DNA of 64,000 bases from Aurantimonas endophytica. Lineage in GTDB: Bacteria; Pseudomonadota; Alphaproteobacteria; Rhizobiales; Rhizobiaceae. A model generated the notes under the pieces. The model saw nothing but the letters and a program-made list of their open reading frames with translations, searched no databases and had not been told where the DNA came from. A program made the translations under genes and the position numbers. Positions 1-64,000 of this stretch are shown piece by piece (positions within the stretch are counted from its first letter, which is position 1; every line of letters starts with the position of its first letter). The stretch covers positions 186,001 to 250,000 of the forward strand of contig NZ_JACIEM010000002.1 of the NCBI RefSeq assembly GCF_014196845.1. Reading direction: 5' to 3'.

Positions 1-510
1 GACGGCGCGCTGTCCTATGCCAACCGGGGCCGGGTAGAGGACTTCGCCGACCGCTTCCGCGCCTCGGGCGCCGACTTCATCCAGGTGCAGCTGCCGTCGG
101 GTTCGATGAACCAGTACGCCGCCGACCGGGTGTCGCACGACATCGTCAAGGTCCTGAAGGGACGCCGCGTCGCCCGCGAGCGGGTCTTCGTGCAGCCTTA
201 TCCGGCACCAGGCGCCAGCGGGCCGACCCCCATCCGGCTGGCCTTTACCACCCTCGTCGCCAAGACCGGGCCTTGCGGGCGCTGGCCGGCAGATCTCGCC
301 GAGACCTCGCAGAACAAGAACTACCACAATTTCGGCTGCGCCTCGCAGCAGAACCTCGCGGCACAGATCGCCGATCCGCGCGACCTCCTGTCGCCGCGCG
401 GCGTCGACACGATCGACGCGGAGCGCCGGACCACCGTCCTCGACCAGTATCGCCGCGGCGACCTGACGACATCGGCGCCCACCGAGACCGAAAGCGAATA
501 CGAATGGTAG
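1..510 (+). CDS. cpaD: Pilus assembly protein CpaD (C-terminal part, 5'-truncated by window edge)
   Basis: Reading from base 1 in frame 1, the sequence gives the last 169 codons of a CpaD-family protein, an outer-membrane lipoprotein of the Tad type IVc pilus system. The diagnostic end of the family is present: a segment reading NYHNFGCASQQNLAAQIADP followed by RDLLSPR, which resembles the conserved Cys-containing 'GC-x-QxNLAAxVADPxDL' region of CpaD proteins. The lipoprotein signal lies outside the window. The 3' end overlaps or directly abuts cpaE, and cpaF, tadB and tadC follow on the same strand, so this is one Tad operon. The family role, supporting pilus secretion at the outer membrane with the CpaC secretin, is known for the family and not shown by the fragment itself. 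Confidence 0.85.
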   Translation, partial: DGALSYANRGRVEDFADRFRASGADFIQVQLPSGSMNQYAADRVSHDIVKVLKGRRVARERVFVQPYPAPGASGPTPIRLAFTTLVAKTGPCGRWPADLAETSQNKNYHNFGCASQQNLAAQIADPRDLLSPRGVDTIDAERRTTVLDQYRRGDLTTSAPTETESEYEW

Positions 511-1784
511 TCCCGGAGAGCATGATCGATCTGCCTTTGCCAGAGGCTGAAACCGTCGCCGCCGAGGCGGGCCCGGACGCGCTGAACAACGTCCGTCCGA
601 TTCCGCGCGTTTCGATCCAGGCCTTCTGCGAGACCGACGGGGTGGCCAAGCCGATCGAGAAGGCCGGCCTCGACCGCCGCATGGCGAAGGCGCATCTCAG
701 GGTGCACAAGGGCGGCATAAGGGCGGCGGCGGAGCATTTTTCCAGCGCCCCGACCCCGAACCTGGTGATCCTGGAGTCGCGGTTTGCGCCCGGCGAGCTC
801 GTCGAGGAGCTGGAAGCGCTGGCAGACGTCTGCGATCCCGGCTCGAAGGTCGTGGTCATCGGCCACTACAACGACGTGACGCTGTATCGCGACCTGATGC
901 GGCGGGGCATCTCGGAATATCTCGTCGCGCCGATCTCCATCGCCGACGTGATGGAGGTGATCGGCACGCTATTCACCGCCCCCGACGCCGAGCCGCTGGG
1001 CCGCTCCATCGCCTTCATCGGTGCCAAGGGCGGCGTCGGCTCGTCCACGATCGCGCACAACGTCGCCTGGGCGATCTCCAAGCGCTTCTCCAGCGATGTC
1101 GTGCTGGCGGATCTCGACCTGCCCTTCGGCACGGCGAACATCAATTTCGACCAGGACCCGGCCCAGGGCATAGCCGAGGCGATCTTCTCGGCCGATCGGA
1201 TGGACGACGTCCTGCTCGACCGGCTGTTGTCGAAATGCGCCGAGCATCTGTCGCTGCTGGCGGCTCCGTCCGCGCTCGACCGAACCTATGACTTTGCCGG
1301 CGACGCCTTCAATGCGCTGATCGAGGCCGCCCAGCGCGGCGCTCCGGTGGTCGCGCTCGACGTGCCGCATGCCTGGGGCGACTGGACGCGCAGCGTGCTG
1401 ACGCGCGCCGACCAGATCGTCATCACCGCCACGCCGGACCTCGCCAATCTGCGCAACGCCAAGAACCTAGTCGACACGCTGCGCAAGCTCCGGCCGAACG
1501 ATCCCCCGCCGCATCTGGTGCTCAACCAGCTGGCCATACCGAAGCGGCCTGAGATCGAGCCGCGGGAGTTCTGCGACCCGCTCGGCCTCGAGCCGATCGC
1601 CGAGATCGCATTCGACCCGCAGATGTTCGGCAAGGCGGCCAATAACGGGCAGATGGTGGTGGAGACCGACCCCAAGCATCCGGCGGTCGCAGCATTCGAC
1701 CATATCGCCCACGTGCTGACCGGTCGCCACGAGGGCCGCAAGCCGAAGAAGTCGGGCCTGCTTAGCCGGCTTCGCGGCAAGTAG
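504..1784 (+). CDS. cpaE: Tad pilus assembly ATPase CpaE (MinD/ParA-like)
   Basis: About 426 residues. The N-terminal ~150 residues look like a degenerate response-receiver domain (VVVIGHYNDVTLYRDLMRRG, then a 'P-I-S-I-A-D' end). From about residue 168 comes a ParA/MinD-type ATPase with a deviant Walker A, GAKGGVGSS, at about residues 173-181, and a DLDLPFG switch. This is the classic CpaE/TadZ arrangement, and TadZ proteins localise the pilus machine to the pole. The ATG at 504 overlaps the cpaD stop. A second in-frame ATG at 522 has GGAG 3-4 bases upstream and is an equally possible start. It lies directly between cpaD and cpaF in the Tad operon. Confidence 0.88.
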   Translation: MVVPESMIDLPLPEAETVAAEAGPDALNNVRPIPRVSIQAFCETDGVAKPIEKAGLDRRMAKAHLRVHKGGIRAAAEHFSSAPTPNLVILESRFAPGELVEELEALADVCDPGSKVVVIGHYNDVTLYRDLMRRGISEYLVAPISIADVMEVIGTLFTAPDAEPLGRSIAFIGAKGGVGSSTIAHNVAWAISKRFSSDVVLADLDLPFGTANINFDQDPAQGIAEAIFSADRMDDVLLDRLLSKCAEHLSLLAAPSALDRTYDFAGDAFNALIEAAQRGAPVVALDVPHAWGDWTRSVLTRADQIVITATPDLANLRNAKNLVDTLRKLRPNDPPPHLVLNQLAIPKRPEIEPREFCDPLGLEPIAEIAFDPQMFGKAANNGQMVVETDPKHPAVAAFDHIAHVLTGRHEGRKPKKSGLLSRLRGK

Positions 1785-1820
1785 TCCGGCAGCGGCAAAA
1801 CGGCAGGAGCGGAGACCACC

Positions 1821-3314
1821 ATGTTCGGAAAGCGCGGGAACGAGAAGCCGCTCGCTCGCCCGGCTGCGCAGCAGCCGGCGTCGCCGCCATCCCCGGCGGC
1901 CCATAATCCATCGTCCGGCGCACGGAACGGCGTCGCGACGCTGGAAGCCCCGGCGGCCGCTCCGCCGGCTCCCGCGCGCGACGTCCAGCGGACCGGCGAG
2001 CGCATGCCGGGCGTGCGCCCCGACAGCTATTACGAGCGCAAGGCGCAGGTCTTCACGGCGCTGATCGACACGATCGACCTCTCGCAGCTGGCCCGGCTCG
2101 ACGCCGAGAGTGCCCGCGAGGAAATCCGCGACATCGTCAACGACATCATCGCGATCAAGAGTTTCGCGATGTCGATCGCCGAGCAGGAGGAACTGCTCGG
2201 GGATATCTGCAACGACGTCCTCGGCTATGGGCCGCTCGAGCCGCTGCTGGCCCGCGACGACATTGCCGACATCATGGTCAACGGCTCGCGCCACACCTTC
2301 ATCGAGGTCGGCGGCAAGATCGAAGAGACCAACATACGGTTTCGCGACAACCAGCAGCTCCTCAACATTTGCCAGCGCATCGTCAGCCAGGTCGGCCGCC
2401 GGGTCGACGAGACCTCGCCGATCTGCGACGCGCGCCTGCCCGACGGTTCGCGCGTCAACGTCATCGCGCCGCCGCTGGCCATCGACGGCGCCGCGCTGAC
2501 CATCCGCAAGTTCAAGAAGGACAAGCTGACGCTCGACCAGCTGGTCAAGTTCGGCGCGATCACGCCCGAAGGCGCGGCGATCCTGCAGATCATCGGCCGC
2601 GTCCGCTGCAACGTCGTGATCTCGGGCGGCACCGGTTCCGGCAAGACCACGCTGCTGAACTGCCTGACGCGCTACATCGACGCCGACGAACGCATCATCA
2701 CCTGCGAGGACTCCGCCGAGCTGCAGCTGCAGCAGCCGCATGTCGTGCGGCTGGAGACGCGCCCGCCCAATATCGAGGGCGAGGGCGAGATCACCATGCG
2801 CGACCTCGTCAAGAACTGCCTGCGCATGCGCCCCGAGCGGATCATCGTCGGCGAGGTGCGCGGACCGGAAGTGTTCGACCTCCTGCAGGCGATGAACACC
2901 GGCCACGACGGCTCGATGGGCACGATCCACTCGAATTCCCCACGAGAATGCCTGAACCGCATCGAGTCGATGATCGCCATGGGCGGCTATTCGCTGCCGT
3001 CGCGCACGGTCAAGGAGATCATCGTCGGCTCGGTCGACGTCATCATCCAGGCCGCGCGCCTTCGCGACGGGTCCCGCCGGATCACCCACGTCACCGAGGT
3101 GCTCGGCATGGAGGGCGACGTCATCACCACGCAGGACATCTTCGTCTACGACATCCTGGGCGAGGACGCGCAGGGCAACATCATCGGTCGGCACCGCTCC
3201 ACCGGTGTCGGCCGCCCGGCCTTCTGGGACCGCGCCCGCTACTACAACGAGGAGCAGCGCCTCGCCCAGGCACTCGACGCCAGCAACATCCCGGAAGGGG
3301 TGGGGGCACGCTGA
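1821..3314 (+). CDS. cpaF: Tad pilus secretion ATPase CpaF (TadA, VirB11-like)
   Basis: This 497-residue protein is the hexameric secretion ATPase that powers Tad pilin assembly at the inner membrane. After a ~60-residue Pro/Ala-rich N-terminus it shows the VirB11/CpaF core: the [12 protein letters not shown] region, Walker [10 protein letters not shown] at about residue 269, an Asp box ([10 protein letters not shown]), Walker B-type [11 protein letters not shown], and a His box ([12 protein letters not shown]). Length and motifs match full CpaF proteins. The ATG is preceded by GCAGGAGCGGAG, a good ribosome-binding site. Its stop overlaps the tadB start (ATGA), implying translational coupling. 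Confidence 0.95.
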
Positions 3315-4324
3315 TGCTGACCTCGGCCGCGGGCATACTGTTCATCCTGCTGTCGACGATCGCCGCCGGCGGTCTGGCCTATGCCGTCCTGCAGCCGCGC
3401 ATTACGGCGGAGAAGAAGGTCGAGGCGCGGCGTTCCCAGTACAGCCGCGACGAGAACGACCGGGTGGCGGTGAAGTTCGCCCGCGAGCGCCTGCGCGAAC
3501 AGGACAAGCGCCGCAAGACCATCCAGTCCTCGCTGAAGGAACTGGAAGCGCGCACCCGCGAGCGCGACAAGCTGACCGGCAAGCTGTCGCTGGCCCGGCG
3601 GCTCGAACAGGCGGGGCTGACCATCACGCCGCGGCATTTCGCGTGGATCAGCGTCGGCACCGGCGTCACAAGCGCGATCCTGGCGCTGGTATTCGGGGCC
3701 GGGCTCGTGCTGTCGCTCGGCATCGCGGTCGTCGGTGGGCTCGGGCTGCCGCGCTTCGCGCTGGCGCATCTGCGCAAGAAGCGCCTGCAGAAATTCACCG
3801 ACGAGTTCCCCAATGCGCTCGACCTGATCGTCCGGGGCATCCGCTCTGGCCTGCCGCTCAACGACACGCTGCGCATGATCGCGGGCGAGGCCGCCGAGCC
3901 GGTCAGGAGCGAGTTCCGCAAGATCGTGGAGACGCAGCAGATGGGCGTCTCGACATCCGAATCCGTCGAGCGCCTCTATCGCAACGTGCCGACGGCCGAG
4001 ACCAACTTCTTCTCCATCGTCATCACCATCCAGGCCCAGGCCGGCGGCAATCTCTCGGAGGCCATCGCCAATCTCTCCAAGGTGCTGCGCGAGCGCAAGA
4101 AGATGAAGGGCAAGATCCAGGCGATGTCCATGGAGGCCAAGGCTTCCGCGACGATCATCGGCGCCCTGCCGGTCATCGTCGGCTTCCTCGTCTACCTGAC
4201 CACCCCCGACTATATCGGGATCCTCTTTGCGACCCATTCGGGCAATCTGCTGATGATCGTCGCGGCGGTGTGGATGGCCATCGGCGTCTTCACGATGAAA
4301 CGCATGATCAGCTTCGACTTCTGA
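3314..4324 (+). CDS. tadB: Tad pilus inner-membrane platform protein TadB
   Basis: About 336 residues, starting at the ATG that overlaps the cpaF stop by one base (TGATG). An N-terminal membrane segment (residues ~5-25) is followed by a charged cytoplasmic stretch, a membrane pair around residues 108-145, a type II secretion F (T2SSF) domain from about residue 159 (FPNALDLIVRGIRSGLPL), and a C-terminal membrane pair. This is the normal TadB layout; TadB and TadC form the membrane platform driven by CpaF. A longer open frame upstream is the cpaF antiframe and not coding. A 61-base gap separates it from tadC. Confidence 0.92.
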   Translation: MLTSAAGILFILLSTIAAGGLAYAVLQPRITAEKKVEARRSQYSRDENDRVAVKFARERLREQDKRRKTIQSSLKELEARTRERDKLTGKLSLARRLEQAGLTITPRHFAWISVGTGVTSAILALVFGAGLVLSLGIAVVGGLGLPRFALAHLRKKRLQKFTDEFPNALDLIVRGIRSGLPLNDTLRMIAGEAAEPVRSEFRKIVETQQMGVSTSESVERLYRNVPTAETNFFSIVITIQAQAGGNLSEAIANLSKVLRERKKMKGKIQAMSMEAKASATIIGALPVIVGFLVYLTTPDYIGILFATHSGNLLMIVAAVWMAIGVFTMKRMISFDF

Positions 4325-4385
4325 GCGGGCGGGCCGGGCGGGAAGCGCCCGGCCGCGGAGTACAGCCGGGAAAGGCCGCCATCTT

Positions 4386-5378
4386 ATGCAATCGCTCTTC
4401 GATTATCTGGGCGTATCGAGCTCGCTGGTACTTAGCACGGTCATCGCCATCGCGGTGTTCACCACATTCCTCGCCCTCGCCATGCCGATGCTCTCGGGAA
4501 ACCGGCTGCAGAGCCGCATGCGTTCGGTGGCGCTGGAGCGCGACGAGATGCGCGCGCGCGAGCGGGCGCGCCTCGCGTCCGAAAAGGAGAACGGCCGCGG
4601 CGCCGGCCTGCGCCAGCAGCAGAACCGGGGTATCGCCGCGCTCGTCGTCGAGCGGCTGAACCTGCGGACGGCCCTCGCCGACGAGGGCACGGTCGCCAGC
4701 CTCCGGGTCGCCGGCTATCGCGGCCAGCGCGCGATGACGCTGTTCCTGTTCGCGCGTGTCGTACTGCCGCTGGTGATGCTGGCGGCAGCGCTGTTCTACG
4801 TGTTCGGTCTCGGTCTGCTGGAAAACCAGGGCACGATGATGCGTGTCGCGGCCTGCATCGGCATCGCCTATCTCGGCTTCTACGCGCCGATCCTCTTCGT
4901 GAAGAACCAGGCCGCCAAGCGCCGCCTGTCGATCCAGCGGGCCTGGCCGGATGCGCTCGATCTCCTGCTGATCTGCGTCGAGTCCGGCAATTCCATCGAG
5001 GCGGCCTTCCGCCGGGTTGCCGAGGAGATCGGCATCCAGTCGATCCCGCTCGCGGAAGAGCTGGTGCTCGTCTGCGCCGAATTGTCGTATCTGCCGGACC
5101 GCAAGGTGGCCTACGACAATCTCGCTGCCCGGACCGGGCTCGAAGGCGTTCGCGCCGTGACCACCGCGCTGGTCCAGGCGGAGCGCTACGGCACGCCGCT
5201 GGGCAACGCGCTCAGGGTGCTGGCCCAGGAGAACCGCGACATGCGGATGAACCTCGCCGAGAAGAAGGCGGCGTCGCTGCCGCCGAAGCTCACCGTGCCG
5301 ATGATCCTGTTTTTCCTGCCGGTGCTGTTCGTCGTGATCATCGGCCCGGCCGCCATCCAGATCATGAAGCTGCAATAG
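4386..5378 (+). CDS. tadC: Tad pilus inner-membrane platform protein TadC
   Basis: This 330-residue protein has an N-terminal membrane helix (residues ~15-38), a cytoplasmic linker, membrane helices around residues 118-180, and a T2SSF domain beginning near residue 182 (WPDALDLLLICVESGNSIEAAF). A last hydrophobic segment (MILFFLPVLFVVIIGPAAI) sits at the C-terminus. Order, length and domain match TadC, partner of TadB. It is the last co-directional gene of the Tad operon in this window. tadD follows on the opposite strand, end to end, with a 120-base gap in which no clear terminator was found. Confidence 0.92.
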   Translation: MQSLFDYLGVSSSLVLSTVIAIAVFTTFLALAMPMLSGNRLQSRMRSVALERDEMRARERARLASEKENGRGAGLRQQQNRGIAALVVERLNLRTALADEGTVASLRVAGYRGQRAMTLFLFARVVLPLVMLAAALFYVFGLGLLENQGTMMRVAACIGIAYLGFYAPILFVKNQAAKRRLSIQRAWPDALDLLLICVESGNSIEAAFRRVAEEIGIQSIPLAEELVLVCAELSYLPDRKVAYDNLAARTGLEGVRAVTTALVQAERYGTPLGNALRVLAQENRDMRMNLAEKKAASLPPKLTVPMILFFLPVLFVVIIGPAAIQIMKLQ

Positions 5379-5498
5379 CACCGCAAGGTGATCGTCGGTG
5401 GAGTGGGTCGCCCCGACCTATGCCGTTTTGGCCCGCGGCGGCAGCCGCAGGTCTGGCTTGGGAGAGCCGGTGCCGTGGTCGGAAAAGCCAGGCGGACC

Positions 5499-6317
5499 TC
5501 AGCCCTCCTGGCCTTCCTTCTCCTTCAGCATCGACCAGGTGTTCTGCTGCGCCAGCATCTGCCGCAGATAGGCGACGTTGGCTTCGGCCGCCTCGGGCGA
5601 CAGTTCGGCCGAAGCGATCGTCCGGGCCTCGTCGAAACGTCCCTGCAGGCCGACGACTAGCGCCAGGTTCTGGCGCACGCGGCTGTCGACGCCGCGCTGG
5701 CCGGCGGCCGTCCTCAGATAGGACTCCGCGGCCTGGAGGTCGTTGCTGAGGAGATGCGACATGCCGAGATTGGAGAGCACCGTCGGCTCGTTCGGGGCGA
5801 GGTCCAGCGCCTTGCGGTAGAGCACGCGCGCTTCGGCGGACTGGCCCATCTGGTCGAGGATCGCGCCCTCCGCGGAATACAGCCGCCAGTCGGGAAAGTC
5901 CGGCGTCTGGGCGCGGCGCACGGTTTCCAGCGCCTTGGGCAGGTCGCCGGCGGCGGCCAGTGCCTTGCCATAGGCGGACAGTACGTCGCGGTCCTTCGGG
6001 TGGGCAATCGCCACCTGCTGCATGACCGCCAGCGACTGGTCGTTGCGGCCGACCATCTGCAGAGAGGCAGCGTAGGAGAGGCCGACGCCCTTGGCTTTAG
6101 GGTCGCGCTCATAGGCCGCGCCATAGGACTGGACGGCGCCCTGCAGCTGGCTGGAGGACATTGCCGCGACCGGCGCCGAACCGGACGATCGACCGATGGA
6201 CCCCGTGGTCTCGCGCGATACGGAAGCGCAACCCTGCGCGGCGACGAGTGTGGCTGCAACGGTGACGAAAAGAGCCTGTCTGAAGCCGCGAATCGCTCTA
6301 TTGTGCCGCGCGATCAT
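5499..6317 (-). CDS. tadD: Tad locus TPR lipoprotein TadD
   Basis: About 272 residues. The chosen ATG at 6317 is preceded by GGGAGCAGGTC and opens a lipoprotein signal: arginine-rich start, hydrophobic core, and a lipobox-like AAQGC with Cys at about residue 31. The rest is made of tetratricopeptide repeats (for example a segment with SAEARVLYRKALDLAPNEP). TadD is an outer-membrane-associated TPR lipoprotein required for Tad pilus biogenesis. A longer frame with 15 extra residues exists but would bury the signal peptide. It is transcribed towards tadC and divergently from the aminopeptidase gene at 6445. Confidence 0.85.
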   Translation of the reverse strand: MIARHNRAIRGFRQALFVTVAATLVAAQGCASVSRETTGSIGRSSGSAPVAAMSSSQLQGAVQSYGAAYERDPKAKGVGLSYAASLQMVGRNDQSLAVMQQVAIAHPKDRDVLSAYGKALAAAGDLPKALETVRRAQTPDFPDWRLYSAEGAILDQMGQSAEARVLYRKALDLAPNEPTVLSNLGMSHLLSNDLQAAESYLRTAAGQRGVDSRVRQNLALVVGLQGRFDEARTIASAELSPEAAEANVAYLRQMLAQQNTWSMLKEKEGQEG

Positions 6318-6391
6318 GACCTGCTCCCGTGTCGTCCGCGATGTGCCGAAGCTTGGGCTCATTGAGCCACGCCTCGTCGCCAGTCATAGTC

Positions 6392-6416
6392 TGTTAACCC
6401 TAACGGTCGGTTAACA
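6392..6416. promoter_or_regulatory. Inverted repeat in divergent tadD / aminopeptidase promoter region
   Basis: TGTTAACC (6392-6399) and GGTTAACA (6409-6416) are perfect inverted 8-mers separated by 9 bases. The element lies in the 127-base region between the divergent tadD and M17 aminopeptidase genes, where a dimeric regulator would bind. TTAA half-sites recall CtrA sites, but the spacing (13 bases between TTAA cores) does not fit the TTAA-N7-TTAA consensus, so no regulator is named. Confidence 0.4.
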
Positions 6417-6444
6417 ACCGGCTGCAGCCCCTGGAATCCATGCC

Positions 6445-7857
6445 ATGCCGCTTACCCTGGTCGACGAGACGAACGAAGCCTTGCCGGTCTGGCTGGCCGA
6501 GACGGGCGGCCTCGACGCTCTCCCCGAGGCGGCGCGGGCCTGGGCGCGGGTCTCGCGCTTCACCGCCGAGGCGGGGAGCGTCCTCATCGTGCCCGGGCAG
6601 GATGGCAGGCCGGCCGGGGCCGTCCTCGGGCTGGGCAAGGCGGATCACCGCGGCGGCGCCGCCGAATGGCGGGGACTTCTCGCGGGCGCCCTGGCCGGCA
6701 AGCTGCCCGACGGCGAATGGCGCTTCGCGAAGGAGCCGGCGACGATCGACCGCGATGTCGCGACGCTGGCGCTGCTGCTCGGCCAGTACCGCTTTGCCCG
6801 CTATCGCAGCGGCGCCAAGGGCGATGACGCGCAGCCGCAGATCCGCTTCCAGGCGCCGGACGCCATCGACAGGGCGGAGCTCGCAGCGGTGGCTGATGCC
6901 GTGTTCCTCGCCCGCGACCTGATCAACACCCCGGCCAACGACATGGGGCCCGCCGAGCTGGAAGCGGCGGCCCGAAGCCTGGCGCAGCGCTTCGGCGCCG
7001 CGGTCGAGACCATCGAGGGCGACGAGCTGCTCGTCCGCAATTTCCCGATGATCCATGCGGTCGGCCGCGCCAGCGCCTCGGCGCCGCGGCTGATCGACCT
7101 CACTTGGGGCAAGCCGTCGGATCCGAAGGTGACGCTGGTCGGCAAGGGCGTCATCTTCGACACGGGCGGTCTCGACATCAAGCCGGCATCCGGCATGCTG
7201 CTGATGAAGAAGGACATGGGCGGCGCGGCGAACGTGCTGGCCCTGGCGCAGATGGTGATGGCGAGGGGCCTCGCCGTCCGGTTGCGGGTGCTGATCCCGG
7301 CGGTGGAGAACGCCATTTCCGGTTCCGCCTTTCGTCCGGGCGACATCCTGACCAGCCGCAAGGGCAAGACCGTCGAGATCGGCAATACCGATGCCGAGGG
7401 TCGGCTGGTGCTTGCCGACGCCCTGGCGCTCGCCGACGAGGAGGCGCCGGAGATGCTGATCGACATGGCAACGCTTACCGGCGCCGCACGGGTGGCGCTC
7501 GGGCCGGACCTGCCGCCCTTCTACACCGAGGATGACGGCTTCGCGGCGGAACTCGCCGCGGCAAGCCGGCGTGTCGCCGACCCGCTCTGGCGCATGCCGC
7601 TCTGGCAGCCTTACGCGGCCAACCTCTCATCCAAGATCGCAGACACCAACAATGTCACCAGCGACGCCTTCGCCGGCTCCGTAACGGCGGCGCTGTTCCT
7701 GCAGGGCTTCGTCGAGAAAGCGGCAGTCTGGGCGCATCTCGACGTCTTCGGCTGGCGGCCGAAGCCCGGGCCCACGGGCCCGGTCGGCGGCGAGGCGCAG
7801 GGCGTCCGTGCCCTCTACGAAGTGCTGAAGCAGCGCTATCCGGGTGCCCCGATCTGA
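6445..7857 (+). CDS. Leucyl aminopeptidase family protein (peptidase M17)
   Basis: A 470-residue cytosolic metalloaminopeptidase of the M17 (PepA/PepB) family that removes N-terminal residues from peptides using two metal ions. The catalytic domain is complete: GKGVIFDTGG at about residue 233 with the metal-binding and catalytic lysine, MKKDMGGAA, and the family signature NTDAEGRL at about residues 314-321. The N-terminal ~170 residues form the smaller macro-like domain. Length is at the lower end for M17, as in the PepB-like alphaproteobacterial forms. The NlpC/P60 gene follows after 46 bases on the same strand, a common rhizobial pairing. Confidence 0.9.
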   Translation: MPLTLVDETNEALPVWLAETGGLDALPEAARAWARVSRFTAEAGSVLIVPGQDGRPAGAVLGLGKADHRGGAAEWRGLLAGALAGKLPDGEWRFAKEPATIDRDVATLALLLGQYRFARYRSGAKGDDAQPQIRFQAPDAIDRAELAAVADAVFLARDLINTPANDMGPAELEAAARSLAQRFGAAVETIEGDELLVRNFPMIHAVGRASASAPRLIDLTWGKPSDPKVTLVGKGVIFDTGGLDIKPASGMLLMKKDMGGAANVLALAQMVMARGLAVRLRVLIPAVENAISGSAFRPGDILTSRKGKTVEIGNTDAEGRLVLADALALADEEAPEMLIDMATLTGAARVALGPDLPPFYTEDDGFAAELAAASRRVADPLWRMPLWQPYAANLSSKIADTNNVTSDAFAGSVTAALFLQGFVEKAAVWAHLDVFGWRPKPGPTGPVGGEAQGVRALYEVLKQRYPGAPI

Positions 7858-7903
7858 CGGACTGCGCGCCGATGCTGGACAGAAGAAGCAGGATGCCGAC
7901 GCC

Positions 7904-8809
7904 ATGACGAGCCTCGATCCGCGCCGGCACGCCTTCCGCGCCGACCTTGCCGAAAAGGACCTCGAGGGCCAGGTCGCCGCGACCCGCTTCGTCGAGGGCG
8001 TGCCGCGCCAGGTCGTGGCGCCGACGGTGACGTTGCGGCGGCGACCCGAACCCGACGCGCCGCTGGAGACCGAGGCGCTGTTCGGCGAGGCGGTCGTCGT
8101 CTTCGAGGAAGAAGCGGGCTGGTCGTGGGTGAAGCTCGCCCCGGACTCCCCCGCAAGCGCCTATGTGGGCTACATGCCGACCGGCGCGCTCGGCCCGTCC
8201 ACGACGCCGACGCATCGTGTCTGCGTGCCTCGGACGCTGGTCTTCCCGGCGCCCGACATCAAGCGACCGCCGCTCTCCTTCCTGCCGATGGGCGCCCTCG
8301 TCACGGTCACCGGCGCTGCCGCCGACCAGAACGCCCGCTATTCAGCGGTGACGCCGGACGGTTTCATCGTCGAGCAGCATCTGGAGCCGCTGGCCGCTGT
8401 CGCGCCGGACTTCGTCGCCGTCGCCGAACGGTTTCTCGGCGCGCCCTATCTCTGGGGCGGCAAGAGTGTCGCCGGGATCGACTGTTCGGGGCTGGTGCAA
8501 CTGGCTTGCGCGATGGCCGGCATTGCCGCCCCGCGGGATACCGACATGCAGGAGCGCGAGCTCGGCACCCGGCTCGCCGGCATCGAGGCGCTGGAGCGCG
8601 GCGACCTGGTGTTCTGGAAGGGCCATGTCGGCATCATGCTGGACGGGGCGCGGCTGCTGCACGCCAATGCCCACCACATGATGACCGCGGTCGAGCCGCT
8701 GGCCGAGGCGGTCGCGCGGATCGCATCGCGTGGCTCTTCCGTGACCAGCATCCGCCGGATCCGGCCGCTCACATCAGCGCAAGGCGACGGTCCGGAGATC
8801 GTGACTTGA
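7904..8809 (+). CDS. NlpC/P60 family cell-wall peptidase with SH3 domains
   Basis: About 301 residues from the ATG at 7904, upstream of which lies GAAGAAGCAGGA. A further-upstream ATG (7844) would overlap the aminopeptidase gene. The first ~160 residues resemble bacterial SH3 modules. The C-terminal NlpC/P60 domain carries the catalytic Cys in IDCSGLV (about residue 194), His in WKGHVGIML (about residue 241) and a third polar residue in the LLHANAHHM segment. Such enzymes cleave the D-Glu to diaminopimelate bond in peptidoglycan peptides. No signal peptide is visible, which suggests a cytoplasmic muropeptide-recycling role next to an aminopeptidase; that role is inference. Confidence 0.85.
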   Translation: MTSLDPRRHAFRADLAEKDLEGQVAATRFVEGVPRQVVAPTVTLRRRPEPDAPLETEALFGEAVVVFEEEAGWSWVKLAPDSPASAYVGYMPTGALGPSTTPTHRVCVPRTLVFPAPDIKRPPLSFLPMGALVTVTGAAADQNARYSAVTPDGFIVEQHLEPLAAVAPDFVAVAERFLGAPYLWGGKSVAGIDCSGLVQLACAMAGIAAPRDTDMQERELGTRLAGIEALERGDLVFWKGHVGIMLDGARLLHANAHHMMTAVEPLAEAVARIASRGSSVTSIRRIRPLTSAQGDGPEIVT

Positions 8810-8836
8810 CCTTCCTGTAACAGGAAGCTCGCAGAT
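8806..8836 (+). promoter_or_regulatory. Putative MerR-family (CueR/HmrR-like) metal-responsive promoter
   Basis: TTGACC (8806-8811) forms a -35 box that runs into a dyad, ACCTTCC (8809-8815), 7-base centre, GGAAGCT (8823-8829). This is the layout of CueR/HmrR operators (ACCTTCC-N7-GGAAGGT), with one symmetric mismatch. A 19-base spacer, the hallmark of MerR-type promoters, leads to GCAGAT (8831-8836), a poor -10. The site begins inside the stop codon of the NlpC gene and reads into the DUF305 gene at 8863. The repeat could alternatively act as a weak hairpin terminator, but it lacks a T-run. Confidence 0.6.
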
Positions 8837-8862
8837 GGGCTCCACCATCATGGAGAGTCCTT

Positions 8863-9270
8863 ATGCTGAAGCACCTTGTTCTTCTCGCCGCACTTGCCTT
8901 CGCCCCGGCGGCCGCGGCCCAGGATCATGACGGCCACGGCACCGCCACCCCGACGGAGGGGACCGCCGGGATGGATCACGGCGCCATGGCGCATGGCACG
9001 ATGGATGCGGCTGATTCCCCGTCGAGCAGAGCCTTCACCGAGGCCAATGACCGGATGCACGCGGCGATGGGGGCCGATCTCAGCGGCGACGCCGATGTCG
9101 ACTTCGTCCGCTCGATGATCCCGCACCACCAGGGCGCCATCGACATGGCGCGGATCCAGCTGGAGTACGGCAAGGATCCCGAATTGCGGGCCCTGGCGGA
9201 AGCGATCATCACAGCGCAGGAAACCGAGATTGCCGAGATGGAGGCGTGGCTCGCGGCGCACGACCGTTGA
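8863..9270 (+). CDS. Secreted DUF305 (CopM-like) protein
   Basis: 135 residues with a cleavable Sec signal peptide ([16 protein letters not shown]) and a His/Met-rich start of the mature protein ([18 protein letters not shown]). The DUF305 core has the conserved [17 protein letters not shown] motif and ends in an [16 protein letters not shown] helix. DUF305 proteins are ferritin-like helical bundles; the cyanobacterial member CopM binds copper in the periplasm. The MerR-type promoter immediately upstream supports a metal-related role, probably copper, but this is inference. A ribosome-binding site GGAG lies 7 bases before the ATG. Confidence 0.85.
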
Positions 9271-9292
9271 CGGATCGCGCCAGAGAGCCCGC

Positions 9293-10228
9293 TCAGTCGG
9301 GGGCGTCCGATCGGTTGGCGAAGCCGGTCAGCGGCGGCGGTGAGGCTGCCAGTTCCGTCAGCATCCAGTCCCGGAAGGCGCGGATCTTCGGGACGTTGCG
9401 CCGCGACTCGGCATAGCACAGCCAGTAGAAGTGCTGATCGTCGGCAACGAGTTCGAAGGGCTGGACGAGGCTGCCGTCGCGCAGCGCCTCCTCGTGGAAG
9501 ACCGGGGTCAGGATGGCGATGCCGTGCCCGGCGACCGCGGCGCGGGCGACGACATGCTGGTCTCCCATGTCCGAGAATGGGCGGTTCGCCGGATCGAAGC
9601 CGCTTATGCCGGCGGCCGCGAACCAGAGCGGCCACCACACGTCGTGGGGATCGAGGAGGGGGGCGTTCAGGAGGTCGGCGGGTTTGTTCAGCGGCCCGAG
9701 CCGTTCGAGGAGAGACGGCGCGAGGATAGGCGTGAAGCCGGTCGCGAACAGACGATGCTGGACGAGCCCTGGCCAGGGTCCGCGACCGGCGCGAATGGCG
9801 ACGTCGACCTCGTCGCGGCGAAAGTCGACGACGTCCCGCGTGGCAACCATGCGCACCCCGATCGTCGGGTGCTGCATCTGGAAGAAGCCGATCCGCGGCG
9901 CCAGCCATGCCGCGCTGAAGGTCGGCACGACGCTGATATGCAGCAGCGCATTCTCGTCGGTCATGATCTGCCCGAACCCGGCCGCGATCAGGTCGAAGGC
10001 CTCGGTCAATACCGGCCGCAGGCGCTCGCCGGCGTCGGTCAGCACCAGCCCGCGCGGCCGCCGCAGGAACAGTTTCAGCCCGACGCGTTCCTCGATCAGC
10101 TTGATCTGGTAGCTGACCGCGGCCTGCGTCATGCCGAGCTCTTCGCCCGCTTTGGTGAAGCTCAGATGCCGGGCCGCCGCCTCGAAGACCCGTACTGCTG
10201 CCAGTGGCGGCATCGACCGTCCGCTCAT
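9293..10228 (-). CDS. LysR-family transcriptional regulator (GcvA-like)
   Basis: About 311 residues from the ATG at 10228; the open frame extends 38 codons further upstream without family resemblance. The N-terminal winged helix-turn-helix reads LAAVRVFEAAARHLSFTKAG then AAVSYQIKLIEERVGLKLF, the pattern of GcvA-type LysR proteins. The C-terminal ~210 residues are the periplasmic-binding-like effector domain (HISVVPTFSAAWLAPRIG). It sits between the DUF305 gene (convergent) and a small gene transcribed divergently 125 bases away, the usual position of a LysR target. The effector is unknown. Confidence 0.88.
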   Translation of the reverse strand: MSGRSMPPLAAVRVFEAAARHLSFTKAGEELGMTQAAVSYQIKLIEERVGLKLFLRRPRGLVLTDAGERLRPVLTEAFDLIAAGFGQIMTDENALLHISVVPTFSAAWLAPRIGFFQMQHPTIGVRMVATRDVVDFRRDEVDVAIRAGRGPWPGLVQHRLFATGFTPILAPSLLERLGPLNKPADLLNAPLLDPHDVWWPLWFAAAGISGFDPANRPFSDMGDQHVVARAAVAGHGIAILTPVFHEEALRDGSLVQPFELVADDQHFYWLCYAESRRNVPKIRAFRDWMLTELAASPPPLTGFANRSDAPD

Positions 10229-10353
10229 CGCCTCGCCCTCACTCGCATAAGCTCTCCTTATGCCAGCTGATCGAGCTTCGATTGGCTTGGCAAGCCCGTT
10301 CGGGCCCATGCTCCCAGATAGGCCGCTTGGACGGCAAGCCATGGGAGGTCAGC

Positions 10354-10548
10354 ATGACTTGGGAAATTGGAAGGCTTCTGCCCGCCCTGATCGGGCTGGC
10401 GATTGGCCGCATGCCGCCGGGGTCGAAGCCGCCGCCGGCGCACCGGCTCGACGCGGACGACCTGCCCGACGCGATGAAGCGCGATCTCGGCCTGATGGAC
10501 GGGCGCGGCCCGACGCTCCGGCGGCCGGAACGAAGCGGGCGGTTCTGA
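10354..10548 (+). CDS. Small conserved-looking protein divergent from the LysR gene
   Basis: A 64-residue open frame starting at an ATG preceded by GGGAGG with ideal spacing (10343-10348). The protein has a short hydrophobic N-terminus (LLPALIGLAIGR), then a proline-rich turn and the stretch DADDLPDAMKRDLGLMDGRG. The latter resembles the C-terminal part of short DUF1127-like proteins found next to LysR genes in rhizobia ('D-x-P-x-x-L-x-R-D-I-G-L'). The divergent position makes it a possible LysR target. No function is assigned. Confidence 0.6.
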   Translation: MTWEIGRLLPALIGLAIGRMPPGSKPPPAHRLDADDLPDAMKRDLGLMDGRGPTLRRPERSGRF

Positions 10549-10575
10549 CAGACGGAATTGCCCGGAAGAGGCCGC

Positions 10576-11517
10576 TCAGTACCCCGCCGCGCGATCGACC
10601 AGATGGCGGAGCTTCTCGCCCCGTTCATGCGCCGCGATCTGCTGCATGATCGTCGGCGCCAGCGCGTCCGGGTCCGACGAGGCTGCGACATGCGGCGTCA
10701 CGAAGACCCGCGGATGCGTCCACAGCGGGCTCGTGGCTGGTAGCGGCTCGACGGTAAAGACGTCGAGCGAGGCCTCCATCAGCCTGTCCTGCTCCAGCGC
10801 GTCGAGGATCGCCGCCTCGTTCTGCAGCCCGCCGCGGCCGGCATTGATCAGCACCGGCCCGCCGAGCGGCGTGTCGCGCTTCAGGCGCGACAGCAGCTTG
10901 GCATCGATGATGCCGCGCGTCGCCTCGGTCAGCGGCAGCAGCACGACGAGGATGTCGGACGCGGCGAGGAATGGGCCGAGCCCGTCCTCCCCGGCGAACA
11001 TCTCGACGCCCTCGGCCGGCTTCGGCGAGCGACCCCAGCCGGCAAGGCGGAAGCCGAGCGCCTTCAGCTTGTCCGCGGCGTCACGGCCGAGTTCGCCGAA
11101 ACCCATGATGCCGACGGTGATCTCGCGCGCCGCGGGCTGCATGCGCTCGTGCCAGATCTTCTGCGCCTGCTGGGTGCGATAGGCCCGGCCGCGGCGGAAA
11201 TGGTCGAGCACCCGCCAGACGACATATTCGCTCATCCGCCCCGAAAGATCCTCGGCGACGATCCGCGCCACCGGCACGTCCGGCAGGCGCTTGTCCGCGA
11301 GGATATGGTCTACGCCGGCGCCGAGCGAGAAGATCGCCTTGAGGTTCGGCAGGTTTTCCAGGAGCCCCGGCGGCTGTTTCCAGACTACCGCGTATTCGAT
11401 CGACGGGTCGGTCGCGTCCTTCGGCTCGAGGACGATCGCGCGCTGGCTTCCGGCCTTCTGCAGCGCCGCCAGCCAGCGCATGGGATCGAAGCCCGTCACG
11501 GAGAGAAGAATGGTCAA
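10576..11517 (-). CDS. ghrA: Glyoxylate/hydroxypyruvate reductase A-type D-2-hydroxyacid dehydrogenase
   Basis: A 313-residue NAD(P)H-dependent D-2-hydroxyacid dehydrogenase that reduces glyoxylate and hydroxypyruvate. The dinucleotide motif GFGELG is at residues ~140-144. The catalytic triad is visible as Arg in NAGRGG (~228), Glu in FTVEPLP (~257) and His in TPHVAAS (~276). GhrA features include the short N-terminal domain and PLWTHPRV. Its start lies 3 bases from the end of the Nudix gene, so it is the last gene of the long leftward yej-CDF-nudix run. Confidence 0.87.
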   Translation of the reverse strand: MTILLSVTGFDPMRWLAALQKAGSQRAIVLEPKDATDPSIEYAVVWKQPPGLLENLPNLKAIFSLGAGVDHILADKRLPDVPVARIVAEDLSGRMSEYVVWRVLDHFRRGRAYRTQQAQKIWHERMQPAAREITVGIMGFGELGRDAADKLKALGFRLAGWGRSPKPAEGVEMFAGEDGLGPFLAASDILVVLLPLTEATRGIIDAKLLSRLKRDTPLGGPVLINAGRGGLQNEAAILDALEQDRLMEASLDVFTVEPLPATSPLWTHPRVFVTPHVAASSDPDALAPTIMQQIAAHERGEKLRHLVDRAAGY

Positions 11518-11520
11518 TGC

Positions 11521-12173
11521 TCAGTCCCTGATGTCGATCGTGCCGAGCAGCGCCTGCGCCCGCGCCCGACCCTTGCGTGCGAACCAGTGCGTGCAGGCGA
11601 TGAGATAGCCGTTCTCGACCCGGCCCTCGTCGACGGCGGCGACGAGATCGTCGACCGGCGCGAGGATCGGCCGGATGTCCTCGTGCTCGTCCGCCTTGCC
11701 GGCCGCATCCGTGAGTTCCCCGGCATCGACGATGGCAAGGAAGATCGTGGCATGCTCGGTGGTAAGCCCCGGCGCCGGCAGCATCCGGAAGCACGCCTCG
11801 ATCGCTCGGGGCACGAGGCTCGTCTCCTCGGTCAGCTCGCGCGCGGCAGCCGCCTCGATGCTTTCGCCGGGGTCGACGATGCCGGCGGGCAATTCCAGTG
11901 CTGCGGCGTTCGCGGTCTGCAGGGCGGCGGCGAAGCGGAACTGCCGGATCACGACAATGGCGTCGCGATCCGGATCGTAGGGAATGATCGTCGCGACGTG
12001 GCCCGTCGCCAGATATTCACGGTCGATCGGCCCGATCTCGCCCTCGCCGTCGAGCCGGGCGTGGCGCAGTGTGGCGACGCGAAAGTCGCGGAAGCCCTCG
12101 TGCAGCAGCGTATCGCTGTCGACATGGAAGGGCAGGGGCTGGTCGGTCAGCTGGTCGCGATAGTGGCTGGTGG

Positions 12174-12177
<4 letters not shown>
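11521..12177 (-). CDS. Nudix hydrolase (ADP-ribose/nucleotide-sugar pyrophosphatase type)
   Basis: 218 residues. The Nudix box spans residues ~99-121 (GIVDPGESIEAAAARELTEE) and keeps the REL-x-EE metal-binding core. The glycine that usually follows EE-x is a serine. The upstream ELPAG and the central IRQFRFAAALQT segment are typical of the ADP-ribose pyrophosphatase branch, which splits ADP-ribose and related nucleotide sugars. The start codon overlaps the yejF stop (ATGA), and ghrA follows 3 bases after its end, so the three are probably co-transcribed. Exact substrate is unknown. Confidence 0.82.
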
Positions 12178-13877
<1,700 letters not shown>

Positions 13878-14803
13878 GATGGGCGTGGTCGCCCTCGGTT
13901 GCCGCGTCGGCGCAGCGGCCGCGCTCGATCTCGACGGTCGCGTGGCCGATGGCGAAACGCTTCGCCAGCTCGGCCTTGATCGCGCGGATCGCCGCCGTCG
14001 GCTCGGCGCCGTCGACGATCGCCGCGTGGAGCGTCACCATCGGCCGTTCCGGCGTCAGCGCCCAGGCGTGGACGTGATGCACCTCGCAGACGCCGGGCAC
14101 GTTCGCGACGAGGTGCGGACCGATCGCATCGACGTCGAGGCCTTCCGGGACGCCTTCGAGCAGCAGATGGCCCGCATCGCGCACCAGGCGCCATGCCGAG
14201 ACGAGGATCAGGAGGGCCACCACCACCGACAGGATCGGATCGATCGGCGTCCAACCGGTCCACAATATGACGAGGGCGGCGGCGATCGCGGCGACCGAGC
14301 CGAGCAGGTCGCCGATCACGTGGAGCACGGCGCCGCGAATGTTGAGATTGTCGCGGTCCGCCCCGTGCAGGATCGCCAGCACCCCGAGATTGACCGCAAG
14401 CCCCATCGCCGCGACCACCAGCATCGTCCCGCCGAGGATCTCGCCGGGCTGGCCCACGCGGTGCCACGCCTCGACGACGATGAAGCCGGCGATGGCGAAC
14501 AATGCGACGCCGTTGACGAAGGCGACCAGCACCTGGAAGCGGGCATAGCCGTAGGTCCGCTTGTCGTCATGCGGCCGTCGCGCCAGGCGGAAGGCCAGCC
14601 AGCCGAGCGACAATGCGGTGAAGTCGGTCAGCATGTGCCCGGCATCGGCAAGCAGCGCCAGCGAACCCGAGACCAGGCCGCCGACCACTTCCGCCACCAT
14701 GAACAGCCCGGTCACCACCGCGGCGATGGCGATCCGCTTCTCGCTGGCGCCATGGGCGTGGCCGGCAAAGCCGTGGGAATGGCCGGCGTGATCGCTCATC
14801 GCC

Positions 14804-16051
14804 TCACCGGAAGCTCTTGCGCGGATCGAAGGCGTCACGGACCGCCTCGCCGACAAAGACCAGCAGCGACAGCATCAGCGACAGGACGATGAAGCCCGAG
14901 AAGCCCAGCCAGGGCGCCTGGAGGTTGTTCTTGCCCTGCGCCAGCAGCTCGCCGAGGGACGGCGAGCCGGGCGGCAGGCCGAAGCCGAGGAAGTCGAGCG
15001 AGGTCAGCGTGGTGATCGAGCCGTTGAGGATGAACGGCAGGAATGTCAGCGTCGCCACCATGGCGTTGGGCAGCAGATGGCGGACCATGATCGTCCAGTC
15101 GCCGACGCCGAGCGATCGCGCCGCGGTGACATATTCGAAGTTGCGGGCGCGCAGGAACTCCGCCCGGACGACGCCGACGAAGGCGACCCAGGAGAACAGG
15201 AGCATGATCCCGAGCAGGATCCAGAAGCCGGGCGGCAGGATCGCGGCGATGATCAGCAGCAGGTACAGCACCGGGATCGACGACCAGATCTCGATGAAGC
15301 GCTGGAACAACAGGTCCACCCAGCCGCCGAAATAGCCCTGCACCGCGCCGGCGGCGACGCCGATGACGGCGGAAGCGCCAGTGAGGATCAGCCCGAACAG
15401 CACCGAGATCCGGAAGCCGTAGATCAGCCGCGACGCGACGTCGCGCGCCTGGTCGTCGGTGCCGAGCCAGTTCATGTTGCCGAGATTGCAGTTCGGATCC
15501 TCTACGCCGAGCGGATAGCGCTGGCAGCGTTCCTCCTCCGTGAACAACCACGAGGGGGCGGATGGCGCGGGGGTCGGAATCTCGTTGTTGACCGTCTGAT
15601 AGGAGTAGCGGATCGGCGGCCAGATGGCCCAGCCATTGGCCTCGATTTCCTCCTGCACGAACGGGTCGCGATAGTTGGTCACCGGCAGGAAGCCGCCGAA
15701 CACCTCCTCCGGGTAGTCGACGAGCACCGGATAGTAGAACTCGCCCTTGTACTCGACCAGCAGCGGCCGGTCGTTGGCGACGAGCTCAGCGAAGGAGGTG
15801 ACCACGAACAGGAAAAGGAAAATCCACAGCGACCAGTAGCCGCGCCGGTTCGCCTTGAAGTTCTCCCAGCGCCTGATGTTGAGCGGCGACAGGCGCGGAC
15901 GACGCGTCAGTCCCGCCTCCGGTGCCATCTGCGCGATGCCGGCGGTCTCCTCGCGTGCGATCTCGGCGGCGCGCTCCTCCGGCAGAGTGTCGGGTTCCCC
16001 CGGTCGGCGAGCCTCGTCTTCCTTGAGCCGGTCCTTGAGTGCGTCGTCCAT
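14804..16051 (-). CDS. yejE: Peptide ABC transporter permease (YejE-like)
   Basis: A 415-residue inner-membrane permease. After a ~75-residue charged N-terminal extension, it has a first membrane helix (YWSLWIFLFLFVVTSFAEL), a large periplasmic insertion that includes NLGNMNWLGTDDQARDV, the OppC/DppC signature, and five C-terminal membrane segments. The EAA loop is recognisable near EYVTAARSLGVGDW. The long soluble insertion after helix 1 is typical of YejE. It pairs with YejB to form the channel of a peptide importer. Confidence 0.92.
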   Translation of the reverse strand: MDDALKDRLKEDEARRPGEPDTLPEERAAEIAREETAGIAQMAPEAGLTRRPRLSPLNIRRWENFKANRRGYWSLWIFLFLFVVTSFAELVANDRPLLVEYKGEFYYPVLVDYPEEVFGGFLPVTNYRDPFVQEEIEANGWAIWPPIRYSYQTVNNEIPTPAPSAPSWLFTEEERCQRYPLGVEDPNCNLGNMNWLGTDDQARDVASRLIYGFRISVLFGLILTGASAVIGVAAGAVQGYFGGWVDLLFQRFIEIWSSIPVLYLLLIIAAILPPGFWILLGIMLLFSWVAFVGVVRAEFLRARNFEYVTAARSLGVGDWTIMVRHLLPNAMVATLTFLPFILNGSITTLTSLDFLGFGLPPGSPSLGELLAQGKNNLQAPWLGFSGFIVLSLMLSLLVFVGEAVRDAFDPRKSFR

Positions 16052-16148
16052 GATCAGCGCCCTCCCATCGCGGTTGGAAGTCGGGCGAAACGACCACGGA
16101 GGCGTGCGCCCGTGCCTGGGAAGAGGACGACATTCAGCAAGAGCGCGC

Positions 16149-16275
16149 CGTCATCCTCGGGCTCCGTCCCGAGGATCCAGTGGCGGTCCTTAATGACAGT
16201 GACGCCCCTCACGGCATGCTCGGCGTGCAATTTCGGTGTTCCCCTGGATCCTCGGGACGGGGCCCGAGGACGACG
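16149..16275. repeat. Inverted pair of palindromic intergenic repeats
   Basis: Two ~31-base units, 16149-16179 and 16245-16275, are reverse complements of each other with only two mismatches, and each is itself a hairpin (stem CCTCGGG/CCCGAGG). They are separated by 65 bases. The unit has the well-known look of the rhizobial and alphaproteobacterial intergenic repeat that, read through, encodes a 'DPRxxPEDDG' peptide. The element fills most of the 253-base gap between yejB and yejE, which holds no gene. Confidence 0.75.
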
Positions 16276-16304
16276 GCGGAGGGGAGACTTGGTCATCGTC
16301 ATGC

Positions 16305-17432
16305 TCAGACCTCCCGCCGCTCGAAGTCGATCCGCGGATCGATCCACGTGTAGGTCAGGTCGGAGATCAACGCCGTGAAGAGGCCGATCAGCGAGAAGAT
16401 GTAGAGCGTCGCGAACACCACCGGATAGTCCCGCTGATAGATGCTCTCGAAGCCGAGGAGCCCGAGCCCGTCGAGCGAGAAGATCGTTTCGATCAGCAGC
16501 GAGCCTGCGAAGAAGGCGGAAATAAACGCGCCGGGAAAGCCGGCGACGATGATCAGCATCGCGTTGCGGAACACGTGGCCGTAGAGCACCTGGCGCTCGG
16601 TCAGCCCCTTGGCGCGGGCGGTGGTGACGTACTGCTTGCGGATCTCGTCGAGGAACGAGTTCTTGGTCAGCAGCGTCGTCGTCGCGAAGGCCGACAGCGC
16701 CAAGGAGATCAGCGGCAGGGTCAGGTGCCAGAAATAGTCCGGAATGGTCTGCGACACGCAGCGCGAGGCGTCGAACGCATCCGACCACGGCGCGCACCAG
16801 TCGCCGCGAATGCCGTCGGAGAGCAGGCCCCGCAACGGGAACCAGTCGTAGAACGAGCCGCCGGCGAAGAGGACGATCAGCAGCACCGCGAACAGGAAGC
16901 CCGGAATGGCGTAGGCGACGATGACGATAGCCGACGTCCAGACGTCGAAGGCCGACCCGTCCTTGAGCGCCTTGCGGATGCCGAGTGGGATCGAGATCAG
17001 GTAGGACAGGAGCGTGATCCAGAGCCCCAGCGAGATCGACACCGGCAGCTTCTCGAGGATCAACTCCCACACCGAAATCGAGCGGAAATAGCTCTCGCCG
17101 AAATCGAACCGGATATAGTTCCAGAGCATCAGGCCGAAGCGCTCGAGCGGCGGCTTGTCGAAGCCGAATTGCTGCTCGAGCCGGGCGATGAAGGCCGGAT
17201 CGAGGCCCTGCGCGCCCCGATAGCCGGAATCGCCGCCGCTCTGGCTGGAGCCGAAGTCGCCGCCGCCGCCGGAAACGCGGTCCGTCGCGCCCCCGCCCTG
17301 GCCCTGCAGGCCGGCAATGACCTGCTCCACCGGGCCGCCCGGCGCGAACTGGATCACGATGAAGGAGATGGCCATGATCCCGAGCAGGGTCGGGATCATC
17401 AGCAGGAGGCGGCGGAGGATGTAGGCGCCCAT
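16305..17432 (-). CDS. yejB: Peptide ABC transporter permease (YejB-like)
   Basis: A 375-residue permease. It starts [18 protein letters not shown] with the classic DppB-type first helix and FAPGGPVEQ after it. A Gly/Ser-rich periplasmic insertion follows (residues ~45-75), then further helices and the EAA region [20 protein letters not shown]. Family: membrane subunit of the YejABEF peptide/microcin C importer, which in some rhizobia and Brucella affects sensitivity to antimicrobial peptides. A 128-base gap separates it from the binding-protein gene upstream and 253 bases of repeats from yejE downstream. Confidence 0.92.
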
Positions 17433-17560
17433 GGCCGGGTGTCGTCTCCGAGTGGTCGCGCTTGGTGCCCGATTCGGGCTGTGTCACGATGCTTCGTCTT
17501 GATAGCCCGCATCGGCGGGTTCCGCAAAAGCCGGCGCTGGCCATCCTGCCGGCAGAACGG

Positions 17561-19441
17561 TCAGCCGCGCTGGACGGACTCTGCCTTGGCGGCATCGAGC
17601 CACCACAGCCGCTCGATCGGCCAGGCATAGTCGGGCTTGGTTTCCTTGAACCCGAATATGTCCCAGAAGGCGGCGCGATGGACGTCCGAGCCGATGTTCG
17701 GCAGCCAGTCGAGCCGCCAGCGCAGCACCCGGTCCAGCGCCCGCATGGCGGTGGTGAGGTCGTTGCGGTTGTCGGCCGCGCCCGCCGCAGCGATGAGCGT
17801 GTCCACCGCTTCGTCCGCCATGCCGGGATAGTTGTAGGCCCCGGGCCGGTCCCTCGCATCGCTGCCGAAGAACAGCGTCAGGCCCTCCCACGTCGGAGTA
17901 GGACTGAGGCTGAAGGCGGCGAGGATCATGTCGTAGTCGAAGCGGTTCACCCGGTCCTGGTACTGCGCCGGATCGACGAGGCGGATGGAGGCGTCGAGGC
18001 CGATCCGCCGCAGCGTGTCGATGAACTTGGCGTAGACGCGCTCCTGCTCCTGCCCGAAGGTGAGGAATTCGAGACGGAAGCTCTCTCCGGCAGCATTCAC
18101 CATCCGTCTGCCGTCGAGCCGCCAGCCGGCTTCGGCAAACAGCGTCGTCGCCTGCCGCAGCAAGGCGCGATCGAGGCCGCTGCCGTCGCTGACCGGCTGC
18201 ACCCAGACCTCCCCGAACACCTCCTCGGGGACGCGGCCGCGCAGCGGCTCGAGCAGTGCCAGCTCGGCTGCTGAGGGCGTTCCTTTGGCAACGAAGTCCG
18301 AGCCCTGGAAGGGGGAGTTGGAATGGATGCGCTGGCCGAACATCAAATTGGCGTTGGTCCACTCGAAGTCGAAGCACATGTTGATCGCGTGCCGCACCCG
18401 GCTGTCGGCAAACCGCTCGCGGCGCTGGTTCAGCGCCCAGCACTGGAACTTCGGCCGCTTCTCGCCGGGAAACTCGCGCTTGACCACGTCGCCGCGCGCC
18501 ACGGCCGGAAAATCGTACTCGGTTGCCCACGCTTTCGAGGTGAACTCCTCGCGGAAGGTGATGATGCCCTTCTTGAAGGCCTCCAGCGCCGGCTGGCGAT
18601 CACGGAAGAACTCGATGCGCAGGGTCTCGAAGAGATCGAGCCCGCGCGAGAAGGGCAGGTCTTTGGCCCAGTAGTCCGGCCGCTTTCGGTACTCGATGAA
18701 GCGGCCGAACTCGAAGCGCGAGACCTCGAACCGCCCGCTCCCGGGTATGCCCTCGCGTCCGACCCGGGCGAACTCCCGGTCGGCGAAATAGGCCCGCGGC
18801 ATGATCGGCAGGCTCAGCGCGCCAAGCGCGTCCTGGTAGCTCTGGCGCTCGGTGAACCGGATCCGCACCGTCGCTGGATCGACCGCGACGATCTCGTCGA
18901 GTTCGCGCAGCGTGACCTGGAGGCTCGGATGGCCCTCTTCCTTCAAGGTCTCGTAGCTGAAGACGACATCGTCCGCCGTCACCGGCGCGCCGGTGGAGAA
19001 CCGCGCCTCGGGCCGCAGCCTGAAGGTGAAGCCGTGGCGGTCCTCGGAAAGGGTGACGCTCTCGGCCAATGCGCAGTAGATGGCGTCGGGCTCGTCCATC
19101 GAGCCGAGCATCAGCCCGTCATAGAGGCTTTCGATCCGCGGCGGCGCATTGCCCTGCAGCACGAAGGTGTTGAGCGTGTCGAAGGTCTCCGGCGACTGGT
19201 TGAGGATCCAGTTCGACACCGCGAGGTTCATCTGCCCGCCGACCGGCGCCTCTGGCGAGGCATAGTCGAAATGCGTGTAATCGGGTCCGTATTTGAGGTC
19301 GCCGAACGCCGACAGGCCGTGCAGCGGCGTTTCCGTGGGAACCTCGGCGAAGGCTGCCCCGGGCAGGAGCGGAGCCGCACCGGCGGCCAGCGCGAGCTGC
19401 GTGAAGCGGCGGCGGGTGAGGGACGTCAGCGCCGTCGCCAT
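17561..19441 (-). CDS. yejA: Extracellular solute-binding protein, family 5 (YejA-like, second copy, Tat signal)
   Basis: 626 residues. The N-terminus carries a twin-arginine signal (SLTRRRFTQLALAAGAAPLL, cleavage near AFA), so the protein is probably exported folded by Tat. The mature part is a family 5 peptide-binding protein: YTHFDYASPEAPVGG near the start and an internal segment with TADDVVFSYETL. Its start overlaps the stop of the upstream paralogue (TGATG). Tandem YejA paralogues feeding one YejBEF permease are a known rhizobial arrangement. Peptide specificity cannot be read from the sequence. Confidence 0.9.
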   Translation of the reverse strand: MATALTSLTRRRFTQLALAAGAAPLLPGAAFAEVPTETPLHGLSAFGDLKYGPDYTHFDYASPEAPVGGQMNLAVSNWILNQSPETFDTLNTFVLQGNAPPRIESLYDGLMLGSMDEPDAIYCALAESVTLSEDRHGFTFRLRPEARFSTGAPVTADDVVFSYETLKEEGHPSLQVTLRELDEIVAVDPATVRIRFTERQSYQDALGALSLPIMPRAYFADREFARVGREGIPGSGRFEVSRFEFGRFIEYRKRPDYWAKDLPFSRGLDLFETLRIEFFRDRQPALEAFKKGIITFREEFTSKAWATEYDFPAVARGDVVKREFPGEKRPKFQCWALNQRRERFADSRVRHAINMCFDFEWTNANLMFGQRIHSNSPFQGSDFVAKGTPSAAELALLEPLRGRVPEEVFGEVWVQPVSDGSGLDRALLRQATTLFAEAGWRLDGRRMVNAAGESFRLEFLTFGQEQERVYAKFIDTLRRIGLDASIRLVDPAQYQDRVNRFDYDMILAAFSLSPTPTWEGLTLFFGSDARDRPGAYNYPGMADEAVDTLIAAAGAADNRNDLTTAMRALDRVLRWRLDWLPNIGSDVHRAAFWDIFGFKETKPDYAWPIERLWWLDAAKAESVQRG

Positions 19442-21357
19442 CAGTTGGTGGGGGCCGTGTCTTCAGCGGCAGACGTGATCCACCAGGAGAAGGGGTCGAG
19501 CCCGGCATAGGCAGGGCCGGTTTCCGGCATGCCGAGCTTGTCCCAATAGGCCAGCCAGTCCTCCGACTTGTACCATTGCGGCACGACGTAATATTCCCAG
19601 AGCATCACCCGGTCGAGCGCGCGGGTGGCGGCGACCAGGTCGTCGCGATCCGCGGCGAAGACGATGGCGTCGATCAGCCTGTCGATGGCGGGGTTCTTCA
19701 ATCCCGCATAGTTGCGGCTGCCGGGCACGTCGGCGACGGTGGAGCTCCAGAAGTCGCGCTGTTCGTTGCCGGGCGACAGCGACTGCGGGTAGTAGGCCAT
19801 GCCCACGACCTCGAAGTCGAAATTGTTCATCCGCTCGATATACTGGTTGGTGTCGACAATCCGGACATTGGTCTTGATGCCGAGACGCTCCAGCTGGCGG
19901 GCGAAGGGCTCCAGGACGCGGGTATCCTGGGGGTCGTTGCCGAGGAACTCGATGGTGAAGGGCTCGCCGGTCGCAGTGTTCACCAGGGTCGTGCCACGCA
20001 GTTCGTAGCCGGCCTCCTGCAGCAGGCCCAGGGCCTCGCGCAGATAGACCCGTGCGGAGCCCGTGTCGCCGTAGACCGGCAGCGTGAATTCCTCGGTGAA
20101 CAGCTCATCGGGAATCTGCCCCCGCAAAGGCTCGAGATATTTCAGCTCGCCCTCGCTCGGCAGGCCCTTGGCCGCCAGCTCGCTGTTCTCGAAATAGCTG
20201 GCGATGCGCTCGTAGAGGCCGAAGAACAGCGTCCGGTTCATCTCCTCGAAATTATACGCAAGTGTCAGGGCCTTGCGCACCCGGCGGTCCTGGAACTTGG
20301 GCAGCCGGTTGTTCAGGACATAGGCCTGCATCGACTGGACCTGCTCGGTCTCGATCGTCTCGCGCACTACCTGGCCATTCTGCGCCGCGGGGAAATCATA
20401 GTCCTCGGACCAGCGCCGGGACATGTTCTCCAGCCGCCAGTCGTCGAGGCCGCCCTTCTTGAAGGCCTCCCACGCGGCGTTGGAGTCGCGCAGATAGACG
20501 TAGCGGATGCTGCCGTAATTGTAGCGGCCGACGCGCGTCGGGTGGTCGCGCGCCCAGTAGTCTTCGACCCGCTCCCATTCGATCCACTGGCCGGTGGAAC
20601 TGCGGGAAATGCGGTAGGGCCCCGAGCCGAGCGGCGTCTCGGATGTCGGCTGGGTGATGTCGCGCTTGTTGCCGGCGGCGTCGGTCCCCTCCCACCAGTG
20701 CTTCGGCAGGACGGTCAGGTCGCCCATGATATGGGGCAATTCGCGGTTGCCGGTCTGGTCGAAGGTGAAGGTGACCTCCCGCTCGCCGGTCTTCTCGACC
20801 TTGGTGACGTTCTTGTAATAGCCGGTCCATTGCGGATGCAGCTGGGTCAGCGTCTCGAAGCTCCAGATCACGTCCTCGACGGTGATCGGCTCGCCGTCGT
20901 GCCAGCGAGCGTCCGGATTGAGCCGAAGCGTCACCGAGGAATAGTCGGCAGGAAAGCGCAATGCCTCGGCAATCAGGCCGTGCGACACGCCCGGCTCGTC
21001 CGCCGACTGCTCCGTCAGCGTGTCGTAGAGCAGGCCGCCGCCGAAGGCCGCGAGGCCGGCCGCCGGGGTCCCCCGCACCACGAAGGGGTTGAAGCTGTCG
21101 AACGTGCCGACCACGGTCTCGTTGAGTTGCCCACCTTTGGGCGCGTCCGGATTGACATAGTCGAAATGCTCGAAGTCCGGCGGGTATTTCGAGGGGGCGA
21201 TCAGCGAGTCCGACTCCTGCCATTCGCCCGCGGCCGGATCGGCAGCCACCGACGCCGCTGCTTCGCTGCCAGTCTGCGCCGGCGCGGCTCCGAGACCCAG
21301 GCCCATCAGCATGGCAACGAGGCAGGCGAGGGGGGCGGTTCGCGTCGGCAATGGCAA
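19441..21357 (-). CDS. yejA: Extracellular solute-binding protein, family 5 (YejA-like, first copy, Sec signal)
   Basis: 638 residues, first gene of the leftward peptide-transporter operon. The signal peptide is an ordinary Sec type (LACLVAMLMGLGLGAAPAQ), unlike the Tat signal of its neighbour. The mature protein shows the same features: PDFEHFDYVNPDAPKGGQ, then EDVIWSFETL. The two copies are clearly related along their length but divergent. The untranslated region upstream (21358-21489) must carry the operon promoter; no confident -35/-10 pair was found. Confidence 0.9.
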   Translation of the reverse strand: MPLPTRTAPLACLVAMLMGLGLGAAPAQTGSEAAASVAADPAAGEWQESDSLIAPSKYPPDFEHFDYVNPDAPKGGQLNETVVGTFDSFNPFVVRGTPAAGLAAFGGGLLYDTLTEQSADEPGVSHGLIAEALRFPADYSSVTLRLNPDARWHDGEPITVEDVIWSFETLTQLHPQWTGYYKNVTKVEKTGEREVTFTFDQTGNRELPHIMGDLTVLPKHWWEGTDAAGNKRDITQPTSETPLGSGPYRISRSSTGQWIEWERVEDYWARDHPTRVGRYNYGSIRYVYLRDSNAAWEAFKKGGLDDWRLENMSRRWSEDYDFPAAQNGQVVRETIETEQVQSMQAYVLNNRLPKFQDRRVRKALTLAYNFEEMNRTLFFGLYERIASYFENSELAAKGLPSEGELKYLEPLRGQIPDELFTEEFTLPVYGDTGSARVYLREALGLLQEAGYELRGTTLVNTATGEPFTIEFLGNDPQDTRVLEPFARQLERLGIKTNVRIVDTNQYIERMNNFDFEVVGMAYYPQSLSPGNEQRDFWSSTVADVPGSRNYAGLKNPAIDRLIDAIVFAADRDDLVAATRALDRVMLWEYYVVPQWYKSEDWLAYWDKLGMPETGPAYAGLDPFSWWITSAAEDTAPTN

Positions 21358-21489
21358 GAGTGGACCTCCGTCAGGATTGCGGGCGTCGAAAGCGAAGACG
21401 TTTCAAGACATTTATGGCCAAGGTGCGATGCCAAGTCACCTGACGAAAACTTAATCCCGGCGCGAGGGCGCCGCGGCAGCCCGGAACGC

Positions 21490-21519
21490 AAAAGGCCCCG
21501 GCGTTAGCCGGGGCCTTTT
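21490..21519 (-). terminator. Rho-independent terminator downstream of the cytochrome c gene
   Basis: A perfect 13-base stem, AAAAGGCCCCGGC pairing with GCCGGGGCCTTTT, with a 4-base loop. Read on the minus strand it sits 24 bases after the cytochrome c stop and ends in a T-run. The A-run and T-run flank both sides, so it could work in either direction. It separates the cytochrome c gene from the yej operon. Confidence 0.85.
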
Positions 21520-21542
21520 GAGCGGACGATATGGCGAACCCT

Positions 21543-22886
21543 TCAGTTCGCCTGGGCGCCGGTCTCGTCGAAGGTCGCGAGATAGGCGATGATGTTGGCG
21601 ATCTCGTCGGCGTCCCGGATGCCGGGGAACACCATCTTGGTCCCAGGCACCAGCTCCCGCGGATTTTCCAGCCACTGCGTCAGCAGTTCCGGGGTCCACG
21701 TCGGATGCTCGGCGGCAAACGTCGTCAGCGCCGGCGAGAAGCTGTAGCCTTCCACCGAAGCGACGGTCTCGCCGACGATGCCGTTGAGCTCGGGGCCGAT
21801 CTTGTTGGCCGCTCCCTCGCCGACGGCGTGGCAGGCAGCACACTTGCGGAATGCGGACTGGCCGGCAGCCGCATCTCCGGCGACGGCAACCGGCTCGGCT
21901 GCAGGGGCTGCGGCCCCTTCGGCAGGCGGTGCTGCCGCTTCCGGCGCAGCTGCGGGCGGTGCGGCGGCCGGGGGTGCAGCTTCCGGTGCGGCGGCCGGCG
22001 CGGCAGGAGCCGCCGGCGCGGCTGCGCCTTCGGCAGGAGCCACGCTTTCGGCGCCCTCGGCGACCGTTCCCTGGGCACCGGCGGTGGTGTCGCCGGCGGT
22101 CGGAGCGGCCGGGGCATTCGCTGCCTGCTCGGCTTCGGCGGGAGTCTCCGGCTGCGTGTCGGCTCCCTGAACGGGCGCTGCTTCGGCGCCTGGCGCCGGC
22201 TGCGCCGCGTCGGTGTCGGTGTCGGTGACGGCGGGGGCCTGCGCGGTCTCACCGGCCTCGGGCGACGGATTGCTCGAGGCTGAAGGGTCGGTGACCTCTG
22301 CGGCGGCTTCCGCCGGAGCGGCTTCCTCGGCAGGCGCTTCCGGCAGCGGCGCCGGGGTTTCGGCGAGCGTACGCAAATAGGCGATCAGGTTGGCGCGGTC
22401 TTCCGGATCGCGCATGCCGGCGTAACCCATTGCAGTGCCGGGCACGTGCCCCTTCGGATCCTCGATGAAGTAGTCCAGGTGCTCATAGTCCCAGACCACC
22501 GTGCCGCCCTCGGAGAACGCCTGCAGGGCGGCCGAATAGGAGAAGTCCGACTCGCCGGCGATCGGACGGTTGACGACGTCCCAGAGGTGCGGCCCGACGC
22601 GGTTCGCGCCACCCTGCTCGGCGGTGTGGCAGGCGCCGCAGGCGCGGAATCCCCCGGCCCCGGCCTCGGCGTCGGCGGTCTGCATCCGCGCGGCGATCGG
22701 CACGGTCGCCTCCTCGGCCGGCGCGCCGTCGGCGCCCTCTTCGGCCTCGGCCACGACGATCTCGAATCCCGGCGTCTCGGGGGTTTCAGCGTGGAACAGC
22801 CCTTCCGCGAGGAGGCTCCCGCCGAACAGGACGAAGATCGTCCCGAGCAGGGCGCCGAAGATCTTGTTGGCCTCGAAGGAATTCAT
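21543..22886 (-). CDS. Membrane-anchored cytochrome c with two haem domains
   Basis: 447 residues. An uncleaved N-terminal membrane anchor (FGALLGTIFVLFGGSLLAEG) is followed by a class I cytochrome c domain with CGACH at residues 83-87 and a Met ligand in PGTAMGY. A ~160-residue Ala/Pro/Glu-rich linker leads to a second cytochrome c domain with CAACH at about residues 349-353 and PGTKMVF. Each half resembles CycM/cytochrome c552 (electron carrier between bc1 complex and terminal oxidase), but CycM normally has one domain. The protein would be a periplasm-facing dihaem electron carrier. Monocistronic: divergent from kdsB and followed by a terminator. Confidence 0.88.
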   Translation of the reverse strand: MNSFEANKIFGALLGTIFVLFGGSLLAEGLFHAETPETPGFEIVVAEAEEGADGAPAEEATVPIAARMQTADAEAGAGGFRACGACHTAEQGGANRVGPHLWDVVNRPIAGESDFSYSAALQAFSEGGTVVWDYEHLDYFIEDPKGHVPGTAMGYAGMRDPEDRANLIAYLRTLAETPAPLPEAPAEEAAPAEAAAEVTDPSASSNPSPEAGETAQAPAVTDTDTDAAQPAPGAEAAPVQGADTQPETPAEAEQAANAPAAPTAGDTTAGAQGTVAEGAESVAPAEGAAAPAAPAAPAAAPEAAPPAAAPPAAAPEAAAPPAEGAAAPAAEPVAVAGDAAAGQSAFRKCAACHAVGEGAANKIGPELNGIVGETVASVEGYSFSPALTTFAAEHPTWTPELLTQWLENPRELVPGTKMVFPGIRDADEIANIIAYLATFDETGAQAN

Positions 22887-23073
22887 GGGCGGAGGAAACC
22901 TCTCTGCGATGTCGGGGTCGACGCCGACGTTTTATCCAGCAAAAACGCGCGGAACCTAGGTCTTTTGCGGTTTGATGGCAACAGCTGTAAGACGCGGTTC
23001 CGCCGCGTCTATTGTCATCCATGAAGGCGCCATTCAAGCGCTTTCGCACTCACCTCCGGTTCACGTTTCGCCC

Positions 23074-23808
23074 ATGTCCATCCTCGTGCTCATCCCGGCC
23101 CGCCTCGGTTCGACGCGCCTGCCGAAGAAGGCTCTCGCCGATATTGCCGGTCGGCCGATGGTCGTCCGGGTCGCCGAGCGGGCGCAGGCCGCGGGAATCG
23201 GCCGCGTCGTGGTGGCCACCGATGCGGCGGAGATCCGCGATGCGGTGGAGGCTGCCGGGCACCGGGCGGTGATGACCTCGCCGGATCACCAGTCGGGCTC
23301 GGACCGCATCTTCGAGGCTCTTCAGCAGGTGGATCCGGAGGGTGCGGTCGAGACCATCGTCAATGTCCAGGGCGACCTGCCGACCATCGAGCCGGAGGCG
23401 ATTCGCCAGGTGCTCGCGCCGTTCGAGGATCCGCGCTGCGACGTTGCGACGCTCTGCGTCGAGATCCGCGACGAGGCCGAGAAGACCAATCCGAACGTCG
23501 TCAAGCTTGTCGGCTCGCCGACCGGGCCGTCGCGGCTTCGCGCGCTCTATTTCACCCGGGCGACGGCGCCCTGGGGCGACGGGCCGCTCTATCACCATGT
23601 CGGCCTCTACGCCTATCGGCGCGCCAGTCTCGAGCGCTTCGTGAAGCTGCCGCCCTCGACCCTGGAGATCCGCGAGCGGCTGGAGCAGCTGCGGGCGCTC
23701 GAGGACGGGATGCGGATCGACGCCGAGATCGTCGACACCGTGCCGCTCGGGGTCGATGCGGCTGACGACCTGGAACGTGCCCGCGCCATGTATGGAGTTG
23801 CCGTCTGA
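23074..23808 (+). CDS. kdsB: 3-deoxy-manno-octulosonate cytidylyltransferase (CMP-KDO synthetase)
   Basis: About 244 residues from the ATG at 23074, giving the family-typical start [19 protein letters not shown]; 34 upstream codons of open frame are not family-like. The enzyme activates KDO with CTP for lipopolysaccharide inner-core synthesis in the cytoplasm. Visible motifs are the nucleotide-binding [19 protein letters not shown] (Asp metal ligand) and [11 protein letters not shown]. Its stop overlaps the pheA start (TGATG). A short perfect hairpin (22991-23009, GACGCGG/CCGCGTC) lies in the leader. Confidence 0.94.
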
Positions 23809-24701
23809 TGAGCGATCGATCCACGAAGCTGCCGCTGATCGCCTTCCAGGGCGAGTTCGGCGCCAACTCTGACATGGCCTGCCGGCAGGTCTTCGGCGAA
23901 ACGATGGAGCCGCTGCCCTGCCCGTCCTTCGACGACGCCTTCGAGGCGGTGCGTTCGGGCGAGGCCAAGCGGGCGATGATCCCGATCGAGAACACGCTCG
24001 CCGGCCGCGTCGCCGACATCCATCATCTGATGCCCGATTCCGGCCTGCAGATCGTCGGCGAGCATTTCATGCCGATCCATTTCCAGCTGATGGTCCTGCC
24101 CGGGGCAGGGCGCGAGGCGATCCGCAGCGTCCACAGCCACATCCACGCGCTTGGCCAGTGCCGCAACTTCATCCGCGCCAATGGCTGGAAGCCGCAGGTC
24201 GCCGGCGACACGGCGGGTGCTGCCCGCGAAGTCGCGGAGGCGAAGGACCCGAGCCGCGCGGCGCTGGCGCCGGAACTGGCGGCCGGCCATTACGGGCTCG
24301 ACATCATCGAGCGCAATGTCGAGGATTCGGAAAACAACATCACCCGCTTCGTGATCCTGTCGCGCCCGGATGCGGCGCCGCAGGCGCTCTGGGCGCCGCA
24401 GGGCGGGCGCACCGTGACGACCTTCGTGTTCGAGGTGCGCAACCTGCCGGCGGCGCTCTACAAGGCGCTCGGCGGCTTTGCGACCAACGGCGTCAACATG
24501 ACCAAGCTCGAGAGCTACCAGATCGGCGGCCATTTCGTCGCGACGCAGTTCTATGCCGACGTCGAGGGTCATCCCGACGACGATGCCGTGCGGCTGGCGC
24601 TGGAGGAACTCGCCTTCTTCACCCGCCGCGTGCAGATCCTCGGCGTCTACCCCGCCGCCGAAGGCCGCCTCGACGGGCCTGTCGGCGCGCCGGGGGAATA
24701 G
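23808..24701 (+). CDS. pheA: Prephenate dehydratase
   Basis: 297 residues, a monofunctional prephenate dehydratase that makes phenylpyruvate in phenylalanine synthesis. The catalytic domain spans residues ~8-190 (IAFQGEFGANSDMA at the start, NNITRFVIL with the essential Thr-Arg-Phe at the end). An ACT regulatory domain follows (TTFVFEVRNLPAALYKAL, GVNMTKLESY). The usual ESRP of the ACT ligand site reads ESYQ, as is common in alphaproteobacteria. Coupled by a one-base overlap to kdsB, a neighbour pair often seen in rhizobia. Confidence 0.94.
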   Translation: MSDRSTKLPLIAFQGEFGANSDMACRQVFGETMEPLPCPSFDDAFEAVRSGEAKRAMIPIENTLAGRVADIHHLMPDSGLQIVGEHFMPIHFQLMVLPGAGREAIRSVHSHIHALGQCRNFIRANGWKPQVAGDTAGAAREVAEAKDPSRAALAPELAAGHYGLDIIERNVEDSENNITRFVILSRPDAAPQALWAPQGGRTVTTFVFEVRNLPAALYKALGGFATNGVNMTKLESYQIGGHFVATQFYADVEGHPDDDAVRLALEELAFFTRRVQILGVYPAAEGRLDGPVGAPGE

Positions 24702-24704
24702 GTC

Positions 24705-25652
24705 TCACCCGTCGGCGAACGCCTTGATCAGATGGTGGGCGATGGCGAAACGCTGCGGCACCGACAGGCCTTCCGGATGCGTGCCGGCCAGCATCGCGCG
24801 CACCTCGTCGCGGCCGAACCAGCGGCATTCTTCCAGTTCCGTCGCGTCGAAGACGATCGGCGACGGCGTCGCCAGCGCCATGCAGCCGATCATCAGGCTG
24901 CCGGGAAACGGCCAGGGCTGCGAGGCGAGATAGTCGACGCGGCTCACCGCGAGCCCCGCTTCCTCCAGCGTCTCGCGCCGCACCGCGTCCTCGACCGTCT
25001 CGCCGGCCTCCACGAAGCCGGCGAGGCAGGACCAGAACCTCTCCGGAAAGCGCGGCTGGCGCCCGAGCACGCAGCGCCCTTCGCCGTCATGCACCAGCAT
25101 GATCGTCACCGGGTCGGTGCGCGGGAAGACGACGTCGCCGCACGCCAGGCAACGCCGGCGATAGCCCGCTGCCTCTGGATGAGTTTCAGCCCCGCACCGG
25201 GCACAGAACCGGTTGCGGGCGTGCCAGCCAAGCAGATGCTCCGCCTGGCCGAGCTGGCCCTCGCTGTCCGGGTCGAGCAGCCCCTGCATGGCGATCGACC
25301 GCAGATCGATCAGCGCCATGCCGTCCGCGGGCGCGAACCCGTCGGCGAGCCGCGCGGCCAGATGCGGCTCGCCCGCCCTGTCGGTGCCGAGCAGCACGCA
25401 GCCGGCGAGCTCGGCGCCAAGCGCTTCGGCCTCGGCGCGGCTGAACAGCGGGACCGGCGACGGCGCATCGGTCCGCAGCAGCCATTTTTCGCCGCTGGTC
25501 AGGAACAGCCGCGCCGCCGGATGCGCCAGCGCGTCGGCAAGGCTTGCATCGGTGCGGTGTTCGCCGTCTCGCGACAGCCAGTTGCCGGCAAAGCCGGTGC
25601 GAGCGCTGAGCTCTGCCCGCGCGCTCTCCGGACGGTGGTCGTCGTCTCTCAT
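24705..25652 (-). CDS. nudC: NAD(H) pyrophosphatase / NAD-decapping Nudix hydrolase NudC
   Basis: 315 residues. A central zinc ribbon (CARCGAETHPEAAGY then CLACGD) precedes the Nudix box (GFVEAGETVEDAVRRETLEE) and the NudC signature SQPWPFPGSLM. The enzyme hydrolyses NAD(H) and, in bacteria studied, removes NAD caps from RNA. The N-terminal domain (~130 residues) is normal for the family. Its start overlaps the end of the HIT gene by 4 bases, so the two are probably co-transcribed leftward; pheA converges on it with only 3 bases between the stops. Confidence 0.93.
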   Translation of the reverse strand: MRDDDHRPESARAELSARTGFAGNWLSRDGEHRTDASLADALAHPAARLFLTSGEKWLLRTDAPSPVPLFSRAEAEALGAELAGCVLLGTDRAGEPHLAARLADGFAPADGMALIDLRSIAMQGLLDPDSEGQLGQAEHLLGWHARNRFCARCGAETHPEAAGYRRRCLACGDVVFPRTDPVTIMLVHDGEGRCVLGRQPRFPERFWSCLAGFVEAGETVEDAVRRETLEEAGLAVSRVDYLASQPWPFPGSLMIGCMALATPSPIVFDATELEECRWFGRDEVRAMLAGTHPEGLSVPQRFAIAHHLIKAFADG

Positions 25653-26068
25653 GCCGGCAGCACCGCCTGGCGGATCTGCTCGCCGAAGCGCTCGGCGTCT
25701 TCGTCGGCATAGGCTTGCCGCGCGCCGAACCCCCAGACCGGTCCCGGCCAGTTCGGGTCGCCGGCGCTGCGGGCCACGATATGCAGGTGAAACATCGGCA
25801 CGACATTGCCGAGCGTGCCGATATTGATCTTCCCGGCGCCGGTCGAGGCCTTCAGCGCCTTGGCCACCAGCCCCATCTCGAATGTCAGCATGGTCTGGTC
25901 GAGCGGAGTCAGATCATGGAACTCGGTGATGTCCGGGCGTTGCGGCACGAGGATCACCCAGGGCCAGCGCCGATCGTTCATCAGCCGCAATTCGCACAGT
26001 CCGAGCCTGCCCACCGCCACGGTGTCCGCCGCAAGACGGGGATCGAGTTCGAAGGCTCGCATTGTCAT
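25649..26068 (-). CDS. HIT family protein
   Basis: About 139 residues from the ATG at 26068, with TGGAG 4 bases upstream; longer frames run through the ffs RNA gene and are not coding. The histidine-triad region reads FHLHIVAR, so the H-x-H core is present but the third His of H-x-H-x-H is Val. This pattern (H-x-H-x-hydrophobic-x-R) is seen in a HIT subfamily of alphaproteobacteria. HIT proteins are nucleotide hydrolases or transferases; the substrate is unknown. The tail NWPGPVWG is typical of that subfamily. Overlaps nudC by 4 bases. Confidence 0.82.
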   Translation of the reverse strand: MTMRAFELDPRLAADTVAVGRLGLCELRLMNDRRWPWVILVPQRPDITEFHDLTPLDQTMLTFEMGLVAKALKASTGAGKINIGTLGNVVPMFHLHIVARSAGDPNWPGPVWGFGARQAYADEDAERFGEQIRQAVLPA

Positions 26069-26087
26069 GATCTCCAGAAGCGCCCGT

Positions 26088-26116
26088 CTTGCATTTAGGA
26101 CGCCGATCATCGATAT
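26088..26116 (+). promoter_or_regulatory. Promoter of the SRP RNA gene
   Basis: CTTGCA (26088-26093), 17-base spacer, CGATAT (26111-26116). This matches the alphaproteobacterial housekeeping pattern (CTTGAC-N17-CTATAT) and places transcription start 6-8 bases downstream, at the predicted 5' end of ffs. Confidence 0.6.
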
Positions 26117-26121
26117 GGAGG

Positions 26122-26224
26122 CCGGGAGGTTGGTGGTGGACGAGCCACTCGCCAACCGGGTCAGGTCCGGAAGGAAGCAGCCCCAACGAGCTATGGCACG
26201 GGTCATCGTGCCAGCCTCCCACCT
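26122..26224 (+). ncRNA. ffs: Signal recognition particle 4.5S RNA (small bacterial SRP RNA)
   Basis: The universally conserved SRP domain IV apex CAGGTCCGGAAGGAAGCAG is present (26162-26180), which binds Ffh. The flanks fold into the expected long hairpin: GGGAGG (26124-26129) pairs with CCTCCC (26215-26220), and further helices GTTGG/CCAAC close the stem towards the apex. A CACC-TTTT tail follows. Length of about 100 bases matches the small SRP RNA type. It is transcribed opposite to the HIT and ICMT genes, just before dnaX, the common ffs-dnaX-ybaB-recR neighbourhood. Exact ends are estimates. Confidence 0.93.
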
Positions 26225-26273
26225 TTTCCGCCTTTGTGAGAGCCGCGCGCCCTGACGCTGCTCGCGCCGCCGC

Positions 26274-26876
26274 TCAGTAGAGCCGCAGCAGCACCGGCAG
26301 ATAGCCCCCCGCCTGCAGCATCTCGACCGTCTCGAAGAACGGCATCGCCGCGAAGAAGACGAGGCCATCGCCCATCGTGCGGTACACCAATGCCATGTCG
26401 ACGGTGATCTTCGGCACGTCCCGGAACAGCGAGATGTCGGGGAAGAAGCGCGGCACCCGCGCCACGTAGCTGTCGAACGAAGCGCCGAACGCCTCGCGCA
26501 GATAGGCCTCCTCCCGCAGGATCACGACCCTAAATGCCGCCGCGCAGCCGACCATGAAGACGAGGCCGAGCACGATGCTGCCCGTCGCCGCCCCGGCGCC
26601 GCCGGCGGCGATGCTGGAGAAGACGTAGAGCGGGTTGCGCGAGATCGAGTAGGGCCCTTCGGCGACGATCTCCGCGGCCTTGCGCCCGCCGATATAGAGG
26701 GTGCACCAGATCCGGCCGGCAATCCCGACCACGATCAGCCCCAGGCCGACCACTTCGATCGTCTCGTGGATCTCTTCCGGCCATGCCGATCCGACGAAGA
26801 GCAGCGCCATGAAGGCGCCGACGAGGATGGCGAAAAGCGCCAGTTTGCGCTGCTGCTGGTATCGTCCGAGAGCCAT
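26274..26876 (-). CDS. Isoprenylcysteine carboxyl methyltransferase (ICMT)-like membrane methyltransferase
   Basis: About 200 residues from the ATG at 26876 (AGGGAAA upstream). Several hydrophobic segments surround the ICMT/phospholipid-methyltransferase signature: GPYSISRNPLYVFSS in the middle and REEAYLREAFGASFDSYVARVPRFFP near the end. Family members methylate small lipids or prenylated molecules at the membrane with S-adenosylmethionine; the bacterial substrate is generally unknown. Divergent from dnaX across a 229-base region in which no other gene is seen. Confidence 0.8.
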   Translation of the reverse strand: MALGRYQQQRKLALFAILVGAFMALLFVGSAWPEEIHETIEVVGLGLIVVGIAGRIWCTLYIGGRKAAEIVAEGPYSISRNPLYVFSSIAAGGAGAATGSIVLGLVFMVGCAAAFRVVILREEAYLREAFGASFDSYVARVPRFFPDISLFRDVPKITVDMALVYRTMGDGLVFFAAMPFFETVEMLQAGGYLPVLLRLY

Positions 26877-27105
26877 GATGTTTCCCTGCGGCGCACCCGG
26901 CCGCCCGGCATGCCACCGCCCGTTGCGGTCGCGTGGAATCGGGAAGTGTCGTCCGCTCCATTCAAGGCAAAACGACGGCCATGCCGCATCTACGCGACGG
27001 GGGTTGCGCCGTCCAACCTTTCGCTTCAGAACCGGGCGGAGCGTGGCATCTCGCCGGGCGGCGATGCCGACCGGGGCGCCTGCCTCCAGATCCGGACCTG
27101 ACGCG

Positions 27106-28962
27106 ATGAGCGATACCGACAGCGGCACTGCGACGAAACCGGAGGGCGCGACTGCGCCATACCGCGTCCTTGCCCGCAAATATCGCCCGGCCTCGTTCGA
27201 GGATCTGATCGGCCAGGAGCCGATGGTCCGCACCCTCACCAATGCCTTCGAGACCGGCCGCATTGCCCAGGCCTGGATGCTCACGGGCGTGCGCGGCGTC
27301 GGCAAGACCACCACCGCGCGCATCCTCGCCCGGGCCCTGAACTACCAGACCGAGACGATCGACCAGCCGACCATCCACATGGTGGAGCCGGGGATCCACG
27401 ACCAGGCGATCATGGAAGGCCGGCATGTCGACGTGGTCGAGATGGACGCCGCCTCCCATACCGGCATCGACGACGTGCGCGAGATCATCGCGCAGGTGCG
27501 CTATCGCCCGGTCTCGGCGCGCTACAAGGTCTACATCATCGACGAGGTCCACATGCTGTCGAACCAGGCCTTCAACGGCCTGCTGAAGACGCTTGAGGAG
27601 CCGCCGGAGCACGTGAAGTTCGTCTTCGCGACGACCGAGATCCGCAAGGTGCCGATCACCGTCCTGTCGCGCTGCCAGCGCTTCGACCTGCGGCGCGTCG
27701 ACACCCCGACCCTGATCGCGCATCTCCAGAAGATCGCGGACGCTGAATCCGTTGCGATCGACGCCGAGGCGCTGCGGCTGATCGCGCGGGCGGCGGAAGG
27801 CTCTGTCCGCGACGCGCTCTCGCTCACCGATCAGGCCATCGCCCACGGCGCCGGCGCCATTTCCGGCGTCGCGGTGCGCGACATGCTCGGATTGGCCGAC
27901 CGCGTCCGGATCATCGACCTCTTCGAGACGCTGATGAAGGGCGACGGGCGCGCCGCGCTGACCGAACTGCGCGACCAGTACCAGGCCGGTGCCGATCCCG
28001 CCGTCGTTCTCGCCGATCTTGCCGATTTCACCCATCTCGTCACGACGCTGCGCTACGTACCGGAAGCCGCCGAGGACGCGGCGCTGTCGCCGATGGAGGC
28101 CGAGCGCGGCCTCGCCTTCTCGACGACGCTGTCGATCCGCACGCTGAGCCAGGTGTGGCAGATGCTCCTGAAGGCGCTGGAGGAGACCCGCAACGCCACG
28201 ACGCCGCGGCAGGCGGCGGAAATGGCGCTGATCCGCATCGCCCATGCCGCCGACATGCCGTCGCCCGACGATCTGGTTCGGCTGATCCGCAAGGAGGGCA
28301 CCGACGCCCTGCCGGCGCCGGTGACGCAGCCGACCCGCCCGGCCGAACCGCGCGATCCGCCTAGCGGCGGCAATGGTTCGGCGGCCTCGGCACAAGCGCG
28401 CTTGCCGCGGCCTGCACCCAGCGCATCCCCCTCGCGGGCGCATCTCGCTTTGGCCTCGACCAGCCCGGCGCCGGAGCGGGCATCGCCCGAGCAGGTCGCG
28501 GCACCCGACATCGGGATCGGATCGCTGGAGGATCTGGTCGCTTTGGCCGAGACGAAGCGCGATTCGCTGATGCGGGTGTCGATCCACCGCTACCTGCGGC
28601 TGGTGAAGCTCGTACCGGGCCGCCTGGAAGTGGCGCTGACCCCCGAGGCGCCGCGGACGCTGATCAGCGATCTCACCCGCAAGCTGCACGAATGGACCGG
28701 CCAGCGCTGGGTCGTGGCGATATCGAGCGGCGAGGCGATGCCGACGCTCGAGGAAGTCGAGACCTCGCGCCGCGCCACGCTTTTGTCGGATGCGGCGCTC
28801 GATCCCGAGGTCGCTGCCATCCTGTCGGCCTTTCCCGGGGCCAAGATCGTCGACGTGCGATTGCGTGGCGAAGCAGAGGCGGTGGTGGCCGTCGAGGAAC
28901 TCGCCGCTATGGTGGACGACGACATTCTGGATGATCCGTCCGAGATGGACGACGACGAATAG
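27106..28962 (+). CDS. dnaX: DNA polymerase III subunits gamma/tau
   Basis: About 618 residues from the ATG at 27106; the upstream open frame is not family-like. This clamp-loader ATPase of the replisome has Walker A GVRGVGKTTTAR, Walker B IIDEVHML, a sensor region VFATTEIRKVP and the arginine finger in LSRCQRFDLRR. The four cysteines of the E. coli DnaX zinc module are absent (the region reads LNYQTETIDQPTIH), as in other rhizobial DnaX proteins. A Pro/Ala-rich linker (~residues 400-465) leads to the tau C-terminal domain. First gene of the dnaX-ybaB-recR run. Confidence 0.96.
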   Translation: MSDTDSGTATKPEGATAPYRVLARKYRPASFEDLIGQEPMVRTLTNAFETGRIAQAWMLTGVRGVGKTTTARILARALNYQTETIDQPTIHMVEPGIHDQAIMEGRHVDVVEMDAASHTGIDDVREIIAQVRYRPVSARYKVYIIDEVHMLSNQAFNGLLKTLEEPPEHVKFVFATTEIRKVPITVLSRCQRFDLRRVDTPTLIAHLQKIADAESVAIDAEALRLIARAAEGSVRDALSLTDQAIAHGAGAISGVAVRDMLGLADRVRIIDLFETLMKGDGRAALTELRDQYQAGADPAVVLADLADFTHLVTTLRYVPEAAEDAALSPMEAERGLAFSTTLSIRTLSQVWQMLLKALEETRNATTPRQAAEMALIRIAHAADMPSPDDLVRLIRKEGTDALPAPVTQPTRPAEPRDPPSGGNGSAASAQARLPRPAPSASPSRAHLALASTSPAPERASPEQVAAPDIGIGSLEDLVALAETKRDSLMRVSIHRYLRLVKLVPGRLEVALTPEAPRTLISDLTRKLHEWTGQRWVVAISSGEAMPTLEEVETSRRATLLSDAALDPEVAAILSAFPGAKIVDVRLRGEAEAVVAVEELAAMVDDDILDDPSEMDDDE

Positions 28963-28974
28963 GAGACTAGCGCG

Positions 28975-29298
28975 ATGAAAGACCTGATGGGCATGATGAA
29001 GCAGGCCAAGGCCATGCAGGAGAAGATGGCCGGACTGCAGGAGGAGGTCGCCCGCATCGAGGTGACCGGCCAGGCGGGCGGCGGCGTCGTCAGCGTCAGC
29101 CTCAACGGCAAGGGCGAGATGCAGGGCATCGCCATCGACCCGAGCCTCCTGCGCGAGGAAGAGAAGGACATCGTTGAGGACCTAGTCGTCGCCGCGCATA
29201 ACGACGCCAAGGGCAAGCTCGACCTCGCCATCCAGGAAAAGACCCAGGAGATGACCGCCGGCCTGCAGCTGCCGGGCGGCATGAAGTTCCCGTTCTGA
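28975..29298 (+). CDS. ybaB: YbaB/EbfC nucleoid-associated protein
   Basis: 107 residues, typical of the family in length and sequence: KDLMGMMKQAKAMQEKMAGL helix, a beta hairpin with SLNGKGEMQGIAIDPSLL, and C-terminal helix ending PGGMKFPF. YbaB dimers bind DNA nonspecifically. It starts 12 bases after dnaX and is followed by recR, the near-universal gene order. Confidence 0.95.
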   Translation: MKDLMGMMKQAKAMQEKMAGLQEEVARIEVTGQAGGGVVSVSLNGKGEMQGIAIDPSLLREEEKDIVEDLVVAAHNDAKGKLDLAIQEKTQEMTAGLQLPGGMKFPF

Positions 29299-29401
29299 CG
29301 GCGCCGACCGCACCCGCGGATTAGCGGCGGATATTGGCGGGAGCGAGGGCCAGCTGGCCGCGCCCCGCCGCGACAGAGGATAGCCGACCGGCTCGTCATT
29401 C

Positions 29402-30007
29402 ATGGCAAAACCCATTGCAGGCCCGGAGATCGAGCGGCTGATCCAGCTGCTGGCGAAGCTCCCGGGTCTCGGCCCCCGCTCGGCGCGCCGGGCTGCCCTC
29501 CATCTCGTCAAGCGGCGCGAACAGCTGCTGTCGCCGCTCGCCGCGGCGATGGCCGAGGCGCGCGACAAGGTCACGATCTGCTCGGTCTGCGGCAATATCG
29601 ACACGTTCGACCCGTGCACGGTCTGCACCGACCATTCGCGCGACCAGTCGACGGTGATCGTCGTCGAGGACGTCGCCGATCTCTGGGCGCTGGAACGCGC
29701 CAAGGCGCTGAATGCCGCCTATCACGTCCTCGGCGGCGTCCTGTCGCCGCTCGAGGGCGTCGGCCCGGACGACCTGACCATCCGGCAGTTGGTCGAGCGC
29801 GTCCATCGCGGCGGCATCAAGGAACTCGTGCTGGCGGTCAACGCCACGGTCGAGGGCCAGACCACGGCGCATTACCTGATGGACCAGCTGGAAGGGCTCG
29901 ACGTGAAGGTCACGCGGCTCGCCCACGGCGTGCCCGTCGGCGGCGAGCTCGACTATCTCGACGAGGGCACGCTGGCCGCCGCCATGCGCTCGCGCACGGG
30001 GCTATAA
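29402..30007 (+). CDS. recR: Recombination protein RecR
   Basis: 201 residues. The helix-hairpin-helix [19 protein letters not shown], the zinc module CSVCGN then CTVC, and the Toprim domain ([14 protein letters not shown]) are in canonical order. RecR works with RecO (and RecF) to load RecA at gaps. A 103-base gap separates it from ybaB. The ORF length equals the usual ~200 residues. Confidence 0.96.
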
Positions 30008-30158
30008 CGAGTCGCCGACCCGGCCGGCGGACGTTTGCATGACATTTCCGACATCGTGCCCGCGCCGCCGTGATACTGCCATCGAAGCCTGCAGCATCGA
30101 TCGGACGCAGGCCCGATCCTGCGTCGACTCGTCCCTCTCCGACCTTCGATGGGAAGCC

Positions 30159-31379
30159 ATGCTCCGCACCCTGCTCGCCGTCACCCTGTTCCTCTGTACG
30201 CTCGCTCCGGCCGGCGCGCAGAACCTCGATGCCGGCTTCCGAACTTTTCTGGAGTCCGACATCTGGCCGGCGGCGCGCCAGCGGGGCGTGCCGCGCCCGA
30301 TCTTCGACCAGGCCTTCCAGGGCGTCAGCCTCAACCTGAAGCTGCCGGACCTGCAGCTTCCGGGTTCCGGCGAGGGCGTCGCCGAGACCAACTTCCAGGC
30401 CGAGTTCAGGAGCGGCGCCGACTATCTCTCCGAGCGAAACGTCGCCGGCAATGTCAGCCAGGGAAGGGCGCTGCTCCAGCGACACAAGGCGCTGCTCGAC
30501 CGCATCGTCGCGCGCTACGGCGTGCCGGCGCCGATCATCGTGGCGATATGGGGCCGCGAGTCCGGCTTCGGCGCGGCACGGATTCCGGAGAATGCCTTCC
30601 AGGTGCTGGGCACCAAGGCCTATCTGGCGCGGCGCAAGGCGATGTTCCGCGAGGAACTCATCGCCGCGCTGCAGATCGTCGCCGATGGCCATCTCAAGGT
30701 CTCCGAGATGAAGTCCTCCTGGGCCGGGGCGCTCGGGCAGCCGCAGTTCATGCCGACGAAATTCCTGGCGCTGGCGGTCGATTTCGACGGTGATGGCCGC
30801 AAGGACATCTGGAATTCGGTGCCCGACACGCTCGCCTCGATCGCCCACTATCTGCGCCAGTCGGGCTGGCAGCCGGGCCGCGACTGGGGCTTCGAGGTGG
30901 TGGTGCCGGAGGGCGTCTCCTGCGCCAACGAGGGGCCGGATCGCGGCCGGCCGATCTCCGAATTCGCCGCCGCCGGCGTCACCCGCGTCTCGGGCCGGCC
31001 GTTCCCGACCAACGAACTCGGAGCGCGCGGTCATCTGATGATGCCGGCCGGGCGCAACGGACCGGCCTTCATCGCGACGCCGAACTTCTATGTGATCAAG
31101 GAATACAACAACTCCGACCTCTACGCTTTGTTCGTCGGCCATGCGGCCGACCGCAAGCAGGGCGCCGGGCCGCTCGCAGGCCGGTGGCGGGACACCGACC
31201 GGCTGACGCGGGGCGACGTCGCCCGCATGCAGCAGAAGCTGATCGCGCTCGGCTACGATGTCGGCGGCGCCGACGGGCTGGCCGGCTTCAAGACCCGCCG
31301 GTCGATCGGCGACTTCGAGGCCAAGAACGGCATGGCCGCCACCTGCTGGCCGAGCCGCGCACTGGCTGGACGGCTGTGA
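30159..31379 (+). CDS. Lytic murein transglycosylase (MltB family, SLT_2) with peptidoglycan-binding domain
   Basis: About 406 residues from the ATG at 30159, which opens a signal peptide (LLAVTLFLCTLAPAGAQ). The catalytic domain (residues ~20-320) has the MltB motif IWGRESGFGA with the general acid Glu, plus GALGQPQFMPTKF and DFDGDGRKDIW. A C-terminal peptidoglycan-binding domain follows (MQQKLIALGYDVGGADGLAG). It cleaves glycan strands in the periplasm, leaving 1,6-anhydro ends. 40 codons of open frame upstream lack any family similarity. Confidence 0.9.
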   Translation: MLRTLLAVTLFLCTLAPAGAQNLDAGFRTFLESDIWPAARQRGVPRPIFDQAFQGVSLNLKLPDLQLPGSGEGVAETNFQAEFRSGADYLSERNVAGNVSQGRALLQRHKALLDRIVARYGVPAPIIVAIWGRESGFGAARIPENAFQVLGTKAYLARRKAMFREELIAALQIVADGHLKVSEMKSSWAGALGQPQFMPTKFLALAVDFDGDGRKDIWNSVPDTLASIAHYLRQSGWQPGRDWGFEVVVPEGVSCANEGPDRGRPISEFAAAGVTRVSGRPFPTNELGARGHLMMPAGRNGPAFIATPNFYVIKEYNNSDLYALFVGHAADRKQGAGPLAGRWRDTDRLTRGDVARMQQKLIALGYDVGGADGLAGFKTRRSIGDFEAKNGMAATCWPSRALAGRL

Positions 31380-31780
31380 GCGGGGTTTGTCCCCAGCTGA
31401 TTTAACGTTTCGTTGATGATCCCTGCCAAAAGCTTTGGGTTGTGGCGGCGCGCGTCTATCGCGGGCCCTGGAGCGCTTGTACGCAGGAAGGGTGGAACCC
31501 GAGGAGAGTGGGCCGTGATTCGGCCTGCCAAGCGGCGGGAGTTGCCTGGGGAGGCGACACGGACGGTCCGGCAAAACCGGACCGTCCGGCCTTCTCCACT
31601 GGCGCGAGACCCGGACATTTTACCGGAATATTCACCGTTTCGATGTTTTCATCGGTTCGCGGTCGGAATTCGTCGCGAAAGCCCCGGTCTGCAATAGTTT
31701 TGCCACATCCGTTCCCGATCTCTACACGGTCCGATGGCCGCGATTCGCATCGGGACATCCGACATGGGGGACATGCCGAC
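31380..31780 (+). other. Gene-free region with a strong hairpin (possible structured RNA or leader)
   Basis: About 400 bases between the transglycosylase and the ChaN-like gene. It holds a perfect 11-base-pair hairpin (31561-31571 GGACGGTCCGG with 31577-31587, loop CAAAA) and, before it, smaller hairpins such as GGCCG-N5-CGGCC (31511-31525). No T-run follows the large hairpin, so a simple terminator is doubtful. No known RNA family was recognised. An open frame runs through in the ChaN frame but does not look like protein. Confidence 0.4.
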
Positions 31781-33082
31781 TTGGAACGCTTCGTCTGGAT
31801 ACCTGCTGGCATCGCCGTATTCGCGGGCCTCGGTTACGCGGCGGCCGGCAATGTCGAGCGCATCGTGGCGAAGCTTCCGCTGGCAGTGACCGACGATGTG
31901 ACGTTCGTTGCGCCCAGACCCGACGATCGCGTGCGCCTGCCCTACAGCCGCGACGGCGGCGACACCTTCGTCGCGGTGGCGACGGCGGCGCCGTTCGGCG
32001 GTGCTGGCGCGGCGGATCCGGGAACGACGATCTCCCTCGACGAAGACGCAAGTTCCGCCGCCGAACTGGCGCGGCTTGCGGCTGCCGGTGACCGGGCTGC
32101 CCAAACCATCGACGTCGCCGAACTTCCCGTCGAAGACGGCGAGGCCGTCACCGCCACCAAGCTGTTCGATTCCGATGCGCCGCGCTGGAGTGCCCGGCAT
32201 TTCGTCGTAAATCCCCTGGTTGGCGGCGTCTTCCGCGGCGACGGTCTGCCTTCGAGCGCCAGCGCTCTCCTGGAAGAAGCGGGTGCCGCTCGCTACGTCC
32301 TCCTCGGCGAGATTCACGACAATCCGGATCACCACCGGCTGCAGGCCGATATCGTTTCGGATCTCGCCCGAGCCGGCACGACACCCTCCGTCGTGCTCGA
32401 GATGGTGCCGGAGCGTTTGAACACCGCCCTCGAGAGCTTCCGCGACGCGGGTGTCGTCGATCTGGAGGCGCTCGCTCGCCAGCTCGAATGGACGGAGCGC
32501 GGCTGGCCGGATTTCTCGATCTATCGCCCGATCTTCGAAGCCGTGGCCCGGAACGATCTGACCATGGCCGCCGGCAATCTCGACGAGGCGGTGGTTGGCG
32601 CGATCTCGAAAGGCGGCCTCAAGGCGCTGTCCGCCGATGATGTCGAGCGGCTCGCCCTGAACGGCCCGCTGCCCGAGGCACAGTCAGAAGAACTTGCCGA
32701 TGCCATCCGCGACGCCCATTGCGGCCTGATGCCCGATGCCGCGATCGAACCGATGAGCGTCGTGCAGCGCGCCCGCGACGGCGCCATGGCCGATGCGCTG
32801 ATCGGTGCGGCGAAGGAGAGCGGCAGCGCCGTCCTGATCGCCGGGTCCGGCCATGTCCGCAACGACCGGGCGGTGCCCGCCATCATCGCGGCCCGCGAGC
32901 CGGATTCCAAGTCGGTCTCGGTCCAGATGGTCGAAGTCAGCGGAGCGGCCGGCTCGCAGGCCGATTACGGGCTGGTCCAGGATGCGCCCGCGCCTTACGA
33001 CTTCACCATCTTCACGCCGCGCGCGGATATCACCGACCATTGCGCGAAGCTGCGCGAGCAGATGGGCCGCACCGCCGACTGA
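31781..33082 (+). CDS. ChaN-like (haem-binding uptake family) protein with N-terminal membrane segment
   Basis: About 433 residues if translation starts at TTG 31781, giving a short lead into a hydrophobic segment (FVWIPAGIAVFAGLGYAAAG). No in-frame ATG lies nearby; the next one upstream (31643) would add 46 non-protein-like residues. Residues ~30-140 are low-similarity and acidic. The ChaN domain occupies the rest: YVLLGEIHDNPDHHRLQADIV, VVLEMVPE, LIAGSGHVRNDRAVP. ChaN proteins are putative haem-binding lipoproteins linked to iron uptake in Campylobacter; the function here is unproven. Convergent with the LOG-family gene. Confidence 0.72.
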   Translation: MERFVWIPAGIAVFAGLGYAAAGNVERIVAKLPLAVTDDVTFVAPRPDDRVRLPYSRDGGDTFVAVATAAPFGGAGAADPGTTISLDEDASSAAELARLAAAGDRAAQTIDVAELPVEDGEAVTATKLFDSDAPRWSARHFVVNPLVGGVFRGDGLPSSASALLEEAGAARYVLLGEIHDNPDHHRLQADIVSDLARAGTTPSVVLEMVPERLNTALESFRDAGVVDLEALARQLEWTERGWPDFSIYRPIFEAVARNDLTMAAGNLDEAVVGAISKGGLKALSADDVERLALNGPLPEAQSEELADAIRDAHCGLMPDAAIEPMSVVQRARDGAMADALIGAAKESGSAVLIAGSGHVRNDRAVPAIIAAREPDSKSVSVQMVEVSGAAGSQADYGLVQDAPAPYDFTIFTPRADITDHCAKLREQMGRTAD

Positions 33083-33111
33083 GCCTGCAGGCGTAAGCCG
33101 GGCGCCAGGTT

Positions 33112-34005
33112 TCAGAACGCGTAGAAGTCGCGGATTGCCTGCCAGCCATCCTCTGCCGTGTCGGCAAAGGTGATCAGCTCGAGATCGGACGGCGCGATCG
33201 TGCCTTCCTTTGCCAGCGCCTCGAAATTGATGACGCGGCGCCAGAATTCCTCGCCGAACAGGATCACCGGGATGCGCTGCATCCGCCGCGTCTGGATCAG
33301 CGTCAGCCCCTCGAACAATTCGTCAAGCGTGCCGAAACCACCTGGAAAGATCGCCATCGCCTTCGCCCGCAGGAGAAAGTGCATCTTGCGGATCGCGAAA
33401 TAGTGGAAGTTGAATGAGAGCTCCGGCGTCGTGTAGGGGTTCGGCGCCTGCTCGTGCGGCAGCGTGATGTTGAGGCCGATCGAGACCGCGCCGACATCCG
33501 CGGCGCCGCGGTTGCCGGCTTCCATCACGCCGGGCCCGCCGCCGGTGACGATGACGAACTCCTTGCCGCCATGGGTGTCGGCGGAGTGCTGCGAGGCGAA
33601 GCGGGCAAAGCGCCGCGCCTCCTCGTAATAGCGGGAGTTCGCCTCGAGATTGCGCTTCTGCTCCGGGTTACGGGCCGCCCAGGCTTCCGCCCCTGGTTCC
33701 GGAATGCGCGCTCCGCCGAACAGGATGACGGTGGAGAGGATGCCCGCCTCGTTCAGCGCCATCTCCGGCTTCATCAGTTCGAGCTGCAGGCGGACGCCGC
33801 GCAATGCCTCGCTGGAGAGGAAGTCGGCATCGTCGAACGCCAGGCGATAGGTCGGCGATCGGGTCTGAGGCGTTGCAGGTATTGCTTTGACGTCCTGCTT
33901 GTCCCGCTGCGAACTGGGGAACGGATCCCAGCCGTTCTGGTCGCGGGGTGTCTCTTGCGCCACGAATGCCTCGCCTGCTCGAATTGATTCCTCAGGGGCC
34001 TTCAA
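33112..34005 (-). CDS. LOG family protein (TIGR00730-like, possible nucleoside 5'-monophosphate phosphoribohydrolase)
   Basis: 297 residues. The LOG/lysine-decarboxylase-like fold is identified by GGGPGVMEA (residues ~155-163) and PGGFGTLDE (residues ~221-229), which form the phosphate and nucleotide site. Such enzymes remove the base from AMP-type nucleotides (cytokinin activation in plants, nucleotide turnover in bacteria). The ~60-residue polar N-terminus is an extension common in rhizobial members. It is divergent from dapD, 67 bases away, the usual rhizobial neighbour. Physiological substrate unknown. Confidence 0.85.
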   Translation of the reverse strand: MKAPEESIRAGEAFVAQETPRDQNGWDPFPSSQRDKQDVKAIPATPQTRSPTYRLAFDDADFLSSEALRGVRLQLELMKPEMALNEAGILSTVILFGGARIPEPGAEAWAARNPEQKRNLEANSRYYEEARRFARFASQHSADTHGGKEFVIVTGGGPGVMEAGNRGAADVGAVSIGLNITLPHEQAPNPYTTPELSFNFHYFAIRKMHFLLRAKAMAIFPGGFGTLDELFEGLTLIQTRRMQRIPVILFGEEFWRRVINFEALAKEGTIAPSDLELITFADTAEDGWQAIRDFYAF

Positions 34006-34072
34006 CTAGGGTCCGGGCCGATTTCGACAGGGCGTCAGCGCCCGTTTCTCCCGCTTTTCCAGGAGCCTGCCG

Positions 34073-34930
34073 ATGACCGCGCCGGACCGCGCCGCCCTCG
34101 AATCGACCATCGAACGCGCCTTCGACGAGCGCGACACCATTTCCGCTTCGACAACCGGCGCGGTGCGCGAGGCGGTCGAAGCGGCACTGGAGATGCTCGA
34201 CCGGGGCGAGGCACGCGTCGCGACGCGCGGCGACGATGGCGCCTGGACGGTGCATCAGTGGCTGAAAAAGGCGGTGCTCCTATCCTTCCGGCTCAACGAC
34301 ATGCAGGTTATCGAAGGCGGCGCCGGCGGCGCCACCTGGTGGGATAAGGTGCCCTCGAAATTCGCCGGCTGGGGCGAGGACCGGTTCCGCGAGGCGGGCC
34401 TTCGGGCCGTACCCGGCTCGATCGTCCGCAAGGGCGCCTTCATCGGCAAGGACGTCGTCCTGATGCCGTCCTTCGTGAATCTCGGCGCCTATGTCGATTC
34501 GGGCTCGATGGTCGACGGCTGGGCGACCGTCGGCTCCTGCGCCCAGATCGGCAAGAACGTCCACCTGTCCGGCGGCGTCGGCATCGGCGGCGTGCTCGAA
34601 CCGCTGCAGGCGGGGCCAACGATTATCGAGGACAATTGCTTCATCGGCGCCCGCTCCGAGGTCGTCGAAGGCTGCATCGTGCGCGAGGGCTCGGTGCTGG
34701 GCATGGGCGTCTTCATCGGCCAGTCGACGAAGATCGTCGACCGCGCCACCGGTTCGGTCACCTATGGCGAGGTGCCGCCTTATTCGGTGGTGGTCGCCGG
34801 CTCGCTTCCCGCGGCCAAGCCGATGGGCAATGGCGAGCCGGGCCCCGGCCTCTATTGCGCCGTGATCGTCAAGCGGGTGGACGAGCGCACCCGCTCGAAG
34901 ACCTCGATCAACGAGCTGCTGCGCAGCTGA
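34073..34930 (+). CDS. dapD: 2,3,4,5-tetrahydropyridine-2,6-dicarboxylate N-succinyltransferase
   Basis: 285 residues, the succinylase-pathway enzyme of diaminopimelate/lysine synthesis. The left-handed beta-helix of hexapeptide repeats is evident ([40 protein letters not shown]), and the end [20 protein letters not shown] is the DapD signature. Length is normal. The ATG is preceded by CAGGAGCCTGCCG. Its pathway partner dapE lies 2.1 kb downstream on the same strand. Confidence 0.95.
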
Positions 34931-34982
34931 CCGCGCCTTCGGTGCCGCTCCGGCCTGCCGAAAATCCGCGACGGAGACCGTG

Positions 34983-35768
34983 ATGGCCCGGCGAACCCGT
35001 CTGAACAGCGTCTGGCCGGTGTCGCTGGCGGCCTTCGGCAGCCTGCTCGGCTGGCTGCAGCCGATGCCGAGCATCCCGGCCGGGCACGACGGGATCTGCC
35101 GCACCGAGACGGCGTCCGGCGTCGAGTACATCGTCTGCGACGTGCCGCTCGACCGCTACGACGTGTCGCTGCGGGCCGAGGATACGGCCGGCCGCCCCTA
35201 CGAGACCTTCGAGCGGGCGGGCGCCAGCGTCGATGGTGCGCGCGTCCGCCTGATCATGAATGCCGGCATGTATCACGAGGACCGGCGGGCCGTCGGCCTC
35301 GCCGTGCAGGACGGTCGCGAAGTCAGCTCGCTGGTGCGCGGCACGGGCACGGGCAATTACTCGCTGCAGCCGAACGGCGTGTTCTTCGTCGAGGACGGCA
35401 AGGCAAGGGTGATGGAGACCGGCGTCTATGTCGCCGGCGCCCACAAGCCGGATTTCGCCACCCAGTCCGGCCCGATGCTGCTGATCGATGGTGAACTGCA
35501 TCCGCGCTTCATCGACGGCTCCGACAGCCGCTACGTCCGCAACGGCGTCTGCGCCAGCGAAGACGGGCGCACGGTCCGCCTCGTGCTGTCGCGCCAGGCG
35601 GTGAATTTCTGGGATTTCGGGCTGTTCTTTCGTGACCGGCTCGGCTGCCGCGACGCGCTGTTCTTCGACGGCCAGGTGTCGAGCCTCTATTATCCCGACG
35701 CCAACATAGCCTACCGGCGCGACCGGCTGGGGCCGATGCTCGTCGTCACCGACCGCCCCGCCGGCTGA
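34983..35768 (+). CDS. Phosphodiester glycosidase family (DUF2233) protein
   Basis: About 261 residues from ATG 34983 (GGAG 6 bases upstream; a GTG at 34980 is also possible). A hydrophobic N-terminus (SVWPVSLAAFGSLLGWL) may be a signal anchor. The rest is a NAGPA-like phosphodiester glycosidase domain: LIMNAGMYHEDRRAVGLAV, SLQPNGVFFV, ATQSGPMLLIDG, RNGVCAS. Related domains hydrolyse N-acetylglucosamine phosphodiesters; the bacterial role is unknown. It follows dapD by 52 bases and may be read through from it. Confidence 0.8.
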   Translation: MARRTRLNSVWPVSLAAFGSLLGWLQPMPSIPAGHDGICRTETASGVEYIVCDVPLDRYDVSLRAEDTAGRPYETFERAGASVDGARVRLIMNAGMYHEDRRAVGLAVQDGREVSSLVRGTGTGNYSLQPNGVFFVEDGKARVMETGVYVAGAHKPDFATQSGPMLLIDGELHPRFIDGSDSRYVRNGVCASEDGRTVRLVLSRQAVNFWDFGLFFRDRLGCRDALFFDGQVSSLYYPDANIAYRRDRLGPMLVVTDRPAG

Positions 35769-35793
35769 GGCAGCTGGGCTTCTTGTCCTGGTG

Positions 35794-36873
35794 TTATTGC
35801 GCGTCGGCGCCGCGCAGCAGGGGGGCGACGTCGTCGTCGAATCCCATGCGGGCAGCGAGTGCCTCGTCGTCGATGCCCGCCTCTTCGGTTACGGCGGCGA
35901 CCCGGCCGCCCTTGGCGGATGACGGTACCGGTGCTGCGGCAACCTCGGTCGTCTCGGCCGCTGTCGGCAGGGGCGGGGTGACGGTCTTCGCCGTCGGCAC
36001 GAGGGCTGTCGCGACTGCTGCCTCTGCCGCAGGCTTGACCGATGCCACGGCCGGCGCGGCTGCAGCCGCCTCGGCGGGCTTTGCCTGAACCCTGACGGCA
36101 GGTGTCGTTGCGGCGGGCTTCCCGTCCGCGGCAGCCGGCTTCGGCTGGATCGCAGCGATCATCGTGCCGAGCAGGCCCTTTTCCTCTTCCGGCGCCGCCT
36201 CGGCCGGCGTTGCCACGCCACGCCGCTTGTTGACCTCGGCCATATGGGCTTTCACCGCCGAGCAATAGCGCGCCGCCGACTGGCTCATGCGGGTGGTGCG
36301 GTGGCCGCCTTTGTATTTCATCGACGCCTTGCAGACGTCGTGGCCGCCCTGTTCCCAGGCGCCCTTCAAATATTTCATGCCGTAGGTGAGGTTGGTGTCG
36401 GCATCGAACAGATCGCTCGGCGAGCCGGCAAAGCCCATGCTACGGGCCGTCGCGGGCTTGATCTGGCTGAGCCCGTAGACGCCGCCGGCACCCTTGGCCT
36501 TCGGATTGTAGCGGCTTTCCACGCGGACGACGGCATAGGCGAGAGCGGGTGGGATGCCGGCATTCAACGCGTGCTTTTCGATCAGCTGGTCGAGGGCGGC
36601 GCTACCGGAAATCGTGCCGGATTCGGCGGCCTTGCTGGCCTCGCGGGCGGCGATCTTGACGTCCTGTTCGGACGGTGCGGTGGCGGGAGAAGCTTCGGCG
36701 CTCTCGGTCTTCTCGGTCGCATCGGTCTCGGTGACGGCGGCGCCAAGGGCGAGCGGCGAGCCGCCCGGTCCGTCGGCGATGCAGCCGGAAAGCGCCAGCA
36801 GCGCTGCGATGCCGGCGAGCGGCAACAGACGTAGCCGTTGCGCGCCGATGGCGGCCCGATCCCCCGATCCCAT
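35794..36873 (-). CDS. Lytic transglycosylase lipoprotein (SLT domain) with long Ala/Pro-rich tail
   Basis: About 359 residues from ATG 36873 (GAGGGGAC upstream). A lipoprotein signal (LLPLAGIAALLALSGC) is followed by a polar linker and an SLT domain: AYAVVRVESRYNPKAKG with the catalytic Glu, GVYGLSQIKPATARSMGF, ADTNLTYGMKYLKGAW. From about residue 225 the chain is an Ala/Pro/Glu-rich low-complexity tail of over 120 residues. It should cleave peptidoglycan glycan strands at the outer membrane. A second lytic transglycosylase lies 4 kb away. Convergent with the DUF2233 gene and divergent from dapE. Confidence 0.85.
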   Translation of the reverse strand: MGSGDRAAIGAQRLRLLPLAGIAALLALSGCIADGPGGSPLALGAAVTETDATEKTESAEASPATAPSEQDVKIAAREASKAAESGTISGSAALDQLIEKHALNAGIPPALAYAVVRVESRYNPKAKGAGGVYGLSQIKPATARSMGFAGSPSDLFDADTNLTYGMKYLKGAWEQGGHDVCKASMKYKGGHRTTRMSQSAARYCSAVKAHMAEVNKRRGVATPAEAAPEEEKGLLGTMIAAIQPKPAAADGKPAATTPAVRVQAKPAEAAAAAPAVASVKPAAEAAVATALVPTAKTVTPPLPTAAETTEVAAAPVPSSAKGGRVAAVTEEAGIDDEALAARMGFDDDVAPLLRGADAQ

Positions 36874-37028
36874 GCAGTCCCCTCGCGGCAGTTGTCCCCG
36901 CTTCAGCGTTTCCGCCGGGAACGCGGCGGAAACGTGGCGCGCCCGCCACAAAGTCTGGGAGAACCGGGCCGTGCGGCCCTTGGCAAGCATCTGTGGCAAC
37001 CGCGCATCATCTCGGCTATCTGAGCCGC

Positions 37029-38222
37029 ATGACAGATACGACCGACCCCTCCGCCGTCCTAGCGGCGCTGATCCGCTGCCCCTCCGTGACGCCCGAGGAG
37101 GCGGGATCCCTTGCGACCCTTGCCGCCATGCTGGCGCCACTCGGCTTCGCCGTCGAGCGGCCGGTGTTCAGCGAGGCTGGCACGCCGGACGTCGAGAACC
37201 TCTTCGCTCGCAAGGGCAAGTCAGGGCCGCATCTGGTCTTTGCCGGACACACCGACGTCGTCCCGCCGGGCGACCGCGACGACTGGCACCACGACCCGTT
37301 CGCCGCGACCGTCGTCGACGGCGAGATGATCGGGCGAGGCGCGGTGGACATGAAGGGTGGCATCGCCGCGTTCGTCGCCGCCGTGGCGCGGCTCGAAGCG
37401 CGGGGCGACCTCCCGTCCGGCCAGGTATCGCTGCTGATCACCGGCGACGAGGAGGGACCGGCGGTGAACGGCACCGTCAAGCTGCTTGCCTGGGCGGGGG
37501 AACGCGGTGAGCGCTTCGACGCCTGCGTCGTCGGCGAGCCGACCAACCGTTCCGCCTTGGGCGACATGATCAAGATCGGCCGGCGTGGTTCGCTGTCGGG
37601 GGAGGTGAAGGTGACCGGCCTACAGGGCCACGTCGCCTATCCCGATCTCGCGGACAACCCGGTGCGCACGATCGTCGCAATCGCCGGGGCGCTGATGGCT
37701 GAGCCGCTCGATCAGGGGACGGACCGCTTCCCGGCGTCCAATCTCGAGATCACCTCGATCGACACGGGCAATCCCGCGGTCAACGTCATCCCCGCAAGGT
37801 CGCGCCTGTCCTTCAATGTCCGCTTCAACGATCTCTGGACTCCCGAGACCCTCGCCCAGGAACTGCGGCGCCGGATCGATGGGGCAGCGAGCGCATCGCC
37901 CCTGCGGCCGGGGCGCGCCGCTGCCTCGGTGGAGGTGGTGTGGCGCGAGCGGCCGGCCGACGCCTTCGTCACGCGGGACGACGCATTGACGCAGTCGCTG
38001 ACCGCGGCCATCGCCGAAGTGACCGGGCGCACGCCCGAATTGTCGACCTCCGGCGGCACATCCGACGCCCGCTTCATCAAAGATTGTTGTCCGGTCGTCG
38101 AATTCGGGCTTGTCGGCAAGACAATGCACATGGCCAATGAGAGGGTTGCTCTGGTCGATCTCGAAGGACTGACGCAGATCTATGAAACCTTCATCGCCCG
38201 CTGGTTTGCCGCCCGCCCCTGA
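37029..38222 (+). CDS. dapE: Succinyl-diaminopimelate desuccinylase
   Basis: About 397 residues from ATG 37029. The M20 metallopeptidase-fold enzyme releases L,L-diaminopimelate in lysine and peptidoglycan synthesis. The metal site is visible: FAGHTDVVPPGD (His74, Asp76), GAVDMKGG (Asp108) and TGDEEGPA (Glu141/Glu142), with TSGGTSDARF near the end. Length and motifs are canonical. Its last 41 bases overlap the next gene, so the two are likely co-expressed. Confidence 0.95.
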   Translation: MTDTTDPSAVLAALIRCPSVTPEEAGSLATLAAMLAPLGFAVERPVFSEAGTPDVENLFARKGKSGPHLVFAGHTDVVPPGDRDDWHHDPFAATVVDGEMIGRGAVDMKGGIAAFVAAVARLEARGDLPSGQVSLLITGDEEGPAVNGTVKLLAWAGERGERFDACVVGEPTNRSALGDMIKIGRRGSLSGEVKVTGLQGHVAYPDLADNPVRTIVAIAGALMAEPLDQGTDRFPASNLEITSIDTGNPAVNVIPARSRLSFNVRFNDLWTPETLAQELRRRIDGAASASPLRPGRAAASVEVVWRERPADAFVTRDDALTQSLTAAIAEVTGRTPELSTSGGTSDARFIKDCCPVVEFGLVGKTMHMANERVALVDLEGLTQIYETFIARWFAARP

Positions 38223-38817
38223 CCTGGTGCCGAGTTTCGACGACGTGCTGCGCTATTTCTCGGGCGCATTGCTGCTGATGAGCGGCAAGAGCGAGGGCCT
38301 GCGGCGCCTCGATCTGTCGGCCGACGGGTTCTGGCAATCCTTCTCTGCCATCGTCGTGGCCCTACCGCCGATCGCGCTCTCCTGGATCGAATACGAGGCG
38401 GTGGAGCGCGACGGGCCGGTGGCCGAGACCGGGGCCGTGACCATCTACGCCGCCCACGCGCTCGCCGACGTCACCGGCTGGCTGCTGCCGATCATCGTCC
38501 TGATGCTGGCGGCCAAGCATGTCGGCTATTCCAAGAAGATCGTGCCGGTGGTCGTGGCCACCAACTGGGGCGGGGCGCTGCTCGCCTGGGCCTTCGCACC
38601 CTACTGGATGCTCCTGCTGCTGCTCGGGACCAGCGAGGCGACGGCGCTGCTCGGCGTTCTCGTCAGTCTCGCCTCGATCGGGCTGACGGTGCGGCTGATC
38701 TATGTCGCCACCGGCAAGGACATCGGCGGCGCATCCGCAGTGACGGCGCTGATGGTCGTCTGCTCGCTGGTCAGCTACGGCGCGGTCATGGACCTCACGG
38801 GCGTGCCGCTGGTCTGA
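38182..38817 (+). CDS. Small integral membrane protein of unknown function downstream of dapE
   Basis: 211 residues. The start at 38182 lies inside dapE in another frame, a sizeable 41-base overlap. A soluble N-terminus (PSFDDVLRYFSGALLLMSG) is followed by about five hydrophobic segments (IVVALPPIALSWI, WLLPIIVLMLAA, VVVATNWGGALLAWAF, LLLLLGTSEATALLGVLV, VTALMVVCSLVSYGA). Proteins of this kind sit next to dapE in other rhizobia as unnamed membrane proteins. No catalytic motif was seen. The position suggests co-transcription with dapE; function unknown. Confidence 0.75.
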   Translation: MKPSSPAGLPPAPDLVPSFDDVLRYFSGALLLMSGKSEGLRRLDLSADGFWQSFSAIVVALPPIALSWIEYEAVERDGPVAETGAVTIYAAHALADVTGWLLPIIVLMLAAKHVGYSKKIVPVVVATNWGGALLAWAFAPYWMLLLLLGTSEATALLGVLVSLASIGLTVRLIYVATGKDIGGASAVTALMVVCSLVSYGAVMDLTGVPLV

Positions 38818-38824
38818 CCAGCGG

Positions 38825-39601
38825 TCAGGCTGGGTCGAGCACCGCCTTGAGGAATTCGCGTGTCCGCTCCTCCTTCGGCTCGCCGAAGATCGTCGCCGGC
38901 GTGCCTTCCTCGCAGATCGTGCCGCCGTCGAAGAACAGGATCCGGTCGGAGATCTCACGGGCGAAACGCATCTCGTGGGTCACCAGCAGCATGGTCAGGT
39001 CGTGCTCCTCGGCGAGATGGCGGATGACGTTGAGGACGTCCCCGACGAGCTCGGGATCGAGCGCCGAGGTCGGCTCGTCGAACAGCATCACCTTCGGCCG
39101 CATCGCCAAAGCCCGGGCAATGCCGACGCGCTGCTGTTGGCCGCCGGAGAGCTGGCCGGGAAACTTGTCCGCCTGATCGACCAGCCCGACCATGTCGAGC
39201 AGTTCCTCGGCGCGGTCGTTGGCCTCGGCCTTCGGCAGGCCGAGCACGGTGCGCGGCGCCTCGGTGAGATTGCGCCGCACCGTCATGTGCGGGAACAGGT
39301 TGAAGTTCTGGAACACCATGCCGAGCTTTTCGCGCATGTGGCGCAGATGCGCTTCCCCGGCCGGCTTCAGCTCGCCGCCGCTCTCCTCGTGCCACAGCGG
39401 CTCGCCTTCGACCCGGACGATGCCGTCGTCGATAGTCTCCAGCGTCATCAGGATGCGCAGCACCGTCGACTTGCCGGAGCCGGACGGGCCGATGATCGTC
39501 ACCTTCTCGCCCGGTTGGACGCTGAAGTTCAGTTGGTCGAGGACGGTGACCGGCCCGAAGCGCTTGACGACATTCTGAAATTCTATGATCGGCTGGGTCA
39601 T
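38825..39601 (-). CDS. ehuA: Amino-acid/ectoine ABC transporter ATP-binding protein (EhuA-like)
   Basis: About 258 residues from ATG 39601, overlapping the permease stop (ATGA). This is a standard polar amino-acid ABC ATPase: Walker [10 protein letters not shown] (residues ~38-46), signature LSGGQQQRV, Walker [13 protein letters not shown], then [14 protein letters not shown]. It is the last gene of a leftward binding protein-permease-permease-ATPase operon. The assignment to the ectoine/hydroxyectoine system EhuABCD rests mainly on the binding protein and permeases and is less certain than the ABC identity. Confidence 0.85.
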
Positions 39602-40290
39602 CGGAGCGGCAGCCCCCTCTTCGGCAGGTTCATGTCGAGCGCCCTGACGCCGGCGGCAGCGACGAGCGTCAGGATGAGGTAAAGACCGCCGACCATGGAC
39701 AGCGGGATCAAATAGTTGAACGTCCGGTCGCCGATGATCTTGGCGACGTTGAGCATCTCGAGCACGGTGACGACGGACAGGATCGGCACGTCTTTCATCA
39801 TCGAGACGAGATAGTTGCCGAGGGCCGGAATGATTCGCGGGATCGCCTGCGGCAGCACGATGCGGGTGAAGCTCCGGCCGGCGGCCATGTTCAGCGCCCG
39901 GCTGGCCTCGTGCTGGCCGCGATCGACCGCCTCGAGCCCGCCGCGATACACCTCCGAGATGTAGGCGCTGTATTGCAGGCCCAGCGCCAGCGCCCCGGTC
40001 ATGAAGGCCGGCAGCACGATCCCGAATTCCGGCAGGACGTAATAGAGGAAGAACAGCTGCACCAGCAGCGGCGTGTCCCGCAGGAACTCCGCGATCGCCT
40101 TGGCCGGCCAGGAGATCAGCCGCGTCGGGGCCGCCTTGAGCACCGCGAGGACGAGCCCGAGGACCAGTGCGATGACGAAGCCGAGCGCCGTCGCCTGCAG
40201 GGTGACGACCATGCCCCAGAGCAGGATCGGCAGGATCGAGACAGCAAAGGCGAGACTGCTGGAAGTGTCCCATTCGTATCCGAACAGCAT
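39598..40290 (-). CDS. ehuD: Amino-acid/ectoine ABC transporter permease (EhuD-like)
   Basis: 230 residues with about five membrane segments and the HisM/GlnP permease fold ([61 protein letters not shown] with the EAA loop). The sequence closely recalls rhizobial EhuD ([39 protein letters not shown]). It starts 3 bases after the EhuC-like gene ends. It forms half of the membrane channel. Confidence 0.83.
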
Positions 40291-40293
40291 GGC

Positions 40294-40965
40294 TTACGCT
40301 CCCGTCCGGCGCCAGCGCCCGACCGAGCGCTCGAGCAGCTTCATGAACCCGGCGAGAACCAGCGCCATGCCGAAATACATCAGCAGCACCAGCGAATAGA
40401 CGGTGACGCTGTCCTGGGTGAAATTGCGGATCTGTTCGGCCCGAAAGGCGAGGTCCGCGAGGCTGATCAGCGACACCAGCGCGGTATCCTTGAGGTTCTG
40501 GATGGCGAGATTGCCGAAGGTCGGCATCATCTCCGGAATCGCTTGCGGCAGGGCGATGCGCCACATCGCCTGGCGATCGGTGAAGTTGAGGGCCTTGGCG
40601 GCCTCGAACTGGTCGCCGTGCACCGCCTGCAGCGCGCCCCGGACGACTTCCGCCCCGTAGGCGCCGATATTCAGCGCCAGCGCCAGGATGCCGACGGTCA
40701 CCGGATTGAAGCGCAGGTCTATGCCGGCCGCTTCGCCCGCCAGCGGCAGCGCGAAATACAGCCAGAACAGCTGCACCAGCAGCGAGGTGCCGCGGAAGAT
40801 CTCGATATAGGAGACCGACAGCCAGCGGATGGCCGTGACGCGGGACAGCCGTCCGATCCCGAAGATGAAGGCGAGTGCCGCGCCGAGCAGCATCGAGGCG
40901 ACCGCGATCTGCGCGGTGACGAGGGCGCCCTCAGAGAGCGGCCCGAGATAGGCTAACCATTCCAT
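40294..40965 (-). CDS. ehuC: Amino-acid/ectoine ABC transporter permease (EhuC-like)
   Basis: 223 residues with the same permease fold: [60 protein letters not shown] (EAA loop), [20 protein letters not shown]. The closest remembered match is EhuC of Sinorhizobium. It partners the EhuD-like permease. A 102-base gap separates it from the binding-protein gene upstream. Confidence 0.83.
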
Positions 40966-41067
40966 GCGTCAGTGTTCCAACCGGCCGGTGGCCGATCCTG
41001 ACGGACGACCGAAATGCGCCGGCGAGCTTCCGCCCGCCAGCGCCCCAATTCTGTCTGTGCCCAACGA

Positions 41068-41931
41068 TCAGCTGGAGGAGTCGCAGAGCTCCTGCGTCGT
41101 GCGCTGTCCCGACCCCTCGATGTCGGCCTCGGAGAAGCCGTAGCCCGAGAGGATTTCGCGCCACTCGTCGGTCTCCTTGAACTTCGTGAGCTCCTCGTTG
41201 AAGGCGTCGCGCAATTCGGTGGAGTCGCTGGCGAAGGCGAATGCGCCCCAGCTGCGGACTTCCGCTCCGTCGATCACCGGATCCTCGAACGAGCCGGCGC
41301 TCTCCACGCCGTCATCCTTGGCGGCCAGCTCGCTGACCGTCAGGCTGGTGGCGGCATACGCATCGGCGCGGCCGGTCGAGACGGTGGAGATCGCGTCGGC
41401 GTTGCTGGCGATCGTCACCATGCGGTCTTCGGGGACGCCGAGCTTCTGCAGCATCTCCAGCTGGTCGGCGCCGGCCATGATCGCCACCTTGCCGTCATTG
41501 TCGGCGAAGGCGTCGTAGCCGTGCAGATCCTTGGGATTGCCCGCGGCGACGAGCAGACCCTCGCCATAGGAGCTGTTGGGCTCGGAATAGATCACGCTCT
41601 GGCAGCGATCCGGCAGGACGGCCATCTCGGCGGCGGCGACGTCGAAGCGATCGGCGCGCAGGCCGGGGATCAGCGAGGAAAAGTTCGTGCTCGTCCACTC
41701 GATGTCGTCGATGCCCATCTGCTCGAAGACATGCCGCGCGACGTCTGGCCCGGCACCCTTCGCTTCGCCGCTCATGTCCATGTAGCCGTAGGGAATCTCG
41801 TTCGCGACCGCGACCCGGACCGTGCCGCTTTCCTTGATTTCGGCCAGCGTCGCTGCCGATGCGGCGCCGGCGGAAAGAATAGCAGCTGAAACAGCAGTTG
41901 ACAGAAACGAATTGCGAAGAATATTTGTCAT
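41068..41931 (-). CDS. ehuB: Periplasmic substrate-binding protein (EhuB-like, probable ectoine/amino acid)
   Basis: About 287 residues from ATG 41931 (GGAG 5 bases upstream); the open frame extends 71 codons upstream without protein-like sequence. A signal peptide ending ASA is followed by a family 3 binding domain: VRVAVANEIPYGYMD, SSLIPGLRADRFDVAAAEM, DRCQSVIYSEPN, and DPVIDGAEVRSWGAFAFASD. The last two segments match the EhuB pattern, which suggests ectoine or hydroxyectoine as ligand. That would serve osmoprotection or carbon supply, but other amino-acid derivatives are possible. First gene of the operon. Confidence 0.78.
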   Translation of the reverse strand: MTNILRNSFLSTAVSAAILSAGAASAATLAEIKESGTVRVAVANEIPYGYMDMSGEAKGAGPDVARHVFEQMGIDDIEWTSTNFSSLIPGLRADRFDVAAAEMAVLPDRCQSVIYSEPNSSYGEGLLVAAGNPKDLHGYDAFADNDGKVAIMAGADQLEMLQKLGVPEDRMVTIASNADAISTVSTGRADAYAATSLTVSELAAKDDGVESAGSFEDPVIDGAEVRSWGAFAFASDSTELRDAFNEELTKFKETDEWREILSGYGFSEADIEGSGQRTTQELCDSSS

Positions 41932-42206
41932 GATGACTCCATCTTGGACAGTCGTCCCGGCCGGAAAACCTGCAGACCTGATCGACAGGTGCATCGGGGA
42001 ACGGTTGGTTAGCACAGAATATATAGCCCGAGCAGCCATCGCGGGGCCGGTCATTCTGGCTTCGATTGAGAGCGTCAGGATATCTGCTTTGAGATGTTTT
42101 TCAACCGCCGGATGGCAGAAAGGCGGCAGCACGGCGGCAAACAAGCGCCTCGGGCGGGGCTATCCCCTTGGGGCGAAAGGCGCGGAGACACTTCGCCGGA
42201 ATATTT

Positions 42207-43019
42207 TCAGCGCGTGCCGGTAGGGGCCGTCTCGTCGCGTGCCGGCGTATAGGCCGGCAGAGTCCGCTTCGGCGCCGTGCCGTAGGTGATCTGCGTCAGA
42301 TACAGCCCGTCCGGCGGTGCCACGGGGCCGCAGCGCGTGCGGTCGCGCGCCTCGAGCGCAGAGACCAGGTCTGCCTCGCTCCAGCGGCCTTCCCCGACCA
42401 GCTTCAGCGTGCCGGCGAAGGAGCGGATCTGGTTGTGCAGGAAGGACTGCGCCCTGGCATGGATGTGGATCTCGTCGCCCGGGCCGCGGACAACGTCCAG
42501 CTGCTCCAGCGTACGGATCGGGTTCTTCGCCTGGCAATGCGCCGAGCGGAACGTGTCGAAATCATGCGTGCCGACAAGGCGCTGCGCTGCCTGGTGCATC
42601 GCCTCGACGTCGAGCGACCGCGACACCCACCAGACCCGTCCGGCCAGCAGCGCCGGCGGAGCGCGGCGGTTGAAGATGCGGTAGAGATAATGCCGCTGGC
42701 GGGCGGAGAAGCGGGCGTCGAAATCGTCAGCGACGCGCTCGACCGCCAGGATCGACACCGGCGCGTCCCGCAGATGCGCGTTCAGCGCGTCGCGCACCAC
42801 GTCCGTTTCCCAGTCGCGCGCAAGATCGAGATGCGCCACCTGGCCGGTCGCATGAACCCCGGCGTCGGTGCGGCCCGCGCCGAAAAGCGTCGCCGCCTCG
42901 CCGCTGAACCCGGCCATCGCCCGCTCGATCTCCTCCTGCACCGACAGATCCGCCTTCTGGCGCTGCCAGCCGCAATAATGCGTGCCGTCATATTCGATGG
43001 TGAGCTTGTATCGGGGCAT
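42207..43019 (-). CDS. truA: tRNA pseudouridine(38-40) synthase
   Basis: 270 residues; modifies U38-U40 of tRNA anticodon stems. The catalytic aspartate is in [11 protein letters not shown] (Asp52), and other family motifs include [12 protein letters not shown] at the start and [17 protein letters not shown]. Third gene of the leftward def-fmt-truA run that is typical of rhizobia; a 96-base gap separates it from fmt. Downstream, 275 bases up to the ehuB start hold no recognised gene. Confidence 0.95.
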
Positions 43020-43115
43020 CGGTGGGAGGCGCCCTTGCTGGCAAATTCGTTCGGCTCGGTTTCGAGCCCCTTACACGGATGCGGCGGTGACCGGAACCGC
43101 GTGGCCGTCTCGGCC

Positions 43116-44084
43116 CTACGGCGTGCCGGCCGCCACGAGCCCGGTTCCGGCCGCGACGGCAGTGCCGCGAAGCCATTCTTCCGCCGGCATCGGCCGGCCC
43201 CCCGCTCGCTGCAGCTCCAGAAGCCGAATTGCGCCCGTGCCGCAGGCAACGAGCAGCCGGTCGTCGAGCGTCGTGCCGGCGTCGCCTGAACCTGCCTCTG
43301 CCCGGGCGCGAAGGATCTTCACCCGCTCGGTGGGGCCGCCGAGCGTCATCTCGACAAACGCGCCCGGCGCCGGGGCAAACGCGTTGATCTTCCGCGCGAT
43401 GCTTTCCGCTTCGCCGCCGAAGTCAATCGCCGCCTCGGCCTTGGTCAGCTTGCGGGCATAGACGGGCTCGCGGCCGGTGCGCGCGGCGAGGGTGTCCTGA
43501 TCCTCGAAGGTGAGCGTGCCGGCCTCGAGCTTCGCCAGCGCCTCGACCATCAGCCGCGCGCAGATATCTGCCAAACGGTCGTGCAGCTCGCCCGCCGTCT
43601 CGGTCTCGCCGATCGGCGTCTCGGCGGTCAGGGCGACGGGGCCGGTGTCTAGACCGGCTTCCATCCGCATCACCATCATGCCGGTGACGGCATCGCCGGC
43701 CTCGATCGCCCGCTGGATCGGCGCTGCGCCGCGCCAGCGCGGCAAGAGCGAGCCGTGGCCGTTGAGGCAGCCGAAGCGCGGCGCATCGAGGATCGCCTGC
43801 GGCAGGAGCAGGCCGTAGGCGACCACCACCCCGACATCGAGACCAAGCGCCTCAAAGGATTCCACGTCGGCCGGGTCGCGGAAATTGATCGGGCTGCGCA
43901 CGGCGAGGCCGAGTTGCTCGGCCGCCACCTGCACGGGCGATGGGGTCAGCGTCAGGCCGCGCCGGCCAGCCTGGCGGGGCGGCTGGGTGTAGACCGCGGC
44001 GACGTCGTGGCCTCCCGCGACGATCGCCTGCAGTGTCGGGACGGCGAAAGCCGGGGTCCCCATGAAGCCGACGCGCAGGCTCAT
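43116..44084 (-). CDS. fmt: Methionyl-tRNA formyltransferase
   Basis: 322 residues; formylates initiator methionyl-tRNA. Features: LRVGFMGTPAFAVPTL at the start, the folate/catalytic region CLNGHGSLLPRWRGAAPIQRAI (with the Asn and His of the active site), and TGMMVMRMEAGLDTGPV. The C-terminal OB-like domain is complete. The gene starts 2 bases after def ends, the classic def-fmt pair of translation initiation. Confidence 0.96.
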   Translation of the reverse strand: MSLRVGFMGTPAFAVPTLQAIVAGGHDVAAVYTQPPRQAGRRGLTLTPSPVQVAAEQLGLAVRSPINFRDPADVESFEALGLDVGVVVAYGLLLPQAILDAPRFGCLNGHGSLLPRWRGAAPIQRAIEAGDAVTGMMVMRMEAGLDTGPVALTAETPIGETETAGELHDRLADICARLMVEALAKLEAGTLTFEDQDTLAARTGREPVYARKLTKAEAAIDFGGEAESIARKINAFAPAPGAFVEMTLGGPTERVKILRARAEAGSGDAGTTLDDRLLVACGTGAIRLLELQRAGGRPMPAEEWLRGTAVAAGTGLVAAGTP

Positions 44085-44086
44085 CC

Positions 44087-44605
44087 TCAGGCCGTGGTCT
44101 TGCGGGCCGCCGCCTTGGTGAACTTCTTCACCACCATGTCGCGCTTCAGCTTGGAGATGTGGTCGATGAACAGGACGCCGTTGAGATGGTCGATTTCGTG
44201 CTGCAGGCAGGTGGCGAGGATGCCGTCCGCCTTCTCCTCGTGCAGCTTGCCGTCGAGCCCGAGATAGCGGACGGTCACGCCGGCCGGCCGCTCGACCTCG
44301 GCATAATAATCGGGGATCGACAGGCAGCCTTCCTCGTAGACGTTCATCTCGTCCGATTGGGCAAGAATCTCCGGGTTGAGGTAGACGCGCGGCGCCTTCT
44401 CTTCGTCCTCCTTGGCGACGTCGATGACGAGCAGCCGCAGCGGCTCGCCCACCTGGATGGCCGCGAGGCCGATACCGGGCGCGTCGTACATCGTCGCGAG
44501 CATGTCGTCAGCGAGGCTGTTGACCGCGGCATCGACGCGCTCCACGGGCTTGGACGCCTGGCGAAGGATCGGATCGGGGAGAATGATGAGGGGTCGGATC
44601 GTCAT
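44087..44605 (-). CDS. def: Peptide deformylase
   Basis: 172 residues; removes the formyl group from nascent proteins. The three conserved motifs are intact: GIGLAAIQ (residues ~45-51), EGCLS with metal-ligand Cys94, and HEIDH with His136, Glu137 and His140. Co-transcribed with fmt (2-base gap). Divergent from rmuC across a 142-base region. Confidence 0.96.
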
Positions 44606-44698
44606 GGCGCTCAGGTAATCGCTGGCGTCAGGCCGGTCAATCGTACTTGCAGTCCGGGAGCTGCCGCGCTGGCTAGTTACGAATGGTCATGCGACGAT

Positions 44699-44713
44699 GT
44701 TCCTGTTTTGATC
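44699..44713 (+). promoter_or_regulatory. Possible LexA-type box before rmuC (one mismatch)
   Basis: GTTC-N7-GATC at 44699-44713 differs by one base from the alphaproteobacterial LexA box GTTC-N7-GTTC, and lies 35 bases upstream of the rmuC start. A separate perfect inverted repeat GATTCG-TTTA-CGAATC (44715-44730) adjoins it. Weak evidence on its own. Confidence 0.3.
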
Positions 44714-44747
44714 CGATTCGTTTACGAATCGCCGCTAGGGTCGCGAC

Positions 44748-45920
44748 ATGGACAGTGCCGCTTTCGCCGATTACCTCGCCCGACCCGTCGGCAGCCTCTT
44801 CGGTCACCCGGTCATGCCGACCGAGATCGCGCTGGCCGGGATCGCCCTCCTGTTCTTCTTTCTCTGGCGCAGGGCCGCGCGTCTTGCCGGCCGGGCAGGC
44901 GAGGCAGCCGAGCGGGAGGCGGAGGCCGCCGACCGGCTGGACGCGGTGCTGAAGTCCCAGGCCGAGATCACCGGACGCATGCAGACCATGGCGGAAATCT
45001 TCGGCGCGCGTCAGGCGGACCTCACCCGCACGCTGGCCGAACGCTTCGACGGGCTCACCTCCCGCGTCGGGCAGTCGATCCTGCAGACGACGCACGACAC
45101 CAAGGCCTCGCTCACGGCGCTGGCGGAGCGCCTCGCCGTCATCGACCGGGCGCAGGGCGAGATCCGCGGCCTCGCCGGCGAGGTCGTCCGGCTGCAGGAC
45201 ATCCTGGCCAACAAGCAGTCGCGCGGCGCCTTCGGCGAGGGGCGCATGCAGGCGATCGTCGCCGACGCGCTGCCGAGCGCCGCCTATTCCTTCCAGGCGA
45301 CGCTCTCCAACGGCAAGCGGGTGGATTGCCTGATCCGCATGCCGAACGGCGCCCCGAGCCTCGCCATCGACGCGAAGTTTCCGCTGGAGGCGTTCTCGGC
45401 GCTGCGCGAGGCCGGCACCGATGATGCGCGGGCCTTTGCCGCGAGCCGCATGCGACGCGACATGGACGTGCATGTGAAGGCGATCGCCGAGAAATATTTG
45501 ATCCCCGGGGAGACGCAGGACACGGCCTTCCTGTTCGTGCCCTCGGAAGCCGTCTTCGCCGATCTGCACGAGCATTTCGAGGACGTGGTGCAGAAGGCGC
45601 ATCGCGCCCAGGTCGTCATCGTCTCGCCCTCGCTGCTGCTTCTGTCGATCCAGGTCGTGCAGGCAATCCTCAAGGACTCGCGGATGCGGGCCGAAGCCGG
45701 CCGCATCCAGCAGGAAGTTCGCCTCCTCGCGGAGGATCTGGCGCGTCTCGACGCCCGCGTCACGGCGCTGAAGGGCCATTTCGGCCAGGCCGGGCGCGAC
45801 ATCGACCAGATCCTCGTGTCCACCGACAAGCTCATGCGTCGGGGCGAGCGGATCGAGGCCGTCGGGCTGGGCGACGAGGCCGGCCCGAACGCCTTGCCGC
45901 CTAGGAGCGCCGCCGTCTGA
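44748..45920 (+). CDS. rmuC: DNA recombination protein RmuC
   Basis: 390 residues. An N-terminal membrane segment (IALAGIALLFFFLWRRAARL) is followed by a coiled-coil (residues ~45-150) and the RmuC nuclease-like domain (RGAFGEGRMQAIV, VDCLIRMPNG, LAIDAKFPLEAF). RmuC limits inversion at short repeats in E. coli, with mechanism unknown. Divergent from def, a conserved rhizobial neighbourhood. Confidence 0.92.
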   Translation: MDSAAFADYLARPVGSLFGHPVMPTEIALAGIALLFFFLWRRAARLAGRAGEAAEREAEAADRLDAVLKSQAEITGRMQTMAEIFGARQADLTRTLAERFDGLTSRVGQSILQTTHDTKASLTALAERLAVIDRAQGEIRGLAGEVVRLQDILANKQSRGAFGEGRMQAIVADALPSAAYSFQATLSNGKRVDCLIRMPNGAPSLAIDAKFPLEAFSALREAGTDDARAFAASRMRRDMDVHVKAIAEKYLIPGETQDTAFLFVPSEAVFADLHEHFEDVVQKAHRAQVVIVSPSLLLLSIQVVQAILKDSRMRAEAGRIQQEVRLLAEDLARLDARVTALKGHFGQAGRDIDQILVSTDKLMRRGERIEAVGLGDEAGPNALPPRSAAV

Positions 45921-46083
45921 CGGGCCGGCAAAGCACTGAAGTCTTGTTCAACTTCGTGTGAGCGATTCACCGCACGGAAAATTGCATACGCAACCGTCTT
46001 AAGAAAAAGTAAAAGTCTTCCGCAACCAAACGAAACTGACCGCGTTACTTCGGCTGTCACCGTTTCGTCAAAAGGGGGATGAC

Positions 46084-47616
46084 ATGTGGCGCGGGGCCAA
46101 AATCTTGTTTGCAGCGACGGCATTGGCGGCAACGCCGGTGATGTCGCAGGCACCCGCCGCGCAGCCCTCCGAACTGGCGCTGGCCTATAACGCCCAGACG
46201 GACGCCGCCTTCCGCAAGGGGCTGCAGACGCGTCTTGCTTGGACCGGTGACTATGTCGGCGCTTTCGACGGCACCATCGGTGCAACCTCCCTCAGGGCTA
46301 TCCGCGATTTCCAGGCCCGCCACGGCATGGCTGCGACCGGCATCATCGACGAGCCGATGCTGAAGCTGCTGGTGGACCTCTCCGACAACGCCCAGCGGAG
46401 TCTCGGCGCGACGCTGGTCGACGACGCGGCGACGGGCGCCCGGATCCTGCTTCCGCTTTCGCTGGCAGAGGATCGCGGCGAGACAGAAGTCGGCAATGTC
46501 TGGCGCTCGGCGGACGACGGCATCGAGGTCGAGACGATCCGCATCGCCGATACAGGCCAGACCCTCAACGGGCTGTTCGAGGTCCTGAGCGAGCCGACTG
46601 GCAGCCGCACCGTCTCCGATGCGACGTTCGGGGGAGAGTGGTTCGTTGTCCGCGGCAAGGAAGCCGGCAGGAGCTACTACATGCGCTTCGCCGCCCGCGG
46701 TACCGACCTTCGCGGCTTCTCGGCATCCTACGTGGCCGACGAAGCGGACCGCCTTGCGCCTTACGTCGTGGTCGCGTCGAATTTGTTCGACCCGTTCGCC
46801 GGCGAGCCGCAGGCTCCGGTCGTCGCCGCGAACGAGCCCAATCCCTTCTCTTCGCTCCTTGCCCGCAAGCGGGAGCAGGGCGCGGGCGGGGCCGCCGACG
46901 CGCGCTATGCCATGGCTTCCATCGATCCGGCCCAGCCGAACCTCTTCGAGGTACCCGGCGAGAGCGTGCCGCAGGAAGTGCCGCCGGCACCTGCCTTCGA
47001 CATGGCCGGTTCCGGCTTCCTCGTCTCGCGCGACGGCTGGCTGCTGACCAACGCGCATGTCGTCAATGCCTGCACGACGGTTCTCGTCGGGCAGAGCGAC
47101 GTCGTTTCGCAGACCATCATCGACCCGGCCAACGATCTGGCGCTGATCAAGGTCGACCGGGCGCTCGGCGAGCCGCTGGAGATTTCGACTGCGAAGCCCC
47201 GGCTCGGCGAAGACATCCTCGCCCTCGGTTTCCCGCTTCGCTCGATCCTGGCAGATTCGCTCAACGTCACCCGCGGCAACGTCTCCTCGCTCCTGGGGCT
47301 GATGAACGACGAGCGTTATCTGCAGATCTCGGCTCCCGTCCAGCCCGGCAATTCGGGCGGTCCGCTGATCGATCTCGCCGGCCGAGTCGTCGGCGTGGTG
47401 ACGGCAAAGCTGAACGCGGTCGCGGTGGCGGATGCGACGGGCGACATCCCGCAGTCGATCAACTTCGCGATCCGTCCGGGCGCCGCGACGGCGTTCCTTT
47501 CGGCCAACGGCATCGAATTCGAACCGGCCGACCCGAACGAGGCGCTGGCCAGCGTTCCCGATGCCACGGCCGAGGTGAAGGACTCGATCTTCCCGGTCAT
47601 CTGCGTCGGCGGGTAA
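46084..47616 (+). CDS. Secreted trypsin-like serine protease with peptidoglycan-binding domain
   Basis: 510 residues. A signal peptide (ILFAATALAATPVMSQ) precedes a PG_binding_1 domain (residues ~40-100: GLQTRLAWTGDYVGAFDGTI, SLRAIRDFQARHGM). A middle region of unknown function follows, and then a chymotrypsin-fold protease from about residue 310. The catalytic triad is complete: His325 in TNAHVVN, Asp351 in NDLALIKV and Ser424 in PGNSGGPL. No PDZ domain is present, unlike DegP. It probably acts in the periplasm tethered to the cell wall. AAAAGGGGGATGAC precedes the ATG. Substrate unknown. Confidence 0.85.
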   Translation: MWRGAKILFAATALAATPVMSQAPAAQPSELALAYNAQTDAAFRKGLQTRLAWTGDYVGAFDGTIGATSLRAIRDFQARHGMAATGIIDEPMLKLLVDLSDNAQRSLGATLVDDAATGARILLPLSLAEDRGETEVGNVWRSADDGIEVETIRIADTGQTLNGLFEVLSEPTGSRTVSDATFGGEWFVVRGKEAGRSYYMRFAARGTDLRGFSASYVADEADRLAPYVVVASNLFDPFAGEPQAPVVAANEPNPFSSLLARKREQGAGGAADARYAMASIDPAQPNLFEVPGESVPQEVPPAPAFDMAGSGFLVSRDGWLLTNAHVVNACTTVLVGQSDVVSQTIIDPANDLALIKVDRALGEPLEISTAKPRLGEDILALGFPLRSILADSLNVTRGNVSSLLGLMNDERYLQISAPVQPGNSGGPLIDLAGRVVGVVTAKLNAVAVADATGDIPQSINFAIRPGAATAFLSANGIEFEPADPNEALASVPDATAEVKDSIFPVICVGG

Positions 47617-47728
47617 GCCCTTCCGGTTTCACTCAAGGCCTTATCCGGCATCGCTGCGCGGAACGCCTTGCGGCGTTCGCCCGTTGCGCCTCGTATGGGG
47701 CTGGGCCTCGACGCAATTGGAGCAGATC

Positions 47729-48034
47729 ATGGCCTACCAAGATTCCGACTCGACGCTGATCCGCGGTCAGCAAGACAAGGACACGCTCGAGCATATCGCG
47801 CTCGACGAGACCCGCGGGCCGGCGGACCGCAGCGACAGCGACACGCAGAGCCGGCGCGAGCGCGAAAGCGCCAAGGCGGGTATTGCGCCGAACGGCCAGG
47901 AGCAGATGGCGTCGATCTTCGAGCAGAATGGCGGCAGCGACGGCGACAAGTCGGTCGAGCCGGACAAAGGGAGCTCGCCTGCCGATGCGGATGAGGGGCT
48001 CGCCCAACGGGGCCGTTCGCTTCTCGGCGAGTAA
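47729..48034 (+). CDS. Small, highly charged hypothetical protein
   Basis: About 101 residues from ATG 47729, which follows GGAGCAGATC; a longer frame begins 45 bases upstream. The chain is almost without hydrophobic residues and rich in Asp, Glu, Ser, Arg and Gln (SDSDTQSRRERESAKAG), so it is likely disordered. No family was recognised. It lies between the protease and the nucleotidase gene (convergent). It is a plausible real gene because of its ribosome-binding site and tidy position, but unconfirmed. Confidence 0.55.
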   Translation: MAYQDSDSTLIRGQQDKDTLEHIALDETRGPADRSDSDTQSRRERESAKAGIAPNGQEQMASIFEQNGGSDGDKSVEPDKGSSPADADEGLAQRGRSLLGE

Positions 48035-48089
48035 GGACTTCCGGGAGGCAGTCGCCAATTCAGGCCGCGGCTTCGCCCCGGCCTGACCA

Positions 48090-48809
48090 TCAGCGGATGG
48101 AGCGCAGAAACGTCTTCAAATCGTCGGTGACGTAGTCGATGTGTTCGCCGTCCCGGCCCTCGTGCTCCCAGATCTCGCCGAACGTCTCCTCGAGATTGTT
48201 CGGCACGATCAGCACGGTCTGCATGCCGAGCGCCTTCGGCACTACCAGGTTGCGCGCCAGATCCTCGAACATCACCGCGCGGCCGGCATCCACCCGATGC
48301 AGGCCCATGAACTTGTCGTAGGTCTCGCTCGCCGGCTTCGGCACCAGGCCGGCCGCCACCAGATCGAAGATATCCTCGAAATGGTCGAGAATGCCGAGCT
48401 GGCGCGCCGCCCTCTCGGCATGGCCGCGATCGCCATTGGTGAAGATGAATTTGCGGCCCGGCAGCGCCTTGATCTCGTCGCCGAGGCTCGGATCTGGGTC
48501 GATCCAGGAATAGTCGATGTCGTGGACATATTGCAGGAACGCATCCGGATCGACGTCGTGCTCCTGCATCAGCCCGCGCAGCGTGGTGCCGTAACGGCGG
48601 TAGAAATCCTTCTGGACGACCCGCGCCTCGTCCGGCGGCAGTGACAGGAACTCGGCGACGAATTCCGTCATCCGCAGGTCGATCTGCGAGAACAGGTTCG
48701 AGTGGCGCGGATAGAGCGTGTTGTCGAGGTCGAACACCCAGTCGCGCACATTGGCGAAATCCTGAGGCGTCGCCTCGGCCGTCTGGCGAATCGTGTTGTG
48801 TGCGGTCAT
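48090..48809 (-). CDS. Pyrimidine 5'-nucleotidase (HAD family)
   Basis: 239 residues of the HAD superfamily, close to SDT1/YjjG-type nucleotidases that dephosphorylate pyrimidine monophosphates. Motif I is FDLDNTLYP (nucleophile Asp27, Asp29), motif II the IFTNGDRGHAERA segment, motif III Lys in VPKPASETYDKF, and motif IV FEDLARNL. Found beside argB in many rhizobia; here an EamA transporter gene lies between. Function is inferred from family. Confidence 0.87.
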   Translation of the reverse strand: MTAHNTIRQTAEATPQDFANVRDWVFDLDNTLYPRHSNLFSQIDLRMTEFVAEFLSLPPDEARVVQKDFYRRYGTTLRGLMQEHDVDPDAFLQYVHDIDYSWIDPDPSLGDEIKALPGRKFIFTNGDRGHAERAARQLGILDHFEDIFDLVAAGLVPKPASETYDKFMGLHRVDAGRAVMFEDLARNLVVPKALGMQTVLIVPNNLEETFGEIWEHEGRDGEHIDYVTDDLKTFLRSIR

Positions 48810-48898
48810 GAATTCCGAGGGGTGCGAATCTAAGGCGGCCTTGCCAAGCGCCGCCGAATGGTGGAGCGGAAGCCTGAAGCAAACCTGACAGGTCCGCC

Positions 48899-49801
48899 GT
48901 GCCGCTCTGGATCCCCATTACCATCGCCGCCGCCTTCCTGCAAAACCTGCGCTCCGGCCTGCAGCGACAGCTCAAGGGGCGGATGGGGTCGACAGGCGCC
49001 ACCTTCGCGCGCTTCGGCTTCGGCTTTCCCTTCGCCGTCCTCTATCTTCTGGCGCTGCTGGTCGTCGGCGATCCTTCCATCCCCACGCCCAACGCGACCT
49101 TCCTCGTGGCCGTTGCGGTCGGCGGCGTGGCGCAGATTCTCGCCACCTTCCTGCTCGTCTATCTCTTCGCCTTCCGCAACTTCATGGTCGGCACGGCCTA
49201 TTCCAAGACCGAGCCGGTGCAGGCGGCGATCTTCGGCCTGATCCTGCTCGGCGAGACCGTCACCTGGCTTGCCTTCGCCGCGATCCTCGCCGGCGCCTTC
49301 GGCGTCGCGCTGATCTCGGTCGCGGGGCGCGGGAATGTCAGGATCGGCAAGGCGCTGTTCTCGCGCGAGGCGGGGATCGGCGTCCTCTCGGGCGCGCTCT
49401 TCGGTATCTCGGCCGTCTGCTTTCGCGGCGCGTCCCTGTCGCTGGAGGATGGCGGCGTGCTGATCCGGGCGGCGACCACGCTGGTCTTCGCGACCGGCAT
49501 CCAGACGCTGGTGATGCTCGCCTGGATGCTGCTGCGCGACCGGGCCGAGCTCGCCGCCGTCGCGCGCGCCTGGCGGCCGGCGCTGCTCGTCGGTCTGGTC
49601 GGGGTGGCCGGCTCGGCCGGCTGGTTCACTGCGATGACGCTGGAGAAGGTCGCCTATGTCCGTGCGCTGGGCCAGATCGAGCTGGTCTTCACCTTCGCCT
49701 CGTCGGTGTTCTGGTTCCGCGAGAAGATCGCCCGGCTCGAGCTCGTCGGCTGCCTGATCATCGGGGCCTCGATCCTGACGCTGCTCGGCGCGGCGACCTG
49801 A
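48899..49801 (+). CDS. EamA/DMT family transporter
   Basis: 300 residues with ten predicted membrane helices in two EamA repeats, starting at GTG 48899 (GTG-CCG-CTC-TGG). Visible helices include LLALLVVGDPSI, FLVAVAVGGVAQILATFLLV and, at the end, LVGCLIIGASILTLLGA. DMT transporters export metabolites such as amino acids or nucleotide sugars; the substrate is unknown. Divergent from the nucleotidase and convergent with argB, 4 bases between ends. Confidence 0.83.
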   Translation: MPLWIPITIAAAFLQNLRSGLQRQLKGRMGSTGATFARFGFGFPFAVLYLLALLVVGDPSIPTPNATFLVAVAVGGVAQILATFLLVYLFAFRNFMVGTAYSKTEPVQAAIFGLILLGETVTWLAFAAILAGAFGVALISVAGRGNVRIGKALFSREAGIGVLSGALFGISAVCFRGASLSLEDGGVLIRAATTLVFATGIQTLVMLAWMLLRDRAELAAVARAWRPALLVGLVGVAGSAGWFTAMTLEKVAYVRALGQIELVFTFASSVFWFREKIARLELVGCLIIGASILTLLGAAT

Positions 49802-49805
49802 CGGG

Positions 49806-50702
49806 TCAGCGCACGATCAGCGTGCCCGCCCCGTGCTCGGTCAAAAGTTCCAGCAGCACCGCGTGGCGGGTCTTGCCGTTGAGGATGACCACGCCGTCGA
49901 CGCCGCGGTCGATCGCCTCGATGCAGGTCTCGACCTTGGGGATCATGCCGCCGGAAATTGTCCCGTCGCGGATCAGGCTGCGCGCCTCGGCGACCGACAG
50001 TTCCTTGATCAGCTGACCGCTGCGGTCGAGAACGCCCGGCACGTCGGTGAGAAACAGGAGGCGCGAGGCCTGCAGCGCGCCGGCAATGGCGCCGGCGAAG
50101 GTGTCGGCGTTGATGTTGTAGGTGGCGCCGTCGCGGCCGGGCGCGACCGGCGCGATCACCGGGATCATCTCGGAGCGCGCCAGGAGGTCGAGCAGCGTCC
50201 GGTCGACCTCGACGGGTTCGCCGACGAAGCCCAGATCGATCACCCGCTCGATGTTGGAGTCGGGATCGACGACGGTCTTCCGGGCCTTCTCGGCAAAGAC
50301 CATGTTGCCGTCCTTGCCGCAGAGCCCGATCGCCCACTCGCCCTCGGCGTTGATCAGCGCGACGATCTCCTTGTTGATCGAGCCGGCGAGGACCATCTCG
50401 ACGATCTTCACCGTCTCCTCGTCGGTGACCCTCAGGCCGCCCTCGAAGCGCGACTCGATCCCCAGCTGGGTCAGCATGCGGCCGATCTGCGGGCCGCCGC
50501 CATGCACGACGATCGGGTTGATGCCGGACTGCTTGAGCAGGGCGATGTCGCGGGCGAAGGCCTTGCCGAGTTCGGGATCGCCCATGGCATGGCCGCCATA
50601 CTTCACGACGACGGTCTTGTTCTCGTAGGCCTGCATGAAGGGCAGGGCCTCGGCGAGCACCCGGGCGCGGCTTTCGCCGTTTTCGGTGGAGGCTTGGGTC
50701 AT
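49806..50702 (-). CDS. argB: Acetylglutamate kinase
   Basis: 298 residues; second step of arginine synthesis. Family motifs: [14 protein letters not shown] with the phosphate-binding lysine, [13 protein letters not shown], and [19 protein letters not shown] near the end. The full amino-acid-kinase fold is present. The usual rhizobial neighbour, the pyrimidine nucleotidase gene, lies one gene away. Confidence 0.95.
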
Positions 50703-50896
50703 GAACGGTCTGCCCTGCTTATGGCGTGCCGGCGGCTTCTAGCTGGAAACGGCGGGAAGCGAAACTACCCACGCGACGGCGCAGCAAAGACGGCGAGCTG
50801 CGCCAGAGTGTCGCTCGGGCGCGAATATGGCGAGAATCGCTGGCAGGGCGTGTTTCGCGGCCAACTTATCCTCAGGCGACATCCGAGGGAGCCCGC

Positions 50897-51463
50897 ATGC
50901 CCACCATCTTCAACCGCCTGGTGCTTTGCGCCCTCTTCGTTCTCGCCGCCTTGCCCGCTTTCGCGCAGGACAGCTGGCTTCAGGCGCGGGCACCGGGCAC
51001 GCATCTCCTGATGCGCCACGCGCTCGCCCCGGGGACCGGCGACCCGGCGGGATTCGCGTTGGGCGATTGCGCCACGCAGCGCAACCTTTCAGAGGCTGGG
51101 CGCCGGCAGGCGCGGCAGATCGGCGAGCGTCTGCGCAGCAACGGCGTTGCCGTCGATGTCGTGCTGACTAGCCGCTGGTGCCGTTCGAGCGAGACCGCCG
51201 AACTGCTCGGCGTCGGACCCGTGACCTCCGAGCCGGCGATCGACACGTTCTTCCAGAACCGCCAGACGGCGCCCGACCAGACCGCAGCGCTGAAGGCGCG
51301 ACTCACCGGGCTCGACGCGGCCGGACGGAAGGCCGTGCTGGTCACCCATCAGGTGAACATCACCGCGCTGACCGACATCTTCCCGGCTTCGGGCGAGATC
51401 GTGCTGATCCGCCTCGATCCGGATGGCGGGATCGGCGTTGCCGGCCGCATCCGCCCGGAATAA
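50897..51463 (+). CDS. Secreted histidine phosphatase superfamily protein
   Basis: About 188 residues from ATG 50897 (GAGGGAG upstream); a longer frame adds 57 unlikely residues. A signal peptide (LCALFVLAALPAFAQ) directs it to the periplasm. The branch 1 histidine phosphatase motif is LLMRHALAPG (RHA rather than RHG), followed by LSEAGRRQARQIGERL, SRWCRSSETAEL and VTHQVNITAL with the second catalytic His. Substrate unknown. It converges on prpE with a 3-base gap. Confidence 0.83.
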   Translation: MPTIFNRLVLCALFVLAALPAFAQDSWLQARAPGTHLLMRHALAPGTGDPAGFALGDCATQRNLSEAGRRQARQIGERLRSNGVAVDVVLTSRWCRSSETAELLGVGPVTSEPAIDTFFQNRQTAPDQTAALKARLTGLDAAGRKAVLVTHQVNITALTDIFPASGEIVLIRLDPDGGIGVAGRIRPE

Positions 51464-51466
51464 AGC

Positions 51467-53368
51467 TCAGCCTTCCACCGCCCGTTTCACGTCGTCGATC
51501 GCCGCCGGGTCCTCGATCGTCGCCGGCATGTCGAATTCGTCCCTGTCGACGATCGCCTTCATCGTGCGCCGCAGGATCTTGCCCGAACGCGTTTTCGGCA
51601 GCCGATCCACCACGATGACGCGCTTGAACGCCGCCACCGGCCCGATCCGGTCGCGCACCAGGGCGACCAGCTCGCGCTCGATTTCCGAGCGATCCTGACG
51701 GCTGGCGTTCTTCAGGACGACGAAGCCGCAGGGCAGTTCGCCCTTCAGTTCGTCGCGCATGCCGATGACGGCGCATTCGGCGACAGCCGGATGGCCGGCG
51801 ACCGCCTCCTCCATCTCGCCGGTCGACAGGCGGTGGCCGGCGACGTTGATGACGTCGTCGGTGCGGCCCATCACGTAGACATAGCCTTCCTCGTCGACGA
51901 ACCCGGCATCGGAGGTCGAGTAGTAACCGGGATAGGCCTCGAGATAGCTTTCGCGGAACCGGTCGTCGGCGTTCCAGAGGCTCGGCAGCGCGCCGGGCGG
52001 CAGCGGCAGCTTCAGCGCGATCGCGCCCATCTCGTTGGCTTCGACCGCCTGGCCGAACGCGTCGAGGATCCGGATGTCGAAGCCCGGCATGGCGACGCCG
52101 GGACTGCCCCGCTTGACCGGCAAGAGGCCGAGCCCCTTCGGGTTAGCGGCGATCGGCCAGCCGGATTCCGTCTGCCACCAATGGTCGATCACCGGGCAAC
52201 CCAGCGCCTCTTCGGCCCAGATCAGCGTCTCGGGATCGGCACGCTCCCCGGCGAGGAACAGCGCCTCGAATTTCGACAGATCGTAGCGCGCCGGCAGCTG
52301 GCCTTCCGGATCCTCCTTCCGCATCCCTCTTATCGCCGTCGGCGCGGTGATCAGGGCCTTGGCGCCATGCTCGGCAGCAACGCGCCAGAACGCTCCGGCA
52401 TCCGGGGTGCCGACCGGCTTGCCCTCGTAGAGGATGGTCGTCGCGCCGCGCAGCAGAGGCCCGTAGACGATGTAGGAATGCCCGACCACCCATCCGACAT
52501 CCGAGGCGCAGAAGAAGGTCTCGCCTTCGTCGGTGTCGAAGATCGCCCGCATCGACCAGGACAGCGCGATCATGTAGCCGCCATTGTCCCGCACCACGCC
52601 CTTAGGCTTGCCGGTCGTGCCGGACGTGTAGAGGACGTAGAGCGGGTCGGTCGCCTTGACTGGCACGCAGGGAACGTCCCGGCCTGCGTCGATCGCCGCC
52701 AGGCCCGCCGCGCGCAGGGCGGCCCAGTCATGGTCGCGGCCCGAGACCATGCTGCACTCGAGTTCCAGGCGCTGCAGGATGATCGTCGCGGAGACTTTGT
52801 GGGCGGCAAGGTCGATCGCCCGGTCGAGCAGCGGCTTGTATTCGACCTTACGGGTCGGCTCGAGTCCGCAGGATGCCGACAGGATCACCTTCGGCGTCGC
52901 GTCGTCGATGCGCGTCGCCAATTCCGGCGCGGCGAAGCCGCCGAACACCACCGAATGGATGGCTCCGACCCGCGCGCAGGCCAGCATGCTGACGATCGCC
53001 TCCGGCACCATCGGCATGTAGATGAGAACCCTGTCGCCCTTGCCGACGCCGAGATCGGCGAGGGACGCCGCGAGCGCCTGAACCTCGCGCAGAAGGTCGC
53101 GATAGCTGATGTGCCGCTGGCGCCCTGTGATGGCGGAATCGTGGATCACCGCGATGGCGTCGCCGCGCCCCGCCTCGACATGCCGGTCGAGCGCGTTGAA
53201 ACAGGTGTTGCATTCGCCGTCCGGGAACCAGTGCCCGTAGACGCCGGCGGCAGGGTCGAAAGCCCGCGTCGGCTTCCGTGTCCAGGTGATGTCCTCTGCA
53301 GCGGCGAGCCAGAACCCCTCCGGGTCGCGGCGCCAAGTGGCATAGGTCTCGTGGTAGCGGCTGGTCAT
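51467..53368 (-). CDS. prpE: Propionyl-CoA synthetase (propionate-CoA ligase)
   Basis: 633 residues, an AMP-forming acyl-CoA synthetase of the PrpE/Acs group. An N-terminal ACAS domain (YHETYATWRRDPEGFWLAAA) is followed by the AMP-binding P-loop VLYTSGTTGKPKGVV, and WWQTESGWPI in the acyl pocket. The C-terminal KTRSGKILRR holds the acylation-regulated lysine. The pocket Trp-rich motif and N-terminus favour propionate over acetate. Upstream, 261 bases contain a 13-base palindrome (53526-53538) but no other gene. Confidence 0.9.
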   Translation of the reverse strand: MTSRYHETYATWRRDPEGFWLAAAEDITWTRKPTRAFDPAAGVYGHWFPDGECNTCFNALDRHVEAGRGDAIAVIHDSAITGRQRHISYRDLLREVQALAASLADLGVGKGDRVLIYMPMVPEAIVSMLACARVGAIHSVVFGGFAAPELATRIDDATPKVILSASCGLEPTRKVEYKPLLDRAIDLAAHKVSATIILQRLELECSMVSGRDHDWAALRAAGLAAIDAGRDVPCVPVKATDPLYVLYTSGTTGKPKGVVRDNGGYMIALSWSMRAIFDTDEGETFFCASDVGWVVGHSYIVYGPLLRGATTILYEGKPVGTPDAGAFWRVAAEHGAKALITAPTAIRGMRKEDPEGQLPARYDLSKFEALFLAGERADPETLIWAEEALGCPVIDHWWQTESGWPIAANPKGLGLLPVKRGSPGVAMPGFDIRILDAFGQAVEANEMGAIALKLPLPPGALPSLWNADDRFRESYLEAYPGYYSTSDAGFVDEEGYVYVMGRTDDVINVAGHRLSTGEMEEAVAGHPAVAECAVIGMRDELKGELPCGFVVLKNASRQDRSEIERELVALVRDRIGPVAAFKRVIVVDRLPKTRSGKILRRTMKAIVDRDEFDMPATIEDPAAIDDVKRAVEG

Positions 53369-53629
53369 GCGGTTCCTCCCCGACGCGCCGCCGGCTTGCC
53401 GCCGGTCTTCGTGTCGCCCGCAATCTATCGGGCCGTCGAGCGGAACGGAACTGCTGCTTTCGCCTCAGCCACAACGTCGATAGCCGTCCGCAACGAGTGC
53501 GGAGTCACCCGGAAGCGACACCTTCTTCCCTAAGGGAATATTCGGCAGCGCACTGCGCTCTTTCCCGTTGCCAGAACCCCGCAGCCGCTGCAGCATCGAT
53601 CCCCGTTCAGGTTGTGGGCGGGCCGGCAG

Positions 53630-54433
53630 ATGTCGCGACGGACAGGAAGACGTGCTGCCTTGCTGGCCTTGATCCTCGCGGCCGCAACCGCGCCGACGGA
53701 TGCGCTGGGCGGTGCCTGGACCCTGCCGAAAGGAACCGGCCAGGCGATCGTCACCGGCCTCTATTCGACGGCCGACAGCATCTTCGATGCGCAGGCAAAT
53801 ATCGCCGAGCGACCGGATTTCGAGAAGGGCACGGTCAGCCTGCTGCTGGAATACGGCCTGACCGACAGCCTGACCCTGCTTGGCACCGGGGAATTCGGCG
53901 GTGAGCGCGACGGCAACCTGCCGGCGGCGCGGCCTGCACTGTTCGACGCCTCGCTCGGCGCCCGCCTGGCTCTGTTCGAGGACAACGGGATCGTCGTCTC
54001 CGGCCAGCTCTCGGGCCGGCTGAAACGGGCCCAGGCCGTCGGCGACGAGGGCTTTGCCGGCCTCGACTGGACCGCGCCGCAGATCGAGCCGCGGCTGCTG
54101 GCCGGCTACGGCTTCTCGCTCGGGGACTATCCCGCCTTCGTCGACACCCAGGCCGGCTATCGCCTGGCACTCGGCGACGGTCCCGACGAGGTCAGGCTCG
54201 ACCTCACCTTCGGCATCAGGCCGTGGGACGACATCCTGCTGCTGGCGCAAAGCTTCTCAACCATCTCCGCCGGCGGGGACGGCGATAGCTACGCCTATCA
54301 CAAGACGCAGGGGTCGCTCGTCTACGATCTCAACGACCGCTGGTCCCTCCAGGCCGGCGCCTTCGCGACGGTCGCTGGCCACAACGCCTTGCGGGAGCGG
54401 GGGCTGATCAGCGCCGTCTGGTATCGCTTCTGA
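53630..54433 (+). CDS. Probable outer-membrane beta-barrel protein of unknown function
   Basis: About 267 residues from ATG 53630. A positively charged N-terminus and hydrophobic core (LLALILAAATAPTDALG) form a signal peptide. The mature chain has alternating polar/hydrophobic strands separated by turns (GQAIVTGLYSTADS, SLLLEYGLTDSLTLLGTGEF, LSGRLKRAQA, QAGYRLALGDGPDEVRLDLT) and ends in Trp-Tyr-Arg-Phe, the terminal aromatic typical of outer-membrane barrels. No family is named. Its last 26 bases overlap the 3' end of the opposite-strand membrane gene. Confidence 0.65.
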   Translation: MSRRTGRRAALLALILAAATAPTDALGGAWTLPKGTGQAIVTGLYSTADSIFDAQANIAERPDFEKGTVSLLLEYGLTDSLTLLGTGEFGGERDGNLPAARPALFDASLGARLALFEDNGIVVSGQLSGRLKRAQAVGDEGFAGLDWTAPQIEPRLLAGYGFSLGDYPAFVDTQAGYRLALGDGPDEVRLDLTFGIRPWDDILLLAQSFSTISAGGDGDSYAYHKTQGSLVYDLNDRWSLQAGAFATVAGHNALRERGLISAVWYRF

Positions 54434-55238
54434 CCGGGGCGCTGGGCACCAGCGTCGCGGGTGCCGCTTGCTTCGGCTGGCGAGCCGGACGGCGCGTTCC
54501 GGCCGCCGCTGGGCGGCTCTCCTGCGCTGCGCCGGGCTGCGCCGCCGGTGACACCCGCCCGCTCTTCGCCGATGCCGGCAGGAACAGCGCGACGACGCCG
54601 AGCACCGAGCCGGCCGCCAGTACGGCCGCCTGGCCGTCGAGCTCCAGCGTCCACAGCGTCAGGAAGCTCACCGTCAGCCACAGCACCGGCGCCAGCGCCA
54701 GCAGGAAGCGCCAGCGCGAGCGGGTGAAGGCGAGCAGCCCCAGCGTCGCCATGGCGGTCGGATCGGGCGCGAGGCCGAACCATTCGAGGCCGTCGAACGC
54801 GCGGCCGGTGGCGGACGCCACCAGCGGATGGACGAGCAGCGTGTGCATCGTGACGATCGTGGCGACCAGCGCCCGCGGCGAATTCCGGTCGACCAACGGT
54901 TCGAGCCGCCCGGCGAGGGTCCCAAGCAGAACGAGCAGTCCGGCCTGGCCGAAGAAGAGCCATGCCGGGTAGACCGCCGCCCAGTTGATCGTCGCGTAGA
55001 CGCCGAGGAAGAACAGCGTGGCCGAGAGCGCGAAGGCGGCGGCCATCACCGCGGCGGCGATGCGCATGGCGGCCCAGACCTTCATCCTGATGGCCACGAG
55101 CGTTGCGAGCCCTGCCAGCACGGTCGCCGCCGGCAGCAGCCAGAACGCGCCGTTCATCTGGGCGAACAACCCCTCATAGGTGGCGGCGTCGAACAGCAGA
55201 AAGTCCTGGAGCCGGTAGGTCGTCAGATCATCGAGCAT
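54408..55238 (-). CDS. Membrane protein of the DUF6064-like type
   Basis: 276 residues with six to seven hydrophobic segments (FWLLPAATVLAGLATLVAI, IAAAVMAAAFALSATLFFLG, AWLFFGQAGLLVLLGTLAG, FLLALAPVLWLTVSFLTLW, VLAAGSVLGVVALFLPA) and a basic, Ala/Pro-rich tail. The arrangement resembles DUF6064 family proteins, which have no known function. The 3' end overlaps that of the barrel protein gene; the aldo/keto reductase gene lies 9 bases upstream on the same strand. Confidence 0.7.
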   Translation of the reverse strand: MLDDLTTYRLQDFLLFDAATYEGLFAQMNGAFWLLPAATVLAGLATLVAIRMKVWAAMRIAAAVMAAAFALSATLFFLGVYATINWAAVYPAWLFFGQAGLLVLLGTLAGRLEPLVDRNSPRALVATIVTMHTLLVHPLVASATGRAFDGLEWFGLAPDPTAMATLGLLAFTRSRWRFLLALAPVLWLTVSFLTLWTLELDGQAAVLAAGSVLGVVALFLPASAKSGRVSPAAQPGAAQESRPAAAGTRRPARQPKQAAPATLVPSAPVRSDTRRR

Positions 55239-55247
55239 GGTTGGGCC

Positions 55248-56171
55248 TTACAGGCTCTCGAAGGCGCGCGCCATCTCCGCCCTGAGCGCCGCGTCCGGCA
55301 TCGGGCCCTGCGCGGCACCCATGTTCTCGCGCAGATGCCCGACGCGTCGCGTCGCCGGGATCGCGACGGTGACGGCGGGATGCGACACGATGAACTTCAG
55401 CAGGAATTGCGGCCAGTTCGCTGCGCCGATCTCGGCCGCGACGGCCGGCAGCGGCGCGCTTTGCACCGCGTCGACCAGCGCGCCCTGGCGGAACGGCCGA
55501 TTGGCGATCACCGCGATGCCGCGCTCGGCGGCCAGCGGCAGGAGCCGCGCCTCGGCCTCCCGGTCGGCGATGTTGTAGGTCAGCTGGACGAAGTCGATCG
55601 GCCGCTCGCGCATGATTGCCTCGATGTCGTCGTGCCTTCGCCCGTGCGAGGTGGTGATGCCGACATGGCCGATGCGCCCTTCCGCCTTCATCGCCTCGAG
55701 CGTGTCGAGATGGCCTTCCCAGCCGAGAAGATTGTGGACCTGCATGAGGCCGAAGCGCGGCACGCCCCAGAGCGCCTGCGTCTCGGCGATCTGCGCCGGG
55801 CCGTCGTCGGCATCGGATATCCATACCTTGTCGGCGGCAAACAGCATCTCGGGAATGCCGATCTCGCGCAGGCCATGGCCGACCGTCGCCTGGGCCGAGC
55901 CATACATCGGCGAGGAATCGATCATGCCGCCGCCCATTTCGAAGAAGGCGCGCATGACGTCGGTCCGCTGCGCCAGGGCTGCCGGATCCTCGCCGACATT
56001 GAAGGTGATCCAGGTGCCGAGGCCGATGACGGGGAGGGCCATGCCCGAGGACGGGATACGCTTGGCGAAGGGCGCCTCGGCTTGCGCCCGGGCGCCGCGC
56101 GGCCATGTCGCCAGGGCCGCTGCGCCCGCTGCCGCGCCACCGATGAAGCGCCGTCGATCCATTCCCGCCAT
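55248..56171 (-). CDS. Aldo/keto reductase with a Tat export signal
   Basis: 307 residues. The N-terminus is a twin-arginine signal: DRRRFIGGAAAGAAALA, cleavage near ARAQA. The aldo/keto reductase barrel follows with a full catalytic tetrad: Asp85 and Tyr90 in MIDSSPMYGS, Lys115 in AADKVWI and His146 in LMQVHNLL. These enzymes reduce aldehydes and ketones with NADPH; a periplasmic one would have to bind its cofactor before export. It is divergent from the LacI regulator across 184 bases that contain a regulator site, so it may belong to the same sugar regulon. Confidence 0.87.
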   Translation of the reverse strand: MAGMDRRRFIGGAAAGAAALATWPRGARAQAEAPFAKRIPSSGMALPVIGLGTWITFNVGEDPAALAQRTDVMRAFFEMGGGMIDSSPMYGSAQATVGHGLREIGIPEMLFAADKVWISDADDGPAQIAETQALWGVPRFGLMQVHNLLGWEGHLDTLEAMKAEGRIGHVGITTSHGRRHDDIEAIMRERPIDFVQLTYNIADREAEARLLPLAAERGIAVIANRPFRQGALVDAVQSAPLPAVAAEIGAANWPQFLLKFIVSHPAVTVAIPATRRVGHLRENMGAAQGPMPDAALRAEMARAFESL

Positions 56172-56313
56172 CCCTGTCTCCTTGCTGAGTACGTGCCGTG
56201 CTGGTGCAACCGCCCCTGGCCAGCCAGGTTGCAGCCTCGGCCGCGTTCACCCGATCAACAGCACTTGACCAGCCGTGTCTCTGCCTGCGCCCGATGGCGC
56301 CGCGAGGCGCATT

Positions 56314-56331
56314 TTGAGTTGCGTAGCTCAA
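56314..56331. promoter_or_regulatory. Putative LacI-family operator 1
   Basis: TTGAGTTGCGTAGCTCAA, an imperfect palindrome with the central CG typical of LacI-family operators. It lies 25 bases before the lacI start and in the divergent region with the aldo/keto reductase gene. Its reverse complement matches operator 2 (57410-57427) at 16 of 18 positions. Confidence 0.75.
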
Positions 56332-56355
56332 CCAATCCCGGCTAGCGTCCGCGCC

Positions 56356-57390
56356 ATGGAGGACCATCCGCAGAGTACCCTGGTCGACGTCGCCCGCGAG
56401 GCCGGCGTCTCGCGTGCCACCGTCGACCGGGTCATCAACGGCCGCCCCAACGTCAAGGCCAAGACCGTCGCCAAGGTCCGCGACGCGATGGCCAGGCTGC
56501 ATTACCGGCCGGACCCGCTGGCGGCGGGTCTTGCGCGGCGCTCGCGCCATCGCTTCTGCTTCGTCCTGCCCACCGGCACCAACGCCTTCATGCAGGATCT
56601 CGCCTCCCACATCGCCACGATGGGCGACTGGCTGGCACGCAACCGCGCCTTCGTCGACCGGGTCGAGGTCGACGTCTTCGACCCGCAGGCGTTGGCGACG
56701 GCGCTCGACGAACTGCCCCGCGCCTATGACGGCGTGGCGGTGGTGGCGCTGGACGATCCGCTGGTGCGGGCCGCCATCGACCGGCTGGTCGCCGACGGCG
56801 TGCCGGTGGTGACGCTCGTCTCCGACGTGCCGGCCTCGCGGCGCCTGCGCTTCGTCGGCATCGACAACAGCGCCGCCGGCCGCACGGCGGCGATGCTGCT
56901 CGGGCGCTTCCTTGCCGGGCAGAAGGGCAGCGTCGGCGTCCTCGTCGGGTCGCTGTCGCTGCGCGACCACATGGAGCGCTGCTTCGGCTTCTCGCAACTG
57001 CTTGGCCGGGAGTTCCCCGGGCTTCGCATCCTGCCGGTCATGGAGATGCGCGACGACCGCGAACTTGCGGAGACGGCCGTGCGCGACCTCCTGAAGACCC
57101 ACCCTGATCTCGTGGCGCTCTACAATGCCGGCGCCGGCAACCAGGGCGTCGCGACGGCGCTCAAAGCCGCACGCAAGACGCCGCGCCTCGTCTTCGTCGC
57201 GCATGAGCTGACGCCGCTCTCGCGCGAATTGCTGCTCTCGGGCACCGCCGACGCCGTGATTGCCCAGAACCCCGGACACGAGGCGCGCTCGGCCGCCCGA
57301 CTGCTCCTGTCACGCGGCCTCGACGAGGCGATCATCGCCGAGCAGGAGCGGATCCGCATCGACATCTTCCTGCGCGAGAACCTGCCCTGA
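56356..57390 (+). CDS. LacI-family transcriptional regulator
   Basis: About 344 residues from ATG 56356; an upstream in-frame start would run through operator 1. The N-terminal helix-turn-helix (TLVDVAREAGVSRATVDRVI, hinge KAKTVAKVRDAMARLHYRPD) is followed by a periplasmic-binding-like sugar domain (LPTGTNAFMQDLASHI, GQKGSVGVLVGSLSL). The recognition helix reads ATVDRV where most LacI proteins have TVSRV. It probably represses the downstream isomerase-dehydrogenase-ABC genes and itself, because the same palindrome lies before both. Ligand unknown. Confidence 0.9.
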   Translation: MEDHPQSTLVDVAREAGVSRATVDRVINGRPNVKAKTVAKVRDAMARLHYRPDPLAAGLARRSRHRFCFVLPTGTNAFMQDLASHIATMGDWLARNRAFVDRVEVDVFDPQALATALDELPRAYDGVAVVALDDPLVRAAIDRLVADGVPVVTLVSDVPASRRLRFVGIDNSAAGRTAAMLLGRFLAGQKGSVGVLVGSLSLRDHMERCFGFSQLLGREFPGLRILPVMEMRDDRELAETAVRDLLKTHPDLVALYNAGAGNQGVATALKAARKTPRLVFVAHELTPLSRELLLSGTADAVIAQNPGHEARSAARLLLSRGLDEAIIAEQERIRIDIFLRENLP

Positions 57391-57409
57391 TCGCCGGTTA
57401 TGGAATTTT

Positions 57410-57427
57410 TTGAGCTACGCACTTCAA
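57410..57427. promoter_or_regulatory. Putative LacI-family operator 2
   Basis: TTGAGCTACGCACTTCAA, 20 bases after the lacI stop and 94 bases before the isomerase gene start. It shares 16 of 18 positions with the reverse complement of operator 1, including the first 12 in a row. Position fits repression of the isomerase-led operon. The preceding T-run (57405-57411) might also help end lacI transcripts, but there is no stem. Confidence 0.75.
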
Positions 57428-57521
57428 AACCTTCTGGGCCTGTGCGAGGGTCCGGGCACGTTTGGCGCGATGGGAGGAAATCGATCGCGCCGCCGATGGA
57501 CAGGCGCCTGGGAGGGCAATC

Positions 57522-58580
57522 ATGAAGACGATGAAGGGGCCGGGGATCTTCCTCGCCCAGTTCGCCGGTGACGATGCGCCGTTCAACGACCTGAAGTCGA
57601 TCGCCGGCTGGGCCGCCGGGCACGGCTACAAGGGCGTACAGATCCCGACCTGGGACGCGCGGCTGATCGACCTGAAGAAGGCGGCCGAGTCCAAGGACTA
57701 TTGCGACGAGATCACCGGCATCTGCCGCGAGGCCGGTGTCGAAATCACCGATCTGTCGACCCATCTCCAGGGCCAGCTCGTCGCGGTGCATCCGGCCTTC
57801 GACGAGGCCTTCGATGGTTTCGCCGCGCCGGAAGTGCGCGGCAACCCGAAGGCCCGACAGGCATGGGCGGTCGACCAGCTGAAGCTGGCGGCCAAAGCCT
57901 CGGCGAATTTCGGCTTCACCAGCCACGTGACCTTCCCAGGCGCGCTCGCCTGGCCATTCCTCTATCCCTGGCCGCAGCGGCCGGCCGGGCTGATCGACAC
58001 CGCGTTCGAGGAACTGGCGAAGCGCTGGGTGCCGATCCTCGACGCGTTCGACGCGGCGGGATGCGACGTCGGCTACGAGATCCATCCGGGCGAGGACGTC
58101 TTCGACGGCGCCACGTTCGAGATGTTCCTTGAAGCCTGCGGCGATCATCCGCGCTGCCAGATCAACTACGACCCGTCGCATTTCGTGCTGCAGCAGCTCG
58201 ATTACCTCGAATTCATCGACATCTACCACGAGCGAATCTGCGCCTTCCACGTCAAGGACGCCGAGTTCAATCCGACTGGCCGGCAGGGCGCCTATTCCGG
58301 CTACCAGCCCTGGGTGAAGCGGGCGGCCCGCTTCCGCTCGCTGGGCGACGGCCAGGTGGATTTCGCCGGCATCTTCTCCAAGCTCGCGGAACACGACTAC
58401 GATTCCTGGGCGGTGCTCGAATGGGAGTGCTGCCTGAAATCGCCCGAGCAGGGCGCGGCCGAGGGCGCGCCCTTCATCGCCGCGCACATCATCGAGGTCA
58501 CCGACAAGGCCTTCGACGATTTCGCCTCCGGTGGGACTGACGAGGCGGCCAACCGCCGCATGCTCGGCATCGGCGGCTGA
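57522..58580 (+). CDS. Sugar phosphate isomerase/epimerase family protein (TIM barrel)
   Basis: About 352 residues from ATG 57522 (GGGAGGGCAATC upstream). The AP-endonuclease-2-like barrel keeps its divalent-metal ligands: Glu in VGYEIHPGED, Asp in INYDPSHFV, His in CAFHVKDAEF, and Glu in AVLEWECC. It resembles the YcjR group (3-dehydro-sugar 4-epimerase) and other rhizobial genes paired with Gfo/Idh/MocA dehydrogenases. It is first in the operon behind operator 2 and 11 bases before the dehydrogenase. Substrate unknown. Confidence 0.85.
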   Translation: MKTMKGPGIFLAQFAGDDAPFNDLKSIAGWAAGHGYKGVQIPTWDARLIDLKKAAESKDYCDEITGICREAGVEITDLSTHLQGQLVAVHPAFDEAFDGFAAPEVRGNPKARQAWAVDQLKLAAKASANFGFTSHVTFPGALAWPFLYPWPQRPAGLIDTAFEELAKRWVPILDAFDAAGCDVGYEIHPGEDVFDGATFEMFLEACGDHPRCQINYDPSHFVLQQLDYLEFIDIYHERICAFHVKDAEFNPTGRQGAYSGYQPWVKRAARFRSLGDGQVDFAGIFSKLAEHDYDSWAVLEWECCLKSPEQGAAEGAPFIAAHIIEVTDKAFDDFASGGTDEAANRRMLGIGG

Positions 58581-58591
58581 GGGAGGGCGGC

Positions 58592-59761
58592 ATGGCTATC
58601 GAAGGACGCGACGAGACCCACGCGCGGCGGATCCGCTACGGCATGGTCGGCGGCGGGCAGGGCGCCTTCATCGGCGGCGTGCACCGTATCGCCGCCCGCA
58701 TCGACGACCGGTTCGAGCTCGTCGCCGGCGCATTGTCGTCGACGCCGGAAAAGGCCAAGGCGTCGGCCGCCGAGATCGGCCTCGATCCGGCGCGCAGCTA
58801 CGGCTCCTACGAGGAGATGGCGACGGCCGAGAAGGCCCGCGAGGACGGCATCGAGGCGGTGGCGATCGTCACGCCCAACCACATGCATTTCCCGGTGGCC
58901 AAGACCTTCCTCGATGCCGGCTTCCACGTCATCTGCGACAAGCCGATGACGACGACGCTGGCCGAGGCGCGCGAGCTGGCCGCGATCGCCCGGGCATCGG
59001 GCAAGGTGTTCGTGCTGACCCACAATTACACCGGCTATCCGATGATCCGCCAGGCGCGGGCCATGGTGGCGGCGGGCGATCTGGGCGACATCCGCGTCGT
59101 CGTCGCCGAATATGCGCAGGACTGGCTAGCCGGACGCACCGAGGACACCGGCTCCAAGCAGGCCGGCTGGCGCGTCGACCCGGAAAAGGCCGGCGCCGGC
59201 GGCGCGATCGGCGATATCGGCACCCACGCCCACAACCTCGCCTGCTTTGTCACCGGCCTGAAGGTCGAGCGGCTATCGGCCGACCTCTCCTCCTTCGTCG
59301 AGGGCCGCCGGCTCGACGACAATGCCTCGATGCTGCTGCGTTTTGCCGGCGGCGCAAAGGGCATGCTCTGGGCGAGCCAGGTCGCGGTCGGCAATGAGAA
59401 CGGGCTGACGCTGCGCGTCTATGGCGACAGAGGCGGGTTGGAATGGTGCCAGGAAGAGCCGAACAAGCTCTGGTTCACCCCGCTCGGCGAGCCGAAGCGC
59501 CTCCTGACCCGCAACGGCGCCGGTGCCAACGCCGCGTCGACGTCGGTGTCGCGCCTGCCGGCCGGGCACCCTGAAGGCTATCTCGAGGGCTTTGCGACGA
59601 TCTACGCCGATGCCGCGGAACTGATCCGCGCCGCCGACGAAGGCCGCGCGCCGCCGGAGGGCCTCGCGCTGCCCACCATCGAGGACGGCATCGACGGCCT
59701 CGCCTTCATCGAGGCCTGCGTCGCCTCCTCGAAGCAGGACGGCGCATGGGTCGCGCTGTGA
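58592..59761 (+). CDS. Gfo/Idh/MocA family oxidoreductase
   Basis: 389 residues. An N-terminal Rossmann fold (YGMVGGGQGAFIGGVHRIAA) with AIVTPNHMHFPVA and the catalytic CDKPMTTTLAEA (Lys of the EKP-type motif) is followed by the alpha/beta domain containing AGGAIGDIGTHAHNLACF with the conserved Asp and His. Such enzymes oxidise sugar or polyol hydroxyls with NAD(P). It follows the isomerase gene directly; the pair may form and rearrange a keto-sugar. A 271-base stretch with palindromic repeats separates it from the transporter genes. Confidence 0.9.
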   Translation: MAIEGRDETHARRIRYGMVGGGQGAFIGGVHRIAARIDDRFELVAGALSSTPEKAKASAAEIGLDPARSYGSYEEMATAEKAREDGIEAVAIVTPNHMHFPVAKTFLDAGFHVICDKPMTTTLAEARELAAIARASGKVFVLTHNYTGYPMIRQARAMVAAGDLGDIRVVVAEYAQDWLAGRTEDTGSKQAGWRVDPEKAGAGGAIGDIGTHAHNLACFVTGLKVERLSADLSSFVEGRRLDDNASMLLRFAGGAKGMLWASQVAVGNENGLTLRVYGDRGGLEWCQEEPNKLWFTPLGEPKRLLTRNGAGANAASTSVSRLPAGHPEGYLEGFATIYADAAELIRAADEGRAPPEGLALPTIEDGIDGLAFIEACVASSKQDGAWVAL

Positions 59762-59772
59762 AACCCGCCGCC

Positions 59773-59990
59773 GCCCCTCTCCCCCCTTGTGGGGGAGAAA
59801 GCGATTTCATCGCCTTGGGGCCGCAGGTCCCAAGCGATAGAAATCGCAAGAGAGGGGCAACTGCGCCTTCTTTCGAGGGTGAGAGCGGCGATCTACGTCC
59901 GAAACCCCTCTCTTGTCTTTTCAGCGGTTTGGACCGCGCTGCGCTTGGCCCAATTCCGCGAAAAGACGTTCTCTCCCTCAAGGGGAGAGA
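59773..59990. repeat. Palindromic intergenic repeat element (rhizobial RIME-like)
   Basis: Within the 271-base gap before the ABC ATPase gene. Outer arms GCCCCTCT (59773-59780) and AGAGGGGC (59851-59858) enclose two hairpins: a C/G stem around CTTGT and a long stem starting GCGATTTC (59801) and ending GAAATCGC (59847). A third hairpin, CTCTCCC with GGGGAGAG, is at 59971-59989. The CCCTCTCCCCC...GGGGGAGA start is typical of repeats scattered in rhizobial genomes. No gene was found here. Confidence 0.7.
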
Positions 59991-60032
59991 GGGCGCTCTG
60001 TCTTGTGCCGGCGCCGCGAAGGTGCGCACGCA

Positions 60033-61547
60033 ATGAGCGCCCGGCCCGCCCCGATCCTCGCAGCGCGCGGCGTGCGCAAGTCGTTCGGCCCGGTCGAGGT
60101 GCTGCACGGCATCGACTTCGCGCTGCGGCCGGGCGAGGTGCATGCGCTGGTCGGCGAGAACGGCGCCGGCAAGTCGACGCTGATGAAGTGCCTGGCGGGC
60201 TATCAGAAGCCGACGAACGGCGAGATCCTGCTCAACGGCGAGCCGATCGACTTCGCCGACAGCGAGGCCGCCGAGCACGCCGGGATCGTGCTCATCCACC
60301 AGGAGTTCAATCTCGCCGAACAGCTCTCGGCGGAGGCCAACATCTTCCTCGGCCGGGAGATCAAAAAAGGCTTCTTCCTCGACTGGAAGGCGATGCGCGA
60401 GAAGGCCGGGCAGCTCCTGCGCGAGCTCGGCACGCCGATCGACACGCGGCTGCCGGTGTCGCAGCTGTCGGTGTCACAGAAGCAGATGGTCGAGATAGCC
60501 AAGGCGTTGGCCCGGAACGCGCTCGTATTGATCATGGACGAGCCGACGGCGGTGCTGACGCTGCGCGAGGCCGAGGTGCTGTTCGCGCAGATCGACCGGC
60601 TGAAGGCCGACGGCGTCGCCATCCTCTACACCTCGCACAAGCTCGACGAGATCGCCCGGGTCGCCGACGAGGTGACCGTCCTGCGCGACGGCAGCTTCGT
60701 CGCCGATGCGCCGGTCGCCGAGATGTCACCCGACCGCATGGCCGAGCTGATGGTCGGCCGCCAGCTGAGCGATCTCTTCCCGCAAAAGGACCCGGATGCC
60801 GCAGCCGAGATCGTCCTCTCGGTCCGCGACTTTTCCGTCCCCGGCCATGTCGAGACGGCGAGTTTCGACCTGCGGCGCGGCGAGATCCTCGGCTTCGCCG
60901 GGCTCGTCGGGGCCGGCCGCACCGAGCTGATGGAAGGCATCATGGGGCTGCGCCCCGCCACAGGCACGATTCAGCGGAACGGCGCCACCGTGCGCATCCG
61001 CAACCCGAAGGACGCGACGGGGCATGGGATTGGCTACCTCACCGAGGACCGCAAGGGCTGCGGCCTGCTGCTCGGCTACGGCATGCGCGAAAACCTGACG
61101 CTGCTCGGCCTCGACCGCTTCTCCGGCATCTTCGTCGACGAGAAGGCCGAGGACCAGGCGCTGGACACGGCGATCAAGCGCTTCGACATCCGCGCCGGCT
61201 CGCGCACGATCCCGGTCGGCAACCTCTCCGGCGGCAACCAGCAGAAGCTGTTGCTCGCCAAGACCATGCTGGTCGAGCCGCAGATCGTCATCCTCGACGA
61301 GCCGACCCGCGGCATCGACATCGGTACCAAGCAGCAGATCTACAATTTCATCCACCAGCTCGCCGCCGAAGGGCGGGCCGTGATCGTCATCTCCTCCGAG
61401 ATGTCGGAGGTCATCGGGCTCTGCCATCGCGTCATCGTCATGCGTTCCGGCCGGCTCAACGGCGAGGTGGCTGGAGACGACGTGACGGAGGAGGCCATCG
61501 TCCGCCGGGCCATGGGACTGGAAGGAAGTGCATCGCATGTCGGCTGA
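60033..61547 (+). CDS. Sugar ABC transporter ATP-binding protein (RbsA/MglA type)
   Basis: About 504 residues from ATG 60033 with two ABC domains, as in all ribose/galactose-type ATPases. Domain 1 has Walker A GENGAGKST (residues ~41-49), signature LSVSQKQMVEIAKAL and LIMDEPTAVL. Domain 2 has the degenerate P-loop GLVGAGRTEL and a full signature LSGGNQQKLLLAKTML with ILDEPTRGIDIG. It energises uptake of a monosaccharide or polyol with the next two genes. The permease start overlaps its 3' end by 11 bases. Confidence 0.92.
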   Translation: MSARPAPILAARGVRKSFGPVEVLHGIDFALRPGEVHALVGENGAGKSTLMKCLAGYQKPTNGEILLNGEPIDFADSEAAEHAGIVLIHQEFNLAEQLSAEANIFLGREIKKGFFLDWKAMREKAGQLLRELGTPIDTRLPVSQLSVSQKQMVEIAKALARNALVLIMDEPTAVLTLREAEVLFAQIDRLKADGVAILYTSHKLDEIARVADEVTVLRDGSFVADAPVAEMSPDRMAELMVGRQLSDLFPQKDPDAAAEIVLSVRDFSVPGHVETASFDLRRGEILGFAGLVGAGRTELMEGIMGLRPATGTIQRNGATVRIRNPKDATGHGIGYLTEDRKGCGLLLGYGMRENLTLLGLDRFSGIFVDEKAEDQALDTAIKRFDIRAGSRTIPVGNLSGGNQQKLLLAKTMLVEPQIVILDEPTRGIDIGTKQQIYNFIHQLAAEGRAVIVISSEMSEVIGLCHRVIVMRSGRLNGEVAGDDVTEEAIVRRAMGLEGSASHVG

Positions 61548-62535
61548 AGCCAGCTCCGTCGCAAAGCCTCGGAAGGGCGTGGACTTCCACGTGCTGGGGC
61601 CGCTGGTCGCGCTGGTGGCGCTGGTCATTCTCGGCATGTCGCTGAACGACCAGTTCCTGTCTTCCGGCAACGTCACCAACGTCCTCGCCCGCTCGGCCTT
61701 CATCGGCATCATCGCGGTGGGAGCGACCTTCGTCATCACCATCGGCGGGCTCGATCTGTCGGTCGGCTCGATGGCGGCCTTCCTCGCCGGCGTCACGATC
61801 ATCATCCTCAACGCCCTGGTGCCGGTGCTCGGCATTGGCTGGAACACGATCATCGTCGGCATGGCGGCCTGTCTGCTGCTCGGCCTGGCCGCCGGTTTCC
61901 TCAATGGCATCCTGATCACCGTCGGGCGGATCGAGGCCTTCATCGTGACGCTCGGCACGCTCGGCATCTTCCGTTCGCTGGTGGTCTGGCTGGCCGACGG
62001 CGGCACGCTGTCGCTGAATTTCGAGCTGCGCGAGGTCTACCGGCCGGTCTATTACGGCGGCGTCGCCGGCATCGCCTGGCCGATCATCGTCTTCGCCCTC
62101 GTCGCCATCGCCGGCGAGATCGTCATGCGCAAGACCGCCTACGGGCGGCATGCGGCGGCGGTCGGCTCCAATGCCCAGGTGGCGCGCTATTCGGCGATCC
62201 ACGTCGATCGGGTGCGGCTCGCCACCTACATGCTGCAGGGCATGCTCGTCGGCATCGCGACGATCATGTACGTGCCGCGCCTCGGCTCGGCCTCCTCGAC
62301 CACCGGCATCCTCTGGGAGCTCGAGGCGATCGCCGCGGTGATCATCGGCGGCACCGTCCTGAAGGGCGGTTTCGGCCGCGTCTGGGGCACGGTCGTCGGC
62401 GTGGTGATCCTCAGCCTGATCGACAACATTCTCAATCTGACGGACCTCGTCAGCCCCTATCTCAACGGGGCGATCCAGGGCGTCATCATCATTCTGGCCG
62501 TCGTCTTGCAGCGCGGCCGAAAAGGCGCGGCTTGA
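61537..62535 (+). CDS. Sugar ABC transporter permease (RbsC/XylH type)
   Basis: About 332 residues from ATG 61537 (GGAAGGAAG upstream; a GTG at 61528 is an alternative). About ten membrane helices and the BPD_transp_2 signature GGLDLSVGSMAAFLAG plus AVGSNAQVARYSAIHVDRV, IAAVIIGGTVLKGGFGRVWG. Family: integral membrane channel of ribose-type importers. Overlap with the ATPase gene implies coupled translation. Confidence 0.92.
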   Translation: MSAEASSVAKPRKGVDFHVLGPLVALVALVILGMSLNDQFLSSGNVTNVLARSAFIGIIAVGATFVITIGGLDLSVGSMAAFLAGVTIIILNALVPVLGIGWNTIIVGMAACLLLGLAAGFLNGILITVGRIEAFIVTLGTLGIFRSLVVWLADGGTLSLNFELREVYRPVYYGGVAGIAWPIIVFALVAIAGEIVMRKTAYGRHAAAVGSNAQVARYSAIHVDRVRLATYMLQGMLVGIATIMYVPRLGSASSTTGILWELEAIAAVIIGGTVLKGGFGRVWGTVVGVVILSLIDNILNLTDLVSPYLNGAIQGVIIILAVVLQRGRKGAA

Positions 62536-62562
62536 ATTCGCGTCGCAACCGGGAGGAATGAC

Positions 62563-63525
62563 ATGAAGAAACTGATGAAACTCGCAGGAGCAGGCTTGGT
62601 CGCCGCTTCGCTGGCGCTGCCGAGCCTTGCCACCGCGCAGGATGCCGAGCCGGTGACGATCGGCGTCTCGATTCCGGCGGCCACGCATGGCTGGACCGGC
62701 GGCGTGAACTTCCACGCCCAGCAGGCGATCGACAGCCTGAAGGAGACCTATCCGCATCTGGAGTTCGTCCTCGCCACGGCGGGTGACCCGGGCAAGCAGG
62801 TCTCCGACGTCGAGGACATGATGGCGACGCGCGACATCGACGCGCTGGTCATCCTGCCGTTCGAATCCGATCCGCTGACCGGGCCGGTGAAGCGCGTCGC
62901 CGATGCCGGCAAGTGGGTGACGGTGGTGGACCGGGGTCTCGCCCAGGAGGGCATCGAGGACCTCTACGTTGCGGGCGACAACACCGCCTTCGGCCGCGTC
63001 GCCGGCGAGTACTTCAAGGAGAAGATGCCCGACGGCGGCAAGATCGTCGCGCTTCGCGGCATTCCGACGACCATCGACAACGAGCGGGTCGAGGCCTTCG
63101 AGGCCGCCCTCGAAGGCTCGAACATCGAGATCATCGGGATGGAGCACGGCGACTGGAACCGCGACAAGGCCTTCGAGGTGATGCAGGACTTCCTGTCGCG
63201 CTTCCCCGAGATCGACGCGGTCTGGGCTTCCGACGACGACATGGCGCTTGGCGTCATCGAGGCAATCAACCAGGCCGGCCGCGAGGGCGACATGTGGGTG
63301 CTCGGCGGTGCCGGCATGAAGCAGATGATCGAGCGGGTGAAGGCCGGCGACGCCATGGTCCCGGCCGACGTCACCTACCCGCCGGCGATGATTGCCACGG
63401 CGATCCGGCTGACCGCCGACCGCTTCGTGTCGCAGGCGCCGATGGAAGGCCGCTTCATCATCGGCTCAGTGCTGGTGACCCCTGAAAACGCCGACCAGTA
63501 TCTCTACCCGGACTCGCCGTTCTGA
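62563..63525 (+). CDS. Sugar ABC transporter periplasmic substrate-binding protein
   Basis: 320 residues with a clear signal peptide ([17 protein letters not shown]) and a periplasmic-binding protein type 4 (RbsB-like) fold: [68 protein letters not shown]. The ligand is not identifiable by eye; the [10 protein letters not shown] start of the pocket resembles ribose/xylose-type proteins. GGGAGGAATGAC precedes the ATG. Last gene of the transporter unit. Confidence 0.9.
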
Positions 63526-63567
63526 TCGCGAGATCCGGTCCAGGCCCGCGATATCCCAGCGGGCTTC

Positions 63568-63599
63568 GGCCCGTCCGTCCGGGCACCGGCGGACGGGCC
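63568..63599 (+). terminator. Probable terminator after the sugar transporter operon
   Basis: GGCCCGTCCG (63568-63577) pairs perfectly with CGGACGGGCC (63590-63599), 12-base loop. A smaller stem GCCCGC/GCGGGC lies just upstream (63544-63564). Only two T residues follow, so termination may be partial. It sits 42 bases after the binding-protein stop and 86 bases before xylA. Confidence 0.6.
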
Positions 63600-63685
63600 T
63601 TCGTCATCGGCGCGCGCCACATGGCGCTCGCTGCCACAAGCTGCATCGAACGGGCGCGCCGCGCCCCACTTCAGGAATTGCCGTC

Positions 63686-64000
63686 ATGACCGCAGGAAAC
63701 TTCTTCAGCCAGAGCCAGCCGATCGCCTTCGCCGGCACCGACAGCCGCGATCCGCTCGCCTTCCGGTTCTATGACAAGGACCGGATGGTGATGGGCAAGC
63801 GGATGGAGGATCATCTGCGCTTCTCCGTCGCCTACTGGCATTCCTTCACCTGGCCAGGCGGCGATCCCTTCGGCGGCGAGACCTTCAACCGGCCCTGGAT
63901 GCACGGCGGCGATGTGCTCGGCCTTGCCAAGCAGAAGGCCGATGTCGCCTTCGACATGTTCCGCCTCCTCGACGTGCCGTTCTTCGCCTTCCACGACGTC
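63686..64000 (+). CDS. xylA: Xylose isomerase (N-terminal 105 codons, cut by window edge)
   Basis: The ATG at 63686 (AGGA upstream) opens a frame that reads to the window end. It shows the XylA start: [36 protein letters not shown], and VPFFAFHDV, where the His is the catalytic base of ring opening. Xylose isomerase converts D-xylose to D-xylulose in the cytosol. The gene lies downstream of the sugar ABC genes behind a possible terminator, so it may be co-regulated or have its own promoter. Confidence 0.93.

Follow-up and report, generated by a model that had tools for sequence, protein, structure and literature searches.

Which genes does the LacI-family regulator encoded at this locus control, and are the two palindromes that flank its gene the sites through which it acts? 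The window, i.e., the whole stretch of 64,000 nucleotides of Aurantimonas endophytica DNA that was analysed, places the regulator gene (here lacI) between a divergent aldo/keto reductase gene and a row of sugar genes (Table 1). From the sequence it had been predicted that the palindromes are one operator in two orientations, by which the regulator controls its own gene, an isomerase-dehydrogenase-transporter operon, and possibly the reductase gene. Taking all data together, we consider it the best explanation, with a probability of roughly 0.86, that the palindromes are the operators of a local xylose-type LacI repressor, which acts on its own gene and on the operon and is released by a sugar.

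Table 1. Predicted operators and genes of the lacI locus, in window numbering.
Feature	Position	Strand	Remarks
Operator 1 (predicted)	56314..56331	.	TTGAGTTGCGTAGCTCAA; 24 nt 5′ of the lacI ATG
LacI-family regulator	56356..57390	+	344 aa; PF00356 helix-turn-helix and PF13407 sugar-binding domain; hinge helix
Operator 2 (predicted)	57410..57427	.	TTGAGCTACGCACTTCAA; 94 nt 5′ of the hydratase-like gene
Hydratase-like gene (earlier "isomerase")	57522..58580	+	TIM-barrel PF01261; full-length match to PDB 8ro4
Gfo/Idh/MocA dehydrogenase	58592..59761	+	closest solved chain 3v5n
Sugar ABC transporter ATPase	60033..61547	+	RbsA/XylG type
Sugar ABC transporter permease	61528..62535	+	RbsC type
Sugar-binding protein	62563..63525	+	closest solved chain 4joq, named ABC ribose transporter binding protein
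xylA, xylose isomerase	63686..64000 in the window, frame on to about 64999	+	only the start lies in the window
xylB	about 65316-66770		beyond the window, after xylA

Form, position and rarity of the two palindromes

Both sites are even, imperfect palindromes with a central CG, as predicted, and they are the same site in opposite orientation: the reverse complement of site 1 (TTGAGCTACGCAACTCAA) and site 2 (TTGAGCTACGCACTTCAA) are identical at 16 of 18 positions and differ at 2. Seven of nine pairs are formed within site 1 and six of nine within site 2 (listed for the relative L075, which carries the identical two strings). Site 1 spans the positions 42 to 25 nt upstream of the lacI ATG, and, this close to the start codon, a dimer bound there should block lacI transcription. 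On its other side, the start of the aldo/keto reductase gene lies 142 nt beyond the site. Site 2 starts 19 nt past the lacI stop codon. An alternative longer lacI reading from a GTG at 56275 exists; upstream of 56356, only the operator and its edges are conserved in diverged relatives. Scanning of positions 56100-57560 revealed no sigma-70-type promoter, and the promoter and terminator scans together gave nothing useful. A short GC stem followed by ATTTT (window positions 56297-56310) ends 3 bases short of operator 1.

Local regulons of the LacI family typically have even palindromes with a central CG, autoregulation applies to 72% of the studied regulators, and over 75% of the sites are located between 140 and 30 bp upstream of a start codon, according to the available part of a comparative survey (Ravcheev et al. 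2014, PMC4052901). With the LacI/GalR local sugar regulons described there, the locus shares the even 18-bp palindrome with central CG, the predicted autoregulation, one or two operons as putative targets, and the short upstream distance. The motif of the window was not seen in the main text of that survey, as far as this was available, and 12 site strings (four of them the two sites of the window in both orientations) were not found in the literature searched.

Within the 5.04-Mb genome the pattern TTGARNNNCGNNNYTCAA matches the two sites only, while the reversed-pattern control has 0 matches. When up to 3 mismatches were allowed, TTGAGNNNCGNNNCTCAA gave 10 matches in the window, fewer than by chance (shuffle mean 25.7), and TTGAGNTRCGYANCTCAA gave 11 places in the whole genome versus 6 in the control; with no more than 1 mismatch, nothing but the two sites matches TTGAGNNNCGNNNCTCAA in the window or TTGAGNTRCGYANCTCAA in the whole genome. 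The next-best match to TTGAGNTRCGYANCTCAA (C1:279129, 2 mismatches) is located before a TetR-like regulator gene. A genome-wide search for the site had been suggested as a way to further regulon targets; none that is credible emerged in the own genome. The palindrome TTGAGGTGAGTACCTCAG (L119, 2630-2647) precedes a TetR-like gene and is perhaps the own site of that TetR-like regulator. The names of TetR-like and iron-sulfur genes used here are our reading of the translations.

Conservation of the sites and the hinge helix of the regulator

A search for the regulator in 150 genomes, its own included, gave a match at E ≤ 1e-30 in 77 of them. From the longer match list 80 stretches (L035-L114) were taken, and 79 loci remained after L069 was dropped, which has the same regulator as L100. 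The 79 loci exclude the window; L003 and L004 were dropped as duplicates of L076 and L077. The comparison of orthologous loci, proposed along with the prediction as a test that could refute it, shows that the closest orthologues keep both sites. They are found at nearly the same places in L075 and L076 (regulator 96% identical), L077 (71%), and L078 (66%). In comparison to L077 and L078 the sites are islands in diverged DNA; with the close relatives L075 and L076 more of the sequence is shared.

Close to lacI, in the region from 250 bp upstream to slightly past the matched start and in that 1000-1350 bp downstream of this start, the 79 loci have 64 matches to TGANNNRCGYNNNTCA versus 0.3 in shuffles, with at least one match in 47 loci, an enrichment that is partly circular, as the pattern was picked after viewing the sites of the same loci. 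Over the whole loci there are 74 matches versus 7.6 expected, and the 10 away from lacI are about what chance gives. A test on eight genomes of the genus has its own control, the reversed pattern, which gave 0 in all of them. Five of these genomes (G000, G002, G003, G005, and G007) have the regulator, xylA, the hydratase-like gene, and exactly two sites. In G001, G004, and G006 none of these three genes reaches the thresholds used, and the site counts are 1, 0, and 0. The single match in G001 lies before an iron-sulfur-like gene in a genome without a regulator match and was taken as chance.

Distant family members have variants of the site, e.g., TTGATTTACGTACATCAA about 40-100 nt before lacI, or ATGAGGTACGTACCTCAT after lacI. 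Among the 687 plasmid records with a match, three were examined. In Sinorhizobium meliloti Ak57 pSymB (L123), with the gene order lacI-xylB-xylA-isomerase-Gfo/Idh, a related site begins 51 nt before lacI; in Bosea sp. NBC_00550 (L124) the regulator is the last gene of an operon, and the site is found 53 bp before the first gene; S. meliloti LMB1 (L125) has no site. L060, L063, L104, L105, and L110 each carry a pair of near-identical sites at a distance of exactly 30 bp. These pairs start 81-142 bp before the matched regulator start, and their spacing suggests a pairing of dimers on the same face of the DNA.

The regulator itself scores well above the family cut-offs (PF00356, 56.7 bits with a cut-off of 27; PF13407, 147.4 bits with a cut-off of 35.1). 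In LacI and PurR a leucine of the hinge helix enters the centre of the operator, at the central CG. Aligned with what we take to be the N-terminal sequence of E. coli LacI, the regulator of the window has A at the place of LacI A53 and L at that of L56. The relatives were aligned in the same way and sorted by a hinge rule, A or S at LacI position 53 plus L, I, or M at position 56. A site of at least 15 bits is present in 53 of the 57 loci that pass this rule and in 0 of the 22 that fail it; these counts are not independent, because the loci are related by descent, and the enrichment is partly circular, because the weight matrix was built from the same loci. Sites anywhere in the stretch were counted, and those of L052, L080, L091, and L093 (4 of the 53) are outside the lacI-flanking regions. 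Conversely, no site reaches the threshold in 26 of the 79 loci, and the regulator fails the hinge rule in 22 of them; L081, L084, L085, and L088 are hinge-bearing relatives without a site at the threshold. The co-occurrence of site and hinge fits a hinge helix that enters the central CG. Tabulated helix-turn-helix residues versus half-site letters were confounded by kinship.

Twenty of the 22 rule-failing relatives (L040, L054, L056, L057, L059, L061, L062, L065, L066, L068, L070-L074, L106-L109, and L111) are similar to the regulator and have kept the helix-turn-helix, but have neither a recognisable LacI hinge helix nor a palindrome of this type. L086 and L087 fail the rule, yet keep a partial hinge.

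Conservation, rarity, and co-occurrence with the regulator strongly support the view that the LacI-family protein controls its own gene and the downstream operon. This yields a well-supported operator motif and a target list for the regulator family across rhizobia and Aurantimonas.

The gene row behind operator 2 and the link to xylose

Control of the predicted isomerase-dehydrogenase-transporter operon is thus supported, but the row does not end there: it goes on to xylA (63686-64996 in window numbering), of which the window holds the start, and to xylB. Both genes pass curated family cut-offs. The importer and the binding protein of the operon look to be of the ribose type by sequence. Beyond xylB sugar transporter genes are found on the other strand, among them one for a binding protein with a score above the xylF cut-off. 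A ROK-type regulator gene (NagC/Mlc-like) is located by xylF (about 7900-9130 of L118, beyond the window). Since the latter is divergent from xylF, the xylose cluster may have two regulators. Counted from operator 2, xylA is gene number six in the genome of the window. No separate site precedes it, and a gap of 160 bp divides it from the gene before, so that its co-transcription with the operon is an assumption.

The gene arrangement in relatives is informative about the sugar. Between lacI and xylA, L077 lacks the hydratase-dehydrogenase-importer block; it keeps both operators, and the second one is found before xylA. The regulators of G005 and G007 show only 51% identity, and their genes come after those for the hydratase and the dehydrogenase; one site is located before hydratase-dehydrogenase-lacI, and a second one precedes xylA at another place (in G007 xylA is followed by xylB, the stretch of G005 ended in xylA). 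The site thus directly precedes xylA in L077, G005, and G007, and many relatives have the order lacI-xylB-xylA. The operators persist while the genes behind them get rearranged. An xylA match is present in 35 of the 79 loci and absent from 44; xylA and the hydratase-like gene (matches above 150 bits, 35 and 23 loci, respectively) occur together in 14 loci versus about 10 if independent, which is a weak test. Considering the operon that is followed by xylA-xylB and the separate targets, each with its own site, the regulator is best read as a LacI-type xylose regulator, and the gene content points to D-xylose as effector.

The arrangements in L077, in G005 and G007, and in the many lacI-xylB-xylA relatives all speak against a different assignment of the sugar, in which the operators do belong to the regulator and serve the hydratase-dehydrogenase-importer module (a glucoside-type 3-keto route), with xylA-xylB as bystanders. 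Its arguments are that the operator adjoins this module in the window, that the match of the hydratase is a D-glucal enzyme, that among solved chains the binding protein best resembles one named for ribose transport, and that the regulators of L042, L043, L048, and L053 (43-45% identity) stand before hydratase-dehydrogenase genes in stretches with no xylA match. We regard a sugar other than xylose as rather unlikely.

The first enzyme of the operon had been named an isomerase. The TIM-barrel gene is indeed part of the operon, but the protein is closest to a 2-hydroxy-3-keto-glucal hydratase (PDB 8ro4, E 4.9e-169, residues 1-350 of 352), and by this likeness it is a putative hydratase. From Agrobacterium a glycoside breakdown by oxidation, elimination, hydration, and reduction is known, with a putative hydratase, AtHYD, for whose role there is preliminary evidence, and with an operon for two putative isomerases and two oxidoreductases (Nat Commun 2023, PMC10628242, in its available part). 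We infer that 8ro4 is an enzyme of the AtHYD type. The window resembles this route in the full-length match of its hydratase-like protein to 8ro4 and in the Gfo/Idh-type oxidoreductase next to it; it differs in that the seven scanned window proteins include a single TIM-barrel protein of this kind and a single Gfo/Idh protein, and in the attached xylA-xylB. It is a speculative and rather doubtful idea that one xylose-type repressor jointly controls xylA-xylB and the hydratase-dehydrogenase pair of an oxidation-elimination-hydration-reduction route, which would be non-hydrolytic for xylosides. If true, D-xylose would be obtained from a 3-keto-xylal by the hydratase and the dehydrogenase and then be consumed by XylA-XylB. 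Apart from this idea, the proposed regulon places genes of a recently described glycoside route (hydratase, Gfo/Idh) together with those for the use of xylose, under a single switch.

A related cluster is present on pSymB of S. meliloti (CP090106), where a LacI-type regulator with 49.7% identity lies by xylB-xylA and a related site is found upstream. The identities are 64% for xylA, 62% for xylB, 72% for the hydratase-like protein, and 62% for Gfo/Idh. The gene order is different, and the window has an extra importer. The half-sites of the window are TTGAGTTGC, TTGAGCTAC, and TTGAAGTGC, compared to CTGATTTAC and TTGATGTAC of the S. meliloti pSymB type. The S. meliloti regulator SMc03165 is presumably linked to xylB-xylA. 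It figures in the available part of a paper on regulatory networks (PMC4560400). The accessible parts of the rhizobial regulatory-network literature contain nothing on the motif of the window regulator, and a literature search of similar scope found no description of a LacI-type xylose regulator in rhizobia.

The proposed switch and the divergent reductase gene

In our model a dimer would bind to each 18-bp site, with the helix-turn-helix on the TTGA half-sites and the hinge helices at the central CG. Acting as a repressor rather than an activator, it would hold down its own promoter (site 1, autoregulation) and the promoter of the operon for the hydratase-like enzyme, the Gfo/Idh dehydrogenase, and the sugar importer, while xylA-xylB would probably be expressed by read-through. 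The repressor would be released by a sugar, for which D-xylose or a closely related derivative is the likeliest candidate. The finding is real and the switch is of an ordinary kind, since LacI-family local regulons of such layout are common.

The ROK-type (NagC/Mlc-like) protein encoded by xylF in the same cluster raises the thought that another factor binds to the palindromes. We consider this very improbable: the sites track the LacI-type gene and the hinge helix over the 79 loci, even palindromes with a central CG are usual for LacI-family operators (PMC4052901, available part), and the sole exact match to TTGANNNRCGYNNNTCAA in the 18-kb stretch L141, which covers xylF and the greater part of the ROK gene, is before xylA. 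It is less probable still that the sites act as RNA hairpins or terminators, or that they form a pair by coincidence, as the terminator-like stem that ends 3 bases before site 1 is the one found versus 0.7 expected in shuffles, the sites recur upstream of moved target genes, and the reversed-pattern controls are 0.

The original prediction had also held control of the divergent aldo/keto reductase gene to be possible. This is not supported by the data, since besides the window the gene adjoins lacI in G002 and G003 only (20 genomes searched, the own included). Apart from the own gene, matches at E ≤ 1e-40 were found in G002, G003, G007, and G093 and in none of 15 relatives. The reductase gene of G007 is beside the site before xylA, and its matches are split over two frames. 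In G093 it is on a different contig from lacI, and no TGA-N4-CG-N4-TCA palindrome was found in the 3.9-kb stretch. G005 has no reductase match, yet the site before xylA is kept; likewise no match was found in the stretches L077, L078, L091, and L093, and L077 and L078 keep both sites. The reductase relative in L141 gives matches in two frames. The reductase of the window (55248-56171, minus strand) has a twin-arginine-type signal (TIGR01409, 20.7 bits with a cut-off of 16.7), which is an unusual address for the aldo/keto reductase family.
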